From Geobacillus stearothermophilus ATCC 12980 (lineage in GTDB: Bacteria > Bacillota > Bacilli > Bacillales > Anoxybacillaceae), in NCBI RefSeq assembly GCF_030369615.1, contig NZ_CP128494.1, positions 1,445,501 through 1,509,500 on the forward strand: a stretch of 64,000 nucleotides of DNA, in the 5' to 3' direction. Position 1 is the stretch's first letter. Every line of letters starts with the position of its first letter. Of the stretch, positions 1-64,000 are shown piece by piece. The notes under the pieces are model-generated. The model was not told the origin of the DNA. It saw only the letters and a list, made by a program, of their open reading frames with translations, and did not search any database. Made by a program: the position numbers and the translations under genes.

Positions 1-394
1 GCACCAAATGCGACCCGCCGATGCCCGGCACGTCATCCCATGTTTTGGATCCCGGCGCATAGCCGCGCGGGGTTTTCCCACGCAAGTGGCGAGCTGTCGG
101 TTCATTCGTAATAGGGCCTGTCAACAGCTGAATGTAAATATGATGAGCAGCCGCCTGCTCTAAAATGCTGCGATCTATGCGGGCAAGCGTCTGAATGGTC
201 TTGTTCGCCTCCGCAGCGGGAAACGCTGTCTCGGGCACGATCACAATGCGGCCGAGCACGTCACGGGACGGAATGTCCCGAAGATCAAGGCCGCTTTCTT
301 GAAGCAGCACGCCGTGGGCGGCCGGGTACGGCGAAAGCGATAGAAGCGGAATCGCGAACAGCGCTGCCAACAAACTAGTCCACAATCGTTTCAT
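1..394 (-). CDS. Secreted protein resembling anthrax-lethal-factor-type metalloendopeptidases, 3' end outside the window
   Basis: The reading frame starts at an ATG at 394 behind a purine-rich GGGGGAA stretch and runs off the left edge. It opens with a hydrophobic signal peptide (MKRLWTSLLAALFAIPLLSL), so the product is probably exported. The visible 131 residues contain a short LGRIVIVPE segment and a G-K-x-P-R-G-Y...W-D-D-V-P-G-I-G-G motif, which I associate with the ATLF-like domain of anthrax lethal factor relatives and Pro-Pro endopeptidases. The zinc motif HExxH would lie beyond the edge and cannot be seen, so peptidase activity is inferred only. It lies downstream of ypjP on the same strand. 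Confidence 0.5.
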   Translation of the reverse strand, partial: MKRLWTSLLAALFAIPLLSLSPYPAAHGVLLQESGLDLRDIPSRDVLGRIVIVPETAFPAAEANKTIQTLARIDRSILEQAAAHHIYIQLLTGPITNEPTARHLRGKTPRGYAPGSKTWDDVPGIGGSHLV

Positions 395-415
395 GGTATT
401 CCCCCGCTTCTTTTA

Positions 416-439
416 TTCTATGAAAATGATATCATAGAA
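416..439. promoter_or_regulatory. Inverted repeat upstream of the ATLF-like gene
   Basis: TTCTATGA and TCATAGAA form a perfect 8-bp inverted repeat with an 8-bp AT-rich centre, 22 bp upstream of the start codon at 394. The position fits an operator overlapping the promoter of the minus-strand gene. No regulator can be named. Confidence 0.35.
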
Positions 440-464
440 CGAAGCAGGGAAAAACGCGCAAAAT

Positions 465-487
465 CAGGAAAGAACCGCAAGCGGTTT
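465..487 (-). terminator. Weak intrinsic terminator after ypjP
   Basis: AACCGC pairs with GCGGTT around a 2-base gap immediately after the ypjP stop codon on the minus strand and is followed by CTTTCC. The stem is short and the T tract interrupted. Confidence 0.4.
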
Positions 488-1076
488 ATGTGCGCCAATT
501 CGGCGGCGTATTTTTGGACCAGTAGATTTTCCCGAGTTCATAGTGAGCTTGAAAGCCATCATCGCAAGTATGATAGTGAAATTGAAACCAGTACCCGTCC
601 TGCGGCGGATGTTCGCGGCGGACGTGGAAGCGAATGACATCTTCTGCCGTATCGGCGCGGTAAATATGGAAAATGCGTTCCCCTTGCCCGCCGGACGGAT
701 TTTCCGATACGGCCAAATAACGGAGCTCTTCTTCCGGACAGCGTTCAGCCAGCCCGGCAATCACCTCTTCGATGCGCGGCAAGATGACGGTGCGAAATTC
801 ATCTTCAATAACCGGGGCGATTTTGCGGCCAAACTTTTCGTACGACTGCGCCACTGCCTTTTCCATCGTCTCTTCGATAAACTGTTCACGAGTTAACGAA
901 ACAGAAACAGCTTCTGCCGCATGGTCTGCTTGGGAATGCTTCCAATCGGGAGACGGGGCGTCATCTGACGGCGGCTCTTTGGCCGCGAGCAGCGAAGCGG
1001 GCGGTGTGACGAGTCCAAACGTGCAGACGGTAATGGCGGCAACAAGCGTTTTTCGAAGCCAAGACGGCAGCTTCAT
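486..1076 (-). CDS. ypjP: YpjP-like exported protein
   Basis: The 196-residue product begins MKLPSWLRKTLVAAITVCTF, a membrane or signal segment followed by GLVTPP, which I recognise as the N terminus of Bacillus YpjP. The body is acidic and ends in an aromatic-rich stretch (YWFQFHYHTCDDGFQAHYE). The ATG at 1076 is chosen because GGGAGGTGAA sits 5-6 bases upstream; a GTG nine bases earlier lies inside that ribosome binding site. Function is unknown in the family. Its position next to bacilliredoxin BrxA and bsaA/metA follows the B. subtilis order, which supports the assignment. Confidence 0.75.
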   Translation of the reverse strand: MKLPSWLRKTLVAAITVCTFGLVTPPASLLAAKEPPSDDAPSPDWKHSQADHAAEAVSVSLTREQFIEETMEKAVAQSYEKFGRKIAPVIEDEFRTVILPRIEEVIAGLAERCPEEELRYLAVSENPSGGQGERIFHIYRADTAEDVIRFHVRREHPPQDGYWFQFHYHTCDDGFQAHYELGKIYWSKNTPPNWRT

Positions 1077-1091
1077 CGCCTTCACCTCCCA

Positions 1092-2275
1092 CTACCGCCG
1101 ATCAGCGGCTAAAGACGCAAACAAACCGGTCGCTTTTAATTTGGCGACCGCCCGGCGCAACACCGCCTCCGGCTGGACGAGGGCGATGCGCACATAGCCC
1201 TCGCCGCTTGGCCCAAACGCGTGCCCGGGCGTACGACGACGCCCGCTTGGTCGATGAGCGCCTTCGCAAACGAAAGCGATGTAAAGCCGTCCGGAATTTT
1301 CGCCCACACGAACATACCGGCTTGCGGACGGTCAACCGCCCAGCCGATGTCGGCCAACCCGTCAACGAGCGCATCGCGGCGCGATTGATAGATCGCGCGG
1401 CTTTCGGCGCAAAAGTCGGCCCCATGACGCAGCACTTCGGCCGCCGCTTTTTGAATCGGCCAAAAGACGCCATAATCCAAATTCGACTTAAACTCGGCGA
1501 ACGTGCGAATCACCTCGGCATTTCCGCACAAATAGCCGACCCGGCAGCCGGCCATGTTGTAGCTTTTGGACAACGAATTGATCTCCACGCCAACGTCCTT
1601 TGCGCCTGGAACAGAAAGAAAACTCACCGGTTTGTTTCCGTCATAATACAGCTCGCCGTAAGCAAAATCGGACACAACGAGAATATCGTACCGCTTCGCA
1701 AACTCGACCACTTCGCGATAAAACGATTCTGTCGCTATAGCTGGAACTGGATTTCCAGGGAAGTTGATAAACATGATTGTCGCCCGTTTGGCAATGTCCT
1801 CCGGGATCGCACGCAAATCCGGCAAAAAGCGGTTTTCCTCCCTCAGCGGCAGAAAATACGGCTCCGCTTCCGCCATTGCCACCCCCGCCGCATACGCCGG
1901 ATACCCGGGATCCGGCAATAAAATGACATCCCCCGGGTCGGCGAACACCATCGGCAAATGCACGAGCCCGTCCTGTGATCCGATGACGTACGTTACTTCC
2001 GTCTCCGGATCGAGCACGACGCCATGCGCCGTGCGATAATAGTCGGCGACCGCTTCACGAAACTCGCGAATGCCCCTTAATGTGTAGCCGTACGCATTCG
2101 GCTCGTTGGCGTAGCGGGCGATCGCCTCACGCACAAACGGCGCCGGGGGCAAATCCGGGCTGCCGACGCTTAAATCGATCCACTCGTCATGAAGATGGCG
2201 CCGCTGTTGGCGATACGCCGCCAATTCGGCAAAAATCGATGCAGAAAATGCGTTCATTCGTTTCGCCCTTTTCAT
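1092..2275 (-). pseudogene. Class I/II PLP aminotransferase with a one-base frameshift
   Basis: Reading from the ATG at 2275 (GAGAGGAAAG upstream) gives a fold-type I aminotransferase like the LL-diaminopimelate/alanine aminotransferase group: WIDLSVGSPDLPP near residue 35, the PDPGYPAY loop near 122, NFPGNP near 171, and the PLP lysine in SLSKSYNMAG (Lys237). Near residue 350 the frame leaves the conserved path after VVVRPG. The expected C terminus (AFGPSGEGYVRIALVQPEAVLRRA...) continues in the next frame to a stop at 1092. One G appears to be missing around 1225-1228. This is either a real inactivating or C-terminus-altering mutation or a sequencing error; the rest of the gene is intact. 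Confidence 0.8.
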
Positions 2276-2407
2276 CGTCTTTCCTCTCCCTTGCCAAAAC
2301 AAAAACCGCTTTTCCTTTTCACTTTTGGTTGGTATATACTATGATTACATGAATAGTGTATCATATGTTCAAGGGGAAAACATAGACAGAAAGGCGGGAA
2401 AACAGCG

Positions 2408-2482
2408 ATGACAACCATCTTTTTTGCGGCCAGCCTCATTACGTTGTTGTATTTCATTTACAGCTGCATCGCCAATGCCTGA
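2408..2482 (+). CDS. Small single-pass membrane peptide, 24 residues
   Basis: An ATG at 2408, preceded by AAAGGCGGG, opens a 24-codon frame (MTTIFFAASLITLLYFIYSC followed by IANA) that is almost entirely hydrophobic. It is followed 11 bases later by a strong terminator. The ribosome binding site, the terminator and the transmembrane composition together suggest a real small membrane protein, possibly sporulation-related as is common in Bacillaceae. I do not recognise a family. Confidence 0.45.
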   Translation: MTTIFFAASLITLLYFIYSCIANA

Positions 2483-2493
2483 CGGCGGCAGCG

Positions 2494-2524
2494 AAAACGG
2501 AGCTCCGCACAGGAGCTCCGTTTT
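2494..2524. terminator. Bidirectional intrinsic terminator
   Basis: A perfect 13-bp inverted repeat (AAAACGGAGCTCC and its complement GGAGCTCCGTTTT) with a 5-base loop. It carries T runs in both directions and lies between the convergent small genes at 2408-2482 and 2528-2659. Confidence 0.85.
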
Positions 2525-2527
2525 CTT

Positions 2528-2659
2528 TCAGTCGATTTTCGTTTTTTTGCGCGCAGAATCAAGCTCGTAGGCGCATGTTTCCGTTTGCGTCGTGCCTTGT
2601 CCCCTCACCTCCGGGGCGCTGACGCCCGTTTTCGAACGGTCTTTTTTCCGCTTCGGCAC
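2528..2659 (-). CDS. Small basic protein, possibly YuzL family
   Basis: A GTG at 2659 lies 5 bases after a textbook GGAGGTGA and opens a 43-residue frame rich in Lys, Arg, Ser and Thr, with GVSAPEVRGQGTTQTET in the middle and ARKKTK near the end. The pattern (basic N terminus, G-Q-G-T-T-x-T-E-T) reminds me of the YuzL-like small Bacillus proteins. That name is from memory and uncertain; the gene itself looks real because of the ribosome binding site and the terminator behind it. Confidence 0.55.
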   Translation of the reverse strand: MPKRKKDRSKTGVSAPEVRGQGTTQTETCAYELDSARKKTKID

Positions 2660-2730
2660 GCCGATCACCTCCGCCCTTATCGTTCCCCGGCGCCGGCAGT
2701 GGTATGCAAGGCCTGGGAAGGCATAAGGCA

Positions 2731-3168
2731 TCAGTTACAATATTTGTCAAACGCAGCCAAAATGTTTTCCATCACGTCCTCCATCGAGTGAAACTCGATG
2801 TCTTCGCGCGGGATAAAATGAACAACTTCCTTTCCTTTTAAGAGCGCCATCGACGGCGAGGACGGCGCATAGCCGACAAAGTACTCGCGCATTTTCGCCG
2901 TCGCCTCTTTGTCTTGGCCGGCGAATACCGTCACAAGATGATCCGGCTTTTTCTCGCTCCTAAGCACCGCCTGCGTCGCGGCCGGGCGCGCCAGTCCGGC
3001 GGCGCAGCCGCACACTGAGTTGACAAAGACAAACGTCGTTCCTTCCACTTGTTCCATAAACTGCTCGACTTCCTCACTCGTGCGCAATTCGCGGAAACCG
3101 GCGCGGACGAGCTCATCGCGCATCGGCTGCACGAGCTGACGCATATATTCTTCATATGCCATCGACAT
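2731..3168 (-). CDS. brxA: Bacilliredoxin BrxA (YphP family)
   Basis: The 145-residue product has the thioredoxin-like DUF1094 fold signature with the C-G-C active site (Cys53, Cys55 in VNSVCGCAAGLARP) and the PSSPSMALLKGKEVVHFIPR segment. Bacilliredoxins remove bacillithiol from S-bacillithiolated proteins after oxidative stress in the cytoplasm. The start MSMAYEEYMRQLV at 3168 matches the family and has GGAGG 10 bases upstream; two in-frame ATGs at 3177 and 3174 are too close to that site. It lies next to ypjP as in B. subtilis. Confidence 0.93.
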   Translation of the reverse strand: MSMAYEEYMRQLVQPMRDELVRAGFRELRTSEEVEQFMEQVEGTTFVFVNSVCGCAAGLARPAATQAVLRSEKKPDHLVTVFAGQDKEATAKMREYFVGYAPSSPSMALLKGKEVVHFIPREDIEFHSMEDVMENILAAFDKYCN

Positions 3169-3466
3169 GGCCATCATCCCTCCATATGATCATCGTTGTG
3201 CTATCAGCATACTATACTTCGCACGAAAAAATCAATGAAGACGGCTGCCAGCGGCAAGTGAAAAGCCGATGGCCGGGGGAAGACGCCCCTCCAAATCAGC
3301 GCCGGCTGGGAAACAGCCGCAAACCCGAAAATGAAGTGGCTGCCGTCAGTGACTGCAGCGTGGAACATTCAAATAGAATGAACGTATCTTGAGCACAACC
3401 GTGACGACTTAACAAGAATCGCTTTTTTGGCCAAAGAAAGAGACGCGCCGGCCGGCGTGCCTTTTT
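3169..3466. other. Noncoding gap with GC-rich inverted repeats (site of the missing ilvD)
   Basis: No convincing gene. GACGGCTGCCA (3240-3250) can pair with TGGCTGCCGTC (3337-3347) with one mismatch, enclosing smaller hairpins such as CGGCTG/CAGCCG near 3305-3319 and GGGG/CCCC near 3277-3292. A GC palindrome at 3443-3460 is followed by seven T on the plus strand. In B. subtilis ilvD occupies this interval. The stretch may be a small RNA locus or the scar of that gene. Confidence 0.4.
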
Positions 3467-4042
3467 TTATTTCTCCGTCTTGTTCTCTTTTTTTCGACTT
3501 TCCGTCATTTGCTTCCAGACGGAGCCTTTCGCCTCTTCGCCGCCTTCAATCCGTTCGATCGCCATTTTCACTTGCAAACTGACCTCAAATTCCGGATCGT
3601 TTTCCGCCGCTTTTAACGCCGGCAAGGCCGATTCATCGCCGACTTCGTACAAAAACATAGCCGCGCGCCAACGAACGAGCTTGCTTTCGTCCTTGAGCGC
3701 CTCGATCATGGCCGGAATGGCGTCCGGGTCGCCGATGTCGGACAAACAGTCGCCGGCAGTGCGGCGGACAGCGACAGCCGGATCTTTTAGCGCTTTGTAC
3801 AAATACGGAGGCACCTTTTTCCCGCCGATCATGCCAAGGTATGCCGTCGCCAGGCGGCGAATCGCCATTTTTTCATCCTTGAGCGCCTTGGCCAACACCG
3901 GGATATCGTCCTCGGTCGGCTCGGCCATCTGTTCGAGCGCGGCATACCGTTTGCGCCAATCCGGGTCATCGAGCATCTCGCTCGTCACTTTGAGGCTTGG
4001 ACGCTTTTGCACCGTTTTTTCCTGCTCGCCGCGGCGGAACAT
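3467..4042 (-). CDS. HEAT-repeat protein, C-terminal part of YpgR family (N-terminal domain missing)
   Basis: The 191-residue product consists of PBS-lyase-type HEAT repeats (for example [59 protein letters not shown]) and ends with [11 protein letters not shown], as in the Bacillus YpgR / conserved virulence factor C family. That family normally has an N-terminal Nfu-like scaffold domain and is roughly twice as long. Here the frame remains open upstream ([20 protein letters not shown]) into the end of bsaA but contains no such domain. A good AGGAGGGG site upstream points to a TTG that is out of frame. It is probably a 5'-truncated remnant or a shortened functional repeat protein. Confidence 0.7.
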
Positions 4043-4119
4043 GTTGACGATCCGCTCCAGCCGCTCGGGCGGATAGGCTGCCGACAGCTCATCGACGGCA
4101 AGCGTTACCCCTCCTTGCC

Positions 4120-4596
4120 TTACAGCAGCTTTTCAATTTCCTTTCTCAGCTCGCTTGGCTTTGTTTGCGGTGCGAAACGAGCTACAACCTTGCCGTTGCG
4201 GTCGACCAAAAACTTCGTGAAATTCCATTTGATCGCCTTTGTTCCCAATGCCCCCGGCGCCTCTTCTTTCAAATATTGAAACAGCGGATGGGCGTGATCG
4301 CCATTCACATCCACTTTCGCAAACAGTGGGAACGTCACACCGTAATTCAACTGGCAAAATTGTTCAATTTCCTCTTCCGTCCCCGGCTCTTGGCCGCCGA
4401 ACTGGTTGCACGGAAAGCCGAGCACAACAAACCCGCGATCGCGATATTCGCCATACAGCTCCTGCAGTTCTTTATACTGCGGGGTGAAGCCGCAACGGCT
4501 CGCCGTGTTGACAATCAACAGCACGTTGCCTCGATAGACGGAAAGCGGTTGTTCCTCTCCGCGAATCGTTTTGACGCTGAATTCATACACACTCAT
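4120..4596 (-). CDS. bsaA: Glutathione peroxidase-like thiol peroxidase (BsaA)
   Basis: A 158-residue thioredoxin-fold peroxidase. It shows the peroxidatic cysteine Cys35 in [13 protein letters not shown] (Cys replaces the selenocysteine of animal enzymes), the [13 protein letters not shown] motif near 64-76 with the second cysteine, and [10 protein letters not shown] with the catalytic Trp and Asn. It reduces hydroperoxides in the cytoplasm using a thioredoxin-type donor. The start at 4596 ([10 protein letters not shown]) follows GGTGAGGTGAG. It precedes metA in inverted orientation, matching the B. subtilis bsaA-metA neighbourhood. Confidence 0.93.
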
Positions 4597-4655
4597 CGTT
4601 CTCACCTCACCCCCATCATAGCCGACTTCTTCGTTTGTTTCCACTTTTTGCACCG

Positions 4656-5171
4656 TTACTGGCCGGCAAATGGCTGCAGCTGTTCGAGCGAGGAAATCAT
4701 ATACGGCACCATTTCCGGTAAATCGGCCGCGTTTTCTTCGTAAATGAGGCGGGCAAATTCGACCACGGCTTCATTTTCATACGAGCCGCGTTCATGCGGA
4801 AACGGAAAGCGGAGCGTTTGCCGAATGATTCGCTCCTTGCCCCAAATCGTCCGCAACGTTCCTTCGATAAGCGCACAAACGGACAGGCGGCGCACCGGCA
4901 AGGCGAACGAGACCGCAAGCCGGCAGCCGGCCTGGTCGTGATGGAGCCGTTCATTCACCAGTTCGGCAAAATCGATCGCAAGCCGCACCGTGCAGACGAC
5001 CGGCGGTTCAGGCGCACCGGCCTGTTGAAAGGAAATGGCGTACTCGCGCGACAGGCGGGCCAAATCGGCGAGATCGCGGCGGTCGGTGACGGCAATGCGC
5101 CCTTGCAAGTCGGCATCATAGACGGCTCCTTCCAACACCGTTTTTAAATTGTCAAAGGCGGTCGGATCCAA
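4656..5171 (-). CDS. Uncharacterised protein, about 171 residues
   Basis: I do not recognise this gene. The TTG at 5171 is preferred because AAGGGGGA lies 8 bases upstream; another TTG at 5213 in the same frame lacks a site. The sequence is a mix of charged helices and beta-like stretches ([40 protein letters not shown]) with no signal peptide, so it is probably cytoplasmic. It sits where ypgQ (an HD-domain protein) lies in B. subtilis but has no HD motif. It is followed by bsaA 59 bases downstream and may be co-transcribed. Confidence 0.6.
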
Positions 5172-5221
5172 TCGGGATTCCCCCTTTTTGTTCACAAGCT
5201 GTTTTAAGGTCAAAAAATCAA

Positions 5222-5250
5222 TTGAAGAATGTTGACAAAGTTTTTATAAT
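5222..5250 (+). promoter_or_regulatory. Sigma-A type promoter of metA
   Basis: TTGAAG at 5222-5227 and a perfect TATAAT at 5245-5250 are separated by 17 bp, upstream of the metA ribosome binding site GGAGGGG. No SAM riboswitch or T-box is visible in the short leader. Confidence 0.65.
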
Positions 5251-5290
5251 TAAGGTATTTAGTAACGAGACGGAAACGGAGGGGACACCA

Positions 5291-6199
5291 TTGCCAATCA
5301 ACATTCCAAAAGACTTGCCGGCGAAAGAAATACTCGAACAAGAAAACATTTTCGTGATGGACGAAGAACGGGCGTATTCGCAAGACATCCGTCCGCTCAA
5401 CATCGTCATCTTAAACTTGATGCCCGAAAAAGAAAAAGCAGAGACACAGTTGCTGCGGCTGCTCGGCAACTCGCCGCTGCAAGTGAACGTCACCTTTTTG
5501 CGCCCGGCGACCCATGAGCCGAAAACGACAAGCAAACATCATTTAGAACAATTTTACACGATTTTCCCGCACATTCGCCATCGCAAGTTCGACGGGATGA
5601 TCATCACCGGAGCGCCGGTCGAGCAAATGCCGTTTGAAGAGGTCAACTATTGGGGAGAATTGACGGAAATTATGGAATGGACGAAAACGAACGTCACGTC
5701 AACGTTGCACATTTGTTGGGGGGCACAAGCTGGTTTATACTATCACTACGGCATTCCGAAATACCCATTGCCGGAAAAATGCTTCGGTGTGTTCAACCAT
5801 ACAGTGGAAGTGAAAAACGTAAAACTATTGCGCGGTTTTGACGATGTGTTCCGCATGCCGCACTCCCGCCATACAGACGTCAAGCGCGAAGACATCGAAA
5901 AAGTGCCGGATCTCACCATTTTGTCCATGTCTGACAAAGCCGGCGTTTGCCTCGTCGCATCGAACGACGGGCGCCGCATTTTCTTAACGGGCCATCCAGA
6001 ATATGATGCGACAACGCTCAAAGAAGAATATGAACGCGACTTGGCGAAAGGGCTGCCGATTCGCATCCCGGAATCATACTTTCCCAATGATGACCCAAGC
6101 CAGCCGCCGCTGAACACATGGCGCTCGCATGCCAATTTACTGTTTGTCAACTGGCTGAACTATTACGTGTATCAAGAAACGCCTTATGAATGGGAATGA
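5291..6199 (+). CDS. metA: Homoserine O-acetyltransferase (MetA)
   Basis: The 302-residue product is a full-length MetA. It shows the catalytic cysteine Cys142 in [15 protein letters not shown] and His235/Glu237 in TGHPEYD. It activates homoserine for methionine synthesis. Residue 111 is Glu ([11 protein letters not shown]); in Bacillus-type MetA enzymes Glu at this site goes with acetyl-CoA use, whereas Gly goes with succinyl-CoA, so acetylation is the likely reaction. The TTG at 5291 is the start because ACGGAGGGGAC precedes it at the right distance and the protein then begins [11 protein letters not shown] as in the family; an earlier TTG would add a non-family tail. Confidence 0.95.
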
Positions 6200-6236
6200 A
6201 ATCAATATATGCAATCATTTCACTTGAACCATCCCG

Positions 6237-6274
6237 AAAAAACGCCTTGCTGAAACATATGAAAGGCGTTTTTC
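6237..6274 (+). terminator. Intrinsic terminator after metA
   Basis: AAAAAACGCCTT pairs with AAGGCGTTTTT across a 14-base loop, followed by CTCATTTT. Confidence 0.8.
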
Positions 6275-6368
6275 TCATTTTGGCCGATTGTTTTCGTGTT
6301 TCGACAATCGCCCTGTTCTTTTAGTTTTTTTTGACATACAATACGATAGATTCCACCAGGAGGTGAAC

Positions 6369-6470
6369 ATGATGGGCGCTTGGCATGGAAACAGCTTTGC
6401 GTTGATTGTCGTTCTGTTTATTTTGTTGATTATTGTTGGATGTGCCTGCTTGGGCGGATATGCCTACTAA
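6369..6470 (+). CDS. YjcZ-like small sporulation membrane protein
   Basis: A 33-residue frame with an optimal AGGAGGTGAAC before the ATG. The core FALIVVLFILLIIVG is the hallmark of the YjcZ family of very small Bacillus spore or sporulation proteins, here preceded by MMGAWHGNS and followed by a Cys/Gly-rich tail. It is a single-pass membrane peptide, probably made late in sporulation by analogy. It has its own terminator 37 bases downstream. Confidence 0.85.
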   Translation: MMGAWHGNSFALIVVLFILLIIVGCACLGGYAY

Positions 6471-6506
6471 CCGAAATCACTGATTGCCTTCATCCGGCCG
6501 GCTTGC

Positions 6507-6537
6507 AGCGGGAACACGAACGCTTCCCGCTTTTTTT
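6507..6537 (+). terminator. Intrinsic terminator after the YjcZ-like gene
   Basis: AGCGGGAA pairs with TTCCCGCT around a 9-base loop, followed by seven T. Confidence 0.85.
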
Positions 6538-6624
6538 ATGCTGGGCTGTAGACAACCATGCATAGGAATGAAGGCATCGTCCATGCTAAACGTATGACAA
6601 CGGCAGCCAAAGGAGGTGGAGCTC

Positions 6625-6774
6625 ATGACGAAACGCCCAAACAACGGCAGCCGCAATCAAAACGCGCCAACGCAAGATCCGATGGCCTTGCTTCGCGGCC
6701 CGGTTTCCGGCGATAACAGCAAAGGACGTCGGCAAAACAAAATCCAAAATGACAAAACCGATGAAAATGCCTAA
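6625..6774 (+). CDS. Small hydrophilic protein, 49 residues
   Basis: AAAGGAGGTG lies 6 bases before the ATG at 6625. The product (MTKRPNNGSRNQNAPTQDPM at its start) is rich in Asn, Gln, Arg and Lys, has no hydrophobic segment and no Cys, and resembles the composition of minor small acid-soluble spore proteins. I cannot assign it to a named Ssp family. It ends just before a bidirectional terminator shared with the cobalamin operon. Confidence 0.6.
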   Translation: MTKRPNNGSRNQNAPTQDPMALLRGPVSGDNSKGRRQNKIQNDKTDENA

Positions 6775-6779
6775 CCTGC

Positions 6780-6811
6780 AAAAAAGCGGCTAAAAAACGG
6801 CCGCTTTTTTT
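6780..6811. terminator. Bidirectional terminator closing the cobalamin operon
   Basis: AAAAAAGCGGC and GCCGCTTTTTTT flank a 9-base loop. T runs exist on both strands, so it can end the small plus-strand gene before it and the minus-strand cob operon that stops at 6816. Confidence 0.85.
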
Positions 6812-6815
6812 GCTT

Positions 6816-7361
6816 CTAAAATTCAATCCCTTTCATCGCGGTCCTTCCTTGTTCATAGTCATGCTTGACCAACTTCATTTCCGTAACGATATCGGCAGCC
6901 GCCATCAACTCCGGGCGCGCCGCGCGCCCCGTGATGACAAGATGGAGCGACGGCGGGCGCGTGCGGATCAGCTCGAGCACCTCGCTGACTGATACGATAT
7001 CTTCAACGGGAAAGCGGTCAATGGCCAACACATTGTTCAGTTCATCGAGCACAATCATATCATACCGTCCGGAATACACATATTCTTTGGCCACCGCCCA
7101 GGCACGCTTCAATGCTTCCCGGTGGATGTCCGGCGTTTTCGTCCATGTGAAGCCGGCGCCGAGCTGACGGACGTCGACGCCAAGGCGCTCTAGGGCCAAC
7201 TGCTCGCCGTATGTTCGTTCCGGCGATTTCAAAAACTGCAAAACCGCGACGTTCATTCCCCGACCGACGGCACGCAGGGCAAGCCCCAATGCGGCCGTCG
7301 TTTTTCCTTTTCCGTCGCCCGTATAAACGATGACACGCCCGCTACGACGAGGCGTCGGCAT
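6816..7361 (-). CDS. cobO: Cob(I)alamin adenosyltransferase, CobO/BtuR type
   Basis: A 181-residue ATP-dependent corrinoid adenosyltransferase. The Walker A loop is GDGKGKTTAALG near residue 15, followed by VLQFLKSPERTYGEQ and the Walker B-like segment YDMIVLDELNNVL. It attaches the adenosyl group to cobalt after corrin ring synthesis. The start (MPTPRRSGRVIVYTG) overlaps the 3' end of cobA by 20 bases, with AAGGGGGCG as ribosome binding site, so translation is coupled. It is the last gene of the operon. Confidence 0.93.
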   Translation of the reverse strand: MPTPRRSGRVIVYTGDGKGKTTAALGLALRAVGRGMNVAVLQFLKSPERTYGEQLALERLGVDVRQLGAGFTWTKTPDIHREALKRAWAVAKEYVYSGRYDMIVLDELNNVLAIDRFPVEDIVSVSEVLELIRTRPPSLHLVITGRAARPELMAAADIVTEMKLVKHDYEQGRTAMKGIEF

Positions 7362-8112
7362 CGACCACGCCCCCTTGCCGCTCCGGAAACCATTGGAGCG
7401 TCTCACGCAGACGAACGACATCGCCGATGATGATGATGGCCGGATGGGAAATGCCCGCCTGTTCCACCTCGTCTGACAGCGTCGAAAGTGTCGCCGCCAC
7501 GGTGCGCTGCCGCTCAGTCGTCCCCCATTCAATGACGGCCGCCGGTGCATCCGACGGCTTTCCGGCCGCCATCAGCCGGCCGCAAATATCCGACAAGTTG
7601 GCCGCTCCCATGTAGACAATGATCGTATCGCATCCTCGAGTCAGCGCCTCCCAATCGATCCGCTCACTCCGATGCCCGCTGACGATCGCCACCGAGGCGG
7701 CGTAATCACGGTGGGTGACCGGAATGCCGGCGTACGCCGGAACAGCGATGCCGGATGTCACCCCTGGAACGATTTCAAACGGAATTCCGGCTTTCACCAA
7801 CACTTCCGCCTCTTCACCAACGCGGCCAAAAATGCATGGATCGCCGCCTTTTAAGCGGACGACCGTTTTGCCTTGTTGCGCATGCCAAACGAGCAGCTCG
7901 TGAATTTGTTCTTGAACGGTGTCATGTTTTCCCGGCTCTTTGCCGCAGTAAAGAACCTCAGCGCCCGGCTTTGCGTAGCGCAGCAGCTTCCGGTTGATGA
8001 GCCGGTCGTAAATAATGACATCCGCCCGCTCTAGGCATTCGCGGCCGTAAACCGTGATGAGCTTTTCATCGCCCGGCCCGGCGCCGACTAAATACACTTT
8101 GCCGATGGTCAT
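7342..8112 (-). CDS. cobA: Uroporphyrinogen-III C-methyltransferase (SUMT)
   Basis: A 256-residue SAM-dependent tetrapyrrole methylase with VGAGPGDEKLIT at the N terminus, VVRLKGGDPCIFGR near residue 80 and IPYEIVPGVTS-type motif (IPFEIVPGVTSG) near 110. It makes precorrin-2 from uroporphyrinogen III. It is a single-domain SUMT without the CysG oxidase/chelatase half, consistent with a separate CbiX chelatase in the same operon. It overlaps cobT by 4 bases. Confidence 0.94.
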   Translation of the reverse strand: MTIGKVYLVGAGPGDEKLITVYGRECLERADVIIYDRLINRKLLRYAKPGAEVLYCGKEPGKHDTVQEQIHELLVWHAQQGKTVVRLKGGDPCIFGRVGEEAEVLVKAGIPFEIVPGVTSGIAVPAYAGIPVTHRDYAASVAIVSGHRSERIDWEALTRGCDTIIVYMGAANLSDICGRLMAAGKPSDAPAAVIEWGTTERQRTVAATLSTLSDEVEQAGISHPAIIIIGDVVRLRETLQWFPERQGGVVDADASS

Positions 8113-9164
8113 TTCCCGTTCTTCCCTTTCGCATCAGCGGTGGAAACGCCTGCCGAAGCGAACGTCGCCATTTCGTTCACCATCGCCATTGCTGAAATCA
8201 AGAGCGGAAACGCTACCGCCGCGCCGCTTCCTTCACCAAGGCGCAGGCCAAGATCCAAAAGCGGCTCTTTCCCAAGCAAACGAAGGGCTATGCTGTGCCC
8301 CGGCTCTTCGGAACGATGGCCGGCAATCATATAGTCTGTGACGTTCACGGCAAACTGGCGGGCCACAAGGGCAGCCACCGTGCAAATAAAGCCGTCAAGC
8401 AAAATCGGAATGCGCCGTTCAGCGGCTGCCAACATCGCCCCGGCCATAGCCGCAATCTCCAACCCGCCGATTTTCGAAAGCCATTCAACTGGCTTCGCCG
8501 GATCCGGCCGATGAAGCAAGAGCGCCCGTCGGATCACGTCCCGTTTATGGGCAAGCATTTCCTCCTTAATGCCGCTTCCTTTGCCAACGATGCGCTCAAG
8601 CGGCTCCTCGGAGAGCGTGGCCAATAAAGCGCTCGCAGCGGTTGTATTGCCGATGCCCATTTCGCCGACAATAAGCGTGCGGGCGCCTTGTTCAATGATG
8701 GATGCCGCCTGCTCGTAACCGACATGAAGCGCCTGTTCGGCCTCGGACGGCGTCATCGCTTCCGTTTTGGCGAAATTGTTCGTTCCCGGGCGCACCTTTT
8801 TCTGAATGACGCGCTCATCAGCAATCGGCACGGCGACACCGACATCAATCACCTGAAGCAACGCGCCGATTTGCCGGCTGAAGGCGTTGATTGCCGCTCC
8901 GCCGTTGGCAAAGTTGTACACCATTTGCGCCGTCACTTCGGCCGGATAGGCAGACACCCCTTCTTCCGTGACGCCATGATCGGCCGCAAACACGAGCACT
9001 CCGGGCGGAGTGACGCGTGGGAGCAGCTCTCCAGTCATACCGGCAAGCGCGGCCGCCACTTCTTCCAGACGGCCGAGGCTGCCGGGCGGTTTCGTCAGCT
9101 GATTGATGTAATCACGTGCTTGTTCCACCATTTCACGGCGGATCGGTGGGATGGAAGCATTCAT
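8109..9164 (-). CDS. cobT: Nicotinate-nucleotide--dimethylbenzimidazole phosphoribosyltransferase
   Basis: A CobT of usual length (351 residues) with TKPPGSLGRLEEVA near residue 25, FAADHGVTEEGVSAYP near 65, IGEMGIGNTTAASA-type segment (VGEMGIGNTTAASALL) near 175 and the C-terminal EGSGAAVAFPLL. It activates the lower base of cobalamin. The ATG at 9164 directly follows a GTG that could also start. The ribosome binding site is weak (GGGGAT), while a perfect AAAGGAGG lies 42 bases upstream without a nearby start, suggesting rearrangement of this boundary. Confidence 0.94.
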   Translation of the reverse strand: MNASIPPIRREMVEQARDYINQLTKPPGSLGRLEEVAAALAGMTGELLPRVTPPGVLVFAADHGVTEEGVSAYPAEVTAQMVYNFANGGAAINAFSRQIGALLQVIDVGVAVPIADERVIQKKVRPGTNNFAKTEAMTPSEAEQALHVGYEQAASIIEQGARTLIVGEMGIGNTTAASALLATLSEEPLERIVGKGSGIKEEMLAHKRDVIRRALLLHRPDPAKPVEWLSKIGGLEIAAMAGAMLAAAERRIPILLDGFICTVAALVARQFAVNVTDYMIAGHRSEEPGHSIALRLLGKEPLLDLGLRLGEGSGAAVAFPLLISAMAMVNEMATFASAGVSTADAKGKNGK

Positions 9165-9167
9165 CAC

Positions 9168-9400
9168 GGTCGCACCATATCCCCATCAAGCGGGAATAGG
9201 CGCTTCCTCCTTTCTCGTCTATGATTGAGGGTCTATGATTGAGGGGCGAAAAAGCAGCTTTCCCCCGTCACGCTTTAGCGCAGTGGAAGGCCGGAGACCT
9301 CCCGCTTTACAGAGGAATTCGCAGCCCCCAAACCGAGCCAATCGCTCGGCAAAAGCGGGCCATATCGGCCGTTCCTCCGCACCACCATTTTCCATATCGA
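9168..9400. other. Noncoding insert inside the cob operon with hairpins and a short tandem repeat
   Basis: This is the only large gap in an otherwise overlapping operon. On the plus strand it holds CACGCTTTAGCGCAGTG-type and CCTCCCGCTTTACAGAGG-type imperfect hairpins followed by AATTC (9269-9320). CCGAGC/GCTCGG forms a hairpin near 9333-9349, and a 14-bp direct repeat (TCTATGATTGAGGG) occurs twice at 9218-9245. The double hairpin ending in GGAATTC resembles the right end of IS200/IS605 elements, whose RNA guides TnpB, but no transposase or TnpB is present. A decayed insertion is possible. Confidence 0.4.
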
Positions 9401-10903
9401 TCACAGCCGCTGAAATTGACGCATCATCTGTTCGATCCGTCCGACGTCGACATGCTCGCGGACATGAGCGGCAAGCCGGTCGAACGCCTTTTCTTTGAGC
9501 GAGCGAAAGAGTCGGACGCCAGAAGGAGCGATTCCTTTTTGGCGGCGAATGTTGTTGAAAAACGCGGTGCGGAACGCATCGTTATGAAACAAATCGTGCA
9601 TGTACGTGCCCAGCACCCGCTCATCACTGTGCTTCGCCCCTTCATGGCGGCCGTCCGCCTCAATAAGCGGCGCATAGCCAGGAAGCGGCGCCGAGCGGCC
9701 CATATGAATCTCGTATCCTTGCACCGAAAACCGCTCGCCCGCCCACGTAAGCATCCCTTCCGTACGGATCGTGATTTTCGTCCGCTCAAGCGTCGTTTCA
9801 ATCGGCAGCAACCCAAGCCCTTTGACTTCCAAAAGCGGCGTCTCGACTCCATACGGATCGCGGATGACGGCGCCAAGCATTTGGTAGCCGCCGCATAAGC
9901 CGACGACCCTCGCTTTTCCTTCATTGACAAGCGACACAATGCGGGAAGCGAGTCCTCTTTTCTTCATATAAATCAAGTCTTCGATCGTGTTTTTGCTTCC
10001 CGGCAGCACGATCACATCCGGCTCGCCGAGTTCACCCACGTGCGTCACCAACCGGACGCGGCAGTCCGGTTCGGCCAAAAGCGGGTCGATGTCGGTGAAA
10101 TTGGCGATTTTCGGACAGCGGATGACGGCGATGTCAATCGCTTCCTCTCCCCCGACAGATGAAGCAAACCGCTCAAGCGACAGCGAATCTTCCGCATCGA
10201 TCGTCAAATCCGGCAAATAGGGGACAACGCCGAGCACCGGCACGCCGGTGTGCTGCTCAAACCAATCAAGCCCCGGTTTAAGCAGTGACACATCGCCGCG
10301 AAACTTGTTAATGATGACGCCGATGACCCGCTTTCGGTCCTCAGGCTCAAGCAGCGACAGCGTTCCGACGAGGCTCGCGAACACCCCGCCCCGCTCAATA
10401 TCGCCGATCAACACGACCGGAGCGTTGGCGAGGCGGGCGATGCGCATGTTGACGAGCTCACGGTCGTTTAAATTCACTTCCGCCGGGCTTCCCGCTCCTT
10501 CGATGACAAGCCGGTCGTATTCGTTCATCAGCGTTTCAAGCGACTGACGGATGACGGCCAGCCCTTGGTCGAAAAACTCGTTCCGGTAGGCGAACGCCTG
10601 CATATTGCCGTACGGTTTGCCAAGCACGACGATTTGCGATTCATGCTCGCGGCTTGGCTTAATCAAAATCGGATTCATCTCGACGCGCGCCGCCACTCCG
10701 GCCGCTTCCGCCTGAATGCCTTGCGCCCGGCCGATTTCTTTCCCGTCCGGCGTCACGTAGGAGTTTAACGACATGTTTTGCGACTTGAACGGCGCCGTCT
10801 TCCAGCCGTCTTGGGCGAACATGCGGCAAAACGCAGTGGCGATGACGCTTTTGCCGGCATCAGAATGGGTGCCTTGAAACATAATCGGCAGCGCCTTAGC
10901 CAT
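9401..10903 (-). CDS. cobQ: Cobyric acid synthase, glutamine-hydrolysing
   Basis: A 500-residue two-domain amidotransferase (CobQ/CbiP). The N-terminal ATP-grasp-like dethiobiotin-synthetase fold begins MAKALPIMFQGTHSDAGKS with a P-loop. The C-terminal triad glutaminase domain has the nucleophile Cys337 in VVGLCGGYQMLG and the histidine in GTYMHDLFHN. It amidates four side chains (b, d, e, g) of adenosyl-cobyrinic acid a,c-diamide. It overlaps the 3' end of cbiA by 8 bases. Confidence 0.95.
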   Translation of the reverse strand: MAKALPIMFQGTHSDAGKSVIATAFCRMFAQDGWKTAPFKSQNMSLNSYVTPDGKEIGRAQGIQAEAAGVAARVEMNPILIKPSREHESQIVVLGKPYGNMQAFAYRNEFFDQGLAVIRQSLETLMNEYDRLVIEGAGSPAEVNLNDRELVNMRIARLANAPVVLIGDIERGGVFASLVGTLSLLEPEDRKRVIGVIINKFRGDVSLLKPGLDWFEQHTGVPVLGVVPYLPDLTIDAEDSLSLERFASSVGGEEAIDIAVIRCPKIANFTDIDPLLAEPDCRVRLVTHVGELGEPDVIVLPGSKNTIEDLIYMKKRGLASRIVSLVNEGKARVVGLCGGYQMLGAVIRDPYGVETPLLEVKGLGLLPIETTLERTKITIRTEGMLTWAGERFSVQGYEIHMGRSAPLPGYAPLIEADGRHEGAKHSDERVLGTYMHDLFHNDAFRTAFFNNIRRQKGIAPSGVRLFRSLKEKAFDRLAAHVREHVDVGRIEQMMRQFQRL

Positions 10904-12260
10904 TGATGGTCACCTTCTCGCATTCGGCGAGCCACCGCTCAACCATCGCCGGGGCGGACGCGAAATGAAAATGGACATAGCCAGCGACAAGCCGGTGCGT
11001 CAAATAACCGTCAGGCTTCGTTCCTTTCCGGCCGCTCGTTTCGTAGGCAAACGGCGTCTCACCGCGCGGCTCATAAACGGAGTAGTGAAACTCATGGCCG
11101 CGCGCTGTTTCTCCTTCCGGCAATAGAAAATTTCCATTTCGACCGCGCACTTCGCGGTAGCCAAGCGCCGCGAGCTTCGTCTTCATCACGACCTTCCCCG
11201 GGATGACGCCCGCCATCTCATAGGCCGAACCGTCCGTCGCAACAAGCTGTTCGGTGAGAAACATAAACCCGCCGCACTCGGCCAACGTCGGCAACCCGTG
11301 TTCGATGGCGGCGCGGATCGACTGTTTGACAGCGGCTTGCCTGGCGAGCTCGGCGGCAAACTCTTCCGGAAACCCGCCGCCGATATACAATCCGTTCACC
11401 CCATCCGGAAGCGGCTCGCCGGCGAGCGGAGAAAAGTAGACAAGCTCCGCGCCACAGGCAGAAAGCATCTCCAGATTCTCCGGATAGTAAAAATGAAAGG
11501 CAGCATCTTTGGCAACCGCCACGCGCACGCGATACGGCCGCGAAGGGCGAATGAGCGGCGCCGGAGAACAAAGGGCTGGCGCTTCTGCAATCGAAAGGAG
11601 CGTCTCCCAATCGATCGTGCGCGCCACCTTTCTCCCCAGATTGGCAAAAAACGAATCCAGTTCGCCGCGCTCCACCGACGGCACGAGCCCTAAATGGCGC
11701 TCTGGTAGCGCCAACGCTTCGTCTTGCGTGAGAAACCCGACGACCGGCACCCCGCACGTTTGCTCGATGGCCGCTTTGACGAGCCGAAAATGCCCTTCGC
11801 TGCCGACGCGGTTGGCAAATACGCCGGCGAGGCGCACATCGGGGCGAAACGTTTGAAACCCATGGACGATGGCGGCGGCGCTGCGGGCCATGCCGGAACA
11901 ATCGACGACAAGCAGCACCGGGCTTTCGGTCAATACGGCGATTTCAGCCGTCGCCCCCTCGTCAGAAAGCGGCTGTTTCCCGTCAAACAGCCCCATCACC
12001 CCCTCGATGATGGCGATATCAGCCCCTTGACAACCGTTGGCGAGCACCGTTTTGACCGCTTCGCTTCCCATCATCCAACTGTCCAAGTTGCGCGCCGGCC
12101 GGCCGGTCACAGCCGTATGGTACGTCGGATCAATGTAGTCCGGGCCGCATTTAAACCCTTGCACCGTATATCCTTGCTGCCTCATGGCCGCCATCAAGCC
12201 GAGCGTTACAGTCGTTTTGCCGGCTCCGCTTCCTGGCGCAGCGATGACAAGCCGTCGCAT
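10896..12260 (-). CDS. cbiA: Cobyrinic acid a,c-diamide synthase
   Basis: A 454-residue CbiA/CobB amidotransferase. The P-loop APGSGAGKTTVTLGL is at residues 8-22, KCGPDYIDPTYH near 37, and the class I-type glutaminase domain with Cys329 (LAECGGFMFL) and a C-terminal GYVHFHFAS motif. It amidates the a and c carboxylates of cobyrinic acid. The ATG at 12260 follows AAAGGAGAG and lies inside the 3' end of cbiG (55-base overlap). Confidence 0.94.
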   Translation of the reverse strand: MRRLVIAAPGSGAGKTTVTLGLMAAMRQQGYTVQGFKCGPDYIDPTYHTAVTGRPARNLDSWMMGSEAVKTVLANGCQGADIAIIEGVMGLFDGKQPLSDEGATAEIAVLTESPVLLVVDCSGMARSAAAIVHGFQTFRPDVRLAGVFANRVGSEGHFRLVKAAIEQTCGVPVVGFLTQDEALALPERHLGLVPSVERGELDSFFANLGRKVARTIDWETLLSIAEAPALCSPAPLIRPSRPYRVRVAVAKDAAFHFYYPENLEMLSACGAELVYFSPLAGEPLPDGVNGLYIGGGFPEEFAAELARQAAVKQSIRAAIEHGLPTLAECGGFMFLTEQLVATDGSAYEMAGVIPGKVVMKTKLAALGYREVRGRNGNFLLPEGETARGHEFHYSVYEPRGETPFAYETSGRKGTKPDGYLTHRLVAGYVHFHFASAPAMVERWLAECEKVTING

Positions 12261-13390
12261 GGCTCGCTCTCCTTTCTGCGTCTGTGATCGATCAGTGCCA
12301 CCGAAATCGTCACGTTGCCCGATTTCTTTTTCACGAGCGCCATTCGATCGGCCCCGCTGTACAATTTCGCCGCCGGCTCGCTCACCCCGTGGGCGCCGGT
12401 GTAGCGAAACACGGTCTCCGACGGCGCTTCGATCGGCACCGTGTTCAGCTCTTCTGGCGTATATGCAACCAATTTCCATCGATATTTGTTGACTACCTCC
12501 AAAAGGCCTTGTTCATCCTTTTTCAAGTCAATGGTGCACACCGCTTTGACGCTTTTGAGCGAAAAACGCAGCTCATTGAGCGTCTCGCGGATGACCGCTT
12601 CGATTTCGTCAGCCGATGTGCCGCGGTTGCAGCCGATGCCAAGGGCGATCACTTTCGGGCGATACAAGACGCCGTTTTGCAAAATCGCTTCTTCTTTCGG
12701 CGCAAGCAGCCGGTGAGTGACCACAAGCGCCGCCGTCGGGCGAGCGGACAGCGCCTCCGCGATCGAGCCGTACACGATGATGTTTTTTGGCAGCGGGCGG
12801 CCCGCCGGCCACCAATTTGGTTCTCCTGACTCTTGCACAATGGCGACCGGTTCTTCATTGACAACAGCCGCGCTCACCGGCGTCAAGTTGTCATCCGACT
12901 CCCATTCCCAGCCGAATTCGCGGCCGAATAGATCAACAGCGATCGTCTGCTGCACATCGGAAGCGGTCGTAATGACCGGGCGGGCGCCCAATATGGCGGC
13001 CACACGCCGCGTCAGTTCGTTGGCGCCTCCTAAATGGCCGGATAATACGCTGATGACATGTTCTCCTTTATCATCAATGACGACAACCGCCGGATCGGTC
13101 TTTTTATCTTTCAGCAATGGAGCGATCATCCGGACGGCCGCGCCGAGCGAAATGATGCAAATGAGCCCGTCGTAGCGGGCGAACAGCTCCGGCAGCAACG
13201 TCTTCACGTTGCCGGAAAACAAGCGGATCCCGTGCTCGGCTTCATCGCCGCGGGCGAATTTCTCCGTATAATACACGTCCGCTCCAACTAGAGCGCCGCC
13301 GAGCCGGCGGGCGATCTCGACCCCGTGTTTCGTAATGGCCACGACCGCATAGACGCCGTTCCTTTCGTTGTTTATGGCAACAGCCCCCAC
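12206..13390 (-). CDS. cbiG: Cobalt-precorrin-5A hydrolase CbiG
   Basis: A 394-residue CbiG with the N-terminal/central domain (YDGLICIISLGAAVRMIAPLLKDKKTDPAVVVIDDKG, then LSGHLGGAN near residue 108) and the C-terminal domain (ALGIGCNRGTSADEIEAVI). It opens the delta-lactone and releases acetaldehyde in the anaerobic pathway, so its presence is diagnostic for early cobalt insertion. The GTG at 13390 is chosen because GGGGGAGG stands 6 bases upstream and it starts one base after the cbiF stop. The C-terminal tail beyond residue about 370 overlaps cbiA and looks poorly conserved. Confidence 0.92.
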   Translation of the reverse strand: MGAVAINNERNGVYAVVAITKHGVEIARRLGGALVGADVYYTEKFARGDEAEHGIRLFSGNVKTLLPELFARYDGLICIISLGAAVRMIAPLLKDKKTDPAVVVIDDKGEHVISVLSGHLGGANELTRRVAAILGARPVITTASDVQQTIAVDLFGREFGWEWESDDNLTPVSAAVVNEEPVAIVQESGEPNWWPAGRPLPKNIIVYGSIAEALSARPTAALVVTHRLLAPKEEAILQNGVLYRPKVIALGIGCNRGTSADEIEAVIRETLNELRFSLKSVKAVCTIDLKKDEQGLLEVVNKYRWKLVAYTPEELNTVPIEAPSETVFRYTGAHGVSEPAAKLYSGADRMALVKKKSGNVTISVALIDHRRRKESEPCDGLSSLRQEAEPAKRL

Positions 13391-13391
13391 C

Positions 13392-14165
13392 TTACGCCTC
13401 CCCCTTTCGATATCCGTGCGTAAACGTCCGGTCATACAGCTTCGACCGATAGCCTTGTCCATGAATATGCGGATCGAGCGCCCAGCCGGCTAAGATGATG
13501 GCGTGCTTCGTCACGCCATAGCGCCGCATATCCTCAGCCAATGTCGCCACCGTGGAGCGAATCACCACTTCATCCGGCCATGTCGCCTTATAGACGACCG
13601 CCACCGGCGTATCACCGCTCCAGTCCGCGTCAAGGAGCGCCGCGCTTACTTTTTTGGCAAGCGTCGCGCTTAAAAAAAGGACAAGGGTGCAATGATGCTG
13701 GGCCAGCTCCTGCAATTTCTCACGCGGTGGCACCGGCGTCCGCCCCTCGGCGCGGGTGAAAATGACCGTCTGCGTCAATTCGGGGACGGTGAGCTCGGCC
13801 TGCACCGAGGCCGCGGCCGCAAACGCCGAACTGACACCGGGGACGATTTCGACTTCAATTCCTTCTCCTTTCAATAAGGCGATTTGCTCGAGCATCGCCC
13901 CGTAAATCGATGGATCACCCGTATGCACGCGGACGACGAGCCGGCCTTGCCTCACCTTGTCGGCCATCATCGCCACCATTTGTTCCAAATGCATGCCGGC
14001 TGTATGAAACACCTCTGCCTCCGGCTTCCGGTAACGCTCAATCAGTTCTTCGCTCACTAACGAGTCGGTGTAAAAAATGGCGTCCGCCGCGGCCAACAGC
14101 TCCGCTCCTCGAACGGTGATCAAATCCGGCGCTCCCGGCCCCGCTCCGATGATATACAGCTTCAC
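13392..14165 (-). CDS. cbiF: Cobalt-precorrin-4 C11-methyltransferase
   Basis: A 257-residue tetrapyrrole methylase (CbiF/CobM) with IIGAGPGAPDLITVRG at the N terminus, RLVVRVHTGDPSIYGA near 75 and IEVEIVPGVSS near 100. It methylates C11. The GTG at 14165 overlaps the cbiL stop (GTGA), with GGTGGTGAG upstream; starting further upstream would add a non-family tail. Confidence 0.94.
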   Translation of the reverse strand: MKLYIIGAGPGAPDLITVRGAELLAAADAIFYTDSLVSEELIERYRKPEAEVFHTAGMHLEQMVAMMADKVRQGRLVVRVHTGDPSIYGAMLEQIALLKGEGIEVEIVPGVSSAFAAAASVQAELTVPELTQTVIFTRAEGRTPVPPREKLQELAQHHCTLVLFLSATLAKKVSAALLDADWSGDTPVAVVYKATWPDEVVIRSTVATLAEDMRRYGVTKHAIILAGWALDPHIHGQGYRSKLYDRTFTHGYRKGEA

Positions 14166-14863
14166 TTTCTCACCACCATCAATGTCAAATATTCGAGTTC
14201 CGCTCCGTCGAGCTCCTCGACCTTCCACACGACTTCCTCGCCGGACGTCACTTTCGTCACAACAGCGGCGCGATGAAGCAAATCGAGTTCCCGCAACAGA
14301 CGAACCAGCAAATCGATCACTTTCGCCACTTTAAAAAAGACAACGCAATCGTGCTCAAGAAGCACTGCTTTCATCGCCTCAACATCGTCGCGGGCGGGCA
14401 CGATCGCCACGGTTTCATCGCCGTCCGCAAGCGGCAGGCGAAGCCGGGCGGCGGCGGCGTTCGCCGAGCTGACGCCGGGGACGACTTCGATCGGCGCGTC
14501 TGGATAGCGTCGCTCCATCACATGCATCAAATGGATGAACGTGCTGTACAACAGCGGATCGCCTTCGGTGACAAACGCCACATCGCGCCCAGCCGACAGT
14601 TCCGCCCAAATGGCGTCGGCTGCTTCGTTCCATTTTGGTTCAAGCACGGCCACGTCTTTTGTCATCGGAAAATGAAGCCCAAGCCGGCGTTTTTCCTCCG
14701 GCGCCAAATACGCGTCGATAATTTGTTCGGCATAGCTTTTGCTTTGCCGCCCTTTTTTTGGATAAGCGATGACATCCGCTTCTTTTAGGCGGCGGTATGC
14801 TTTCACCGTCATGAGCTCTGGATCGCCCGGGCCAACACCGATGCCGTACAACGTGCCGGTCAT
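14162..14863 (-). CDS. cbiL: Precorrin-2/cobalt-factor II C20-methyltransferase
   Basis: A 233-residue CbiL/CobI methylase: [18 protein letters not shown], then [16 protein letters not shown] near 95 and [17 protein letters not shown] near 125. It adds the C20 methyl group that is later lost with ring contraction. Its 3' end overlaps the start of cbiF and its start overlaps the cbiET stop by 4 bases, indicating tight translational coupling. Confidence 0.94.
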
Positions 14864-16065
14864 TCGTCTCCCTCCCGCTTGGCTGTCATGATATACACTG
14901 GATTGAGCGCCTCAAAGCGCGTCAACTCTAAAATGGGCTTGCTTCGCGACACTTGCGCGAGCGTGATGTCAACATGAAATCCACGGCTACGTAGCTCGCG
15001 GCCCGCTTCAGCAAGCGTCTCAACCGTTGCCGCGTTGATCACGATGCGTCCATTTTTCTTCAGCCGTTTCGCACAGACGTCCAACAACGGCGACATCGCG
15101 CCTGACGTGCCGCCGATAAAGATGGCATCCGGGTCGGCAAACTCATCGAGCCGATCGGGCGCCCTGCCGTGCACAAGTGTGATATCGACGCGGAATTTGC
15201 GCAAGTTTTGCCGGCAAAGTTCGATATCTTGTTCATTTTTTTCAATCGCAAACACGGCACCGTCGCGGGCGATTTTCGCCGCTTCAATCGCCACCGAACC
15301 GGTGCACGTTCCAATATCCCAGACGACGCTGTCCGGGCGCAAGCGCAAGGCGCTTAGACTTAAAACTCGGATTTCTTTTTTCGTAATCAATCCTTTGTCC
15401 GGCTTGCGCTGAAAAAACTCGTCATCCTCAATGCCGAACGGCCAAACCGGGCTTGGCGCTGTCTGCCGCAAAATGACTATATTCAATGGAAGAAACTCGG
15501 CTTCCGCCATCTCTTCCAACGAAAACAAGCGGCAGCGCTCGTTCGGGCCGCCGAGCTCCTCGCCGACAAACGCCTCATATTCCGTCATGCCGTACTCGAG
15601 CAAATAGCGGGCGATGACGGCCGGCGAGTTCGTCTCATCGGTTAAGATGGCGACTTTGCGCCGCCCGTCGATCCGTTGCACGAGGCCGGTGAGCGGGCGG
15701 CCATGGGCGCTTACAAATGCGGCATCTTGCCAAGACTCCCCCATTTTCGCAAACGCCCATTGCACCGAGCTGATCGCCGGATACACCTCAATCGACAATT
15801 TGCTGGCCAAATAGCTGCCGATGCCGTAAAAGAGCGGATCGCCAGACGCCAGCACGACAGTACGGCGCGTCTCGTGCCGAAGCCGCTCCACCAGCTCCGC
15901 CAGTCCGCGGCGGATGACGATCGTTTCTCCTTTGTATTCAGGAAACATCGCCAGCTGCCGCTCGCCGCCGACAAGCAGTTCGCTTTCATCAATCCAGCGC
16001 CGATACAGCTCAGGAAGACTTGCCTTCCCGTCAGCTCCCACGCCGATCAGTTTCATCGTCCCCAT
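14860..16065 (-). CDS. cbiET: Fused precorrin-6Y methyltransferase / decarboxylase CbiET (CobL type)
   Basis: A 401-residue fusion. Residues 1-200 form the CbiE methylase ([27 protein letters not shown]), acting on C5/C15. Residues 210-400 form the CbiT Rossmann methylase/decarboxylase ([35 protein letters not shown], then [10 protein letters not shown]). In Salmonella these are separate genes; fusion is common in Bacillaceae and aerobic producers. The start lies inside the 3' end of cbiD; GGCGGTG precedes the ATG at 16065, and a second in-frame ATG 9 bases on (MKLIGVG) is also possible. Confidence 0.93.
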
Positions 16066-17149
16066 CAATTTGCACCGCCTTTCCTAATCGTTGTCCGTTC
16101 AAGGTGTAAATGGACGTCGCCACCGTCAAGCCGCCTCCGACTTCGTTGAGCGCTGCCCGGCAACACTCCTCACACAACAGTTCGAAAAACTTCGTGCAGC
16201 CGGCTTCTTGCATCATGTCGCCGACTTGCGCCGCCGTGTTCGCGCCGCGCACCGCGGCCACCAACGCGGAAGAGGCGCCGGCTTGCTCAGCGAGCGCCGC
16301 CAAAAAACCGAAGTCAACCGGAGCGCTTTTCGAGTGCACCATCATCACCCCTTGGGCGACTTTCGAAAATTTCCCCATCATCCCGACCATCGACACCATC
16401 TTGATGCCAAGCCGTTTGCATTGCTTCAGCGTAAACCCGACAAAATCACCCATTTCAATAAATGCTTCTTCCGGCAAATGCGGATACTCTTGCATGGCAT
16501 ATTTCTCGCTCCGCCCCCCGGTCGTGATCACGACATGGCGGCAGCCGTTCGCTTTCGCCACTTGAAGCGCCTGTACGATGCTCGCCCGGTAGGCGGCGGT
16601 CGAGAACGGAACGACGATGCCGCGCGTTCCTAAAATCGAAATGCCGCCCATAATGCCAAGCCTCGGATTCAACGTTTTTTTGGCGATTTCCTCGCCGCCG
16701 GGCACGGAAATGACAACGTTCACCCCGCGATGTAAACCGTATTGCGCCAATACTTCGTTGACTGCTTCGCGGATCATTTGCCGCGGCACTGGATTGATCG
16801 CCGCTTCCCCGACCGGCACCGGCAAGCCGGGTTTCGTGACACGTCCGACCCCTTCACCGCCGTCGATATGAACGCCCGGCGACGAGGCCCACGAGACAGT
16901 GGAAACGATGAGCGCGCCGTGCGTCGCATCTGGGTCATCGCCGCCATCCTTCACGACCGAGGCCGTCGCCGTTTCGCCATCGAACGAACAAGAGGCGAGC
17001 GAAAAGGTCACCACCCGCCCGATCGGAATCCGAATCGTCGCCTCCGCCTGCACTTGGCCAGTGATGAGCGCCGTGAGCGCGGCTTTCGTTGCCGCTGCCG
17101 CGCACGATCCGGTCGTATACCCTTCACGCAGCGTTTTTTTCGTTTCCAT
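16031..17149 (-). CDS. cbiD: Cobalt-precorrin-5B C1-methyltransferase CbiD
   Basis: A 372-residue CbiD starting [24 protein letters not shown], the family signature, with [21 protein letters not shown] near 130, [14 protein letters not shown] near 195 and [14 protein letters not shown] near 220. It methylates C1 in the anaerobic pathway. It follows cbiC after 6 bases and overlaps cbiET. Confidence 0.94.
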
Positions 17150-17155
17150 CGTTCG

Positions 17156-17803
17156 TCACGCTCGCTCGGCGAGCAGCGATAACGCATTCAAGGCAGCGAC
17201 GGTCACGGTGCTTCCTCCTTTGCGGCCGCGGTTGGTGATGAACGGCACATCGAGCTTCGCCAATTCTTCTTTCGATTCCGCCGCCGAGACGAATCCGACC
17301 GGCAAGCCGATCACCAATCCCGGCCGCGCCTCTCCTTCTTTGATGAGGCGAATGAGCTCCAATAACGCTGTCGGAGCGTTGCCGATGGCAAAAATGCCGC
17401 CTTCCGCTTCTTTCACCGCTTTGCGCATCGCCACAATCGCCCTCGTCGTATTCAACCGTTTCGCTTCCGCGATCACGTCTTCATCAGAAATATAGACGCG
17501 CACCGCGCTGCCGAACTTCGCCAACCGCGCTTGATTGACGCCGGCTTGCACCATTTGCACATCGGCGACGACGAGCTTGCCGCTGCGAATGGCATCAATG
17601 CCTGAGCGGATCGAATCCGGGTGGAAAATGAGGCTTTTGCCCAGCTCAAAATCAGCCGATGTATGGATGACGCGCTGAACGATTCGGTATTGTTCTTCTG
17701 TAAATGAATGCTCGCCGATCTCTTCATCAATGATTTGAAAGCTGCGCGCTTCAATTTGTTCCGGCTGCACCGTCGCCGGACGAAATGTTGTATGGAAGTC
17801 CAT
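17156..17803 (-). CDS. cbiC: Cobalt-precorrin-8 methylmutase CbiC
   Basis: A 215-residue CbiC/CobH. It contains RVIHTSADFELGKSLIFHPDSI near 45 with the catalytic histidine, DVQMVQAGVN, and the C-terminal GLVIGLPVGFVSAAESKEEL followed by RGRKGGSTVTVAALNAL. It moves the C11 methyl to C12 to give cobyrinate. The ATG at 17803 follows GAAAGGAG; a longer frame upstream lacks family similarity. Confidence 0.94.
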   Translation of the reverse strand: MDFHTTFRPATVQPEQIEARSFQIIDEEIGEHSFTEEQYRIVQRVIHTSADFELGKSLIFHPDSIRSGIDAIRSGKLVVADVQMVQAGVNQARLAKFGSAVRVYISDEDVIAEAKRLNTTRAIVAMRKAVKEAEGGIFAIGNAPTALLELIRLIKEGEARPGLVIGLPVGFVSAAESKEELAKLDVPFITNRGRKGGSTVTVAALNALSLLAERA

Positions 17804-17859
17804 GACAATTCTCCTTTCTTCATGATCGCTTGCATGAGCGGCCACTAGAATCCCATTCT

Positions 17860-18636
17860 TTACACGGCCGGAAGCGGCGCATGCTGCTTCAACGCCTCGA
17901 GCACGCCGGCAAAATCGTGATGCACGATGCCGTATGACAACCGTGGGCGGCGGATGACGATGACATCAATGCCGAGCTCCTCGGCGGCAGCGATTTTCTC
18001 ATCGACCAACCCGACTTTGCCGCTTTCTTTCGTGACGACGACCGTGACGCCAAAATGGCGGTATAGCGCCCGATCGAGCTCTTTCGTAAACGGCCCTTGC
18101 ATCATGACGATCTGCTCTTGGGAAAACCCGAGCCGCTCGCATTTGTCGAGATTGTCTTTCCGCGGCAGCATCCGCGCAATCACCTTGACGTCCGGGCGAC
18201 CGATGAGCCTCGCGGCGAAAATGTCGAGCGTTTTGCTGCCGGTCGTCAGCATCACGACGCCGCCTTTTTCCGCCGCCAGCTCGGCGGCTTCTTCATAGCT
18301 ATCGACAAATGTCACCTTCTCGGATGAAAGCGAAGACGCCTGCCGCTCATAGCGGATGTACGGCAATTCGGCAGCGGCCGACGCTTGCATGGCGTTTTTC
18401 GACGCCTCCTCCGCAAATGGATGGCTCGCATCGACAATCGCTTTGGCTCCCTCGGCTTTGGCCAAATCGGCAAGCTGGGACGCATCCAAGCGGCCGACAT
18501 AGGCGCGAATGCCGGATGACCGAAGCTGTTCGGCCGCGTGATCGGTGACGACCGTCGCCGTGACCGAATAGCCAGCTTGTTGGATCATCACCGCCAATTC
18601 GCGGGCATCGCTCGTCCCTGCCAACATCAAAATCAT
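17860..18636 (-). CDS. cbiJ: Cobalt-precorrin-6A reductase CbiJ
   Basis: A 258-residue CbiJ/CobK reductase beginning MILMLAGTSDARELAVMI, with IVDASHPFAEEASKNA near 85, LLTTGSKTLD-type segment (VVMLTTGSKTLDIF) near 130 and VTKESGKVGLVDEKI near 205. It reduces the macrocycle with NAD(P)H. It starts 22 bases after cbiX and leaves a 56-base gap before cbiC. Confidence 0.93.
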   Translation of the reverse strand: MILMLAGTSDARELAVMIQQAGYSVTATVVTDHAAEQLRSSGIRAYVGRLDASQLADLAKAEGAKAIVDASHPFAEEASKNAMQASAAAELPYIRYERQASSLSSEKVTFVDSYEEAAELAAEKGGVVMLTTGSKTLDIFAARLIGRPDVKVIARMLPRKDNLDKCERLGFSQEQIVMMQGPFTKELDRALYRHFGVTVVVTKESGKVGLVDEKIAAAEELGIDVIVIRRPRLSYGIVHHDFAGVLEALKQHAPLPAV

Positions 18637-18658
18637 CAGCGCTCCCCCTTTTTGTTTT

Positions 18659-19483
18659 TTAGTGATGATGGTGATGATGATGGTGAGAAACGTGCAGCCG
18701 GTATTGACAGATGTCGCAATTCATCGCCACCGTTTGATCGAGCACTTCTTGCAGGCGGTCAAGCACGATATCGATCAGTTTCGGATGAAAACCGACATAA
18801 TCGGCCAGCGCAAATGAGACGTGCGGGTGATCGAGGCGGTATTGCGCCACTTGCTGTTCAAGCCGCTTGATGAGCACACCGGTGAACAAAAAATACGGCA
18901 AAACGACGATCCGCTTCGCCCCAAGCATGAGACAGCGGCGGACGGCGTCATCAAGCGACGGCGTCGTCACCCCCATAAACGCCGGCTCGATGAGCGCATA
19001 GCCCGTTTGTTCCCAAAACAAGCGGGCGATTTTATACAAGTCGCTGTTCGCGTCCGGGTCGCTCCCGCCGCGGCCGAGCAAAATGACCGCTGTGCCGTCG
19101 TCTGGCTGCTCCGGCCGCTCGCCGATTTCTTGCAATCGTTCGCGCAAAATAGCAAATGTCTGCTCATGGACGCCGATCGGCCGTCCATATCGAAACATGA
19201 TGTGCGGATAGCGCGCTTTCGCCTCATCGATTTCCGCCGGGATGTGCAGCTTCGAATGCCCAGCCGGCAATAAAATGAGCGGAATGACCGCCACTTCCGC
19301 CGCTCCGGCCTCAACGCACCGCGCGATCCCTTCGCTGATCGACGGACGGCCAAACTCTAGAAAACTCGTTTCAACATGGAAAGAAGCAGAAAGACGCGGC
19401 CGCAGGCGGTCGACAAACTGCTGTACTTGCTCATTTCCTTCCGGGTCGCGGCTTCCATGGCCGACAAACAAAATGGCTCTCAT
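18659..19483 (-). CDS. cbiX: Sirohydrochlorin cobaltochelatase CbiX (long form) with an eight-histidine C terminus
   Basis: A 274-residue two-repeat chelatase. Each half has the CbiX fold: ILFVGHGSRDPEGNEQV at the N terminus with the metal-binding His, LILLPAGHSKLHIPAEI near 80, and the second half AVILLGRGGSDPDANSDLYK. It inserts cobalt into sirohydrochlorin. The protein ends RLHVS followed by eight consecutive His encoded by mixed CAC/CAT codons, a natural metal-handling tail known in principle from Bacillus CbiX proteins. MNCDICQYRLH just before it adds two cysteines (CxxC). The start at 19483 follows GAGAGGAGAG. Confidence 0.93.
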   Translation of the reverse strand: MRAILFVGHGSRDPEGNEQVQQFVDRLRPRLSASFHVETSFLEFGRPSISEGIARCVEAGAAEVAVIPLILLPAGHSKLHIPAEIDEAKARYPHIMFRYGRPIGVHEQTFAILRERLQEIGERPEQPDDGTAVILLGRGGSDPDANSDLYKIARLFWEQTGYALIEPAFMGVTTPSLDDAVRRCLMLGAKRIVVLPYFLFTGVLIKRLEQQVAQYRLDHPHVSFALADYVGFHPKLIDIVLDRLQEVLDQTVAMNCDICQYRLHVSHHHHHHHH

Positions 19484-19520
19484 ATTCGCTCTCCTCTCTT
19501 TTATATCGCTCCATCCGAGG

Positions 19521-21302
19521 TTACTCACTGCATGCCGGCGTTTCGATATTCGCCGCCGTCTTGGCCTCCTCGTACGAAAAGCGGCCGATTTGTTTCACGC
19601 GGGCAAAAAACTTATGAAATCGTTCGTTCGGGTAAGCATGTTCTTTGTACTGTTCAATGATGTCCGCCACAATGGCCACCATCTCTTCCGGCGGGATGCC
19701 TTCCGCGACGAGCTGGCCGGGATGGGCGTTGCGGCCGACCGTTTTCCCGCCCAAAAACAAATCAAATTTCCCTTTCCGGTACACAAGCCCGATGTCTTCG
19801 TGCACCGCGCCGTAGCATGCCATGCCGCAGCCGTTGATGCCAAGCTTCAACTCTTTCGGCAGCGCCATGCCCCCAAATCGCCGCGCCAATTCCTCCGCGT
19901 ATGGAATCGCGTCTTTTTTCTCTCCATCGCAAAAGTCGCATGCCTTCACCGTCAGCACATCACCAACCGGCATCACCATCAGTCCGACAGCAGCGAGCCG
20001 ATCGACAAGCCCTTTTGGATCCTCTGTCACCCGCTCGATTTTGATATAATGATCCGGCGTGTACGTCATTTTCCCGTCCGGTCCGACCGCTTCGGCAAGC
20101 GCGATGAGCTGCTCCGGAGTAAACTGCTTGTTGGCCACCCCTGGGCTCACTGCCGCTTCGAACAGCACGGCGGACGCCTTCTTTGTCGTTCTTCTTTCCA
20201 ATGCTGCAAGCGCGTCCTCCGCTGTCTCTCTCACCCGATGCAACAGAGCGGATGACGGCCGGTTTTCCGTTTGGACGAATGGCTCCTCCGGCAGCGGAAA
20301 AGCGGAAGCTGCCGGCGCCAATCCAGCTTCCTTCGCGGCCGCGTCCACAGCTGGCGGCAAAACCGCTACGGCGGCCAAACCGCGGTCTTTCTCGTCCCCG
20401 AAAGCGGAGGCAGCCGCGGCAAACGGCCGAAACGCTTCTCCGTTTTCTTCGTCCGGCTCTCTCAGCGGCTTCGTCTGGTCGAGCGCCCATGGCTCCGCCT
20501 CTTTGCGCAGCCGCTCATGCGGCTTGAGCGGCTGGACGGCGGCAGTCAACTGGTATTTGCGCTGGTAGCCGCGCGGCGTGATCATGAGCCCATCGTAAAC
20601 AAAAGTCGTCGAGTTGCCGATAATGACCGTCGTCAACATGCCGATTTCATGGTCCAGCATATGCGCCAAGTCGGTGAGGACGATATGCTGACGCTCGCGA
20701 TACGCGCTTTTTACCAGACCGACCGGGGTCTCCGGAGACCGGTGGCGAAGCAGGATGCGCTGCGCCTCCACAATCTGCCGAGTGCGCCGCCCGCTTTTCG
20801 GGTTGTACAGCGCGATGACAAAATCGGCCGCCGCCGCGGCGTCAATCCGCTTTTCAATCAGCTCCCACGGCGTCAAATGATCGCTCAAACTGATCGTACA
20901 GGCATCGTGCATAATCGGGGCGCCAAGCAGCGCCGCGCACGAATGAATCGCGGAAATGCCGGGGATGACTTCGACTTCAATCGGACTCGCTTTCGTCCAC
21001 CCTTTTTCGATCAACACTTCATACACGAGCCCCGCCATGCCGTACAACCCGGCGTCGCCGCTGGAGATGACGGCAACCGTTTTGCCGCGCTCGGCCCACT
21101 TCACCGCCGCTTGGGCGCGGCTCACTTCTTCGGTCATGCCCGTGCTAATGATCTCTTTTCCAGCAATGAGATCGCGCACAAGTTCGATGTACGTTTTGTA
21201 GCCGATGATGACGTCGCTTTCTTCAATCGCTTCCCGAGCCCGTTTCGTCATATGGTCGACGCTTCCCGGGCCGAAGCCGACAATGAGCAATTTGCCGCTC
21301 AT
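19521..21302 (-). CDS. cbiH: CbiH60: precorrin-3B C17-methyltransferase fused to an iron-sulfur reductase-like domain
   Basis: Residues 1-250 are the ring-contracting methylase (KLLIVGFGPGSVDHMTKRA, VAVISSGDAGLYGMAG, VEVIPGISAIHSCAALLGAP). Residues 250-360 are a low-complexity Ala/Pro/Glu linker. The C-terminal 150 residues resemble a nitrite/sulfite reductase ferredoxin-like half with cysteines 455, 458, 492 and 496 (KACDFCDGEKK, LGINGCGMACYG), suited to one 4Fe-4S cluster. This architecture matches the CbiH60 described in Bacillus megaterium. It contracts the ring in the anaerobic route. The second of two adjacent ATGs (21302) has better spacing from AGGAGGG. Confidence 0.92.
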   Translation of the reverse strand: MSGKLLIVGFGPGSVDHMTKRAREAIEESDVIIGYKTYIELVRDLIAGKEIISTGMTEEVSRAQAAVKWAERGKTVAVISSGDAGLYGMAGLVYEVLIEKGWTKASPIEVEVIPGISAIHSCAALLGAPIMHDACTISLSDHLTPWELIEKRIDAAAAADFVIALYNPKSGRRTRQIVEAQRILLRHRSPETPVGLVKSAYRERQHIVLTDLAHMLDHEIGMLTTVIIGNSTTFVYDGLMITPRGYQRKYQLTAAVQPLKPHERLRKEAEPWALDQTKPLREPDEENGEAFRPFAAAASAFGDEKDRGLAAVAVLPPAVDAAAKEAGLAPAASAFPLPEEPFVQTENRPSSALLHRVRETAEDALAALERRTTKKASAVLFEAAVSPGVANKQFTPEQLIALAEAVGPDGKMTYTPDHYIKIERVTEDPKGLVDRLAAVGLMVMPVGDVLTVKACDFCDGEKKDAIPYAEELARRFGGMALPKELKLGINGCGMACYGAVHEDIGLVYRKGKFDLFLGGKTVGRNAHPGQLVAEGIPPEEMVAIVADIIEQYKEHAYPNERFHKFFARVKQIGRFSYEEAKTAANIETPACSE

Positions 21303-21323
21303 CATGATCCCTCCTTTTGCCGA

Positions 21324-22154
21324 CTAGCACCCATTTTTCACACTCCATTCGCCGCTCATGTCCCTTTCACGGCGCAACACATCGGGGACGATCTTTTCCT
21401 CTGGCCGCCATGCTTGCCAAAGCCGCACGAACAGCGGAACATCCAAGCGAATGTCCAACAGCCGCTGGCGGTCGGCGAATACGTCTTCGGGCGCCCCTTG
21501 CATCACGATCCGTCCTTCGTGCATGACTGCGACGACATCCGCCCACTGCCAGACGAAATCCATGTCATGGGTGGCGATCAACACAGTCGTCCCCGCCTGG
21601 TGAATGGCGTCAATTTGTTTGAGAAACTGCTTTGTCTGATGCTGATCCAAATAGGCGGTCGGTTCGTCCAATACGAGCAAGTCCGGCTTGGCCGCCATCG
21701 TACAGCAGAGCGTCAGCCATTTTTTCTGTCCGAGACTGAATTGATGGGTCGGGCGGTCCAGCCAAGATTGAAGGTGGTATTCCGCCGTAATCGCGGCAAG
21801 CGCCTCCCTCATTTTTTCTCGATCGATTCCGGCATGGACTAAGCTGATCGCCAATTCATCACGCACGAGCGGGGCGAGGATTTGATGCTCCGGGTTTTGA
21901 AAGACGATGCCGACTTCACGCCGCCATTGCGTCCAATCAGCGCCGCGTTCATACATGTTGCGCCCTTTCCAATACACCGCTCCTTCCTGCGCCCGCAGCA
22001 GCCCGTTCAAATGAAGAAACAACGTCGTTTTGCCGCAGCCGTTTGGCCCGATCAAGGCGCATTTTTTTCGCTCTGGAATTTCCCAATCAATCCCATTCAG
22101 CACGTACCGTTCTGCTTGATAAGCGTATTTCACTCGTTCCATTCGCAGCAGCAA
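21324..22154 (-). CDS. cbiO: Cobalt ECF transporter ATPase CbiO
   Basis: A 276-residue ABC ATPase with Walker A GPNGCGKTTLF near 38, the Q-loop FQNPEHQ, a signature FSLGQKKWL that departs from LSGGQ, Walker B LLVLDEPTAYLD near 160 and the H-loop ATHDMDF. It powers cobalt uptake with CbiMNQ. A TTG at 22154, five bases after the cbiQ stop, is chosen since GAAAGGGTGA lies just upstream; an ATG at 22181 would overlap cbiQ and lacks a site. Confidence 0.92.
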   Translation of the reverse strand: MLLRMERVKYAYQAERYVLNGIDWEIPERKKCALIGPNGCGKTTLFLHLNGLLRAQEGAVYWKGRNMYERGADWTQWRREVGIVFQNPEHQILAPLVRDELAISLVHAGIDREKMREALAAITAEYHLQSWLDRPTHQFSLGQKKWLTLCCTMAAKPDLLVLDEPTAYLDQHQTKQFLKQIDAIHQAGTTVLIATHDMDFVWQWADVVAVMHEGRIVMQGAPEDVFADRQRLLDIRLDVPLFVRLWQAWRPEEKIVPDVLRRERDMSGEWSVKNGC

Positions 22155-22159
22155 CGTTT

Positions 22160-22885
22160 TCACCCTTTCCGCCATGCCCACCCAAGCAGCAAGGCCATGA
22201 TGATGCCGGCCGCAACATCGACAAGAGGCACATGCGCTTTTTCCCGCTGATGCGTATGCCCAGCCGACGCGACGCCTCCACGCGCCGCAAGCGAACGGCT
22301 GAACGCTTCATACGACTGCCACGTTTTCATCCATAGTTGGTACATCAGCATCCCGCCATGCCGCCAATGCGTTCCCCCGCTGCGGGCCCGCAACGCCAGC
22401 ATCAGCTCTGCGGCCGCCTGCTCGAGCAAAAAGATAAAGCGATACATAAGAAAGCAAAGTTCCACGAGCGCCGCCGGCAGCCGCATTCGCCTCAGCACCG
22501 CAATCAAGTCCGGCGCCGGCGTCGTAATGAGAAGGAAAAACAAGCACGACCAGGCGGCAAGGGAGCGGACGGCGAGCTTTGCAGCCGGTTGCAGCTGGCT
22601 GTCGATGAAAGTTATTTGAAAAGGAACCGACACGGACACAACGAGCGTCAGCAGGCTGAGCCCTAAAAAAACGGAGGCGGCGAGCATCGCTTTTCCATAC
22701 ACGGAAAACGGCACTCGTGCACGAGCGACAATCCAATACGCCATTCCGATGAGCACAAGCCATTGTTCGCGCCAGCCGCCCATCATGACAACGGCAAGCA
22801 TAACAAACGCCACGATCAGCTTCCACTCCGCCCGCCATGCCCGCAGCCGGTTGTCATACGCCCAACGGTCAAACTCGCGAATCAT
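22160..22885 (-). CDS. cbiQ: Cobalt ECF transporter transmembrane protein CbiQ
   Basis: A 241-residue membrane protein with about five hydrophobic segments (near 24-45, 60-90, 105-125, 140-160 and 215-238). It carries the coupling-helix region EAFSRSLAARGG near 190, which contacts CbiO. Its start overlaps cbiN by 17 bases. Part of the CbiMNQO energy-coupling-factor transporter for Co2+. Confidence 0.93.
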   Translation of the reverse strand: MIREFDRWAYDNRLRAWRAEWKLIVAFVMLAVVMMGGWREQWLVLIGMAYWIVARARVPFSVYGKAMLAASVFLGLSLLTLVVSVSVPFQITFIDSQLQPAAKLAVRSLAAWSCLFFLLITTPAPDLIAVLRRMRLPAALVELCFLMYRFIFLLEQAAAELMLALRARSGGTHWRHGGMLMYQLWMKTWQSYEAFSRSLAARGGVASAGHTHQREKAHVPLVDVAAGIIMALLLGWAWRKG

Positions 22886-23162
22886 GGCTGTTTTTCCGCT
22901 CCGAACGCCCTTTGTACAACCCGACGACGTAGCCGATCACGCCGGCGCCAAGCGCGGCTTGCAGCGAGAACAGAAGCGTTTCGACTTCGCCGCCTGGAGG
23001 GGTGAAGATCGACTCAAACCACGGCCGATAATGCGGGTTGAGCGTTTGAATGGCTTTTTCCGCCTGATCGTCCGTTCCACCGAATTCCGATCCGCGCGCC
23101 CACCAAAGAGGAATGATGACAAGCAAAGCAGCCAGCAACACGAGCAAGCCATTTTTCTTCAT
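22869..23162 (-). CDS. cbiN: Cobalt transport protein CbiN
   Basis: A 97-residue protein with two membrane segments (residues 5-22 and 64-83) and an extracytoplasmic loop containing GSEFGGTDDQAEKAI, the family hallmark. It assists metal loading of CbiM. It lies between cbiM and cbiQ, overlapping the latter. Confidence 0.93.
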   Translation of the reverse strand: MKKNGLLVLLAALLVIIPLWWARGSEFGGTDDQAEKAIQTLNPHYRPWFESIFTPPGGEVETLLFSLQAALGAGVIGYVVGLYKGRSERKNSHDSRV

Positions 23163-23166
23163 CGCA

Positions 23167-23910
23167 TTACGCCTCCTTTTCCTTTTGGAACAGCGGAGAA
23201 GCTTGATAGGAGGAAAGCCAGTTCCAGACGATTACCGTTATGATGCCTTCCGTCACCGCCAACGGCACTTGAGTAATGGCAAAAATGCCGGCGAATTTCA
23301 AAAACGAGGCGGTGACTCCCCCATCAGGAGACGGAAACGCCAGGGCAAGCTGCAGGGACGTCATGACATATGTAGCCAAATCAGACAAACAAGCGGCAAG
23401 AAACAAAGCCGCTCGATTGGATACCGCCCCTTTTCGGCACAGTTGATACACTCCGTACGCGACGAACGGGCCGACGATCGCCATCGACATCGCATTGGCC
23501 CCAAGCGTCGTCACTCCTCCGTGGGCAAGAAGCAGCGCTTGAAAGAGAAGAACGACTGTGCCGATCACCACCATCACCCATGGTCCAAACAAAACCGAGC
23601 CGAAGCCGATCCCGGTCGGATGCGAGCTGCTGCCGGTGACGGATGGAATTTTCAACGCCGACAATACAAATGTAAACGCGCCAGCTAACGCCATCAGAAG
23701 CTTATGTTCGGGGTGCTGCTTCAGCGTATGCACAAGCCGCCGCAATCCGAACACAAAGAACGGCAAAAACAACAGCCACCAAAACAGCGCCCATTTGACA
23801 GGCAAAAATCCTTCCATAATGTGCATGGCATACGCTTCATTTTCATTCGTCAACAAAAAATAGGAAACGAACAAAGCCGCCATTTTGCTCCATCGAACCG
23901 CTCTCTTCAT
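23167..23910 (-). CDS. cbiM: Cobalt ECF transporter substrate-binding protein CbiM
   Basis: A 247-residue membrane protein. A cleavable signal peptide ends ENEAYA, exposing the mature N terminus MHIMEGFLP, whose Met1-His2 pair is the metal ligand in the CbiM/NikM family. [17 protein letters not shown] near 95 is also typical. It selects Co2+. It directly follows cbiW, whose stop abuts its upstream end. Confidence 0.94.
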
Positions 23911-24309
23911 TTATCCCTTCACTCCTTTCGCAGCATGTTCCGTTTTCCGTTTTCCGCTTGGCGCCTCCCGTTCGCCGGCTGGCGTCAACACCAATTCGCC
24001 TTCGTATTCATACGTCGCCCACTCCCGCATCGGAACCCCCTCACCCAAATGAGCGCGCACAACCTCCTTCGCCCGCTCCGGCGTTATCTGTCGATACCAG
24101 ACGCCTTGCGGATAGACGATCATCACGCACGCGTCTTGGCATCGTCCGTTGCAGCGCGTCCTTGTTGTATGGACAGCGTCGTCAAGCCCGAGACGGGCGA
24201 TCTCCTCGCGCACCGCCGTTGTCACATCATCCCCGCCATGGCGGAGGCACGTCCCTCCGTTGCAAATGAGCACATGATGCTTCATTCCCCGCAAATCCCA
24301 TGTCGCCAC
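23911..24309 (-). CDS. cbiW: (2Fe-2S) thioredoxin-like ferredoxin CbiW
   Basis: A 132-residue protein of the thioredoxin-like 2Fe-2S ferredoxin family. Its cysteines are in HHVLICNGGTCLRHGG near 11-20 and TRCNGRCQDACVMIVYPQGVWY near 53-70. The C-terminal tail is charged. It matches CbiW, the ferredoxin that opens Bacillus cobalamin operons and may donate electrons to ring reduction. GTG at 24309 with GGGGGGA upstream is preferred over the later ATG at 24285. First gene of the operon, downstream of the riboswitch terminator. Confidence 0.85.
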   Translation of the reverse strand: MATWDLRGMKHHVLICNGGTCLRHGGDDVTTAVREEIARLGLDDAVHTTRTRCNGRCQDACVMIVYPQGVWYRQITPERAKEVVRAHLGEGVPMREWATYEYEGELVLTPAGEREAPSGKRKTEHAAKGVKG

Positions 24310-24373
24310 CGAATCCCCCCTTTTTGGCTAGAATGATAGAATTTAGACGCAGACAGACGGGCAGGTTTTCGGC

Positions 24374-24404
24374 AAAAGAAAAAGCACCTCTACAGCAGAG
24401 GTGC
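24374..24404 (-). terminator. Riboswitch-controlled intrinsic terminator of the cob operon
   Basis: On the minus strand GCACCTCT pairs with AGAGGTGC around a 5-base loop and is followed by TTTTTCTTTT. It lies between the cobalamin riboswitch and cbiW, so it is the likely expression platform: B12 binding would favour termination. Confidence 0.85.
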
Positions 24405-24507
24405 AGAAAAATGTATACGAAAGCCGTAAACGGCCCAAACAGGCCCAATGCAGCCATCATTCTCCCGCACGTCTGCCTATAGTCCCGTAGGCATCCGTCC
24501 GATCCAA

Positions 24508-24672
24508 ACAAGGCAGGTCTCCTGACTTAGGATCATCGCTTGACGGCGTCTTCCCGAAGCATCCTTCAGTGACTTGTTGCCGCAAAGCTCCCCATCACAG
24601 TGGCGGGCACCGTGCCGGATTTTCACCGGGCTTCCCTTTTCACCCAAACCCTAGAGCAGGCTTAGGCACCTT
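24508..24672 (-). ncRNA. Cobalamin (B12) riboswitch
   Basis: On the minus strand the RNA shows AGGTGCCTAAGCC at the 5' end, then AAAGGGAAGCCCGGTGAAAA, ATCCGGCACGGTGCCCGCC and ACTGTGA in order. It ends with a perfect B12 box AGTCAGGAGACCTGCC at 24512-24527. These are the conserved core elements of the cobalamin riboswitch class. It heads the cbiW-to-cobO operon. Confidence 0.96.
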
Positions 24673-24748
24673 GTTTGTCTTACCGCCATATATGCGCTGT
24701 CATGGAACAAGCATCCGTTTTCATCGTAGTACAACCAATGCGTTGCCG

Positions 24749-25234
24749 TCAACCGTTTTTTGCCGACCAATCTTCGCGGGCGACGACAACGCCGTCGGCA
24801 TCGGCGTACACGTATGCGCCCGGCTCCCAGCGGACGCCGCCGAACTCGAGCACAACGTCGCGGACGCCTTTTCCTTCTTTTTTGCTTTTCACTGGGCACG
24901 TGCCGATCGCCATGACCCCAAGCGGCATGCGGCCGATTTCCGCCGAATCGCGAATGCAGCCGTGGATGATGACGCCGGCAAGCCCCCGGTCGCAGGCGAT
25001 TTGCGCCAACCGGTCGCCTAATAGCGCCACGCGGCGCGAGCCTTTTCCATCGACCACGAGCACCGTCCCCGGCAGCACCGTCTCGAGCGCTTCACGGACA
25101 AGGACGTTGTCCTCAAACACGTCGACCGTCGCGATCGGCCCGGAAAACATCCGTTTTCCGCCGTACGATTGAAACGAAAGTTCGCACACTTGCAACTCAT
25201 CTAAACATTGATCGCATAAATCAGCTGTTTTCAT
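24749..25234 (-). CDS. RraA-like protein (HMG aldolase / RNase regulator family)
   Basis: A 161-residue RraA-fold protein. It shows VVDGKGSRRVALLGDRLAQIA near 60-80, GVIIHGCIRDSAEI near 87 with the Arg-Asp pair that binds metal and substrate in 4-hydroxy-4-methyl-2-oxoglutarate aldolases, and YVYADADGVVVA at the end. The family name RraA comes from RNase E inhibition, but Bacillaceae lack classical RNase E, so an aldolase or decarboxylase role is more likely. RBS AGGGGAGAGG. It ends 77 bases before the riboswitch. Confidence 0.88.
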   Translation of the reverse strand: MKTADLCDQCLDELQVCELSFQSYGGKRMFSGPIATVDVFEDNVLVREALETVLPGTVLVVDGKGSRRVALLGDRLAQIACDRGLAGVIIHGCIRDSAEIGRMPLGVMAIGTCPVKSKKEGKGVRDVVLEFGGVRWEPGAYVYADADGVVVAREDWSAKNG

Positions 25235-25328
25235 GATCCTCTCCCCTTTCGTTTTTTTTCATTCGCCACCATTCGTCAAAATCCTGCCGACACCACATTT
25301 TTTTGCGGCGCTGCTTCTGCTCGGGCAT
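25221..25328 (-). CDS. Possible small protein upstream of the RraA-like gene
   Basis: A 35-codon frame (MPEQKQRRKKMWCRQDFDEW and a charged tail) overlaps the start of the RraA-like gene by 14 bases. Its ribosome binding site is poor (GCAAGGAC). The coupling to the next gene is the only argument for it; it may be chance. Confidence 0.25.
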   Translation of the reverse strand: MPEQKQRRKKMWCRQDFDEWWRMKKNERGEDHENS

Positions 25329-25397
25329 CGGATGCGTGTCCTTGCGGGGCCGCTGAAAACGATAAAAAGATGTTCTCGTCCCCGCTTTCCGGCGAAC

Positions 25398-25434
25398 GAA
25401 AAAACGGCCCCGCACAACATGGCGGAAGCCGTTT
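25398..25434 (-). terminator. Terminator downstream of tRNA-Gln
   Basis: On the minus strand AACGGC..CCGC pairs with GCGG.GCCGTT and is followed by six T, 39 bases after the tRNA 3' end. Confidence 0.75.
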
Positions 25435-25472
25435 TGGCCGCCGGGACGTGCGGACCCCGTCCGGCGATTCAG

Positions 25473-25544
25473 CTGGGCTAGCTGGATTCGAACCAGCGCA
25501 TCACGGAGTCAAAGTCCGTTGCCTTACCGCTTGGCTATAGCCCA
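25473..25544 (-). tRNA. trnQ: tRNA-Gln (anticodon TTG), CCA not encoded
   Basis: On the minus strand the acceptor strands TGGGCTA and TAGCCCA pair perfectly. The D arm is AGCCAAGCGGTAAGGCA, the anticodon arm CGGACTTTGACTCCG with TTG, and the T arm CTGGTTCGAATCCAG. It matches Bacillus tRNA-Gln over its length. The discriminator G is followed by CTG rather than CCA, so the CCA end must be added by the nucleotidyltransferase. Confidence 0.95.
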
Positions 25545-25717
25545 ACGTTTTGTTGTCGTTTACAGTATGCGTCATGATGGTGCACGTTATGCATCAACCT
25601 GAATATTCTTTTGCTTGATGTGCGACACTATCGGTACAAACATCCTTTCCCTGCTATATCCCCTCGTTTTCTCTCGCACTTGTTTTTCCGATATGATACT
25701 GGAAGGGAGAGATGTCT

Positions 25718-26599
25718 ATGCGCCGGATCACGGTTTTTCGCATCTATCTTTGCGCATTGTTTTTGTTATCGCTGCCGATCGTCTTAGCGGCCGCGGCTGC
25801 CTGGCAGCCACCCAGCCAGCCGAAAACCACCGTCATCGCCCACCGCGGCGCGTCCGGACACGCGCCGGAGCATACGCTCTCATCCTACCGCCTCGCCGCC
25901 CGCATGAATGCCGATTATATCGAAGTCGATGTGCGCGCAACGAAAGACGGGAAGCTCGTTGTCCTGCATGATGCGACGCTCGCCCGGACGACAAATGTCG
26001 AAACGGTTTACCCGCACCGGTCGCCATGGCGAGTCAGCGATTTTTCATTGCGTGAGCTCAAAAAATTGGATGCCGGATCGTGGTTCGATCCACGCTTTGC
26101 CGGCGAATGCGTTCCGACGCTTGATGAGGTGGTTCGGATGCTGAAAGCGGAACGTGTAAACGTTCCGTTGTACGTCGAAACGAAACAGCCCGGCATCGAA
26201 CGGGCGGTCGCCCGCCTATTGCAAAAACACGGCGTTCTCCAGCGCGGAAGCGTCATGTTTCAATCGTTCCATCCAGAAAGTTTGCAGGCGCTCCGCCCGC
26301 TCATCCCGCGCGGCGTCCCGCTCATTCAATTGGTCGGCGAAAAGGAAGCGCGAAGTGGCCGCGACGAGCTGTTGCAACAAATCGCCGTCTATGCCGATGG
26401 CATCGGCTTGCCGCTCCCAGCCGTCACCGAAGAGTGGGTGCGCGCCGCCCATGGCCGCGGGCTCATGGTTCACGTCTATACCGTCAATGAACCACACGAT
26501 CTCGCTCGCCTATGCGCCATGGGCGTGGACGGTGTGTTCACCGATTATCCAGACCGCCCTGGCCGCATTGCCGCCTGCCGTCGTTTGCCCCGTCATTGA
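25718..26599 (+). CDS. Secreted glycerophosphodiester phosphodiesterase
   Basis: A 293-residue GDPD/GlpQ-type enzyme. After an N-terminal signal or anchor segment (RIYLCALFLLSLPIVLAAAAA) come IAHRGASGHAPEHTLSSYRLA with the catalytic His, DYIEVDVRATKDGKLVVLHD with the metal-binding Glu/Asp and second His, and the C-terminal HVYTVNEPHDL...GVDGVFTDYPD. It hydrolyses glycerophosphodiesters to glycerol 3-phosphate outside the membrane. The second ATG (25718) has the better spacing from GGGAGAG; the first is at 25712. An IS element lies 54 bases downstream. Confidence 0.93.
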   Translation: MRRITVFRIYLCALFLLSLPIVLAAAAAWQPPSQPKTTVIAHRGASGHAPEHTLSSYRLAARMNADYIEVDVRATKDGKLVVLHDATLARTTNVETVYPHRSPWRVSDFSLRELKKLDAGSWFDPRFAGECVPTLDEVVRMLKAERVNVPLYVETKQPGIERAVARLLQKHGVLQRGSVMFQSFHPESLQALRPLIPRGVPLIQLVGEKEARSGRDELLQQIAVYADGIGLPLPAVTEEWVRAAHGRGLMVHVYTVNEPHDLARLCAMGVDGVFTDYPDRPGRIAACRRLPRH

Positions 26600-26653
26600 C
26601 CCGCCTTCAGGGAGCCAGGGGGAGCTTATTTTTTACATAATGTTATTATGGTT

Positions 26654-27655
26654 ACCCGTGGTGCTAGATAAACTTGAGCAAGCATAAAAATAGCCCTTGC
26701 TGGCGGATCTCCTGTAGAATGAAAGTGCGACCTGCCATTCGAAAGGAGAACCCCCATGCAAGAGCACTTTCATTTTACTACAGATCGGGCCAAGATTCAA
26801 AAGCAATATGCCGCCATTTTCGTTTTTGTTTCTGCTCAACTTTCATGCATTCAGGTGCATCTTCATCGTCGAAATCGCCATTTGGTCAAGCAAGAGGACG
26901 CTGTCATCATCGCCATTCATCTTTTAGGAAAGCTGCTCGGTTTTACTTCTGAACGGGCGTGGCATCGTTTTGTCACGGGAAATTTGTTCACAAACGGCTC
27001 GTTTCTCGAACGTTCCCGGTATAACCGCCGTTGCCGGGCGCTTGGTTTCGCCATCAAATGGATCCGTCATGAGCTGGCAAAACGCGGTCAACATCATGCC
27101 TATGCCGTCGTCGACAGCTTGCCGCTCCCGTTGTGCCATACGGCAAGAATGCATCGCGTCAAACGGTTTCAAGAGATCGCCGACATCGGGTATTGCGCTT
27201 CCAAAAAGCAATGGTACTACGGGTTGAAGCTGCACCTTCAAGTGACCGATCAAGGGCTGCCAATGGGGTATGTGGTGACGGAAGCATCTTGCCACGATCG
27301 AATCGCAGCCGAAAGCGTGATGACCCAAATTCCCCACCCGTATAACTTCGGGGACAAAGGATTCATTAGCCGTGACTTGCAAAAAAGGCTGTACGAAGAA
27401 TACCAAATGGCGCTTTGGACTCCGTCTCGAAAAAACCAGAAACATCGTGCGTCTGAGACATGGGAGCAGTGGATCCAACAAAAACGCAAAGTGATCGAGA
27501 CGGTGTTCTCGGTTCTGGTTGATCACTATCGCATCACGGGGATCCGAGCCAATTCGATTATCGGATTTGAAGTGGCACTAGACGGTATATTGTTAGCTTA
27601 TTCCCTGGTTACACTTGGGCTAGTTGAGCGATAAAGCTCAACTAGCACCACGGGT
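26654..27655 (+). mobile_element. IS982-family insertion sequence, apparently intact
   Basis: The element is 1002 bp with terminal inverted repeats: ACCCGTGGTGCTAG at the left end and its exact complement CTAGCACCACGGGT at the right end. One transposase gene reads from left to right. No target duplication is obvious (GGTT to the left, ATAT to the right). Next to the right terminal repeat CTAGTTGAGC and GCTCAACTAG form a perfect 10-bp hairpin (27620-27645) just after the transposase stop. It separates the glycerophosphodiesterase gene from pflBA. Confidence 0.88.
26756..27634 (+). CDS. IS982-family transposase
   Basis: A 292-residue DDE transposase. The IS982 signature AVVDSLPLPLCHTAR (first Asp) near 120, then IADIGYCASKKQWYYGLKLHLQV, NFGDKGFISRDLQKRL with the second Asp near 203, and KRKVIETVFSVLVDHYRI with the Glu near 243 are all present, so it looks catalytically complete. 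The start follows AAAGGAG with 7-base spacing. No frameshift is needed. Confidence 0.92.
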   Translation: MQEHFHFTTDRAKIQKQYAAIFVFVSAQLSCIQVHLHRRNRHLVKQEDAVIIAIHLLGKLLGFTSERAWHRFVTGNLFTNGSFLERSRYNRRCRALGFAIKWIRHELAKRGQHHAYAVVDSLPLPLCHTARMHRVKRFQEIADIGYCASKKQWYYGLKLHLQVTDQGLPMGYVVTEASCHDRIAAESVMTQIPHPYNFGDKGFISRDLQKRLYEEYQMALWTPSRKNQKHRASETWEQWIQQKRKVIETVFSVLVDHYRITGIRANSIIGFEVALDGILLAYSLVTLGLVER

Positions 27656-27673
27656 ATATATATGTGAAATCAG

Positions 27674-27699
27674 AAAAAAACTCTTACATTACGTAAGAG
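27674..27699 (-). terminator. Terminator of pflBA overlapping the pflA stop codon
   Basis: On the minus strand CTCTTAC pairs with GTAAGAG around ATTAC's complement and is followed by seven T. The 5' arm covers the last codons of pflA. Confidence 0.8.
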
Positions 27700-28444
27700 G
27701 CGTGCTATTTTCCGTTCCATTTAAGATTTGTTGGGCCATTTGTACGCTTTCTTCCGAAGGAGGTTCAATTCCTTCCAAAGGATACTTCAATCCAAGCGCT
27801 TTCCATTTGTATACCCCTAGTTTATGGTACGGGAGAATTTCAATTTTTTCCACATTATTTAACGTACGAATAAAAGCGGCGAGACGGCGCAAGTCATTAG
27901 GGTCATCGGTAATGGTTGGAACGAGAACATGCCGGATCCAAACAGGAACGTTTTTTTCGGATAAAAACCGAGCAAATTGTAAAATGTGTTTATTTGTTTT
28001 TCCTGTCAGTTTCCGATGTTTTTTTTCATCGATATGTTTTAAATCAAGCAAAATTAAATCCGTATAGGAAAGCAATTCATTTAATTTTTGCTGGAACGAT
28101 GCTTCTGTCGTGTAGCATCCCCCTGACGAATCGATTGCTGTATGAATGCCGAGTTTTTTGCATGCTTTAAATAGCTCAATTAAAAAGTCGATTTGTAGCA
28201 AAGGTTCTCCGCCGCTGACGGTAATCCCGCCGCCGGAAGCGTTGATAAACGGCAAGTACGTTTTCACGTCATCGATAATTTCTTCTACGGTCATTTCTTT
28301 TCCTTTTCCGATTTCCCATGTATCGGCGTTATGGCAATATTGGCAGCGCAATACACATCCTTGTGTAAAGATGACATAACGAAGGCCCGGGCCATCGACG
28401 GTACCGCATGATTCGATGGAGTGAATAAATCCTTTCATACGCAT
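27689..28444 (-). CDS. pflA: Pyruvate formate-lyase activating enzyme
   Basis: A 251-residue radical SAM enzyme with the cluster motif [14 protein letters not shown] near residue 30, [12 protein letters not shown] segment ([13 protein letters not shown]) near 78 and GCYTTEAS. It generates the glycyl radical on PflB under anaerobic conditions. Two in-frame ATGs follow AAGGAGAAC (28444 and 28438); either may be used. It lies 52 bases after pflB. Codon use is visibly AT-richer than in the flanking genes. Confidence 0.93.
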
Positions 28445-28496
28445 GTTCTCCTTCCTAAGAGAAATATACCCCCTCACAAGAAGGAGGGGGGAGAGA

Positions 28497-30746
28497 TTAC
28501 ATTGTTTCATGGAACGTGCGGTTAATGACGTCAATTTGTTGTTCACGAGTTAGTTTAATGAAGTTGACGGCATATCCAGAGACGCGAATCGTTAATTGCG
28601 GATATTTTTCTGGATGTTCCATCGCGTCTAATAATGTTTCGCGATTCAACACGTTAATGTTGAGATGATGCCCGCCTTTTTCCATGTAACCGTCTAAAAT
28701 AGCGACAAGATTGTGAATACGTGTTTCCTCGTCTTTTCCTAACGCTTTCGGAACGATCGAGAACGTGTTTGAAATACCGTCTAGGGCGTGTTCATACGGC
28801 AATTTTGCCACAGAGCTTAACGAAGCGAGCGCACCTTTCATGTCGCGGCCGTGTAGCGGGTTCGCTCCTGGAGCAAACGGTTCGCCAGCGCGGCGGCCAT
28901 CTGGTGTATTGCCTGTCTTTTTACCGTATACGACGTTTGATGTAATCGTTAAAATCGATAACGTATGTTTTGAATCGCGATACGTTTTATGTTTTTTCAA
29001 TTTCGTCATAAAGCGTTCGACTAAATCAACCGCAATTTGGTCGACGCGATCATCGTTATTTCCGTATTTCGGGAAGTCGCCTTCAATTTCAAAATCAACA
29101 GCAATGCCGTTTTCATCGCGAATCGGTTTTACTTTTGCATATTTGATCGCGCTTAACGAATCGGCGACAACCGATAGCCCGGCAATACCAGTTGCCATTG
29201 TGCGCAAAACGTGGGTATCATGAAGCGCCATTTCAATGCGTTCGTAACAATATTTGTCGTGCATGTAATGGATGACATTGAGTGTATTAATATAAAGTTC
29301 GGCAAGCCATTCAAGCACTTGATCGAATTTACGCATTACTTCGCCATAATCTAAATATTCGGATGTAATTGGCGCAAATTCAGGACCAACTTGAATTTTT
29401 AATTTTTCATCGACGCCGCCGTTAATCGCATATAACAATGCTTTCGCGAGGTTGGCGCGCGCTCCGAAAAATTGCATTTGTTTACCGATTCGCATCGCCG
29501 ATACGCAGCAGGCAATTCCGTAATCATCGCCAAATTCAACGCGCATTAAGTCGTCGTTTTCATATTGAATCGAGCTTGTTTTAATCGACATTTTCGCGCA
29601 ATATTCTTTGAACGCTTCCGGTAATTGTTTCGACCAAAGTACGGTTAAGTTTGGTTCTGGCGCAGGTCCTAAGTTATCTAACGTATGAAGGAAACGGAAC
29701 GAGTTTTTCGTTACTAACGGACGACCGTCGATAGCGACTCCGCCGATTGATTCTGTTACCCATGTCGGGTCGCCGCTAAATAGTTCGTTATATTCCGGCG
29801 TTCTTGCGAATTTGACAAGGCGCAATTTCATCACAAAATGGTCGACAAGCTCTTGCGCTTCTTTTTCTGTTAGTGTACCTTCTTGTAGGTCGCGTTCGAT
29901 ATAAATATCTAAGAAGGTGGAAACGCGCCCTAAGCTCATCGCTGCGCCGTTTTGTTCTTTAATGGCGGCGAGATAAGCGAAATAGAGCCATTGGAATGCT
30001 TCATGCGCGTTTCGCGCTGGTTTGGAAATGTCGTAACCGTAGCTTAATGCCATTTGTTTCAATTCGTTTAACGCGCGAATTTGTTCAGCAATTTCCTCGC
30101 GAAGGCGGATAATGTCTTCCGTCATCGTTCTTGCGCCGGTGTTTTTCAAATCCTTTTGTTTTTCTTCAATCAGACGATCGACACCGTATAATGCTACACG
30201 GCGATAGTCGCCAATAATGCGGCCGCGTCCGTACGCGTCTGGAAGACCGGTGATGATTCCTGCTTTGCGCGCTAATCTCATTTCTTCGGTGTAAACGTCA
30301 AATACACCTTGGTTATGCGTTTTTCGGTATTCCGTAAAGATTTTTTTCACTTCGTCGCTTATTTTGTAGCCGTATGCTTCACATGATTGCTGCGCCATGC
30401 GGATGCCGCCGAACGGCATTAATGCGCGCTTAAACGGTTTATCCGTTTGAAAGCCAACGATTTTTTCCAAGTCTTTGTTTAAATAACCTGGTCTGTGGGA
30501 AGTGATGGTGGAAACAATGGATGTGTCCATATCAAGAACGCCGCCTTTTTCGCGTTCTTGCTTCGACAATTCCATCACTTGTTCCCAAAGTTTTTTCGTT
30601 GCTTCGGTCGGTCCTTCTAAAAACGATTCATCCCCATAGTAAACGGTTACGTTGTTTAAAATAAAGTCACGGACGTCAATGGACTTTTTCCATTTAGACC
30701 CTTTAAAATTTCGCCACGGGTCTAATACAGCAACAGCTTGTTTCAT
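28497..30746 (-). CDS. pflB: Formate C-acetyltransferase (pyruvate formate-lyase)
   Basis: A full-length 749-residue glycyl-radical enzyme. The C-terminal radical loop RVSGYAVNF puts the radical on Gly724. The adjacent active-site cysteines appear in [17 protein letters not shown] near 405. It splits pyruvate with CoA into acetyl-CoA and formate in anaerobic mixed-acid fermentation. RBS GGGAGGGG. The gene and pflA use many A/T third positions, unlike the GC-rich genes on both sides, and the pair abuts an IS element; either lateral acquisition or high-expression codon choice could explain this. Confidence 0.97.
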
Positions 30747-30762
30747 AACAGATCCCCTCCCA

Positions 30763-30777
30763 ATTGTTCAGAACAAT
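30763..30777 (-). promoter_or_regulatory. Perfect palindrome in the pflB leader
   Basis: ATTGTTC-A-GAACAAT is a 7+1+7 palindrome ending 16 bases before the pflB start, just upstream of its ribosome binding site. It looks like an operator or RNA hairpin. The half site GAACAA recurs in the operator candidate at 30848-30865. Confidence 0.5.
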
Positions 30778-30847
30778 CATATATAACAGATCTCATCTCT
30801 ATGATACTATATTTTTGGATGCTTAGAATCATCTATTATTGAATAGT

Positions 30848-30865
30848 TTGTGAAATGTTGAACAA
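30848..30865 (-). promoter_or_regulatory. Rex-like operator candidate upstream of pflB
   Basis: TTGTGAAATGTTGAACAA has one perfect Rex half site (TTGTGAA) and a second with two mismatches from TTCACAA in the 18-bp arrangement TTGTGAA-N4-TTCACAA. Rex senses NADH/NAD+ and represses fermentation genes in Gram-positive bacteria. It also partly matches FNR (TGTGA). The remaining 30747-31034 gap is AT-rich and holds no other clear element or gene. Confidence 0.45.
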
Positions 30866-31034
30866 TTTTAATTTAAAGACAGTGAAAAAAGAAGAAATGA
30901 CAACCAATGAACATGAAGAAGGATGTAAAAATAAAAAATCTCCATCCCTTGTTATAAATCGGGAGGTCAGATCGGCGGTCCGCCATCGGTCCGCCTTTTT
31001 GCCAAGCGCTCCATCCTTTCCTCCCCCGCCCTTG

Positions 31035-33191
31035 TCACCGCTTCGGAAACTGAAACGATAATTTCTTCTCGTTTTCATCCCAGACAAGGATGGCGTCAAA
31101 CGTTTTTTCGCCTTTTTTAAACCCTTTGATGACATTCGTTTTCCCTTGCGCCAGCAGTTTTTTCACATTGGCCGCCGAAATCGATTTGCCGAGAATGCGT
31201 TTGGAGATCGTAAACGGGCATTTTGTTTTCGCGTACTGGTCGCAGCCGTACAACGTTCCTTTGTCGACGACGGTCCCGCCGCAAAGCGGGCACGGTCCAA
31301 GCTTCTCGCCCATCGTTTTTTTCTTCCTTGTCCGTTGGATCGAGGCGGTGTCAACCCCTCTGAAATTCCAATTCGGCGCAGCGGCGATGGCGTCAGCGAC
31401 CACTTTTTGCGCCAACTTTTTCACCTGTTCCATAAAGGCAGCGGGAGAGGCGCTCCCTTCGCCGATTTCGCTTAAGCGCTGCTCCCATTTCGCCGTCATT
31501 TCCGGCGAGGCGAGAATCGTGCCGCCGAGCGCCTCGATCAATACTTTCGCCTTGTCGGTCGCATATACGAGGTTGTTTTTCACTTCAATATACTTCCGCT
31601 CTTTCAGCATGGTAATGATCGCCGCCCTTGTTGCTTCCGTGCCGAGCCCTTCCGTTTTGGCGAGCACTTTTTCCAGTTCCTCATCGTCCAAAAATTTTCC
31701 CGCCGTTTTCATCAAGGTGATGAGTTCGCCTTCTGTATACCGTTTCGGCGGCTCGGTCTTCCCTTCTTTCACCTTGACAGCGGCCGCTTCCCCCGCCTCC
31801 CCTCGCTCAAGGAGAGGCAGCGCAGCATCTTTCTCCTCCTCATGCGGACGGATGACGGCGCGCCATCCTTCCTCGACGACTTGTCTTCCTTTCGAAACAA
31901 AGCGGGCCCGGCCGTCAACGAGCGTTGTGACGGTCGTATAATCGATGACCGCCGCCTGATGGTGGGCGGCAATTAGGCGGCGGACGACCAAATCGTACAC
32001 CTTCCGTTCGTCGGCTGACAGCTTCTCGGGATCCACCACTTGCTCGGTCGGGATAATGGCGTAATGGTCCGTCACCTTTTTCTCGTTTACATAACGTTTA
32101 TTCTGTAAAATCGACGGCTGCGGCAGCGGAAAATACGAAGCGTACGCCGGAAACGAGGACAGCTTTTGCAAAATGGCGGGAAACGTTTCCGCTTCCCCTT
32201 TCGTCACATGCATCGAATCGGAACGAGGATACGAAACGATCCCTTTTTGGTAGAGCGATTGCAGCACATCAAGCGTCTTTTTCGGCGAGAAGCGGTACAA
32301 CTTGTTCGCTGTCGCTTGCAGCGTCGATAAGTTGAACAACAGCGGCGGCTGATACGTTTTCCGCTCTGTGTGGACGTCGGCGACTTCCGCCCGTTTTCCT
32401 TGGCAAAAGGCAGCGATCTTTTTCGCCATCTCCTCGTCCCCAAGACGCGTTTGGCCGTTTTTATCCGTCCATTTTCCTTCATAACGCTTGTCGCCAATGA
32501 CAAACGAGGCGACGACTTCCCAAAACGGTTCAGGGCGGAACTGCTCAATTTCCCGCTCACGCCGGACGATCAGCGCCAATGTCGGCGTCTGCACGCGCCC
32601 GACGGAAAACACATCGTTCATCCCGCGTTCCTTCAGCAAGAGGCTGTACACGCGCGAGGCGTTCATGCCGACGAGCCAATCCGCGCAGGCGCGGGCGTAC
32701 GCTTCCTCATAGAGCGGGCGCGTCGTCCGTTCATCAAGCAGGCGGCGGAACCCTTCCTCGATCGCCTTCGGAGTCAAGGACGACAGCCAAAGCCGCTTCA
32801 TCGGCTTGTTCACGCCGCTTAGGCGGATGAGGTTGCGCACAATGAGCTCCCCTTCGCGCCCCGCGTCGCCGGCATGGATGATTTCCGTCACTTCCGGCTT
32901 TCGCAGCAATTCTTTCACAACCTTGAACTGTTTCGCCTTCGCTTTTTCGATCTCATACTCAAACCGTTCCGGGATGATCGGCAACGTGCCGAGCGTCCAC
33001 CGCTTCCACTCCGGCCGATACCGCTCCGGCGGGGCGAGCTGGAACAAATGCCCGATCGCCCATGTCATATACGCCCCGTCGGGAAACAAGTCATTCGGCA
33101 AAATTTCGATATAGCCTTGCCGTTTTTTCGTCCGAAAAATCGAGGCGAGCGTCGCCCCTTGGTCCGGCTTTTCCGCGATAATGACCTTCAT
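31035..33191 (-). CDS. topB: DNA topoisomerase III
   Basis: A 718-residue type IA topoisomerase. The toprim domain begins MKVIIAEKPDQGATLA with HAGDAGREGELIVRNLI near 105. The active-site Tyr is in GIVSYPRSDSMHVTKGE near 310. After GTEATRAAIITMLKERKYI come a C-terminal zinc-ribbon-like module (LGPCPLCGGTVVDKGTLYGCDQYAKTKCPF is its span) and a second KILG segment. It decatenates and relaxes negatively supercoiled DNA. It lies 12 bases after the aldo/keto reductase gene and may be co-transcribed. Confidence 0.95.
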   Translation of the reverse strand: MKVIIAEKPDQGATLASIFRTKKRQGYIEILPNDLFPDGAYMTWAIGHLFQLAPPERYRPEWKRWTLGTLPIIPERFEYEIEKAKAKQFKVVKELLRKPEVTEIIHAGDAGREGELIVRNLIRLSGVNKPMKRLWLSSLTPKAIEEGFRRLLDERTTRPLYEEAYARACADWLVGMNASRVYSLLLKERGMNDVFSVGRVQTPTLALIVRREREIEQFRPEPFWEVVASFVIGDKRYEGKWTDKNGQTRLGDEEMAKKIAAFCQGKRAEVADVHTERKTYQPPLLFNLSTLQATANKLYRFSPKKTLDVLQSLYQKGIVSYPRSDSMHVTKGEAETFPAILQKLSSFPAYASYFPLPQPSILQNKRYVNEKKVTDHYAIIPTEQVVDPEKLSADERKVYDLVVRRLIAAHHQAAVIDYTTVTTLVDGRARFVSKGRQVVEEGWRAVIRPHEEEKDAALPLLERGEAGEAAAVKVKEGKTEPPKRYTEGELITLMKTAGKFLDDEELEKVLAKTEGLGTEATRAAIITMLKERKYIEVKNNLVYATDKAKVLIEALGGTILASPEMTAKWEQRLSEIGEGSASPAAFMEQVKKLAQKVVADAIAAAPNWNFRGVDTASIQRTRKKKTMGEKLGPCPLCGGTVVDKGTLYGCDQYAKTKCPFTISKRILGKSISAANVKKLLAQGKTNVIKGFKKGEKTFDAILVWDENEKKLSFQFPKR

Positions 33192-33203
33192 CGTCCTCTC
33201 CCC

Positions 33204-34094
33204 TTACGGCACATCATGCCCCATGGAGCTTTGTAAGATAGCGAACCATTGCTCGCGGGAAAGCGGAAGCGACAACGCCCGCACCGCCCGCTCGATGCGT
33301 TCTTGTTTCCCCGAGCCGACAATCGGCATCATCCGCGCTGGATGAACGAGAAGCCACGCGTACAACACTTCGTCGATCGTCTCAGCGCCCACCTCACCCC
33401 GCACTTGTTCAAGCGTCCCGCGCAACCGCACCGCCCGGTCATCGTCAGCGGAAAAAATCACCCCGCCGGTGAGCGGCGACCATACCATTGGCGGAATGCG
33501 CTTCTCAAGGCAAAGGTCAACGGTGCCGTCTTCAAGATTTTCCAACTGATACGCCGATACTTCGATTTGGTTGGTCACGAGCGGAAACGGCAAATACGAC
33601 TGAAGCATTTCCCACTGCGAACGTTTAAAGTTGGAAACGCCAAAATAGCGCACTTTTCCATCCTGCTTGAGTTGGAGAAACGCCTCGGCCACCTCTTCCG
33701 GGTTCATAAACGGATCCGGGCGGTGGATAAGCAATACATCAATATAATCGGTATGGAAGTGTCGAAGGGATTGCTCAACCGAAGCGATGATATGATTTTT
33801 GCTTGTATCGTATAATTTCATCCCGTACTTCGATGGCAGCTTGATGCCGCATTTCGTCACGATCTCGATCTGACCGCGCAAGCTTGGCTTTAACGCCAGG
33901 GCTTCGCCAAAGCGCGATTCACACGTATAGTCGCCGTAAATATCAGCATGGTCAAACGTCGTAATGCCGCGCTCAAGACAAAATTCAATGAGCCCGAGCA
34001 GCTGCTCGCGCGAATAGCCCCAGTCCGCAAGCCGCCAACAGCCGTGAATGAGGCGGGAAAACGTCAAATCGTCCGCCAACCGAATTCGTTCCAT
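33204..34094 (-). CDS. Aldo/keto reductase (YdhF/YcsN-like)
   Basis: A 296-residue (alpha/beta)8 reductase. The catalytic tetrad is visible: Asp and Tyr in FDHADIYGDYTCE near 47-55, Lys in VTKCGI near 79, and His in LLIHRPDPFMNPEE near 123. GVSNFKRSQWEML and PIVGSGKQERIERAV bind NADPH. Physiological substrate unknown. It is divergent from the oligoendopeptidase gene with only 89 bases between starts. RBS AAAGGGAGAC. Confidence 0.9.
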   Translation of the reverse strand: MERIRLADDLTFSRLIHGCWRLADWGYSREQLLGLIEFCLERGITTFDHADIYGDYTCESRFGEALALKPSLRGQIEIVTKCGIKLPSKYGMKLYDTSKNHIIASVEQSLRHFHTDYIDVLLIHRPDPFMNPEEVAEAFLQLKQDGKVRYFGVSNFKRSQWEMLQSYLPFPLVTNQIEVSAYQLENLEDGTVDLCLEKRIPPMVWSPLTGGVIFSADDDRAVRLRGTLEQVRGEVGAETIDEVLYAWLLVHPARMMPIVGSGKQERIERAVRALSLPLSREQWFAILQSSMGHDVP

Positions 34095-34183
34095 TGATTG
34101 TCTCCCTTTCTTTATTTTTGGCTAAAATCGTTCCGCTTGCGCATACTACCAACAAGAGGAAAAAACGGAAAGGACGTGATGAT

Positions 34184-36040
34184 ATGAAGCGCTGGCTTCT
34201 TGGGCTCGCCGCTGTGCTTCTTTTCGCCTCCCCATGGCCGGCATCAGCCGCCGAAACCGCATACGAATGGAACCTAGCCGACATTTATCCATCCGAAGCC
34301 GAGTGGATGCACGACTACAAGGCGGTGCAAAACGCCTTGCCGAAACTGGCGGCGTTTGAAGGAAAACTCGATGATGAAAAGACGATCGCCAAACTGTTCG
34401 CCCTCAACGAACAAACGGCCCGCAAGCTCGAAAAACTGGCGCTTTACACCCATTTAAAACGCGATCTGAACATTGAAGACGAGGCAGCGGCCCGGCTTGG
34501 GGCAAAAGTAGAAGCGCTCGCCGCCCAATATGCGGCGAAAACAGCGTTCATCGAGCCGGAACTGCTCGCCCTACCCGAGCGGACGCTCAAGAAGCTCCAA
34601 ACGAGCAAAGAGCTGAAAGCGTACCGCTATTACTTCCATGAGTTGCGCGAGCAAAAGCCGCATACGCTTACGAAACGCGAAGAACGGCTGCTCGCGAAAC
34701 TATCGCCGGTGCTCGGCGAGGCGGAGAACATTTATGACCACGCCGTCCGCGGCGATTACGAGCCGCCGTCTGTCACGATGCCGAATGGAAAAACAGTGAC
34801 ATTGACCGACGACCAATACGCCGCCATGCTCGAGCACCCGGACCGCCGCTATCGAAAGGCGGCGTTTGAAGCGAAAGCGAAAAGCTATGAGGCGCTCGAG
34901 CAGACCGCCGCGGCGACGTTGTACGCCTCGGTCAAAGCGGACGAATTGTATGCGAACGTGCGCCGCTATCCATCCGGCCTGGCCGCCGCTCTGGCCGCCG
35001 ACGATGTCCCGAAGGAAGTGTTCGACAACTTAATCGCCGCCACCCGCCGCCATTTGCCGGCGCTGCACCGCTATATCGAATTGCGGCGGCGCGCGCTCGG
35101 GCTTGACCGCGTTCACAGCTATGATTTGTACGTGCCGCTTGTCGGCGAAACGGCGAAATCGATCCCAGTTGAAACAGCGAAAACGTTCATTGTCGAAGGG
35201 CTCAAGCCGCTCGGCGCCGACTATATCAAACAGGTGCACCGAGCGTTTCAAGAGCGATGGCTTGATGTCTTCCCGCGCCCGAAAAAATATACCGGCGGCT
35301 ACAACACGGGAGCGTATGACACCCATCCGTTCATCTTGCTCAATTACAACGGTTCGCTTGATGGCGTATTGACGATGGCTCACGAGCTTGGGCACGCCAT
35401 GCATTCCGTCTACACGAACCGCGCGCAGCCGTACCATTATTCCGGTCATTCGATTTTCACCGCCGAAGTCGCCTCGACCGCGAACGAATGGCTCATGCTC
35501 GATTATTTGTACAAACAGGCGAAAACAAAAGAAGAAAAACTCCGCCTGCTCGTCGAACAAATCGAGCAAATCCGCGGCACGTTGTACACGCAAGTGATGT
35601 ATTCCGAATTTGAACGGATGATTCATGACAAAGTGCGCCAAGGCGGCAGTCTGACAGCGGACGAACTGAACCATCTTTGGCTTGGCCTGCTGAAAACGTA
35701 TTACGGCCCGGCGTACGCCGCCGATCCCGGCGCCGCGCGCGGCTGGCTGCGCATCCCACATTTTTATGACGCCTTTTATGTATACAAATATGCCACTTCG
35801 CTCGCGGCGTCGTACACCATTGTGAGCGGCATCCAAACCGATGCAAGCGGCAAGGCGGTGAAGCGGTACACACAATTTTTGCGCTCCGGCGCATCCGATG
35901 ATCCGATCCGTCTGCTCAAGCGAGTCGGAGTGGATATGACAAGCCCCGAACCGATCGAGCGGGTCTTAGGTCATTTCGCCGAACTCGTTGACGAACTCGA
36001 TCGACAGCTGCCAAGCCAAAACCGTCAGCGGTCTATATAG
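34184..36040 (+). CDS. pepF: Exported oligoendopeptidase F (M3 family)
   Basis: A 618-residue PepF-type metallopeptidase with zinc motif HELGHAMHS near residue 400, a downstream EVASTANEWLM glutamate, and NTGAYDTHPFILLNYNG typical of the family. Unlike usual cytoplasmic PepF it begins MKRWLLGLAAVLLFASPWPA followed by SAAET, a clear Sec signal peptide with a cleavable SAA site, so it is predicted to act outside the membrane on short peptides. The ATG at 34184 has AAAGGACGTGATG upstream; an ATG at 34094 would hide the signal peptide. No clear terminator follows. Confidence 0.92.
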   Translation: MKRWLLGLAAVLLFASPWPASAAETAYEWNLADIYPSEAEWMHDYKAVQNALPKLAAFEGKLDDEKTIAKLFALNEQTARKLEKLALYTHLKRDLNIEDEAAARLGAKVEALAAQYAAKTAFIEPELLALPERTLKKLQTSKELKAYRYYFHELREQKPHTLTKREERLLAKLSPVLGEAENIYDHAVRGDYEPPSVTMPNGKTVTLTDDQYAAMLEHPDRRYRKAAFEAKAKSYEALEQTAAATLYASVKADELYANVRRYPSGLAAALAADDVPKEVFDNLIAATRRHLPALHRYIELRRRALGLDRVHSYDLYVPLVGETAKSIPVETAKTFIVEGLKPLGADYIKQVHRAFQERWLDVFPRPKKYTGGYNTGAYDTHPFILLNYNGSLDGVLTMAHELGHAMHSVYTNRAQPYHYSGHSIFTAEVASTANEWLMLDYLYKQAKTKEEKLRLLVEQIEQIRGTLYTQVMYSEFERMIHDKVRQGGSLTADELNHLWLGLLKTYYGPAYAADPGAARGWLRIPHFYDAFYVYKYATSLAASYTIVSGIQTDASGKAVKRYTQFLRSGASDDPIRLLKRVGVDMTSPEPIERVLGHFAELVDELDRQLPSQNRQRSI

Positions 36041-36088
36041 ATGCAATTTAAAGCTTTAACATTTTTTGTCTTTGCCGGTCATTGCATC

Positions 36089-36215
36089 CGACTGTCGAGT
36101 GACCGAACAACGCCGCTTAAAGACCCATATATGGGTCTGTGAAGCAGGTGGTTGTTCGGTCTTCCGTCACGCCTTGGCGTGACGGGGCAAGCCACACGCT
36201 TGCCTTCGACAGTCG
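36089..36215. repeat. Cloverleaf-forming palindromic element (four-way junction), 127 bp
   Basis: Five perfect stems nest in 127 bp. The closing stem is CGACTGTCGA (36089-36098) with TCGACAGTCG (36206-36215). Arm 1 is GACCGAACAAC (36101-36111) with GTTGTTCGGTC (36151-36161), continued by GCTT/AAGC and capped by the palindrome AGACCCATATATGGGTCT (36121-36138). Arm 2 is CCGTCACGCC (36164-36173) with GGCGTGACGG (36176-36185). Arm 3 is GGCAAGC (36186-36192) with GCTTGCC (36198-36204). Junction linkers are only 0-2 bases. It encodes no protein. It could be a structured RNA, a MITE-like mobile repeat or a DNA cruciform; the sequence does not tell which. Confidence 0.85.
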
Positions 36216-36283
36216 AAAATGGACAAACCGCTTTTCCGTCAAGGATATGTTAAACTTCTTCGTTACATCTATATACATGAAAG

Positions 36284-36310
36284 AGGTGTCCCGCGCCGTT
36301 CGGGACACCT
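36284..36310. terminator. Strong hairpin between pepF and pncB
   Basis: AGGTGTCCCG pairs perfectly with CGGGACACCT around a 7-base loop, followed by TTGTTATT on the plus strand and CTTTC on the minus strand. It probably separates convergent transcription of pepF and pncB; the T tracts are weak. Confidence 0.55.
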
Positions 36311-36423
36311 TTGTTATTGCGGCGGAAAAAAGAATATCGCTTTGCGTTGCAACGCGCGGGACCGGTTAAGGCGGTCGATCGCGTACAAAGCGACATCATG
36401 CGCTTGCCCCGCAGCCAAGACGG

Positions 36424-37893
36424 TTATTCACTTAAAGATGCGCCTGCAATTTTTTCTTTCACCTTGCGGATGTTTTCCATCTTATTGTCCCAACACGCTT
36501 GGCTCAAATCAACGGGATATTGCTCGGGATTGAGCGTCCGTTTGTACTCCTCCCAAAACAAGCGCAAGCTTTCTTTTGCGTACGCTTGAATGTCCGGAAG
36601 CGGCGGCGACGTATACACGAGCCGGCCGTTGTCGAAGATCGTCACATGCAAGTCACGCGCTTCGAAATTGGTGACGAATTTGCTGATGAACGTGTACACC
36701 GGATGGAACATTTTCAACCGCTCTTCTTGCTGCGGGTTTTCGCTCTCTAAGGCGATGTAGTCGCCTTCCGCTTTATGGTTGATTTTGTTGACGATGCGGT
36801 ACACCCGCTTCAGCCCCGGCGTCGTCACTTTTTCCGGATTGCCGCTGATTTTGATCGTATCGACCATCTCACCGCGTTCGTTTTCGATCGCCACCATTTT
36901 GTACACGGCGCCGAGCGCCGGCTGATCGTACGCCGTAATGAGTTTGGTGCCGATCCCCCACACATCGATTTTCGCCCCTTGCGACTTCAAGTTTAAAATC
37001 GTATCTTCGTCCAAATCGTTTGAGGCGAAAATTTTCGCGTTCGGAAATCCGGCTTCATCGAGCATTTTCCGCGCTTCTTTCGACAAATAGGCCAAATCGC
37101 CGCTGTCGATGCGGATGCCGATAAAGTTGATTTGGTCGCCCAGCTCCTTCGCGACGCGAATGGCGTTTGGCACCCCCGACTTCAACGTATCGTACGTATC
37201 GACAAGAAAGACACAGTCTTTATGGCGGCGTGCATACTTCAAAAAGGCCGTGTATTCATCCTGATACGCTTGAATCATTGAATGGGCGTGCGTTCCGGCG
37301 ACCGGAATGCCAAACAGCTTCCCGGCACGCACGTTTGATGTCGCCTCAATCCCGCCGATATACGCTGCGCGCGCGCCCCAAAGCGCCGCATCCATCTCCT
37401 GCGCCCGCCGGCTGCCGAACTCCAAGGCCGGCTCATCCCCGAGAATATGCTTAATGCGCGACGCTTTCGTGGCGATGAGCGTCTGGAAATTGATAATGTT
37501 TAAAATAGCCGTTTCGATGAGCTGCGCCTCGGCGAGCGGCGCCTCGATGCGCATAATCGGTTCATTGGCAAACACCACTTCCCCTTCGCGCATCGAACGG
37601 ACCGTGCCGGTGAAGCGAAGCGTCCGCAAATAGTCTAAAAAGTCGTCGCGGTAGCCAAGTTCTTGGCGCAAATAGTCGATGTCGCTGTCAGAAAATCGGA
37701 ACTGCTGCAAAAACTGAATGACGCGCTCCAACCCAGCGAACACCGCATAGCCGTTGCCAAACGGCAGCTTGCGGAAAAACACTTCAAACACAGCGCGGCG
37801 CTCATGCATACGATCTTCCCAATACGTCTCGACCATATTGATTTGATATAAGTCCGTATGAAGCATCAAGCTGTCATCAGCATATGTCTTCAT
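36424..37893 (-). CDS. pncB: Nicotinate phosphoribosyltransferase
   Basis: A 489-residue NAPRTase of the long Gram-positive type: LHTDLYQINMVETYW near 12, FEVFFRKLPFGNGYAVFAGL near 37, LEFGSRRAQEMDAALWGARAAYIGG near 170, GTHAHSMIQAY near 208 and FIGIRIDSGDLAYLS near 260. It converts nicotinate and PRPP to nicotinate mononucleotide in NAD salvage. The neighbouring nicotinamidase gene on the same strand supplies the nicotinate, so the pair forms a salvage module. Confidence 0.95.
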   Translation of the reverse strand: MKTYADDSLMLHTDLYQINMVETYWEDRMHERRAVFEVFFRKLPFGNGYAVFAGLERVIQFLQQFRFSDSDIDYLRQELGYRDDFLDYLRTLRFTGTVRSMREGEVVFANEPIMRIEAPLAEAQLIETAILNIINFQTLIATKASRIKHILGDEPALEFGSRRAQEMDAALWGARAAYIGGIEATSNVRAGKLFGIPVAGTHAHSMIQAYQDEYTAFLKYARRHKDCVFLVDTYDTLKSGVPNAIRVAKELGDQINFIGIRIDSGDLAYLSKEARKMLDEAGFPNAKIFASNDLDEDTILNLKSQGAKIDVWGIGTKLITAYDQPALGAVYKMVAIENERGEMVDTIKISGNPEKVTTPGLKRVYRIVNKINHKAEGDYIALESENPQQEERLKMFHPVYTFISKFVTNFEARDLHVTIFDNGRLVYTSPPLPDIQAYAKESLRLFWEEYKRTLNPEQYPVDLSQACWDNKMENIRKVKEKIAGASLSE

Positions 37894-37973
37894 GAATTGC
37901 TACCTCCAACACACGAATGACGGCGCCGCCGAATAAAACAATGTTCATCGTCTATTCTATCACGTTTTCTCCA

Positions 37974-38525
37974 TTATTCCACTATTTTCGCGCCTAGCGT
38001 ATGGCGAAAATGGCGGAGCGCCCATTCGTGTCCCGCCGCGTCGAAGCTCGCCACCGCCCGCCGGTGGACGACGATGCGAAATCCTTTGTTGTACGCATCG
38101 ACCGCCGTATGGAGGACGCAAATATCGGTGCAGCAGCCGACCAAATGCACTTCCGTGATGCCTCTTTCGCGCAATTTCAGCTCCAAATCGGTCCCGGCGA
38201 ACGCGCTGTAGTGCGTTTTGTCCATCCAGTAGACGTTGTCTTTATGCTTATTTGCTTGATACACCTCTTCGAGCTCCCCGTACAGCTTTCGCCCCTCCGT
38301 CCCTTCAATGTTATGCGGCGGAAACAACTTCGTTTCCGGATGATAGTCGTCTCCCGCCACATGTTTGTCAATGGCAAAGACGACAAAATCACCGTTGTCA
38401 ATAAACTGTTTCGTCACCCGCACGAGCTCTTTTTCAATCGCCTGCCCCGGTTTCCCGCATGTAAGCGCGCCATGATCAGCGATGAAATCGACGGTGTAGT
38501 CGATGTTAATAAGCGCTTTGTTCAT
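37974..38525 (-). CDS. pncA: Nicotinamidase, cysteine hydrolase family
   Basis: A 183-residue isochorismatase-fold amidase. Asp9 lies in LINIDYTVDF, the metal-binding region in AIDKHVAGDDYHPETKLFPPH near 52-68, the catalytic Lys in WMDKTHYSAF, and the nucleophile Cys in LVGCCTDICVLHTAVDAYN near 125-135. It deamidates nicotinamide to nicotinate. RBS AAAAGGAGTGA. It lies 80 bases upstream of pncB on the same strand, and a promoter with TATAAT precedes it. Confidence 0.9.
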   Translation of the reverse strand: MNKALINIDYTVDFIADHGALTCGKPGQAIEKELVRVTKQFIDNGDFVVFAIDKHVAGDDYHPETKLFPPHNIEGTEGRKLYGELEEVYQANKHKDNVYWMDKTHYSAFAGTDLELKLRERGITEVHLVGCCTDICVLHTAVDAYNKGFRIVVHRRAVASFDAAGHEWALRHFRHTLGAKIVE

Positions 38526-38607
38526 TCCCGTTCACTCCTTTTCCTCTTCCTGCATGGTCGGGTTGCTGTTTTTTCATCCCGCCTACATCTTGTTGGGCTT
38601 TTCTACC

Positions 38608-38613
38608 ATTATA
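38608..38613 (-). promoter_or_regulatory. Extended -10 element upstream of pncA
   Basis: On the minus strand ATGGTATAAT combines a TGG extended element with a perfect TATAAT, about 80 bases before the pncA start. The best -35 candidates (TTGTCT at 19-bp spacing) are imperfect, consistent with an extended -10 promoter. Confidence 0.5.
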
Positions 38614-38645
38614 CCATAGCAATATGGACAGCAGACAAGACAACA

Positions 38646-38679
38646 AATCCCCTGCCTGCTTTGAAGCAGACAGGGGATT
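38646..38679 (-). terminator. Terminator after yidC
   Basis: AATCCCCTGCCTGCTT and AAGCAGACAGGGGATT form a 16-bp stem with one G-T wobble pair and a 2-base gap, ending 13 bases after the yidC stop; TGTTGT follows on the minus strand. Confidence 0.75.
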
Positions 38680-38691
38680 GTCGAAGTCGTT

Positions 38692-39441
38692 TTAGCTGTT
38701 TTCCGCCGCTTTGGCCGCTTTCATTTGAGCACGCAAAATGAGCGACTGGATGATCGAGAAGCAGCCGCCGACGACCCAATAGAGCGACAGCGCCGATGGA
38801 ACGGAGCTGGCGCCGATAAAAATCATAACCGGCATGATGTACGACATCATCGCCATTTGCGGCATTTGTTCTTCAGCCATCGACGGCGACAGGCGGAGCG
38901 AGATGAACGTCGTCAACGCCGCTAAAACAGGCAAAATGAAATACGGATCGCGATGACCGAGCTCGACCCATAAGAACGAATGCGTTTTAATTTCTTGCGT
39001 CCGCGAAATCGCGTAATACAGCGCCATAAAAATCGGCATTTGAATGAGCACCGACAGGCAGCCGCTCGCCGGGTTGACGCCGTGCTTTTGATACAGCTGC
39101 ATCATTTCTTGCTGGAGCTTGCGCTGCGTTTCCGGGTCTTTGCTTTTATATTTTTCTTGCAGCTTCATAAGCTCCGGGCGCAGTTTTTGCATGGCGATCG
39201 ATGCGCGGAACTGCTTCAAAATGAGCGGCAGCAAGCAAAAGCGGACGATGAGCGTCAGCACGATAATGGCGATGCCGTAATTGTCGCCAAACCAGTGCCC
39301 AAGCGTCAAAAGAAGCTTCGACATTGGATAGACAAAATAATGGTTCCAAATGCCTTGACTATGTTCGTCGATCGGTTCGTTGCGGTTACAGCCGGCAAGA
39401 AGCAAAACGGCGCCAAGCAGCACCAATACCCATTTTTTCAT
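38692..39441 (-). CDS. yidC: Membrane protein insertase YidC/OxaA (lipoprotein type)
   Basis: A 249-residue YidC of the Gram-positive type. A lipoprotein signal ends LLLAGC, so Cys18 is the lipidated N terminus. Five membrane segments follow, with NYGIAIIVLTLIVRFCLLPLILKQ carrying the conserved Arg of the hydrophilic groove, and NPASGCLSVLIQMPIFMALYYAI. It inserts and folds membrane proteins. The short length and lipobox fit SpoIIIJ/YqjG; which paralogue cannot be decided, since no rnpA or jag gene is adjacent. RBS GAAGGAGG. Confidence 0.92.
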   Translation of the reverse strand: MKKWVLVLLGAVLLLAGCNRNEPIDEHSQGIWNHYFVYPMSKLLLTLGHWFGDNYGIAIIVLTLIVRFCLLPLILKQFRASIAMQKLRPELMKLQEKYKSKDPETQRKLQQEMMQLYQKHGVNPASGCLSVLIQMPIFMALYYAISRTQEIKTHSFLWVELGHRDPYFILPVLAALTTFISLRLSPSMAEEQMPQMAMMSYIMPVMIFIGASSVPSALSLYWVVGGCFSIIQSLILRAQMKAAKAAENS

Positions 39442-39483
39442 GAAAAGCCCTCCTTCAATATCATGTTGCAAAATCATGCCGTT

Positions 39484-39753
39484 TCAACATAAAGGAAAGG
39501 GCCTTCCATCCTCATCCGTTCGGCTTGTCCGTTCCCAAACGGGAATTTTCCGCCGCTGCGGCAAAAACAGCGGGCGCCATGGAAGCGCCGCCCGTTCGGC
39601 GCCTCCCTCTGCTTCATGCTCGCGAACCGCGGCCAACGCCGGTTCATAAAACAGCGAACCTGCCATCCGGCGCGCGCTCGTATGTCCTTTCATGATGATC
39701 CATAGCGCGCCGACAAGCGACATATACACAAGCAAATCAATAGGCGCTTCCAT
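39484..39753 (-). CDS. Small membrane protein of unknown function
   Basis: An 89-residue product starting MEAPIDLLVYMSLVGALWII, one N-terminal membrane segment followed by a long Arg/Glu-rich cytoplasmic tail. The ATG at 39753 follows AAAGGGAGGTGGACGC. I do not recognise a family. It sits between the TPR-C39 gene and yidC on the same strand. Confidence 0.55.
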   Translation of the reverse strand: MEAPIDLLVYMSLVGALWIIMKGHTSARRMAGSLFYEPALAAVREHEAEGGAERAALPWRPLFLPQRRKIPVWERTSRTDEDGRPFPLC

Positions 39754-39834
39754 GCGTCCACCTCCCTTTCGCCTGTCGATTGTTCTCTTTCCATACAATA
39801 GCAAACTTTCAACCGAAAGAAAAGCAACAATTGA

Positions 39835-42800
39835 TCACATCCGCTCCAAGCGGTGAAATGCCGGCTCGTCGGCTGCCAAGACGGCCAGCTCCCCGCTTTC
39901 ATCGGCCGCCAGCGCCGCCCGAAGCTCTTCTTTCGCCTCATCGAAGCGTCCAAGCAGTGCGAGATAGCGGGCTCGTTCGTAGCGAAGCCGGGCATCGTTG
40001 GCCATATGGACGCACCGCTCGATGGTCGCGAGCGCCTGATCGATGCGCCCCGCTTCTTCATAAACAGCCGCAAGCTGCATATGGAACTCTTCATCCTCAG
40101 GATACCAATCAGCATAGCGCTCCCAAAGCGCCGCTGCTTCTTGATAGCGGCCCGTTTCCATATAATGCTCGCCAAGCAACATGAGCGCCTCACGGGCGAG
40201 CGGTTCTTCCGCCACAGTCTCCTCGAGCTGCCGCTCGGCTTTCTCGCGCTGTCCTTCTTGAAGCCAAACGACCGCCTGCAACACGCGCAGGTCGACATCA
40301 TCCGGGTCATCAGCCAGCAGCCGCTCCAGCCAGCGCTTCGCTTCCTCGCGTTTTCTTTCCTCATCGGCGGCCAATAAATATTCCACAAATTCTTGCGCCA
40401 AAGACGGATCCCAAACGCGGGCGAGCGCTTTGCGCCACGTTTTCACGGCATCGCTGTCCAATTCGAGCGCGGCATATAAGCGGGCGAGCCGCCTGTAGGC
40501 TTCCGCATCGCTGCGGTTGAGGCGAATCGCTTCGTCGTAGAAATCGGTCACAATCGAAAACAAGACAACGGTGCCGACCCATTCTTTCGCTTTTGTCCAC
40601 CATCGCACCGGTTCGTCATGCCCCCCCTTCTCCTCGCCAAAATACGGGAAAAGAGCCGAGGCAGTGTTCCGATACATCACGCTTTTCGCCTCGCGGCTTG
40701 CCTTCAGCCGCTCGAGTCGATGGCGCAGCTTCCCTAAGCCGCGCATCGTTTTCGGAAAGAGAGCCACATACAACGGGTACAACGATTCATCGTCCGGATG
40801 GCGCACCATCAACTGTTCGAGCAGTTTCGCCGCCTCTTTTTGGCTTCCTTCCGCGATCAGCACCATCGCCCAATGGCGGAGCACTTCAGGATGGTCCGGG
40901 TCAAGAGCAAGCGCCTTCTCGACGGCCGCCTTTTCTTGATCGCGGCGCTCAAGCGCTCCATAAACATATCCAAGGCTGTCGTAATACCACACCTCCCCTG
41001 CATGCGGACGGGCGTCAGCCAACGCGCGGAGAAGCGCGGAAGGCTCCGCGATCGCGGCAAGCTGCTCCATATCGATGCGCTTCGGGGCCAAGCGCACCGC
41101 CTGAAGCAAATGCGCGTGCTGCCGCTCTTCGTTTTCTTCCGCCTCATAGAGTGAAGCTAAGCGAAAATGGCAAAGGACAAACGATGGATCGGCTTTGAGA
41201 CAAGCCTCATACTGTTGTTTCGCCTCTTCGTGGCGTCCAAGCGAGGCGCACAGCTCCGCGAGCCGGAAGAGGGAAAGCGCATGGCCCATGGCGGCAGCTT
41301 CTCGGTAAAACGCCATGGCCTTCGACGGCCGGCCTTGCCGTTCATAAAGGGCGCCGAGAGCGGAATGGGCCGAAGCGAGTGTCGGGCGAGCCGAGACAAG
41401 CTGCTCTAAAAACGCCCGGCCGCGTTCCTCTAAAGACGGCGTTGCCAGCTGATCAAGGTAAAACTCGTACGCTTCTTCCGCCTCAAACTCAGCCAGACGC
41501 AACCCTTCTTCCAACCACGACAGCGCCGTCTCGCGTCCTTCCCCCTCGTCGGCGAACCCATGGGCGACAAGCCATCTTCCCGCGTTCAGCCAATATTCGC
41601 TGTTGTTGGCAAAACGGGTGCGCTGCTTGATTACATACCGGCGCGCCGCTTCCACATCCCCGCGCTCCGCGAGGGCGGCCGCCAAGCCGAGATGGGCGAA
41701 CACGTCATCGCTGTCATGGCGGATCGCCTCTTCGTAGCACGAAACCGCTTGTTCCGCCTCTCCTTCCTCCATATAGAGATCGCCAAGGCGGACGTAAAGC
41801 GGCGCCAACCGCCAGGCGGCGGCCAATCCCTCTTCCAACACCGCTTTCGCTTTTTCCCGATCACCGTCGTCATCATACAAGTCAGCCAACATCAAATACG
41901 GGTACGGTTCCTGCGGGTCGAGCGCTTTGGCGACGCAAAAGCCGCGTTCCGCCTTGCGCCTTCGGCCGAGCTCCCGATCGCAGCAGGCCCGCTCATACCA
42001 AAGCTGGGCATCCCGCCGCTCGCGGCGCACAAGACGATCAAACCAGTCGCGCGCTTCGGCAAACCGCTTCGCATGGAACAACAGCACACCGTGATTCGTT
42101 TCGATAAACAAATCGCCCGGATACAGGCTGACTGCCACGCGCGAAGAGATGAGCCCTTTTTCGATATGACCGGCGTACGCCGAGGCGAGCCCGAAATAGC
42201 TCCACACTTCCGGCTGGTCTGGGTCCAACTGGAGCGAGGTGCGAAAATAGCGAGCCGCCTCTTCATAGCGGCTGGCAAAAAAGGCGATTCGGCCGCGCAA
42301 ATAATGGTAGAGCGGGCTTTGTGCCTTTCCTTTCACCCGTTTGAGCACCTCTTCAGCCTTCTCCATTTCTTGCGTGTAGACATACGCTTTCGCCGCCATC
42401 AGCAGCAAGTCGTTATGTTCCGGATACTCGTTCAAGACTCGTTCCGTATACTCCAATACAAGCGGCTTCGCCTCGTCGATGCCGAAATGCTTCATGACAT
42501 ACAGCCATGTGTACGGGATGTGCTCATGCTGGCGCAAAAAGGCGACAAAGGCGGCGAAATGCGCCTGTTCGTCCTCGTCCATCTTTTCAGCCAACGCGTG
42601 CAGCTCACGGAAATAGCGGTCCTCCTCCTCCGGAAGCTCGGCGGCGAGCGCCGCTTTTTCCCGGGGAAGCGCCACAATCGACAAATAATGCGTCCCTGCA
42701 TACCACTTGGCAAGCTCGTCCTTGGAAACGACAAACGGATCAAACAGATTCGGGTCTTGCACATAAAACGCCTCGAGCCGTTCGTCATAGCCAAACAGCA

Positions 42801-43995
42801 CTTGGACGTGTGATGACTGTTCGTAATCGACGCTTAACAGCACCGGAACGCCCTCATCAATGAGCCGCTTCCAGCGCGGCAGCGTGCCGATGAAAAAGCG
42901 GCAAACAAATCCAATATCTTCCAAATAATGTACGGTCGTGGACAGCTTCGATCCGCGCACATCAAAAATATGTTCGGCCACTTCATCCTGCGTGCGGGGG
43001 GAACCAAGCAATCGAAGCATCATTTCCAGACTCGCCGGCACGCAATAGTTGTGCTTTTGCACGACCGGCACAAGCGGCAGCGCCACCGACCGTTTCCCTT
43101 GCCGCCCAAGCGCGCGGGCGTACGGCGTTTTTTCAAGCTGCGGCTCCGCTTTCACAAGCGATTCAAGCTTCTCCCATTCCTCAAGCTGGTAATACAGTTC
43201 GGCGCGCAAATGGGCGAAATAACGGCGATGCATATGAAGCGGATTCAGGCGGTCAAGTTCCTCCATCGCCGCGAGCGCCTCGCGGTAGGCGCGCACATCG
43301 CGCAGGCGGCGCACGCGCTCAGCGTAAAACGCTAACACTTGCGGAAAACGCTGCTTTCCTTCTTCCAAAACGGCAAGCGCCTCGCGGTGGCGGCCATCGA
43401 GCGCATACAAATCGGCAAGAAGCAAATAGCACATATCGCCGCGCTCCGGGTCATCGAGACCGGCGCAAATCACCTGTTCGGCGCGCTTCCGGTCGCCGGT
43501 CTCGATATAAAAATAGCCCCACTTGTCATGCATCGGCGCCGTCTCATAGCGGGCAACCACATCCATCCATTCGTGCGCCTCATCGATCCGCTGCATATCC
43601 AATAAAGCGCGCACCAACGCAAACGCCGCCCGGGCGATCGCTTCCCTCGGCTCCTCCACCCGGCCATCGAGCGCGGCGGTCAGGCGCGGAGTGAGCGCCT
43701 CTTCCACATCGAGCGGCCGGCGTTGATCGAGCCATTCGTCGCACAACCACGCGAGCGTCTGCAGCGTGTTGAACTTCCGGTGGGCGTACCGGGCGACAAG
43801 CCCGCTATGCCGGTACATAAGCGCGTAGTCGAACAGGCGGACAAGCGTCCGAAACGGTTCGATCTCGTCCCACGAAGCCATGAGCGGCCGCCATTGAAAC
43901 AATCCCATATTTTCTAAATGCGGCCGCACCTGGGCAAGGGCATCCACGATTCGTTTTTCTTCAACGAGCAATGCGATCGGTTTGATATGATTCAT
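39835..43995 (-). CDS. Giant TPR protein with an embedded C39-like cysteine peptidase domain
   Basis: A 1386-residue protein without signal peptide. Residues 1-300 and 450-1386 are tandem tetratricopeptide repeats (for example PDQPEVWSYFGLASAYAGHI, GEAEQAVSCYEEAIRHDSDD). Residues about 305-445 form a papain-like C39 fold: Cys318 in KHNYCVPASLEMMLRLLG, His396 in SSHVQVLFGYDE and Asp414 in YVQDPN, a plausible catalytic triad. C39 peptidases usually trim double-glycine leaders, often fused to ABC exporters; here the partner is a helical repeat scaffold instead. Substrate unknown. The gene stands alone; RBS AAGGGAG with 10-base spacing. Confidence 0.85.
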   Translation of the reverse strand: MNHIKPIALLVEEKRIVDALAQVRPHLENMGLFQWRPLMASWDEIEPFRTLVRLFDYALMYRHSGLVARYAHRKFNTLQTLAWLCDEWLDQRRPLDVEEALTPRLTAALDGRVEEPREAIARAAFALVRALLDMQRIDEAHEWMDVVARYETAPMHDKWGYFYIETGDRKRAEQVICAGLDDPERGDMCYLLLADLYALDGRHREALAVLEEGKQRFPQVLAFYAERVRRLRDVRAYREALAAMEELDRLNPLHMHRRYFAHLRAELYYQLEEWEKLESLVKAEPQLEKTPYARALGRQGKRSVALPLVPVVQKHNYCVPASLEMMLRLLGSPRTQDEVAEHIFDVRGSKLSTTVHYLEDIGFVCRFFIGTLPRWKRLIDEGVPVLLSVDYEQSSHVQVLFGYDERLEAFYVQDPNLFDPFVVSKDELAKWYAGTHYLSIVALPREKAALAAELPEEEDRYFRELHALAEKMDEDEQAHFAAFVAFLRQHEHIPYTWLYVMKHFGIDEAKPLVLEYTERVLNEYPEHNDLLLMAAKAYVYTQEMEKAEEVLKRVKGKAQSPLYHYLRGRIAFFASRYEEAARYFRTSLQLDPDQPEVWSYFGLASAYAGHIEKGLISSRVAVSLYPGDLFIETNHGVLLFHAKRFAEARDWFDRLVRRERRDAQLWYERACCDRELGRRRKAERGFCVAKALDPQEPYPYLMLADLYDDDGDREKAKAVLEEGLAAAWRLAPLYVRLGDLYMEEGEAEQAVSCYEEAIRHDSDDVFAHLGLAAALAERGDVEAARRYVIKQRTRFANNSEYWLNAGRWLVAHGFADEGEGRETALSWLEEGLRLAEFEAEEAYEFYLDQLATPSLEERGRAFLEQLVSARPTLASAHSALGALYERQGRPSKAMAFYREAAAMGHALSLFRLAELCASLGRHEEAKQQYEACLKADPSFVLCHFRLASLYEAEENEERQHAHLLQAVRLAPKRIDMEQLAAIAEPSALLRALADARPHAGEVWYYDSLGYVYGALERRDQEKAAVEKALALDPDHPEVLRHWAMVLIAEGSQKEAAKLLEQLMVRHPDDESLYPLYVALFPKTMRGLGKLRHRLERLKASREAKSVMYRNTASALFPYFGEEKGGHDEPVRWWTKAKEWVGTVVLFSIVTDFYDEAIRLNRSDAEAYRRLARLYAALELDSDAVKTWRKALARVWDPSLAQEFVEYLLAADEERKREEAKRWLERLLADDPDDVDLRVLQAVVWLQEGQREKAERQLEETVAEEPLAREALMLLGEHYMETGRYQEAAALWERYADWYPEDEEFHMQLAAVYEEAGRIDQALATIERCVHMANDARLRYERARYLALLGRFDEAKEELRAALAADESGELAVLAADEPAFHRLERM

Positions 43996-44141
43996 ACAAA
44001 GAAAACTCCCTTATTCTTTTTCCAGCTATTTATTAAGTGTAGAACAAGCCCGGCAAAACAGCCACATATTTTTTCACAAAAATACCGACAAACAAAAAAT
44101 GGCCTCTCCTTTGAACAGGATCAGCCATATACCGATTCGTT

Positions 44142-44489
44142 TTATCCGGCGTGCTTGGCGAAAAATTCGAGAGACCGTTCAATAATCATCGGTTGGTCGT
44201 AATCGAGCGTCGCCACATGGTAGCTGTTTCGGAGGCGGACGATCTCTTTCTCCGTCGATGAAATACCTTGAAAGATGATGTCGGCGTTTCCCGGCGGCAC
44301 GACGTGATCTTCGTCAGAGACAAAAATCAACGCCGGACAGACGATGCGATCGAGTTTCGCTTTTGTCTGTGCCATCAGCCTAGCCAGCTGAAGAAGAGAA
44401 GCGGTCGGCATTTTCTCGTATGCCAGCTCTTTCACATCCGGATTTTTCAAGTCCGAACCGATCGAATCCAGATACCTCGGCAGCTCGCC
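44142..44489 (-). pseudogene. 3' remnant of an alpha/beta-hydrolase (carboxylesterase) gene
   Basis: About 114 codons encode the C-terminal third of an Est30-like carboxylesterase. The sequence ends with the acidic residue in LIFVSDEDHVVPPGNADII and the catalytic His in LRNSYHVATLDYDQP. The N-terminal two thirds, including the GxSxG nucleophile, are absent. Upstream the frame runs into antisense of the next gene and has no start or ribosome binding site. It is a decayed fragment. Confidence 0.8.
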
Positions 44490-44526
44490 CCCGCACCTCT
44501 TTTTTCCTTTTTTTGATCGGACGCCG

Positions 44527-45030
44527 TTACCACATCGACAACCATGACCACCACCATTCGTGAAACAAGCCGTTGACGCCAAAATAGACGAATGCGATCC
44601 AAGCGATGCCAACCAATGCTTTCTCCATCCCTTTTCCCGTCCGATAGAGCGGCACTTTCCACCGCTTGGACGAAAACGGCCAAAACAGCGGCACCCCTTG
44701 AACAGAAAAAAAGTCTTCCACAATATGAAACAAGTAGCCGAGCACGAGCCCAGCGGTAAACGGCGACGCCGAGTCGCGCCAGACGAGGGCGGCAAGCACC
44801 CCCCAAACGATGAGCGAATGCGTCATGCCGCGATGGCCGAACGCTTCTTTTACTTTCCCCGCGACGCCGAACGAACGGCGGCCGACGTATGACGACGGCT
44901 CGTCAATGTCAGGAAGAAGGCTGCCGATGACAAGCCCCACCGTATAGGCGGCGGTAAACGGCAGCTTTGTATGCGCGGCCGCCGCCGCGCCGAGGCATAA
45001 TGTGGCAATGACATGGCTGGAGTATCGCAA
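44527..45030 (-). CDS. YdjM-like membrane-bound metal-dependent hydrolase (DUF457)
   Basis: A 167-residue membrane protein with GSLLPDIDEPSSYVGRR near 37, FGHRGMTHSLIVW near 66 and YLFHIVEDFFSVQGVPLFWPF near 100. These His/Asp motifs define the LexA-binding YdjM / DUF457 family. Four to five membrane segments. Its physiological substrate is not known; similar proteins are SOS- or membrane-lipid-linked. Two tandem promoter copies lie directly upstream. Confidence 0.88.
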   Translation of the reverse strand: MRYSSHVIATLCLGAAAAAHTKLPFTAAYTVGLVIGSLLPDIDEPSSYVGRRSFGVAGKVKEAFGHRGMTHSLIVWGVLAALVWRDSASPFTAGLVLGYLFHIVEDFFSVQGVPLFWPFSSKRWKVPLYRTGKGMEKALVGIAWIAFVYFGVNGLFHEWWWSWLSMW

Positions 45031-45049
45031 CGAAATCCCCTCAAACTTT

Positions 45050-45097
45050 TATCGTTTTCCCCATTATACCACATATCGTTTTCCCCATTATACCACA
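45050..45097 (-). promoter_or_regulatory. Tandemly duplicated promoter, two exact 24-bp copies
   Basis: A 24-bp unit beginning TATCGTTTTCCCCATTATAC occurs twice without a gap (45050-45073 and 45074-45097). On the minus strand each copy reads TGTGGTATAATGG, a TG-extended -10 with perfect TATAAT. The duplication therefore doubles the core promoter of the YdjM-like gene that starts at 45030. Confidence 0.75.
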
Positions 45098-45147
45098 GAA
45101 AAGAATATTCGTTCGTTTTTTGACGGATTTGTGACAATGATGCCAAG

Positions 45148-45190
45148 TGTGACAAAGTTAACATCGCGTTATTAACATCATGGCTATAGT
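45148..45190 (+). promoter_or_regulatory. FNR-type promoter of narGHJI
   Basis: TGTGACAAAGTTAACA (45148-45163) matches TGTGA-N6-TCACA at 8 of 10 positions. It is separated by 21 bp from TATAGT (45185-45190), which puts the box centre near -41.5, the classical position for activation by an FNR/CRP-family protein. No -35 hexamer is evident, as expected for such promoters. Confidence 0.75.
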
Positions 45191-45224
45191 TAAAAGTACA
45201 CAACGCTAATAAGGAGTGAAGCAA

Positions 45225-48200
45225 ATGAAACGAAAACGATCTCCGTTCATCAACCGTTTCAAATATATTCGGCCGATCGAGCGCCAAGCCGACGGCCATA
45301 GCGAAACAACCTACGGCGACCGCGCCTGGGAAGATGCATACCGTCGCCGCTGGCAGCACGACAAAGTCGTCCGCTCGACCCATGGCGTCAACTGCACGGG
45401 GTCGTGCAGCTGGAACATTTACGTCAAAAACGGCATCGTCACCTGGGAAGGACAGCAGCTCGACTATCCGTCGACCGGGCCGGATATGCCGGACTTTGAA
45501 CCGCGCGGCTGCCCGCGCGGCGCGAGCTTCTCATGGTATATGTACAGCCCGCTGCGCGTCAAATACCCGTATGTCCGCGGCATCTTGCTTGACATGTGGC
45601 GCGAGGCGCTCTCCCATCATCCAAACAACCCGCTTGAGGCGTGGAAAAGCATCGTTGAAGACCGCGAAAAAGCGAAGCGCTACAAACAGGCGCGCGGGAA
45701 GGGCGGATTCGTGCGCGTCAGCTGGGATGAAGCATTGACGCTTGTCGCCGCTTCTTTATTGTATACGGTCGTCAAATACGGCCCGGACCGCAACGTCGGC
45801 TTCTCCCCGATTCCAGCCATGTCGATGGTCAGCCATGCCGCCGGATCGCGCTTCATGCAGCTGATGGGCGGGCCGATGTTAAGCTTCTATGATTGGTACG
45901 CCGACTTGCCGCCGGCGTCGCCGCAAATTTGGGGCGACCAAACGGACGTGCCGGAGTCAAGCGACTGGTACAACGCCGGCTACATCATCACCTGGGGCTC
46001 GAACGTCCCGCTCACCCGGACTCCGGACGCTCACTTTTTAGCCGAAGTGCGCTACCGCGGCACGAAAGTCGTCTCCGTCAGCCCAGATTACGCCGAGTCG
46101 ACAAAATTCGCCGACGACTGGCTGTCGGTGAAGCAAGGGACGGACGGCGCCTTGGCGATGGCGATGGGACATGTTATTTTAAACGAATATTACGTCAAAC
46201 GGACCGTTCCATATTTTGAACGATATGCCAAAATGTACACCGATTTTCCGTTTGTCGTCACCTTAAAACAAAACGGCGGCACATGGACGGCCGGCCGCTT
46301 CTTGTTGGCGAAAGACCTTGGCAAACAAACGAACAATGCCGAATGGAAGCCGGTCATCTATGATGAAAACACCGACTCGTTTGTCGTGCCGAATGGAACG
46401 ATCGGCGCTCGCTGGGAAGACAAAGGAAAATGGAACTTGCGTCTTGTTGATGAGGAAACAGAACAGCCGCTTGAGCCACGCCTGTCGTTTTTAGGGAGCG
46501 AAGATGAAGTCATCTCGATCCAGCTTCCATATTTCACCGCTGAGGGCGGAAAAACGATCGAACGCGCGGTTCCAGTGAAAAAAGTGCAAACCGTAACAGG
46601 AGACGTTTACGTCACGACCGTCTATGATTTGATTTTGGCCAACTACGGCATTGACCGCGGCATCGGCGGCACAGTCGCCCGCTCGTACGATGACGAGGTG
46701 CCATTCACTCCAGCATGGCAAGAAGCGATCACCGGCGTCGACCGCGAACTCGTCGTGAAAATCGCCCGTGAGTTTGCCGACAACGCGATCGACACAAACG
46801 GCCGGTCGATGATCATCGTCGGCGCCGGGATCAACCATTGGTTCAACTCCGATACGATTTACCGCGCCGTCTTGAACCTTGTCTTGTTCGTCGGCGCCCA
46901 AGGGGTGAATGGCGGCGGTTGGGCCCATTACGTCGGGCAGGAAAAGCTGCGGCCGGTGGAAGGATGGCAGACAATCGCCACCGCTCGCGACTGGGTCGGA
47001 CCAGCGAAATTGCAAAACGGCACGTCATTCTTTTACTTTGCGACCGACCAATGGCGCTATGAAGAGCGGCCGGTCGATGAGCTCATCTCACCGCTGGCCA
47101 AAAAAGCGCGCTATTCACACCCTGGCGATTACAACGTCTTGGCCGCGCGGCTTGGCTGGCTGCCGTCGTACCCGACGTTTAACAAAAACGGCATCGAGCT
47201 GTATAACGAAGCAGTAAGCCATGGAGCCCGCACGCCGGAAGAGATCGGCGCCTACGTCGCGAAACAGCTGAAAAAGAAAGAATTGCAGTTTGCGATCGAG
47301 GATCCGGACAACGAGGCGAATTTTCCGCGCAACTTGATCGTCTGGCGCGCCAACTTAATCTCAAGCTCCGGCAAAGGGCACGAATACTTCTTAAAACATT
47401 TGCTTGGCACGACGAACGGCTTGTTAAACGATGACCGCGACAGCCTGCGCCCGGAAGAAATCCGCTGGCGCGATGAAGCGCCGGAAGGCAAGCTCGATCT
47501 GCTTGTCAACTTGGACTTCCGCATGGCCGGCACAGCGCTCTACTCCGATGTCGTCCTGCCGGCAGCGACATGGTATGAAAAACATGACTTAAGCAGCACG
47601 GATATGCATCCGTTCATCCATCCGTTCAATCCAGCCGTGCCTCCGCTCTGGGAAGCGCGCTCGGACTGGGATATTTTCAAATCACTCGCGAAAGCCGTAT
47701 CTGATGTCGCCAAACAAGCCGGCTTAAAGCCAATGAAAGAAGTCGTCGCCACTCCGCTGTTGCACGATACGGCGCAAGAGCTGGCGCAGCCGTTCGGTGA
47801 AGTGAAAGACTGGAGCAAAGGCGAAACTGAACCGATTCCGGGCAAAACGATGCCGAACATTCACGTCATTGAACGCGACTATACCCTTCTTTACGACCAA
47901 ATGACCGCCTTAGGTCCAAATGTCGCCCGCCAGCCGATCGGCACAAAAGGGATTGCCTGGTCAGCGAAAGACGAGTATGAACAGTTGAAACGCCGGCTCG
48001 GCACTGTCCGGCGCGCTTCCATCGCCGACGGCTGCCCGGATATCAGCGAAGCGAAAAAAGCGGCTGAAGCGATTTTGACGCTGTCATCAACTACAAACGG
48101 CAAAATGGCGGTGAAAGCGTGGGAGGCGCTTGAGAAAAAGACGGATTTGAAATTGGCCGATTTAGCGAAAGAACGCGAGGAAGAATGCTTTACGTTTGAA

Positions 48201-48911
48201 CAAATCACCGCCCAGCCGAAAACGGTCATCACCTCACCGGCGTTCAGCGGCTCGGAAAAAGGCGGGCGGCGCTACTCGCCGTTTACGACGAACGTCGAAC
48301 GGCTCATCCCGTGGCGGACGTTGACCGGCCGGCAGTCGTTTTACATCGATCATGAACTGATGCACGAGTTTGGCGAAACGATGGCGACGTTCAAGCCGGT
48401 GTTGCCGCACCGTCCGTTTTCAAACAAACGCCCGAAAGAAAACGGAAAGGAAGTCATCTTGAACTATTTGACGCCGCATAACAAATGGTCGATCCACAGC
48501 ATGTATTTCGACTCCTTGCCGATGTTGACGCTTTTCCGCGGCGGGCCGACCGTGTGGATGAACAAAGATGATGCGGCCGAAGCCGGCATCAACGACAACG
48601 ACTGGATCGAATGTTTCAACGAAAACGGCGTCGTCGTCGCCCGCGCCGTCGTCTCCCACCGGCTGCCGCGCGGCATGGCGTTTATGCACCACGCGCAAGA
48701 CCGCCATATTAACGTGCCGGGCACGAAGCTGACAAACAACCGCGGCGGCACACACAACAGCCCGACGCGCATCCACGTAAAGCCGACGCATATGATCGGC
48801 GGATATGCACAGTTAAGCTACGGTTTCAACTATTACGGACCGACGGGCAACCAACGCGACCTGTACGTCGTCATCCGCAAACTCGAGGAGGTTGATTGGC
48901 TTGAAGATTAA
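45225..48911 (+). CDS. narG: Respiratory nitrate reductase alpha subunit NarG
   Basis: A 1228-residue molybdopterin oxidoreductase of full length. The N-terminal FS0 cluster region reads STHGVNCTGSCSWNIYVKNG near 50 (the His/Cys set of NarG), followed by TWEGQQLDYP, PRGCPRGASFSWY and the conserved MSMVSHAAGSRFMQLMGG. It reduces nitrate to nitrite with electrons from NarHI at the cytoplasmic membrane face. The ATG at 45225 follows AAGGAGTGA. First gene of narGHJI; the FNR-type box upstream predicts anaerobic induction. Confidence 0.97.
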   Translation: MKRKRSPFINRFKYIRPIERQADGHSETTYGDRAWEDAYRRRWQHDKVVRSTHGVNCTGSCSWNIYVKNGIVTWEGQQLDYPSTGPDMPDFEPRGCPRGASFSWYMYSPLRVKYPYVRGILLDMWREALSHHPNNPLEAWKSIVEDREKAKRYKQARGKGGFVRVSWDEALTLVAASLLYTVVKYGPDRNVGFSPIPAMSMVSHAAGSRFMQLMGGPMLSFYDWYADLPPASPQIWGDQTDVPESSDWYNAGYIITWGSNVPLTRTPDAHFLAEVRYRGTKVVSVSPDYAESTKFADDWLSVKQGTDGALAMAMGHVILNEYYVKRTVPYFERYAKMYTDFPFVVTLKQNGGTWTAGRFLLAKDLGKQTNNAEWKPVIYDENTDSFVVPNGTIGARWEDKGKWNLRLVDEETEQPLEPRLSFLGSEDEVISIQLPYFTAEGGKTIERAVPVKKVQTVTGDVYVTTVYDLILANYGIDRGIGGTVARSYDDEVPFTPAWQEAITGVDRELVVKIAREFADNAIDTNGRSMIIVGAGINHWFNSDTIYRAVLNLVLFVGAQGVNGGGWAHYVGQEKLRPVEGWQTIATARDWVGPAKLQNGTSFFYFATDQWRYEERPVDELISPLAKKARYSHPGDYNVLAARLGWLPSYPTFNKNGIELYNEAVSHGARTPEEIGAYVAKQLKKKELQFAIEDPDNEANFPRNLIVWRANLISSSGKGHEYFLKHLLGTTNGLLNDDRDSLRPEEIRWRDEAPEGKLDLLVNLDFRMAGTALYSDVVLPAATWYEKHDLSSTDMHPFIHPFNPAVPPLWEARSDWDIFKSLAKAVSDVAKQAGLKPMKEVVATPLLHDTAQELAQPFGEVKDWSKGETEPIPGKTMPNIHVIERDYTLLYDQMTALGPNVARQPIGTKGIAWSAKDEYEQLKRRLGTVRRASIADGCPDISEAKKAAEAILTLSSTTNGKMAVKAWEALEKKTDLKLADLAKEREEECFTFEQITAQPKTVITSPAFSGSEKGGRRYSPFTTNVERLIPWRTLTGRQSFYIDHELMHEFGETMATFKPVLPHRPFSNKRPKENGKEVILNYLTPHNKWSIHSMYFDSLPMLTLFRGGPTVWMNKDDAAEAGINDNDWIECFNENGVVVARAVVSHRLPRGMAFMHHAQDRHINVPGTKLTNNRGGTHNSPTRIHVKPTHMIGGYAQLSYGFNYYGPTGNQRDLYVVIRKLEEVDWLED

Positions 48912-50370
48912 AGCGCAAATCGGAATGGTGATGAATTTGGACAAATGCATCGGCTGCCATACGTGCAGCGTCACGTGCAAAAACACATGGACGAACCGCC
49001 CCGGCGCTGAATACATGTACTTTAACAACGTTGAAACGAAACCCGGAATCGGCTATCCGAAACAATGGGAAAACCAAGAGAAGTATAGAGGCGGCTGGGA
49101 GTTGAAAAACGGCGAACTGCGGCTCAAATCCGGCTCGAAAGCGATGCGGCTCGTCAACTTGTTCTACAATCCGTACCAGCCTACGATCGACGATTACTAC
49201 GAACCGTGGAATTACGACTATGAAACGTTGACGAACAGCCCGCTAAAACAATACCAGCCAGTGGCGCGGCCGAAATCAAGCATCACCGGCGAATGGATGG
49301 AGCTGTCATGGGGGCCGAACTGGGAAGACGATCTGGCCGGCGTCCATATCACCGGTTTGCGTGATCCGAACGTTGTCAAAATGGAGCAGGCGATCCAAAC
49401 GGAATTTGAGAATGTCTTTATGATGTACTTGCCGCGCATTTGCGAGCATTGCCTCAATCCGTCATGCGTATCGAGCTGCCCGTCAGGCGCCATGTACAAA
49501 CGCGACGAGGACGGCATCGTCCTCGTCGACCAAAACGCCTGCCGCGCTTGGCGGTATTGCGTCACAAGCTGTCCGTACAAAAAAGTGTATTTCAACTGGC
49601 AAACGAACAAAGCGGAAAAATGCACGCTCTGCTTCCCGCGCATCGAAGCCGGCATGCCGACGATTTGTTCGGAAACGTGCGTCGGCCGCATCCGTTACAT
49701 CGGTGTGATGCTGTATGACGCTGACAAAGTGAAAGAAGCGGCGAGCGTCACAGATGAGAAACAGCTGTACCACGCCCAGCTTGATATTTTCCTTGATCCA
49801 AACGATCCAGCCGTCGCCGCCGCCGCGAAAGAAGCGGGCATCCCAGACGAATGGATCGCCGCCGCACAGCGCTCGCCGATTTACAAAATGATCGTCGACT
49901 GGAAAATCGCTTTGCCGCTGCATCCGGAATACCGGACGCTGCCAATGGTATGGTACATTCCGCCGCTGAGCCCGATCATGAATACGATCGAAGGAAAAGG
50001 AAGCCAAGCGAGCGCCGATGACATCTTCCCGGCCATTGATGAAATGCGCATTCCGATCGAATATTTGGCGAATTTGCTGACGGCGGGCGATACGGCGCAC
50101 ATCCGCACGACATTGAAAAAAATGGCGGCCATGCGCTCATACATGCGGGCGAAACAAACGAACAAACAGCCGGACACCCGTCTCATTGAATCGCTCGGCT
50201 TAAGCCGTGAAGACATTGAAGAGATGTACCGTTTGCTCGCGATTGCCAAATACGAAGACCGCTTCGTCATTCCAGCATCGCACCGCGAAGAAGTCGCTGA
50301 CCTCTACGCCGAACAAGGCAGCTGCGGGCTGGCGTTCGCCGGCGGCCCGGGCGCTTGCGGCACGCTGTAA
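48901..50370 (+). CDS. narH: Respiratory nitrate reductase beta subunit NarH
   Basis: A 489-residue iron-sulfur protein. Four Cys clusters are visible: CIGCHTCSVTCKNTW near 16, CEHCLNPSCVSSCPSG near 185, CRAWRYCVTSCPYKK near 218 (Trp replaces one Cys, the 3Fe-4S site) and CTLCFPRIEAGMPTICSETC near 245. It relays electrons from NarI to NarG. The TTG at 48901 is preferred because GAGGAGG is 9 bases upstream and gives MKIKAQIGMVMNLDKC as in Bacillus NarH. It overlaps the end of narG by 11 bases. Confidence 0.96.
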   Translation: MKIKAQIGMVMNLDKCIGCHTCSVTCKNTWTNRPGAEYMYFNNVETKPGIGYPKQWENQEKYRGGWELKNGELRLKSGSKAMRLVNLFYNPYQPTIDDYYEPWNYDYETLTNSPLKQYQPVARPKSSITGEWMELSWGPNWEDDLAGVHITGLRDPNVVKMEQAIQTEFENVFMMYLPRICEHCLNPSCVSSCPSGAMYKRDEDGIVLVDQNACRAWRYCVTSCPYKKVYFNWQTNKAEKCTLCFPRIEAGMPTICSETCVGRIRYIGVMLYDADKVKEAASVTDEKQLYHAQLDIFLDPNDPAVAAAAKEAGIPDEWIAAAQRSPIYKMIVDWKIALPLHPEYRTLPMVWYIPPLSPIMNTIEGKGSQASADDIFPAIDEMRIPIEYLANLLTAGDTAHIRTTLKKMAAMRSYMRAKQTNKQPDTRLIESLGLSREDIEEMYRLLAIAKYEDRFVIPASHREEVADLYAEQGSCGLAFAGGPGACGTL

Positions 50371-50424
50371 AAGGAGAAAGAAGGCGAGCCCCGCCCCCTT
50401 CAATAATGAAATGGAGGATTTACG

Positions 50425-51000
50425 ATGAACAGCGAACAACAACAAACGGTCTTTCTATGTGTATCGTATTTGTTGTCTTACCCGGACGAACAGTGGGCCG
50501 AATCGCTTCCTGACTGCCTAGACGCCATCCGCTCGCTTGACGATGAAACCGTCCGCGCGCCGCTTTTGGCAGTGGCCGAACAGCTCGCGGTCACCCCGGC
50601 TCGAGAGCGGATGGAGCAATATGTCGAAACATTTGATTTCGGCAAAAAAACGAATTTGTACTTGACGTATATGACAAACGGCGAGCAGCGGGAGCGCGGA
50701 ATCGAACTCGTTGCCTTAAAAGCGCGCTACGAGGCGGCCGGATTCGCCGTCTCCGATCACGAGCTGCCCGACTACTTGCCGCTCATGCTTGAATGGATGG
50801 CCTATGCAGATCAAGAGCATACGACTGCCTTGCTCGCCGATTATGCCGGCCATATCCGCGAAATCGGCGACCGGCTGGCAGCGGCAGGCAGCCCGTATGC
50901 ACAGTTGTTTGACGCGCTCAATCACACATTCACTCAACTCGGCGTGACGCCGCTCCCGAAAGGAGGTGCAACGGCATGGCCAGCCAATTTCTCTGGGTGA
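50425..51000 (+). CDS. narJ: Nitrate reductase assembly chaperone NarJ
   Basis: A 191-residue all-helical TorD/NarJ-family chaperone: VSYLLSYPDEQW near 10, YVETFDFGKKTNLYLTYM near 67 (the family motif) and ELPDYLPLMLEWM near 110. It assists molybdenum cofactor insertion into NarG. TGGAGGATTTACG precedes the ATG; its end overlaps narI by 25 bases. Confidence 0.94.
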   Translation: MNSEQQQTVFLCVSYLLSYPDEQWAESLPDCLDAIRSLDDETVRAPLLAVAEQLAVTPARERMEQYVETFDFGKKTNLYLTYMTNGEQRERGIELVALKARYEAAGFAVSDHELPDYLPLMLEWMAYADQEHTTALLADYAGHIREIGDRLAAAGSPYAQLFDALNHTFTQLGVTPLPKGGATAWPANFSG

Positions 51001-51680
51001 TTTTTCCGTATTTGGCGCTTGTCCTATTTGTCGCCGGCCATATTTGGCGCTACCAGCGCGACCAGTTTGGCTGGACATCCAAATCAAGCGAACTGCTTGA
51101 AAAACGGCAGTTGCGCCTTGGAAGCCTTCTCTTTCACTGGGGCATTTTGTTCGTGTTTGTCGGCCACGTGATGGGCATTCTCATTCCCAAGCCGTTTTAC
51201 GAGGCGCTTGGCGTGACAGAAGAGATGTACCACGCCCTCGCCTTGGCAGGCGGCATTCCGGCCGGCTTGGCGGCCTTCGTTGGTTTGTTGATCCTTTTTC
51301 GCCGCCGCTTGACGGTCAAGCGCGTACGGACGACAAGCAGCACCGGCGACTGGGTCGCGCTCGGATTTTTGCTTGTCGTGATCGCCAGCGGGTTGTCGTC
51401 GACGTTTCTGAACATCGATTCGCACGGGTTTGATTACCGGACGACAATCGGCCCGTGGTTTCGCGGCCTTCTTACGTTCCGTCCGAACCCAGCTTATATG
51501 GAAGCGGTGCCGCTTTGGTTTCAGATTCATATTCTCGCTGCATTCGGTTTGTTCGCCGTCTGGCCGTTCACCCGTCTCGTTCACGTATTCAGCTTCCCGC
51601 TCCGCTACTTGCAGCGCAGCTACGTCGTCTATCGAAAGCGAATGCCAAAACAAGCAGAGCCGGTCAACCGCGCCAAGTAA
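50976..51680 (+). CDS. narI: Nitrate reductase gamma subunit NarI (cytochrome b)
   Basis: A 234-residue membrane protein with five hydrophobic segments (residues 4-22, 47-66, 85-108, 125-145, 180-205). Histidines in LFHWGILFVFVGHVMG near 53-65 and in FQIHILAAFG and TRLVHVFSFPL near 184-205 are the likely heme b ligands. It oxidises menaquinol and anchors NarGH. RBS AAAGGAGGTG lies inside narJ. Confidence 0.95.
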   Translation: MASQFLWVIFPYLALVLFVAGHIWRYQRDQFGWTSKSSELLEKRQLRLGSLLFHWGILFVFVGHVMGILIPKPFYEALGVTEEMYHALALAGGIPAGLAAFVGLLILFRRRLTVKRVRTTSSTGDWVALGFLLVVIASGLSSTFLNIDSHGFDYRTTIGPWFRGLLTFRPNPAYMEAVPLWFQIHILAAFGLFAVWPFTRLVHVFSFPLRYLQRSYVVYRKRMPKQAEPVNRAK

Positions 51681-51738
51681 GCGAGCGGCGGGCGTCACAT
51701 CAGGAACCCTAAACTGAACAGGCGGAGGGGGCAACCGA

Positions 51739-51822
51739 TTGCCTGACAGCCGGCCTGTCAACTTTAACGGCGGCGGGAACGAAACAACGTGCGCTTCCGC
51801 ATACCCTAACGATCATGCATAA
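51739..51822 (+). CDS. Possible small peptide after narI
   Basis: A TTG with GGCGGAGGGGG upstream opens 27 codons (MPDSRPVNFNGGGNETTCAS and a short tail) in the 218-base gap between narI and the terminator. It may be the remnant 5' end of a lost nar-operon gene or a true peptide. The rest of the gap shows no other element. Confidence 0.3.
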   Translation: MPDSRPVNFNGGGNETTCASAYPNDHA

Positions 51823-51851
51823 CAACCGGCCAACAAATGAACCAATAATAA

Positions 51852-51887
51852 AAAACAGGATGCCCGTCGTTTGGGGCATCCTGTTTT
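51852..51887. terminator. Bidirectional terminator between narI and the hemerythrin-like gene
   Basis: AAAACAGGATGCCC pairs with GGGCATCCTGTTTT across 8 bases. A and T runs on both sides allow termination from both strands. Confidence 0.88.
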
Positions 51888-51898
51888 CCATTTGTTAC

Positions 51899-52429
51899 TT
51901 AGTTAATGCGCGCAAACAGCTCCTCTTTCTCCGCATCGGACAACAACCGCTCGGCCATCGGGAAGAGCACGTTCTCCTCTTTCATGAAGTGCTCATCCAA
52001 AATATGATACGCCTCAATCACCGCGCCGGCAAGCGTCAACGCCTGCCTGCTGTCGATGTTCTCCGGCAGCTGGGCGGTCTTTTCTAAAAACATGGAAAGT
52101 CGCGTTTTCGCCTGTTCGTGTTCGTATTCCATAACGGCGATAGGGCCGGTCGTCCGCCCGATGTACCGAGCCATCATTGGGAACAATACGCCTTCTTCCC
52201 GCTCCGAATGCGGATCTAGGGCGGCGACGAACGATTCAACTTTTTCTCTCAAATCAGCGAGCGGCTCACGCCAGTTGCGGTCATTTTCCCCGCGGCCGAT
52301 CGCCTCCGCTGCGGCAAGCAGCTGCTCCATTTGGGCGCGCAGCGGGCCGTGTTCTTGTTTTAATTGCGCCAGACCGGCGCATAATTTCACCCCTTCAGGG
52401 CCGCCCATATGGCAAAATGAATGCATCAT
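51899..52429 (-). CDS. Hemerythrin-like (HHE) domain protein
   Basis: A 176-residue four-helix protein with the di-iron ligand pattern of hemerythrins: KQEHGPLR near 27, DPHSEREEGVLF near 72, MEYEHEQAKTRL near 100 and HILDEHFMKEENVLFP near 142. It may bind oxygen or nitric oxide or help repair iron-sulfur centres. Location beside narGHJI and a perfect FNR-type box in its promoter suggest a role in nitrate respiration or nitrosative stress. ATG at 52429 follows AAAGGAGG. Confidence 0.9.
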   Translation of the reverse strand: MMHSFCHMGGPEGVKLCAGLAQLKQEHGPLRAQMEQLLAAAEAIGRGENDRNWREPLADLREKVESFVAALDPHSEREEGVLFPMMARYIGRTTGPIAVMEYEHEQAKTRLSMFLEKTAQLPENIDSRQALTLAGAVIEAYHILDEHFMKEENVLFPMAERLLSDAEKEELFARIN

Positions 52430-52464
52430 CAATTCCTCCTTTTTATGACCCGTCCGTTGTTTCC

Positions 52465-52508
52465 ATTATACTGTGTGCAGCATCTCCATCGTTGTGAGTC
52501 ATATCACA
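52465..52508 (-). promoter_or_regulatory. FNR-type promoter of the hemerythrin-like gene
   Basis: TGTGAGTCATATCACA (52493-52508) is a perfect TGTGA-N6-TCACA palindrome. On the minus strand it lies 22 bp upstream of a perfect TATAAT (52465-52470), so its centre is near -42. This is activation geometry for an FNR/CRP-type regulator. Confidence 0.8.
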
Positions 52509-52639
52509 CCGCCGACAGACAAGCGCAAAAAAAACAGCACGCTCGCCCCCATGAGCGACGCGCCGTAGCAAATCCCCGCCGAACCGTGCTCGCCATCTGC
52601 TGGAATGAGCTTCGTTTCATGCTCGCCCCGCCCTTTCAT
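52499..52639 (-). CDS. Candidate small membrane protein under an FNR-like promoter
   Basis: A 46-codon frame begins MKGRGEHETKLIPADGEHGS and continues with a hydrophobic segment AGICYGASLMGASVLFFLRL. Its stop codon overlaps the FNR box of the hemerythrin-like gene, which starts 69 bases downstream on the same strand. A promoter with an FNR-like half site precedes it, but there is no Shine-Dalgarno site before this ATG (leader about 17 nt). An alternative 38-codon Cys-rich frame at 52504-52620 has a weak site. No family recognised. Confidence 0.35.
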   Translation of the reverse strand: MKGRGEHETKLIPADGEHGSAGICYGASLMGASVLFFLRLSVGGVI

Positions 52640-52662
52640 ATGAAAAATACATACCCAGTTTT

Positions 52663-52705
52663 ATTATAAGCGGAAAATGTTCGAAAAACTGTGACAAAAA
52701 ATAAA
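52663..52705 (-). promoter_or_regulatory. FNR-like promoter candidate upstream of the small membrane gene
   Basis: TGTGACAAAAAATAAA (52690-52705 on the plus strand) keeps one perfect FNR half site. It is 21 bp from a minus-strand TATAAT (52663-52668), placing its centre near -41.5 exactly as at narG. The second half site matches poorly. The AT-rich 52706-52787 stretch shows nothing else. Confidence 0.45.
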
Positions 52706-52787
52706 CAGTTTAGCATTTTTGATGAAACACATAATATAAAACATTTAACAAAAAGATGGTCTCTTATATAGCAGGTTGGACAATTGA

Positions 52788-52818
52788 TATAAAACAACCC
52801 TCAACAGGGCTTATTGTT
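52788..52818 (-). terminator. Terminator of the HemD-like gene, overlapping its stop
   Basis: On the minus strand AACAA..CCCT-type arms (AACAA/TTGTT and AGGG/CCCT with a 4-base bulge) form a hairpin followed by TTTTAT. The 5' arm includes the last codons and stop of the gene ending at 52811. Confidence 0.5.
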
Positions 52819-53605
52819 GAAAATAACGGGCAAGCGTCACAATCATCGCTCCCATCCGCTCATGTTCCGGGGCGATGACGCGATCGACTCCCTCTTCTTC
52901 CAATGCTTCTTTTGTCACTTTGCCAACGGCGCAGGCCACGACATCGGTGCGAAACGCGTCAAAGAGCGGTGTGATCTCTTTTTTCTCGCGGGCGAACGAA
53001 AAGAAAAAGCGGACTTGCATCGCCGATGTAAAACAGACGGCATCGACTTCGCGCCCGACAATTTCTTTATACAATGTCGCCAGTGTCCCCTCATCCGGAG
53101 CGATATGCCGGTATGGCAACAATTCCGTATACAAAGCGCCTTGTTCAAGAAAAAACTGCTTCAAGGCTGGCGCGGTATCGCCGTACAGCTGTACAACAAC
53201 GTTTTTTTCCGCAAAGTCGTGCCCATAAAGAGCAGCAATCAACCCTTTCGTCGTCCCGTCCTCGCTTGCGGCCACCGGGGTGACGCCGATTTGTTTCAAC
53301 GCCGTCACCGTTTTATAGCCGCGGGCAGCCACGTTCGCTTCCTTGATCGTTCGATGCCATTGAGCAGCCATTCCCTCCCGGTCGGCCGCTTCCAACAGCG
53401 CCTCAAAGCCGATTCCCGTCGTAAATACGATCCAGTCCGGCCGCATGGCGATGACGGTTCGCATTTCCTCTCCCAGTTCGCTTCCCTTTGAAAAGACGGT
53501 CCCTTGCGCCGGACGAATGATGGCCGTTCCTCCTTGCTTTTCAATAAGCGTTGTCATTTCGTCCAGTTTGCGTGACGCGCATAAGGCAATCCGTTTGCCA
53601 TGCAT
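52811..53605 (-). CDS. HemD-like uroporphyrinogen-III synthase family protein
   Basis: A 264-residue protein of the HEM4 fold: GKRIALCASRKLDEM at the N terminus, DWIVFTTGIGFEALLEAA near 55, TGVTPVAASEDGTTKGLIAAL-type segment near 108 and VDAVCFTSAMQVRFFF near 185. True HemD closes the tetrapyrrole ring. The main hemD normally sits in the hem operon, so this solitary copy is probably a paralogue; it could serve siroheme or cobalamin supply or regulation. It lies beyond the nar block on the minus strand. RBS AAGGGGGAAGGG. Confidence 0.8.
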   Translation of the reverse strand: MHGKRIALCASRKLDEMTTLIEKQGGTAIIRPAQGTVFSKGSELGEEMRTVIAMRPDWIVFTTGIGFEALLEAADREGMAAQWHRTIKEANVAARGYKTVTALKQIGVTPVAASEDGTTKGLIAALYGHDFAEKNVVVQLYGDTAPALKQFFLEQGALYTELLPYRHIAPDEGTLATLYKEIVGREVDAVCFTSAMQVRFFFSFAREKKEITPLFDAFRTDVVACAVGKVTKEALEEEGVDRVIAPEHERMGAMIVTLARYFQQ

Positions 53606-53780
53606 GTCCCTTCCCCCTTATGGTCAGTCGTTCGTCCTTTCCATTCTAAAAGATGGTCTTTGCCTATGCAACAAAAACCATTCCGCTCCCTGGCACATCG
53701 CAACGCGAATGCCGCCTTCATTGGGTATAGAGCCCAGCGCAACAGAACAGACCGCAGGCAGAAACAGCCGACCACCATCA

Positions 53781-53807
53781 AAAAAACACGCGCCCAAAGA
53801 CGCGTGC
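53781..53807 (-). terminator. Terminator downstream of the 81-residue gene
   Basis: On the minus strand CACGCG pairs with CGCGTG around an 8-base loop and is followed by six to seven T. The stretch from here to 53606 shows no gene. Confidence 0.8.
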
Positions 53808-53814
53808 CCTCCGT

Positions 53815-54060
53815 TCAACGAGTATGTACCATGGCCTCTTCTCCCCGACGGTCAAAGGAACCGATGATGCGCTTCGGCTCGACGGAAATGAGCCGGTCCA
53901 ACGGAATGTTCATTAGACGCATTTGCCGGTTGTAAACAAACAGTTTGCGCGTGTCCTGATACAGCTTGACCGGCAGCACGACCGCTTCCCCTTGATAGGT
54001 TTTTACACGCACCGGCTGCTTCTCGGCAATCCACGCCGACAGCTGTTCATACCATTCCAT
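53815..54060 (-). CDS. Small conserved-looking cytoplasmic protein, 81 residues
   Basis: The product starts MEWYEQLSAWIAEKQPVRVK and has a beta-rich Sm-like feel (VKTYQGEAVVLPVKLYQDTRKLFVYNRQMRLMNIPLDRLISVEPK spans residues 18-63), ending in a charged tail. RBS AAGGGGGAAC. I cannot name a family; the hydrophobic spacing suggests a small beta-barrel. It is monocistronic with its own terminator. Confidence 0.55.
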   Translation of the reverse strand: MEWYEQLSAWIAEKQPVRVKTYQGEAVVLPVKLYQDTRKLFVYNRQMRLMNIPLDRLISVEPKRIIGSFDRRGEEAMVHTR

Positions 54061-54184
54061 TCTGATTGTTCCCCCTTCTCATCCGATCCTACTTATGATT
54101 ATAAACGGAAAAAGCGAAAAAAAGGGGGAAAGAAAAATCAACAAATTCGACGAAGGGATGACAAACCGTGTCGATAAATGTTCA

Positions 54185-54207
54185 GCGCACGGAAACATTC
54201 CGTGCGC
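54185..54207 (-). terminator. Hairpin downstream of the InhA-like gene
   Basis: GCGCACGGAA pairs perfectly with TTCCGTGCGC around a 3-base loop, 13 bases after the protease stop on the minus strand. The T tract is weak (TGAACATTT), so it may act by stabilising the mRNA end. Confidence 0.5.
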
Positions 54208-54219
54208 CTTTGGAGGTGG

Positions 54220-56586
54220 TCAGCGGTGGATCAACACACGCGCTGCCGTGCGGTCAGCGCTTTCACCGATGACGCGGATTTTTAGGCCATAGTTGGGCAC
54301 GTTCCGCCCGGCGTCTTCCGCCCCTTTATTGTCATACGACCGGCTGTCGTCAAACGCCGGCGTCGGCGCTGTGTCGTTGTCGATCAGCTGTGAGCCATTG
54401 ATTGCCACGCGGAATGGGGCTCCTTTTTGCAGGCTGAACGCCGCATCGTGCACTTGATAGAGAGTCGACGCTGTCGTATTGCCCGACCATTTCAACGTAT
54501 GCTGGTCGGCATCCACAACGCCAAGAAACCCTTCGCCCGGATGGACGCCCGTCCAGTTGTTGTCATAGCCTTCATCCACATACCAGACGACAAGCCCTGG
54601 ATCGTACGAAAGAAGCCGGTCGCCGCGCAAAATATGGGCGAGCCCTTCATCGACGCCGCGGTGGTTGCGCCATTCCAACAAATAGTAATGATCCGAATAC
54701 CGCTTGCCATCGCTCTTTTCAAAGCCTTCCACCGCAAAGGCGCTGTCCCCTTCGGCGTCGTCGGCAAGCGCGGTTGTCCCATCAGCTGTCACTTGGATGT
54801 TGTCAATATACCAGCCGGCTTCCGACACCGCCGCATCAGTGATGTAATGGAAACGGAGGTCAATCGTTTGTCCTGCATAGGCCGACAAGTCAAATTCCGC
54901 CTTCACCCAGCCGTTTGACGTACCGGTAATGCCGTTGCCAGGGTTTTGCCTGTACGGATTGTCGGTCGTTGTAATGTTTCCTTGAATTGTTGTCCATTCG
55001 TTGCTGCCATGCGGTTTTACTTCTACCGCCCCATAATCCCAGTCTTTCTCAATCGCATACCATGTATCAAATGCCAGCGTCGCCTTGGACGCTTTCGTCA
55101 AATCGATCGTCGTTGCCATCGTATGATCTAAGTTGTTTCCGCTTCCAGAGAAATAGGCGTACGCACCGCTTGGCGGGGTCGTGATGATCGTTTCTTTGTC
55201 CGGCAAGTTGATGCGCACGGCATCGTTGTTCGTCCCTTTCGTGTTCGCTTCATCGAGCACGACTTCAACACCGTTTGGCGTTACTTCGTTCCACTCAACG
55301 GTCGTTCCGCTCAGCCAGTTGCTGCCGGGCATGGTCGACTGCAAAAACTGTTTCGCCCAGGCGCTGAAGCCGGTCGGCTCCGTGCCCGGAATGCGCCCCG
55401 CCCAACTCCCGCTGGACATAATCGACCAATAGGCAATGGGCTCGCCCAAGCCGGAGTAAATCGTATCATATTCATCCGGCAGCCCTAAATCGTGGCCGTA
55501 TTCATGGGCAAACACCCCTGCCGCCCCATCGGCCGGTTCGATTGTGTAGTCGTACGCCGCCAGCTGGCCGCGCCAATACGGCACATCGGTTGTTGTGTTC
55601 GGGATGCGATAGACCGATCCTAAATTCCAGCGGTGCGACCAAATCGCGTCGCCGCCGAGCGAACCGCCGCCCGCCTCTTCACCGACGCTCGAGTGGATGA
55701 TCATCAAATGATCGATCAAGCCGTCCGGCTCGCGGTAGTTGCCGTCGCCATCCAAATCATACCGATCCTCTCGGTCAAACTCGCGCAAATTGATGCTCGG
55801 GTCTTTCGCAGCCGCCGCCAGCGCCTCGCGCACAAGCGCCCGCGGATTGGCGTCATTGCCATCCGGGGTCGGCACGTTGCCGCCATAGTATTTAGCCGGA
55901 TACTTCGCCTGATACCAGCCCGCCACTTTTCCTTCGATCGAATAGCTGCCGCCTGATTGCTCTTCATAATACTTTTTCACCGAGATGAGTTTTTCTCCGT
56001 TCGGTCCTGCGTAATAGCCGTCATCCCCGCCGAAAATCATGTCTTCATAATGTTCACGGGTATAATCTTTATAATACATATCCGTCTCATTCGGTTGAAT
56101 GCGGTTGTGCGGAAAATCCGGGTATTCAATGAGCAAAACGAGCACGCGGTCCACCCGCTTGCCACCGTTCCATGCCTCTGGCTTGACAGACGGAACGGAA
56201 TCTTTTTTCGTCTGGCCAAGCTTTTTTCCTTTCCCATTCAAAATACTGTTTTTCTGCCCCTTCTCGCGCAGCACATCAGCCCGCTTTGCCTCGTATTCGT
56301 GCAATTCTCCTTTTTCTTTCGAAGTGTGGGCCGCCTTTTGTTTTAAATAGGCGCGCACCGCTGCTTCCGCCTCAGCTGGGGTGGCGTCAGCGCGAAGCTT
56401 GCCGCTTTTTTTCAACATCTCCGCCAGCTTCTCTTCATTCGCCACCGCCAAATCGACCGGACCGCCGTGCCTGGCTGCCAAAGGTGCTCCCGAATTGGCG
56501 GCCTGCGGGGTAGCCGCCGGCACTGCCCATAGGCCCATTCCAAGCGACAGCGCAGCAACAAGTGATGTGATCGACCGTTTCTTCAA
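54220..56586 (-). CDS. Secreted immune inhibitor A-type metalloprotease (M6 family)
   Basis: A 788-residue exported protease. A signal peptide (KRSITSLVAALSLGMGLWAV, cleaved after an Ala-rich site), then a propeptide up to about 130. The catalytic domain has HEYGHDLGLPDEYD near residue 355-370 with a downstream SIMSSGSW Met-turn. Two jelly-roll-like domains follow (GWYIDNIQVTADG near 600). InhA proteins degrade host or environmental proteins. GGAGGG abuts an ATG at 56592, so the TTG at 56586 (MKKRSITS) with 7-base spacing is the likelier start. Confidence 0.93.
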   Translation of the reverse strand: MKKRSITSLVAALSLGMGLWAVPAATPQAANSGAPLAARHGGPVDLAVANEEKLAEMLKKSGKLRADATPAEAEAAVRAYLKQKAAHTSKEKGELHEYEAKRADVLREKGQKNSILNGKGKKLGQTKKDSVPSVKPEAWNGGKRVDRVLVLLIEYPDFPHNRIQPNETDMYYKDYTREHYEDMIFGGDDGYYAGPNGEKLISVKKYYEEQSGGSYSIEGKVAGWYQAKYPAKYYGGNVPTPDGNDANPRALVREALAAAAKDPSINLREFDREDRYDLDGDGNYREPDGLIDHLMIIHSSVGEEAGGGSLGGDAIWSHRWNLGSVYRIPNTTTDVPYWRGQLAAYDYTIEPADGAAGVFAHEYGHDLGLPDEYDTIYSGLGEPIAYWSIMSSGSWAGRIPGTEPTGFSAWAKQFLQSTMPGSNWLSGTTVEWNEVTPNGVEVVLDEANTKGTNNDAVRINLPDKETIITTPPSGAYAYFSGSGNNLDHTMATTIDLTKASKATLAFDTWYAIEKDWDYGAVEVKPHGSNEWTTIQGNITTTDNPYRQNPGNGITGTSNGWVKAEFDLSAYAGQTIDLRFHYITDAAVSEAGWYIDNIQVTADGTTALADDAEGDSAFAVEGFEKSDGKRYSDHYYLLEWRNHRGVDEGLAHILRGDRLLSYDPGLVVWYVDEGYDNNWTGVHPGEGFLGVVDADQHTLKWSGNTTASTLYQVHDAAFSLQKGAPFRVAINGSQLIDNDTAPTPAFDDSRSYDNKGAEDAGRNVPNYGLKIRVIGESADRTAARVLIHR

Positions 56587-56711
56587 AAACATCCCTCCAT
56601 ATCAAATAAAATGTTGATAGAAAATATATACAATTAAAATATTATAGAATAATCCCAAAAAACGAAAGGGAATTTTTGACTAAGAACAAAACAGTTCTTT
56701 TTGCCTATATC

Positions 56712-56718
56712 TGTCGAA
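56712..56718 (+). promoter_or_regulatory. Possible Spo0A box upstream of the sensor kinase gene
   Basis: TGTCGAA matches the 0A-box consensus and lies 139 bases before the kinase start, in the 270-bp divergent region between the InhA-type protease and the kinase. The interval is otherwise AT-rich with no unambiguous promoter. A single 7-mer can occur by chance. Confidence 0.35.
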
Positions 56719-56856
56719 AAAACGAGATTTATAGCAAAAAAAGACTATCGATTTCACCTTAACAGACCCGTGATGTTCCAGTTACAATGTAATATATTCA
56801 CGGTTTTTGTAGAAATTCTGGTTATGCATCTTGACGATGGGAAAGAAGGTGCCGCG

Positions 56857-58161
56857 ATGCTGAATATTTTCAAAGACTTTTTGCTGAACTTGTTTTTTAT
56901 TCTCCTGCCGGTGTTTCTTGTCCCGCTATGGACGGAGCAAGAAAAAGGGCCAAAGCGCCTCCGCCTGTATTTGCCGACCGCTTGTTACGCCATTGTAATC
57001 GTCCTATGCATCACTCTTCCGGTCGGAACAGAGAGCAATTTCATCTTCGACTTGCAGCAAATTCCTCTGTGGCTTGGCGGTTTGTACGGCGGAGCGGGGG
57101 CGGCGACGGTTTTAGCGTTTACGGCGATCGCCTACCGCTCGCTGTTCGGCGGAGCTGGCGTCTTCGTCACCGTCGTCGTTTCCATCGCCATCGCTGCAAC
57201 AAGCAGTTTATTGACAAAACGGTTTGTCGAGCTGCCAACCAAACAGCGCACGCTGTTCGCTGCATCGCTCAGCTTCGGCTCTGGCCTATTGACCGTCGCC
57301 ATAGCGGAGTGGATGGCTGCTGCGGTTTCTCCTCCGCCTTCCGTTGCGCTTATCTTTTTGTTTGTACAGCCCATCAGCATGCTCATCGTTTGTTCGTTTC
57401 AGGAAATGGTGCACCATAACATCGCGCTGCGCAAACGAGTGATTCGCGCCGAGAAAATGGAAGCCGTCACCCATTTAGCTGCTTCCATCTCTCATGAAAT
57501 ACGCAATCCACTCACCGCGGCGCGTGGGTTTATCCAACTGATCGAAGAGCAGCCGCTCGCTGCCGACAAACGACGCCAGTATGCGCGCATCGCCATTGAG
57601 GAGCTTGACCGAGCTGAAGCGATCATCACCGATTACTTGACGTTTGCCAAGCCGGCCCCGGAGATGCCGGAAAAGCTGAACGTCAAACTGGAAGTGAAGC
57701 GGGCCATCGACATCATCCGTCCGCTCGCCAATATGAGCTGCGTCGATATTCAAGCGACGCTTGCCCCATTTTCCGTCATCGGTGAGCGCGAAAAATTCCG
57801 TCAATGTTTGCTCAACGTAATGAAAAACGCCATCGAAGCGATGCCTAACGGCGGGACGTTGCAAGTATACGTCTCCATTGACAACGGACGTGTGCTCATC
57901 CGCATCGCTGATACCGGCGTTGGTATGACGAAAGAACAGCTCGAACGGCTTGGCGAACCGTATTTTACGACGAAAGGCGTCAAAGGCACGGGGCTCGGAA
58001 TGATGGTCGTCTATCGCATTGTCGAATCAATGAACGGAACAATTCGAATTGAAAGCGAAATACATAAAGGAACGACGGTATCGATTTATTTGCCGCTCGC
58101 TCCGTCCCCATCCCTATCCACGATTTCCGATAAAGAAAAGCAGTTGTTTGCCGTCTTGTAA
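56857..58161 (+). CDS. KinB-like membrane sensor histidine kinase
   Basis: A 434-residue kinase. Residues 1-195 contain about six membrane segments of the 5TM-5TMR type (LWLGGLYGGAGAATVLAFTAIAYRSLFGG is at 70-100). The phosphoacceptor is in HLAASISHEIRNPLTAARGF near 213. The ATPase domain has the N box CLLNVMKNAIEAMP near 330, DTGVGM near 365 and GTGLGMMVVYRIVE near 388. The layout matches the sporulation kinase KinB, feeding the Spo0 phosphorelay; no response regulator gene is adjacent, which also fits an orphan phosphorelay kinase. RBS GAAGGTG. Confidence 0.85.
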   Translation: MLNIFKDFLLNLFFILLPVFLVPLWTEQEKGPKRLRLYLPTACYAIVIVLCITLPVGTESNFIFDLQQIPLWLGGLYGGAGAATVLAFTAIAYRSLFGGAGVFVTVVVSIAIAATSSLLTKRFVELPTKQRTLFAASLSFGSGLLTVAIAEWMAAAVSPPPSVALIFLFVQPISMLIVCSFQEMVHHNIALRKRVIRAEKMEAVTHLAASISHEIRNPLTAARGFIQLIEEQPLAADKRRQYARIAIEELDRAEAIITDYLTFAKPAPEMPEKLNVKLEVKRAIDIIRPLANMSCVDIQATLAPFSVIGEREKFRQCLLNVMKNAIEAMPNGGTLQVYVSIDNGRVLIRIADTGVGMTKEQLERLGEPYFTTKGVKGTGLGMMVVYRIVESMNGTIRIESEIHKGTTVSIYLPLAPSPSLSTISDKEKQLFAVL

Positions 58162-58323
58162 ACGCCGCGGCCAAACCGGGGGAAGACAATAACCAGCGAA
58201 ACAAAGGATGCCTGTTCGGGTGTCCTTTTTCTTTGTCCTATGTTCCCGACAGTTTATCACCACTGGCGTTTTTGTTACAATACTATAGGATGGAAACATA
58301 CCAAAGGAAAAGGAGACAGTTGC

Positions 58324-59073
58324 ATGATTCACGTCAAAACGGAACGAGAAATTCAGTTGATGCGTGAGGCGGGGAAACTCTTGGCCGCCTGTCATCAAGA
58401 GATCGCCAAACGCATCGGACCGGGCGTCACAACGATGGAAATCGACCGGTTCGTTGAAACGTTTTTGGCCAAATACGGCGCCAAACCGGAACAAAAAGGA
58501 TACCGCGGCTATCCGTATGCGACATGCGCTTCCATTAACGATGAAATTTGCCACGGGTTTCCGCGCAATGAGCCGCTGAAAGAAGGCGATATCGTCACGA
58601 TCGATTTTGTCGTCAATTTGCGCGGAGCGCTCGCCGATTCCGCCTGGACGTACGCCATCGGCGACGTCAGTGAAGACGTGCAAAAACTGCTTAACGTCAC
58701 CGAGCAGTCGCTCTATAAAGGAATCGAGCAAGCCGTTCTCGGCAATCGGATCGGCGACATCGGCCACGCCATTCAAACGTACGTCGAAGCGCACGGCTTT
58801 TCCGTCGTACGCGATTTCACCGGGCATGGCATCGGGCCGACGATTCACGAAGAGCCGTACGTTCCCCATTTTGGTGAAAAAGGAAAAGGGATGCGCTTAA
58901 AGGAAGGGATGGTCATTACGATCGAGCCGATGGTTAACATGGGGGCATGGCAAAGCAAAATGGACGCAAACGGCTGGACGGCGCGCACCATTGACGGCTC
59001 GTATTCGGCGCAATATGAACATACGATCGCCATTACGAAAAACGGGCCGCTGATCTTAACGACGACGGCGTAA
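58324..59073 (+). CDS. map: Methionine aminopeptidase type I (YflG-like second copy)
   Basis: A 249-residue pita-bread metallopeptidase. The metal ligands are in VTIDFVVNLRGALADSAWT (two Asp), FTGHGIGPTIHEEPYVPH (His, plus substrate His), MVITIEPMV (Glu) and YEHTIAIT (Glu). It removes N-terminal Met. The Bacillus map gene in the ribosomal protein cluster is the main copy; this solitary gene resembles YflG. RBS AAAGGAGAC. TACAAT about 55 bases upstream may be its -10. Confidence 0.93.
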   Translation: MIHVKTEREIQLMREAGKLLAACHQEIAKRIGPGVTTMEIDRFVETFLAKYGAKPEQKGYRGYPYATCASINDEICHGFPRNEPLKEGDIVTIDFVVNLRGALADSAWTYAIGDVSEDVQKLLNVTEQSLYKGIEQAVLGNRIGDIGHAIQTYVEAHGFSVVRDFTGHGIGPTIHEEPYVPHFGEKGKGMRLKEGMVITIEPMVNMGAWQSKMDANGWTARTIDGSYSAQYEHTIAITKNGPLILTTTA

Positions 59074-59121
59074 GGATACAGATATTTCTTGTTCTCAACA
59101 GCTTGATTTTTTCGACATTCG

Positions 59122-59153
59122 AAAAACCCGGGTACACGTTGGCCCGGGTTTTT
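59122..59153. terminator. Bidirectional terminator between map and yjbQ
   Basis: AAAAACCCGGG pairs with CCCGGGTTTTT across a 10-base loop with A/T runs on both strands, between the convergent genes. Confidence 0.88.
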
Positions 59154-59247
59154 CGTTCCCTTCTCTTTATTCTGGCCAGACTGTTGCGGCCGCTGTGTTG
59201 CCATTGCTTTTTCCTGCTATTTTGTTTACATAATATAATTATGGTTG

Positions 59248-59649
59248 CTACCCTTTCAGCACTTTCACGTAAAACGTCCGCTGGCGCGGCCCGTCGTATT
59301 CACAAAAATAGATGCCTTGCCAACGGCCAAGCAGCAGCCGGCCTTCATGAATGATAACATGTTGCGACGCGCCGACCGTGCTCGCTTTCATATGAGCGGC
59401 CGTGTTTCCCTCCATATGGCGGTCAAGCGGATGCTCCCACGGGTACGTTTCATCAAAGCGGCGCATCATATCGCGCTTCACGTCAGGATCCGCGTTTTCG
59501 TTAATCGTGATGCCGGCTGTCGTGTGCAGGCAATAAACGATCGCCACCCCCTCTTCTACCCCGGACTGGCGCACCGTTTCTTCGACAAATGACGTAATCT
59601 CCACCATTTCATCGCGCTTTGTCGTGCGAAGTGAAAAAGATTGAAGCAA
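59248..59649 (-). CDS. YjbQ family protein (UPF0047)
   Basis: A 133-residue YjbQ with [23 protein letters not shown] near 50, [18 protein letters not shown] near 85-100 and [19 protein letters not shown] ending ([19 protein letters not shown]). The family has weak thiamin phosphate synthase activity; the real role is unsettled. The TTG at 59649 follows AGGAGGTGAAAG; later ATG (MVEITSF) could start a shorter form. Confidence 0.9.
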
Positions 59650-59792
59650 GTCTTTCACCTCCTGAACAAATATTTTGTAGAACAACGCAAAATTTGCTAC
59701 CATTTAATTATAGCATATGGAACGGCCTCCCACCTGCCATCCCTGCATGGAAACGGGAGTCTCCTAGCAAAGTCCATTGGGGTGAAACTGCC

Positions 59793-60800
59793 GTGCCGAA
59801 ACGATACACGAATCTCGACAACGTCTCGACGCACAAAACATGGACCGATTTCCGCCGCTGGCAGCGGGAACGGAAACAAAAGCAAAAAGACTTGTCGTAC
59901 GTCGTACCGCACGCCGTGCCGCCGCAATGGAACCGGCTTCATCATCCGAACGGACGGCCGCAGCTTTGTTGGATCGGCCATTCGACGTTCGTCGTGCAAA
60001 TGAACGGCATCACGATCGTCACCGACCCGGTTTGGGCGAAGCGGATGGGCGCGGCCAAACGCTTGACGGCTCCTGGTGTTCCGCTTGACAAGATGCCGCC
60101 CGTGGACGTTGTGCTCATTTCCCACGGCCACTATGACCATTTGCATTTCGGCAGCCTCCGCCGTTTGCACGGTGACCCGCACATATTCGTGCCCGAGGGG
60201 CTCGGCCGCTTGTTCCGCCGCCGCGGCTATCGCCGTGTCACCGAACTGTCATGGTGGGAAACGGCCTCCTTTCACGGCGTATCGCTCACATTTGTTCCCG
60301 CCCAACATTGGACGCGGCGGACGCTGTGGGACACGAACACGTCGCATTGGGGCGGATGGGTGATCACATCAAACGGCGCCCCCACCATTTACTTCGCCGG
60401 CGACAGCGGCTACTTCCGCGGCTTTCGCGACATCGGCGAACGCTTTTCCATCGACTATGCGCTCTTGCCGATCGGCGCGTACGAACCGGAATGGTTCATG
60501 GGGCCGCAGCACACGACCCCGGAAGAAGCGGTGCAGGCGTTTTTGGACTGCCGGGCCCGCCTGTTTGTGCCGATGCATTACGGGGCGTTCCGCTTGGCCG
60601 ACGATACGCCGAAAGAAGCGCTTGACCGCCTATGGGCTGAATGGCGGCGGCGCGAATTGGAAGAGGAGCGCTTGCTTTGCTTGAAGCTCGGCGAGGTGAT
60701 CGATGCCGCCCAAGCGTTGACGGCCCTTTCCCCATTCGACAATTCGTTCAGCCAAACAAGCGCAATCACCACGGTGAAACAAGCGCGGCAAAAGGAATGA
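59793..60800 (+). CDS. Metallo-beta-lactamase-fold hydrolase (NAPE-PLD/UlaG-like)
   Basis: A 335-residue MBL-fold enzyme. LCWIGHSTFVVQMNGITIVTDPVW near 60 and the zinc motif LISHGHYDHLHFGSL near 108 are followed by PAQHWTRR near 175, YFAGDSGYFRGF near 202 and PMHYGAFRL near 255. This set is typical of NAPE-hydrolysing phospholipase D and UlaG-like lactonases. Substrate unknown. GTG at 59793 follows GGGGTGA; the frame extends upstream to 59619 without a better site. It ends at a terminator shared with the convergent ycgQ. Confidence 0.88.
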   Translation: MPKRYTNLDNVSTHKTWTDFRRWQRERKQKQKDLSYVVPHAVPPQWNRLHHPNGRPQLCWIGHSTFVVQMNGITIVTDPVWAKRMGAAKRLTAPGVPLDKMPPVDVVLISHGHYDHLHFGSLRRLHGDPHIFVPEGLGRLFRRRGYRRVTELSWWETASFHGVSLTFVPAQHWTRRTLWDTNTSHWGGWVITSNGAPTIYFAGDSGYFRGFRDIGERFSIDYALLPIGAYEPEWFMGPQHTTPEEAVQAFLDCRARLFVPMHYGAFRLADDTPKEALDRLWAEWRRRELEEERLLCLKLGEVIDAAQALTALSPFDNSFSQTSAITTVKQARQKE

Positions 60801-60816
60801 GCGCAACTTTATCCAA

Positions 60817-60845
60817 AAGAGCGAGCCAGTCCGCGGCTCGCTCTT
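60817..60845. terminator. Bidirectional terminator between the MBL-fold gene and ycgQ
   Basis: AAGAGCGAGCC pairs perfectly with GGCTCGCTCTT around a 7-base loop; A and T runs lie on both sides. It overlaps the last base pairs of the ycgQ stop. Confidence 0.82.
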
Positions 60846-61689
60846 ATTCATTGAATTGGCGGTATACGTACGGCTCCTTCGGTTTGGCCACCCTCTCCCA
60901 TGACGTCACTTTTACATACGGAAGCGTCATATGAAACGGCTGGTAATACATGGTGGATAGCGTACCTTTCACATGAATCCATTCATCATTTTGAAGCGGC
61001 ACCGTCTTTGGAAACTGAAGGAGCAGCCCGTACACCCCTGAATCCGCAACACAATGAATGATTCCAAAGCGAAGGAGAAACGCCTCATTGGCGCGCGTCG
61101 TTTCCTCACGGTAAACAAACCCGGTGAATTCAATGTCGCGGGCGGCGAATGCACCGGGAAACTGATAAATCGTTTCCATGGCATTTAAATAGTTTTGATC
61201 ATTCAACTCCAAGCGAGCAAGACGACCATATTTTTTCAGCTCTTTTTCCATGGCATTTTGATAATCGTCCCGCCCATAATACATGCTCGTATCCGGACGC
61301 AAAAACTGCCGCTGGGCAAACGGATCGCTGCCGTCAGCTGCCATCCCAGGAACATGAATCCCTTTCGCCTTTACGACTTCAGAATCCAGCGTCGCAACGG
61401 GAAACAAGAAGGCGGAAACAAGCGGAAAAACAAAAATAAGGTAATTCACCGCCCGCTTCCAGCGCGCGGACGGCTCATGATGATGACCGCAGCATTCTTC
61501 CCCATGATCGTGCGGTTCCTCGTTGCGGCTTGCCAGCACAAATTGCGCGATCGTTAAAAAAGCAAACACAAACATCGCACTAAACGAAATATACGAATAC
61601 CGCATATTAATGTATTTGCTCAACTCTCCAGTAATATATAAATGAAAAAACAAAAACGCAAACCCAAGCAAAATATACATGCGAATCAT
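60844..61689 (-). CDS. ycgQ: YcgQ family membrane protein (TIGR03943), partner of the YcgR permease
   Basis: A 281-residue protein. Three N-terminal membrane segments (residues 3-20, 33-52, 80-98) flank a metal-binding loop rich in His and Cys (PHDHGEECCGHHHEP near 58-72). The rest is a long extracytoplasmic domain (ARDIEFTGFVYREE, RFGIIHCVADSGVYGLLLQFP). It is the DUF1980 partner always found with YcgR-type permeases. The pair is suspected to move a metal or sulfur compound; substrate unproven. It starts 15 bases after ycgR. Confidence 0.88.
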   Translation of the reverse strand: MIRMYILLGFAFLFFHLYITGELSKYINMRYSYISFSAMFVFAFLTIAQFVLASRNEEPHDHGEECCGHHHEPSARWKRAVNYLIFVFPLVSAFLFPVATLDSEVVKAKGIHVPGMAADGSDPFAQRQFLRPDTSMYYGRDDYQNAMEKELKKYGRLARLELNDQNYLNAMETIYQFPGAFAARDIEFTGFVYREETTRANEAFLLRFGIIHCVADSGVYGLLLQFPKTVPLQNDEWIHVKGTLSTMYYQPFHMTLPYVKVTSWERVAKPKEPYVYRQFNE

Positions 61690-61704
61690 GCCGCCACCTC
61701 CTTG

Positions 61705-62571
61705 CTAGATCAATAGCGATCCGGCAAACACAAACAACGTGATATAGGAAATCAGTTTCCACACAAACCGGGCTCGGAATGACTGAAACAACATGAGCGT
61801 ATTTTTCACATCGAGCATCGGCCCGTAAACGAGAAACGCTGCCAGCGCGTGAAACGGAAATGTGCTTTGAAACGACGAGGCGATAAATGCGTCCGCCTCG
61901 GAACAGAGCGACAGCACGAAGGCGAGCGCCATCATGACCAAAGAGGCCGCCACTTTCCCATTGCCGATCGACACAAGCGCCGACGTTTTCACATACGTTT
62001 GCATCGCCGAAGCAATGAACGCCCCAATGATCAAATACTTCCCGGTCGCAAAAAATTCATCGATCGTATGGCGCAGGGTGCCAACGATTTTCTCTTTCCA
62101 AGTACGGGGCATCATCGGCATCTCGCGCCGTTCATGGCGCAACTCGCTGCCTTCATGCCGAATCGCCATCACGGCGCCGACAGTGACGGCGACGGCGCAA
62201 GCGAACAGCGCCCGGCACAATACCATCGTCCAACTGCTTCCGAAAGCGATATACGTCGAAAACAGCACAACCGGATTGATGACGGGCGCCGTTAACATAA
62301 ACGGCACGGCCGCGTAAAGCGGCACCCCCTTGGCGACGAGACGGCGGGTGATCGGCACGATGCTGCATTCGCATGAAGGGAAAAACACTCCAAGCAATGT
62401 GGCATAAACAATGGCCAAAAGGCGGTTTTTCGGCACCCACCGTTGTACGGCCTCTTCACTGACAAACATTTGAATGACTCCGGAAACAAACACCCCGAGC
62501 ACGACGAACGGCAACGATTCAATCAATATGCTGATAAAAATCGTATTCAGCTGCAAAAACGTGTTCATCAT
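61705..62571 (-). CDS. ycgR: YcgR family permease (DUF318)
   Basis: A 288-residue permease with about eight membrane segments: IESLPFVVLGVFVSGVIQMFV near 20, then the signature LGVFFPSCECSIVPITRRLVAKGVPLYAAVPFMLTAPVINPVV at 58-100 with CEC and two Pro-Val motifs, repeated in LSLCSEADAFIASSFQ near 220. The first ATG after GAGGAGAACCC (62571) is followed by a second. It forms a unit with ycgQ. Several metals have been suggested for the family without firm evidence here. Confidence 0.9.
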   Translation of the reverse strand: MMNTFLQLNTIFISILIESLPFVVLGVFVSGVIQMFVSEEAVQRWVPKNRLLAIVYATLLGVFFPSCECSIVPITRRLVAKGVPLYAAVPFMLTAPVINPVVLFSTYIAFGSSWTMVLCRALFACAVAVTVGAVMAIRHEGSELRHERREMPMMPRTWKEKIVGTLRHTIDEFFATGKYLIIGAFIASAMQTYVKTSALVSIGNGKVAASLVMMALAFVLSLCSEADAFIASSFQSTFPFHALAAFLVYGPMLDVKNTLMLFQSFRARFVWKLISYITLFVFAGSLLI

Positions 62572-62598
62572 GGGTTCTCCTCTCATTTACAACCGTTC

Positions 62599-62627
62599 AT
62601 TTTACCATGAGAAATGGCCATTGTCAT
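62599..62627 (-). promoter_or_regulatory. Promoter of ycgRQ
   Basis: On the minus strand ATGACA and TAAAAT are 17 bp apart, and the -10 is preceded by TGG (extended). It lies 28 bases before the ycgR start. Confidence 0.6.
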
Positions 62628-62642
62628 GAAAATTTGGTAAGA

Positions 62643-62679
62643 AAAATCAAAAAGGCGCTTCGCCTTTGGCGAAACGCCT
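62643..62679 (-). terminator. Terminator after the fructose PTS gene
   Basis: On the minus strand AGGCG-TTTCGCC pairs with GGCGAA-CGCCT around three A and is followed by TTTTTGATTTTT, ten bases after the stop. Confidence 0.85.
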
Positions 62680-62688
62680 CTTCTTCTA

Positions 62689-64000
62689 TTATTCTTCCAC
62701 TTCTTTTTTCCACAGCCCGACCATCAATGCGGTCACGATGGAACCAATCAAAATAGCCAATATATAAAGCCATGCGCTGCCTTTGACGATCGGGATGACG
62801 AAAATTCCGCCGTGCGGCGCCGGAAGTCCGATGCCAAACAGCATCGTCAGCGCCCCGGCTACAGCTGAGCCGACGATAATCGACGGAATGACCCGCACCG
62901 GATCGGCCGCCGCAAACGGAATCGCCCCTTCCGTGATGAACGAAGCACCCATGACATAGCACGTTTTTCCAGCTTCACGCTCGGCTTTCGTAAACTTTTT
63001 CTTAAAGAACGTCGTCGCTAGCGCCAAGCCGAGCGGCGGCACCATCCCGCCGGCCATAATGGCCGCATGCGGCGCAAAGTTGCCCGCTTCAATCATGGCC
63101 AGCCCAAACGTATACGCCGCTTTGTTGATCGGTCCGCCCATATCAACCGCCATCATGCCGCCCAACACCGCACCAAGCAGCACTAAGTTCGCGGTTCCCA
63201 TTCCGGAAAGCCAATGTTTCAACCCTTCATTCAGCGCTTTGACAGGATCGATGACCACATACATCATGATGACGCCAGTGAGAAAAATGCCGAATACCGG
63301 ATAGAGCAGCACCGGTTTAATCCCCTCAAGCGACTGCGGCAGGCGGCTGAACAGTTTCCGTAATCCGACGACCAAATACCCGGCTAGGAAACCAGCAATC
63401 AATCCGCCGAGGAAACCAGCGCCGCCGTTGGCCGCCATAAAGCCGCCGACCATCCCCGGCGCAAACCCTGGTCGATCGGCAATGCTCATGGCGATGAATG
63501 CGGCCAGCACAGGAACCATCAACGCGAACGCATTGCCACCGCCGATGTCCATTAACAGTTTGGCAAACGGATGATACGACGGATCGTTCGGGTCAAACGC
63601 TTTAATGCCGAACGTGAAGGAAATGGCAATCAAAATCCCGCCGCCGACGACAAACGGAAGCATATTTGATACGCCGTTCATCAAATGCTTGTAAAAACCG
63701 GTGCGCGGTTTCGCCGCCCCCACGCTGCCCCGCGCCGCACCGCCTGCCCGATAAATCGGCGCGTCTTGGCGGAGCGCCTGCTCGATGAGCTTCTCCGGCT
63801 CGCGGATCGCACGAGCGACCGGCACTTGGATGACAGGTTTCCCGTCAAAACGGTCCATGTCGACTTGTTTATCGGCTGCGACAATGATCGCCGCGGCTTC
63901 TTCAATCTCCTGTGCGGTGAGAGCGTTTTTCACTCCATCTGAGCCATTGGTCTCGACTTTGATGGATACCCCCATTTCGGCTGCTTTCGCCTTCAGTGCA
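62689..64000 (-). CDS. fruA: Fructose-type PTS permease, EIIBC part (5' end outside the window)
   Basis: The visible 437 residues enter from the right edge in the EIIB domain (IKVETNGSDGVKNALTAQEI, AADKQVDMDRFDGKPV). After an Ala/Gly-Pro linker follow about ten membrane segments of the fructose EIIC domain (LMNGVSNMLPFVVGGGILIAI, ADRPGFAPGMVGGFMAANGGAGFLGGLIAGF, GGPINKAAYTFG, SFITEGAIPFAAADPVRVIPS, PAPHGGIFV). It imports and phosphorylates fructose at the membrane. A fused EIIA domain or a fruR-fruK operon may lie beyond the edge. The frame is open to base 64000. Confidence 0.93.
   Translation of the reverse strand, partial: ALKAKAAEMGVSIKVETNGSDGVKNALTAQEIEEAAAIIVAADKQVDMDRFDGKPVIQVPVARAIREPEKLIEQALRQDAPIYRAGGAARGSVGAAKPRTGFYKHLMNGVSNMLPFVVGGGILIAISFTFGIKAFDPNDPSYHPFAKLLMDIGGGNAFALMVPVLAAFIAMSIADRPGFAPGMVGGFMAANGGAGFLGGLIAGFLAGYLVVGLRKLFSRLPQSLEGIKPVLLYPVFGIFLTGVIMMYVVIDPVKALNEGLKHWLSGMGTANLVLLGAVLGGMMAVDMGGPINKAAYTFGLAMIEAGNFAPHAAIMAGGMVPPLGLALATTFFKKKFTKAEREAGKTCYVMGASFITEGAIPFAAADPVRVIPSIIVGSAVAGALTMLFGIGLPAPHGGIFVIPIVKGSAWLYILAILIGSIVTALMVGLWKKEVEE

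Follow-up and report, generated by a model that had tools for sequence, protein, structure and literature searches.

What is the strongly self-complementary DNA that separates pepF from pncB in Geobacillus stearothermophilus ATCC 12980, and does its fold matter as RNA or as DNA? The window, which here means the whole analysed stretch of 64,000 nucleotides (NZ_CP128494.1, positions 1,445,501 to 1,509,500), contains at 36089..36215 a 127-bp cloverleaf that a preliminary description, made from the letters alone, had singled out. All five of its stems are present. The preliminary description joined them by almost no linker; the stems are indeed perfect, but imperfectly paired linkers (36112-36120 and 36139-36150) flank the 18-bp palindrome and separate it from the 11-bp arm. 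The pairing goes far beyond chance, as had been claimed. The core folds with -82.8 kcal/mol on the + strand, compared to a shuffled mean of -40.4 (sd 3.7, z -11.5), and with -82.9 kcal/mol on the - strand (z -13.3); on each strand, 0 of 200 shuffles folded as well. The preliminary description could name no RNA class for the fold. A scan of the whole window with Rfam at gathering score found no family at the element, the same search found none in L341, L353, L355, L356, L176 and L163, and matches below the threshold were at chance level only.

The cloverleaf is the interior only of a larger element, 36036-36273, whose inverted ends the preliminary description had missed. The features are as follows.

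36036..36273, + strand: whole non-autonomous element (TA-type MITE), 238 bp, from filled versus empty orthologous sites and copy alignment
36034..36035, no strand: left TA target-site duplication, from the single TA at the empty sites of L062, L065 and L066
36274..36275, no strand: right TA target-site duplication, from filled versus empty sites
36036..36062, + strand: left terminal inverted repeat (TATAGATGCAATTTAAAGCTTTAACAT), from complementarity of the arms
36247..36273, - strand: right terminal inverted repeat, from complementarity of the arms
36038..36040, + strand: TAG in the element's end, now the pepF stop codon, from the ORF 34094-36040 and TGA in empty sites
36089..36215, + strand: cloverleaf core, the conserved module, from folding, core alignments and the covariance model
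36089..36098, + strand: closing stem of 10 bp, 5' side (3' side 36206-36215), 100% complementary
36101..36161, + strand: long arm, an 11-bp stem (36101-36111/36151-36161) with the 18-bp palindrome 36121-36138 at its tip, both 100% complementary, halves changing together
36164..36185, + strand: arm 4, a 10-bp hairpin (36164-36173/36176-36185), 100% complementary, loop in both orientations among copies
36186..36204, + strand: arm 5, a 7-bp hairpin (36186-36192/36198-36204), 100% complementary, loop in both orientations among copies

The terminal inverted repeats form 29-nt arms, including the TA, that are 76% complementary. No ORF of at least 80 aa lies wholly within the element; a 104-aa ORF begins inside it at 36219.

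The neighbouring genes had been named correctly. pepF ends at 36040 and matches TIGR00181 over the cut-off, and the convergent nicotinate phosphoribosyltransferase gene (pncB) ends at 36424 on the opposite strand. The end of pepF is present in all 14 genomes of the genus, and three of them (our own, L063 and L064) have the element in the gap. The same gap is without the element and has a single TA in L062, L065 and L066, which read TC-TA-CATG compared to TC-TA-[TATAGATGCAA...CATCTATA]-TA-CATG at the filled sites; the remaining 8 gaps are diverged and also without it. The comparison of empty and filled orthologous sites therefore sets the element at 238 bp here, with the TA duplicated. The insertion replaced the pepF stop, so that R-S-T-TGA at the empty sites became R-S-I-TAG in the window copy. 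An ordinary terminator was rejected for the cloverleaf because the sole terminator-like site, 36284-36310, reported by the scan on the - strand, falls outside the element. Elsewhere in the window lie a cobalamin riboswitch (24495-24688, - strand) and a tRNA gene (25473-25544, - strand). The window copy is a mosaic: over the compared range 36050-36261, it follows the orthologous insertion of L064 on the left (36050-36120) and a paralogous type, that of L008, on the right (36129-36261), except at 36194-36197. This pattern in the letters suggests gene conversion between dispersed copies.

The preliminary description had offered a MITE-like mobile repeat among its readings, to be recognised by dispersed copies with target duplications, and both were found. 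The DNA, taken with short flanks, matched 27 distinct places in its own genome, three of them (L025-L027) partial; further rows were arms matching within the same copies. In the correctly oriented copies of this genome, both ends are common and similarity is lost just outside. Matches by DNA similarity were obtained in 26 of 61 genomes, our own included: 13 of 14 in the genus, 13 of 23 elsewhere in the family (some being single weak matches) and 0 of 24 in the rest of the order. The exact core motif occurs in 105 stretches of named genomes, and the 80 listed all belong to Geobacillus or Anoxybacillus. Three plasmid records matched, one of which is pHTA426 of G. kaustophilus, and no phage record matched the element. 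Two IMG/VR contigs (L327 and L328) contain the exact core motif, and copies may ride on prophage-like DNA. Among the copies with two TA-ended termini, TA stands on both flanks in 47 of 60, on one flank in 4 and on neither in 9, several of which read one TA shorter at each end. These 60 come from 89 copies; 14 with an end lacking the terminal TA, others with a poorly matched end and one duplicate were left out. Being short, non-coding and dispersed, with terminal inverted repeats and a TA target-site duplication, the element is a TA-type bacterial MITE, and we see hardly any room for doubt about this assignment. A search of the literature by titles and abstracts gave no recognised description of this repeat, and the papers found with the letters of its ends look unrelated by title.

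Some copies lie in compound arrangements. At G000:C1:2809100-2809561 two MITE copies are in tandem, with a terminal TATA common to both. Another short unit, about 106 bp long (TCCTGAAAATACC...GGGAGTC), sits in the terminal TA of the MITE (G000:C1, L182-L190) and apparently has a TA duplication too. It adjoins a MITE end in 7 of its 9 full-length copies (match start 1501 when oriented), and the unit or a variant is found at one end of 10 of the 27 own MITE copies. It may target MITE ends.

The ends of the element point to its likely mobiliser. Genes for PF13358 transposases are present in all 14 genomes of the genus. In L121, a 1197-bp IS element flanked by TA has the ends TATACATGCTCATTGAAAAGTTAAC and TATACATGCAACATGAAGAGTTAAC, and its protein scores as an IS630 transposase with 266 bits (cut-off 100). 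The best IS630 end agrees with the window copy at 20 of 26 terminal bases, with an Anoxybacillus tepidamans copy (G032) at 22 of 26 and with an A. amylolyticus copy (G030) at 23 of 26. We searched 14 genomes of the genus and 8 of the family for PF13358 and examined the ends in 48 loci, a part of the matches; no IS among these had ends identical to those of the MITE. The link of the MITE to the IS630 family is thus probable, not proven. For G. kaustophilus, an IS survey counts four copies of IS630 on the chromosome; its main text contains the word MITE 0 times (PMC8024623).

The copies also tell how the interior has changed. L006, L019, L024-L027, L140 and L161 were left out and identical elements merged, which gave 75 elements; after L180 (85 bases) was dropped and identical cores were merged, 71 distinct cores remained, in which 94.6% of cells pair. 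Changes on both sides of a pair were seen in 11 of 56 pairs compared to a shuffle mean of 7.0, which taken alone is a modest signal. The covariation term of RNAalifold for these cores was small (-1.27), and its junction was partly different. Forty-two pairs are Watson-Crick to at least 90%; they contain 42 G.T and 40 A.C cells, each type in 20 pairs. Over all pairs the counts are 189 G.T and 112 A.C, with the excess mostly at junction pairs; the junction columns 10-125, 11-124 and 26-67 hold 114 G.T cells, their commonest pair. If selection acted on one RNA strand, G.U should be tolerated but A.C should not; the balance at the well-paired positions therefore indicates no RNA-strand bias.

In arms 4 and 5, the 71 cores carry loops of either orientation, which are exact reverse complements of each other: CTAAGG 13 times and CCTTAG 6, CCTTGG 22 and CCAAGG 8, CTGTG 20 and CACAG 13, CATAG 5 and CTATG 5. 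The aligned cores of L148 and L152 differ by one loop flip only. On a tree of 68 cores, built without the loops and with L160, L179 and L181 left out, arm 4 has 21 inferred changes, of which 10 are exact reverse complements, and arm 5 has 29, of which 11 are. Relabelling of the loop states gave a mean of 1.3 each (P = 0.002 for arm 4; P below 0.00005 for arm 5). Events may be overcounted if gene conversion has occurred between copies, but conversion creates no flipped states. The central loop did not flip in close relatives (ATGAAT 22, ATTCAT 0); ATGTAT (8) and ATACAT (4) are reverse complements but belong to different groups. In 78 further copies from named genomes, some of which are also among the 71 cores and of which 22 and 28 fall outside the simple pattern, flips were seen again (GCCAAGGC 8 and GCCTTGGC 7, CCACAGG 6 and CCTGTGG 6, TCACAGA 13 and TCTGTGA 2), along with common loops without a flipped partner (GCGAAGGC 23/0, GCTAAGGC 5/0, TCACACA 7/0). 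In the long arm, one half changes in step with the other, even by indels, as in CTTCACAG/CTGTGAAG of L008, CTTAAAG/CTTTAAG of L014 and CTCCCAG/CTGGGAG of L171, and in L135 there is a perfect 18-bp run from the loop. PMC8794818 gives inverted loops, multiple compensatory changes and insertions in stems as signatures of template switching. Strand-neutral pairing together with loop flips therefore points to DNA whose stems would be repaired by template switching, and such upkeep of the core at the DNA level is, in our judgement, probable. The cruciform DNA element named in the preliminary description would agree with the same two features. In 55 Geobacillus compared to 15 Anoxybacillus copies, the mean identity was 79% in the core and 47% in the rest, excluding the terminal 11 bases and scoring gaps as differences.

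The 71 cores are mostly close relatives, and a deeper set was made. A covariance model of the core matched in 13 of 299 genomes of the order, our own included; the four outside the family are G166 (10 matches at 9 places), G227 (6), G202 (1) and G146 (1). Among 398 genomes of the class, which overlap the 299, five matched, all within the family; matches by chance thus seem to be rare. Except for a TA-type copy (L339) and a damaged one (L358), both in G166, the fetched copies of G166, G227 and G202 bear ends of an entirely different sequence, GGCTGTTTTCGTAAACTTTGTTGC and GGCTCTTTTCTAAAAGATTGTTGC (GGCTGTTTTCG ends, here GGCT type). The preliminary description had missed that the cloverleaf lies inside this second, unrelated element. 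With at most one mismatch, the GGCT-type ends occur 133 + 117 times in G166, 81 + 75 in G227 and 4 + 4 in G202, while the reversed control gave 0 occurrences. An exact 8-bp AT-rich duplication flanks 16 of 27 rows and one of 6 or 7 bp flanks 2; of the 9 rows without any, two are over-long readings of elements also listed. Complete elements are 185-204 bp long; L386 and L382 have lost arms and are among the elements that still carry 8-bp duplications. No pair of these ends was found around any transposase gene in 30 loci, L353 and L341 had no matches in plasmids or phages, and the exact end was absent from viral contigs. A single-copy cloverleaf in L356 (G020) has another inverted repeat, TGTTGATGATCCA, with the direct repeat TAAAAAAATAGCA, and possibly represents a third type of ends.

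From 58 matches, 31 cores were structure-aligned, with opposite-strand and partial matches, L357 and a true second copy (L008:1738-1864) left out. Both-side changes were found in 46 of 56 pairs, and at least three Watson-Crick types in 28; 1593 of 1696 cells pair, compared to a shuffle mean of 1281 and maximum of 1312. These counts ignore relatedness and come from an alignment fitted to the covariance model, which favours pairing; that the long arm changes its sequence but stays paired is also evident from individual folds of distant copies. There were 69 G.T and 48 A.C cells; leaving aside the two junction pairs 11-319 and 12-317 brings these to 45 and 47. Each arm has a nearly invariant motif: the long arm GAC/GTC close to its tip, arm 4 CACGC/GCGTG and arm 5 CAAG/CTTG. 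The core is what the TA-type and GGCT-type elements have in common, and it is very probably the same module in both. The preliminary description had taken compensatory changes as the mark of a structured RNA. This rule misleads here, for such changes are plentiful in the deep alignment but stand alongside DNA-level signatures, and covariation alone is no proof of a functional RNA. Its overall interpretation was thus right about a MITE-like repeat and astray in its RNA criterion.

How the element would move and keep its fold can be pictured as follows. Most likely, a transposase related to that of IS630 acts in trans, cutting at the ends and pasting the element at a TA. When the region becomes single-stranded, the arms would snap back and fold, and a polymerase could switch template between arms, so that stems are repaired and loops inverted. 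Because the fold is common to two different transposition systems, it would be kept as an aid to the element, for example by joining the two ends or by hairpins that promote copying. Such help in movement or copying is a tentative reading, possible and short of probable, which we favour over the cloverleaf as a passenger and over an RNA role in untranslated regions.

A structured RNA or riboswitch confined to the pepF-pncB region would suit the position between two genes and the strong fold, but 3 of 14 genomes have the element in this gap and it occupies 27 places in its own genome. This reading, which we give practically no chance, was rejected on the dispersed copies, the empty sites and the lack of an Rfam family. 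It is also improbable that the core works as RNA. In this reading, the transcript of an element that has come to lie in an untranslated region would fold into the cloverleaf and stabilise or end the mRNA or expose it to RNase III, and selection would keep the fold for that effect. The very strong fold on both strands and the abundant covariation of the 31-core alignment would agree with it, as would the location of copies between ORFs (a rough ORF count) and of the window copy in the 3' region of pepF, before the terminator-like site. Precedents are the Correia/NEMIS transcripts and RNase III in the account of PMC2229807, and bcr3, reported in transcripts of longer half-life (PMC3446304). One-strand selection, however, is not what balanced G.T and A.C at well-paired positions or flipping loops lead us to expect; no Rfam family matches, and relative to co-directional neighbouring ORFs the 27 own copies show no clear preference for either orientation (6 same and 13 opposite in a rough count).

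Template-switch mutation alone could also raise palindromes and keep them perfect, the cloverleaf being a passenger of no use to element or host. That a mutational process of this kind is at work is shown by the flipped loops and the coordinated changes of the arms; their signatures match those in PMC8794818, and the GGCT-type L386 and L382 have lost arms and still carry duplications. Mutation bias alone, however, would neither keep the letters at the tips of three arms nearly invariant across families, where the rest of the stems differs, nor move the module between end types, and the core is more conserved than its flanks. We regard the passenger as a rather unlikely account. Taken as a whole, the best explanation, which we regard as probable, is a TA-type MITE, most likely moved by an IS630-family transposase, with a conserved, shared cloverleaf that would act as DNA.

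MITEs are usually viewed as two ends with dispensable filler. In this case, the interior surpasses most of the rest in conservation and recurs in two elements whose ends are unrelated and whose duplications differ, which suggests selection on a folded interior. We suggest, as a conjecture, that the cloverleaf is a portable structural cassette of mobile DNA, exchanged by unrelated transposons and acting at the DNA level on both strands, in joining ends, in hairpin-driven copying or as a platform for host proteins, and that it would be repaired by template switching rather than by stepwise compensation. The copies are also natural material for measuring template-switch repair of palindromes, as loop orientation can be read in dozens of them.

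Among known systems, the template-switch evolution of RNA hairpins (PMC8794818) is alike in loop inversion, multiple compensatory changes and insertions in stem halves; it concerns rRNA and microRNA genes, and "mobile" and "transpos" occur 0 times in the main text. The bcr1-bcr3 repeats of the Bacillus cereus group, compared by description, are likewise dispersed, MITE-like and from Bacillales (PMC3446304, PMC6542083), but the mobility of group A is linked there with a TTTAT motif (PMC6542083), in place of which we found TA or 8-bp duplications. CIR of Caulobacter and Brucella have more than one arm and a conserved fold, but as described in PMC2229807 they consist of two arms joined by a linker and have no inverted ends. 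Correia/NEMIS elements of Neisseria, likened by their description in PMC2229807, share TA at the ends, inverted ends (24 bp), a target duplication and folded transcripts, and differ in size (about 107 and 155 bp) and genus. RUP of Streptococcus pneumoniae, a MITE linked to IS630-Spn1, is 107 bp long compared to 238 bp here and, according to PMC2229807, is like our element short, non-coding and dispersed, with a TA target and IS630-type ends; for transcripts of such repeats that review gives long stem-loops, unlike the three-armed cloverleaf here. By its ends and target, the element resembles RUP and the Correia elements.
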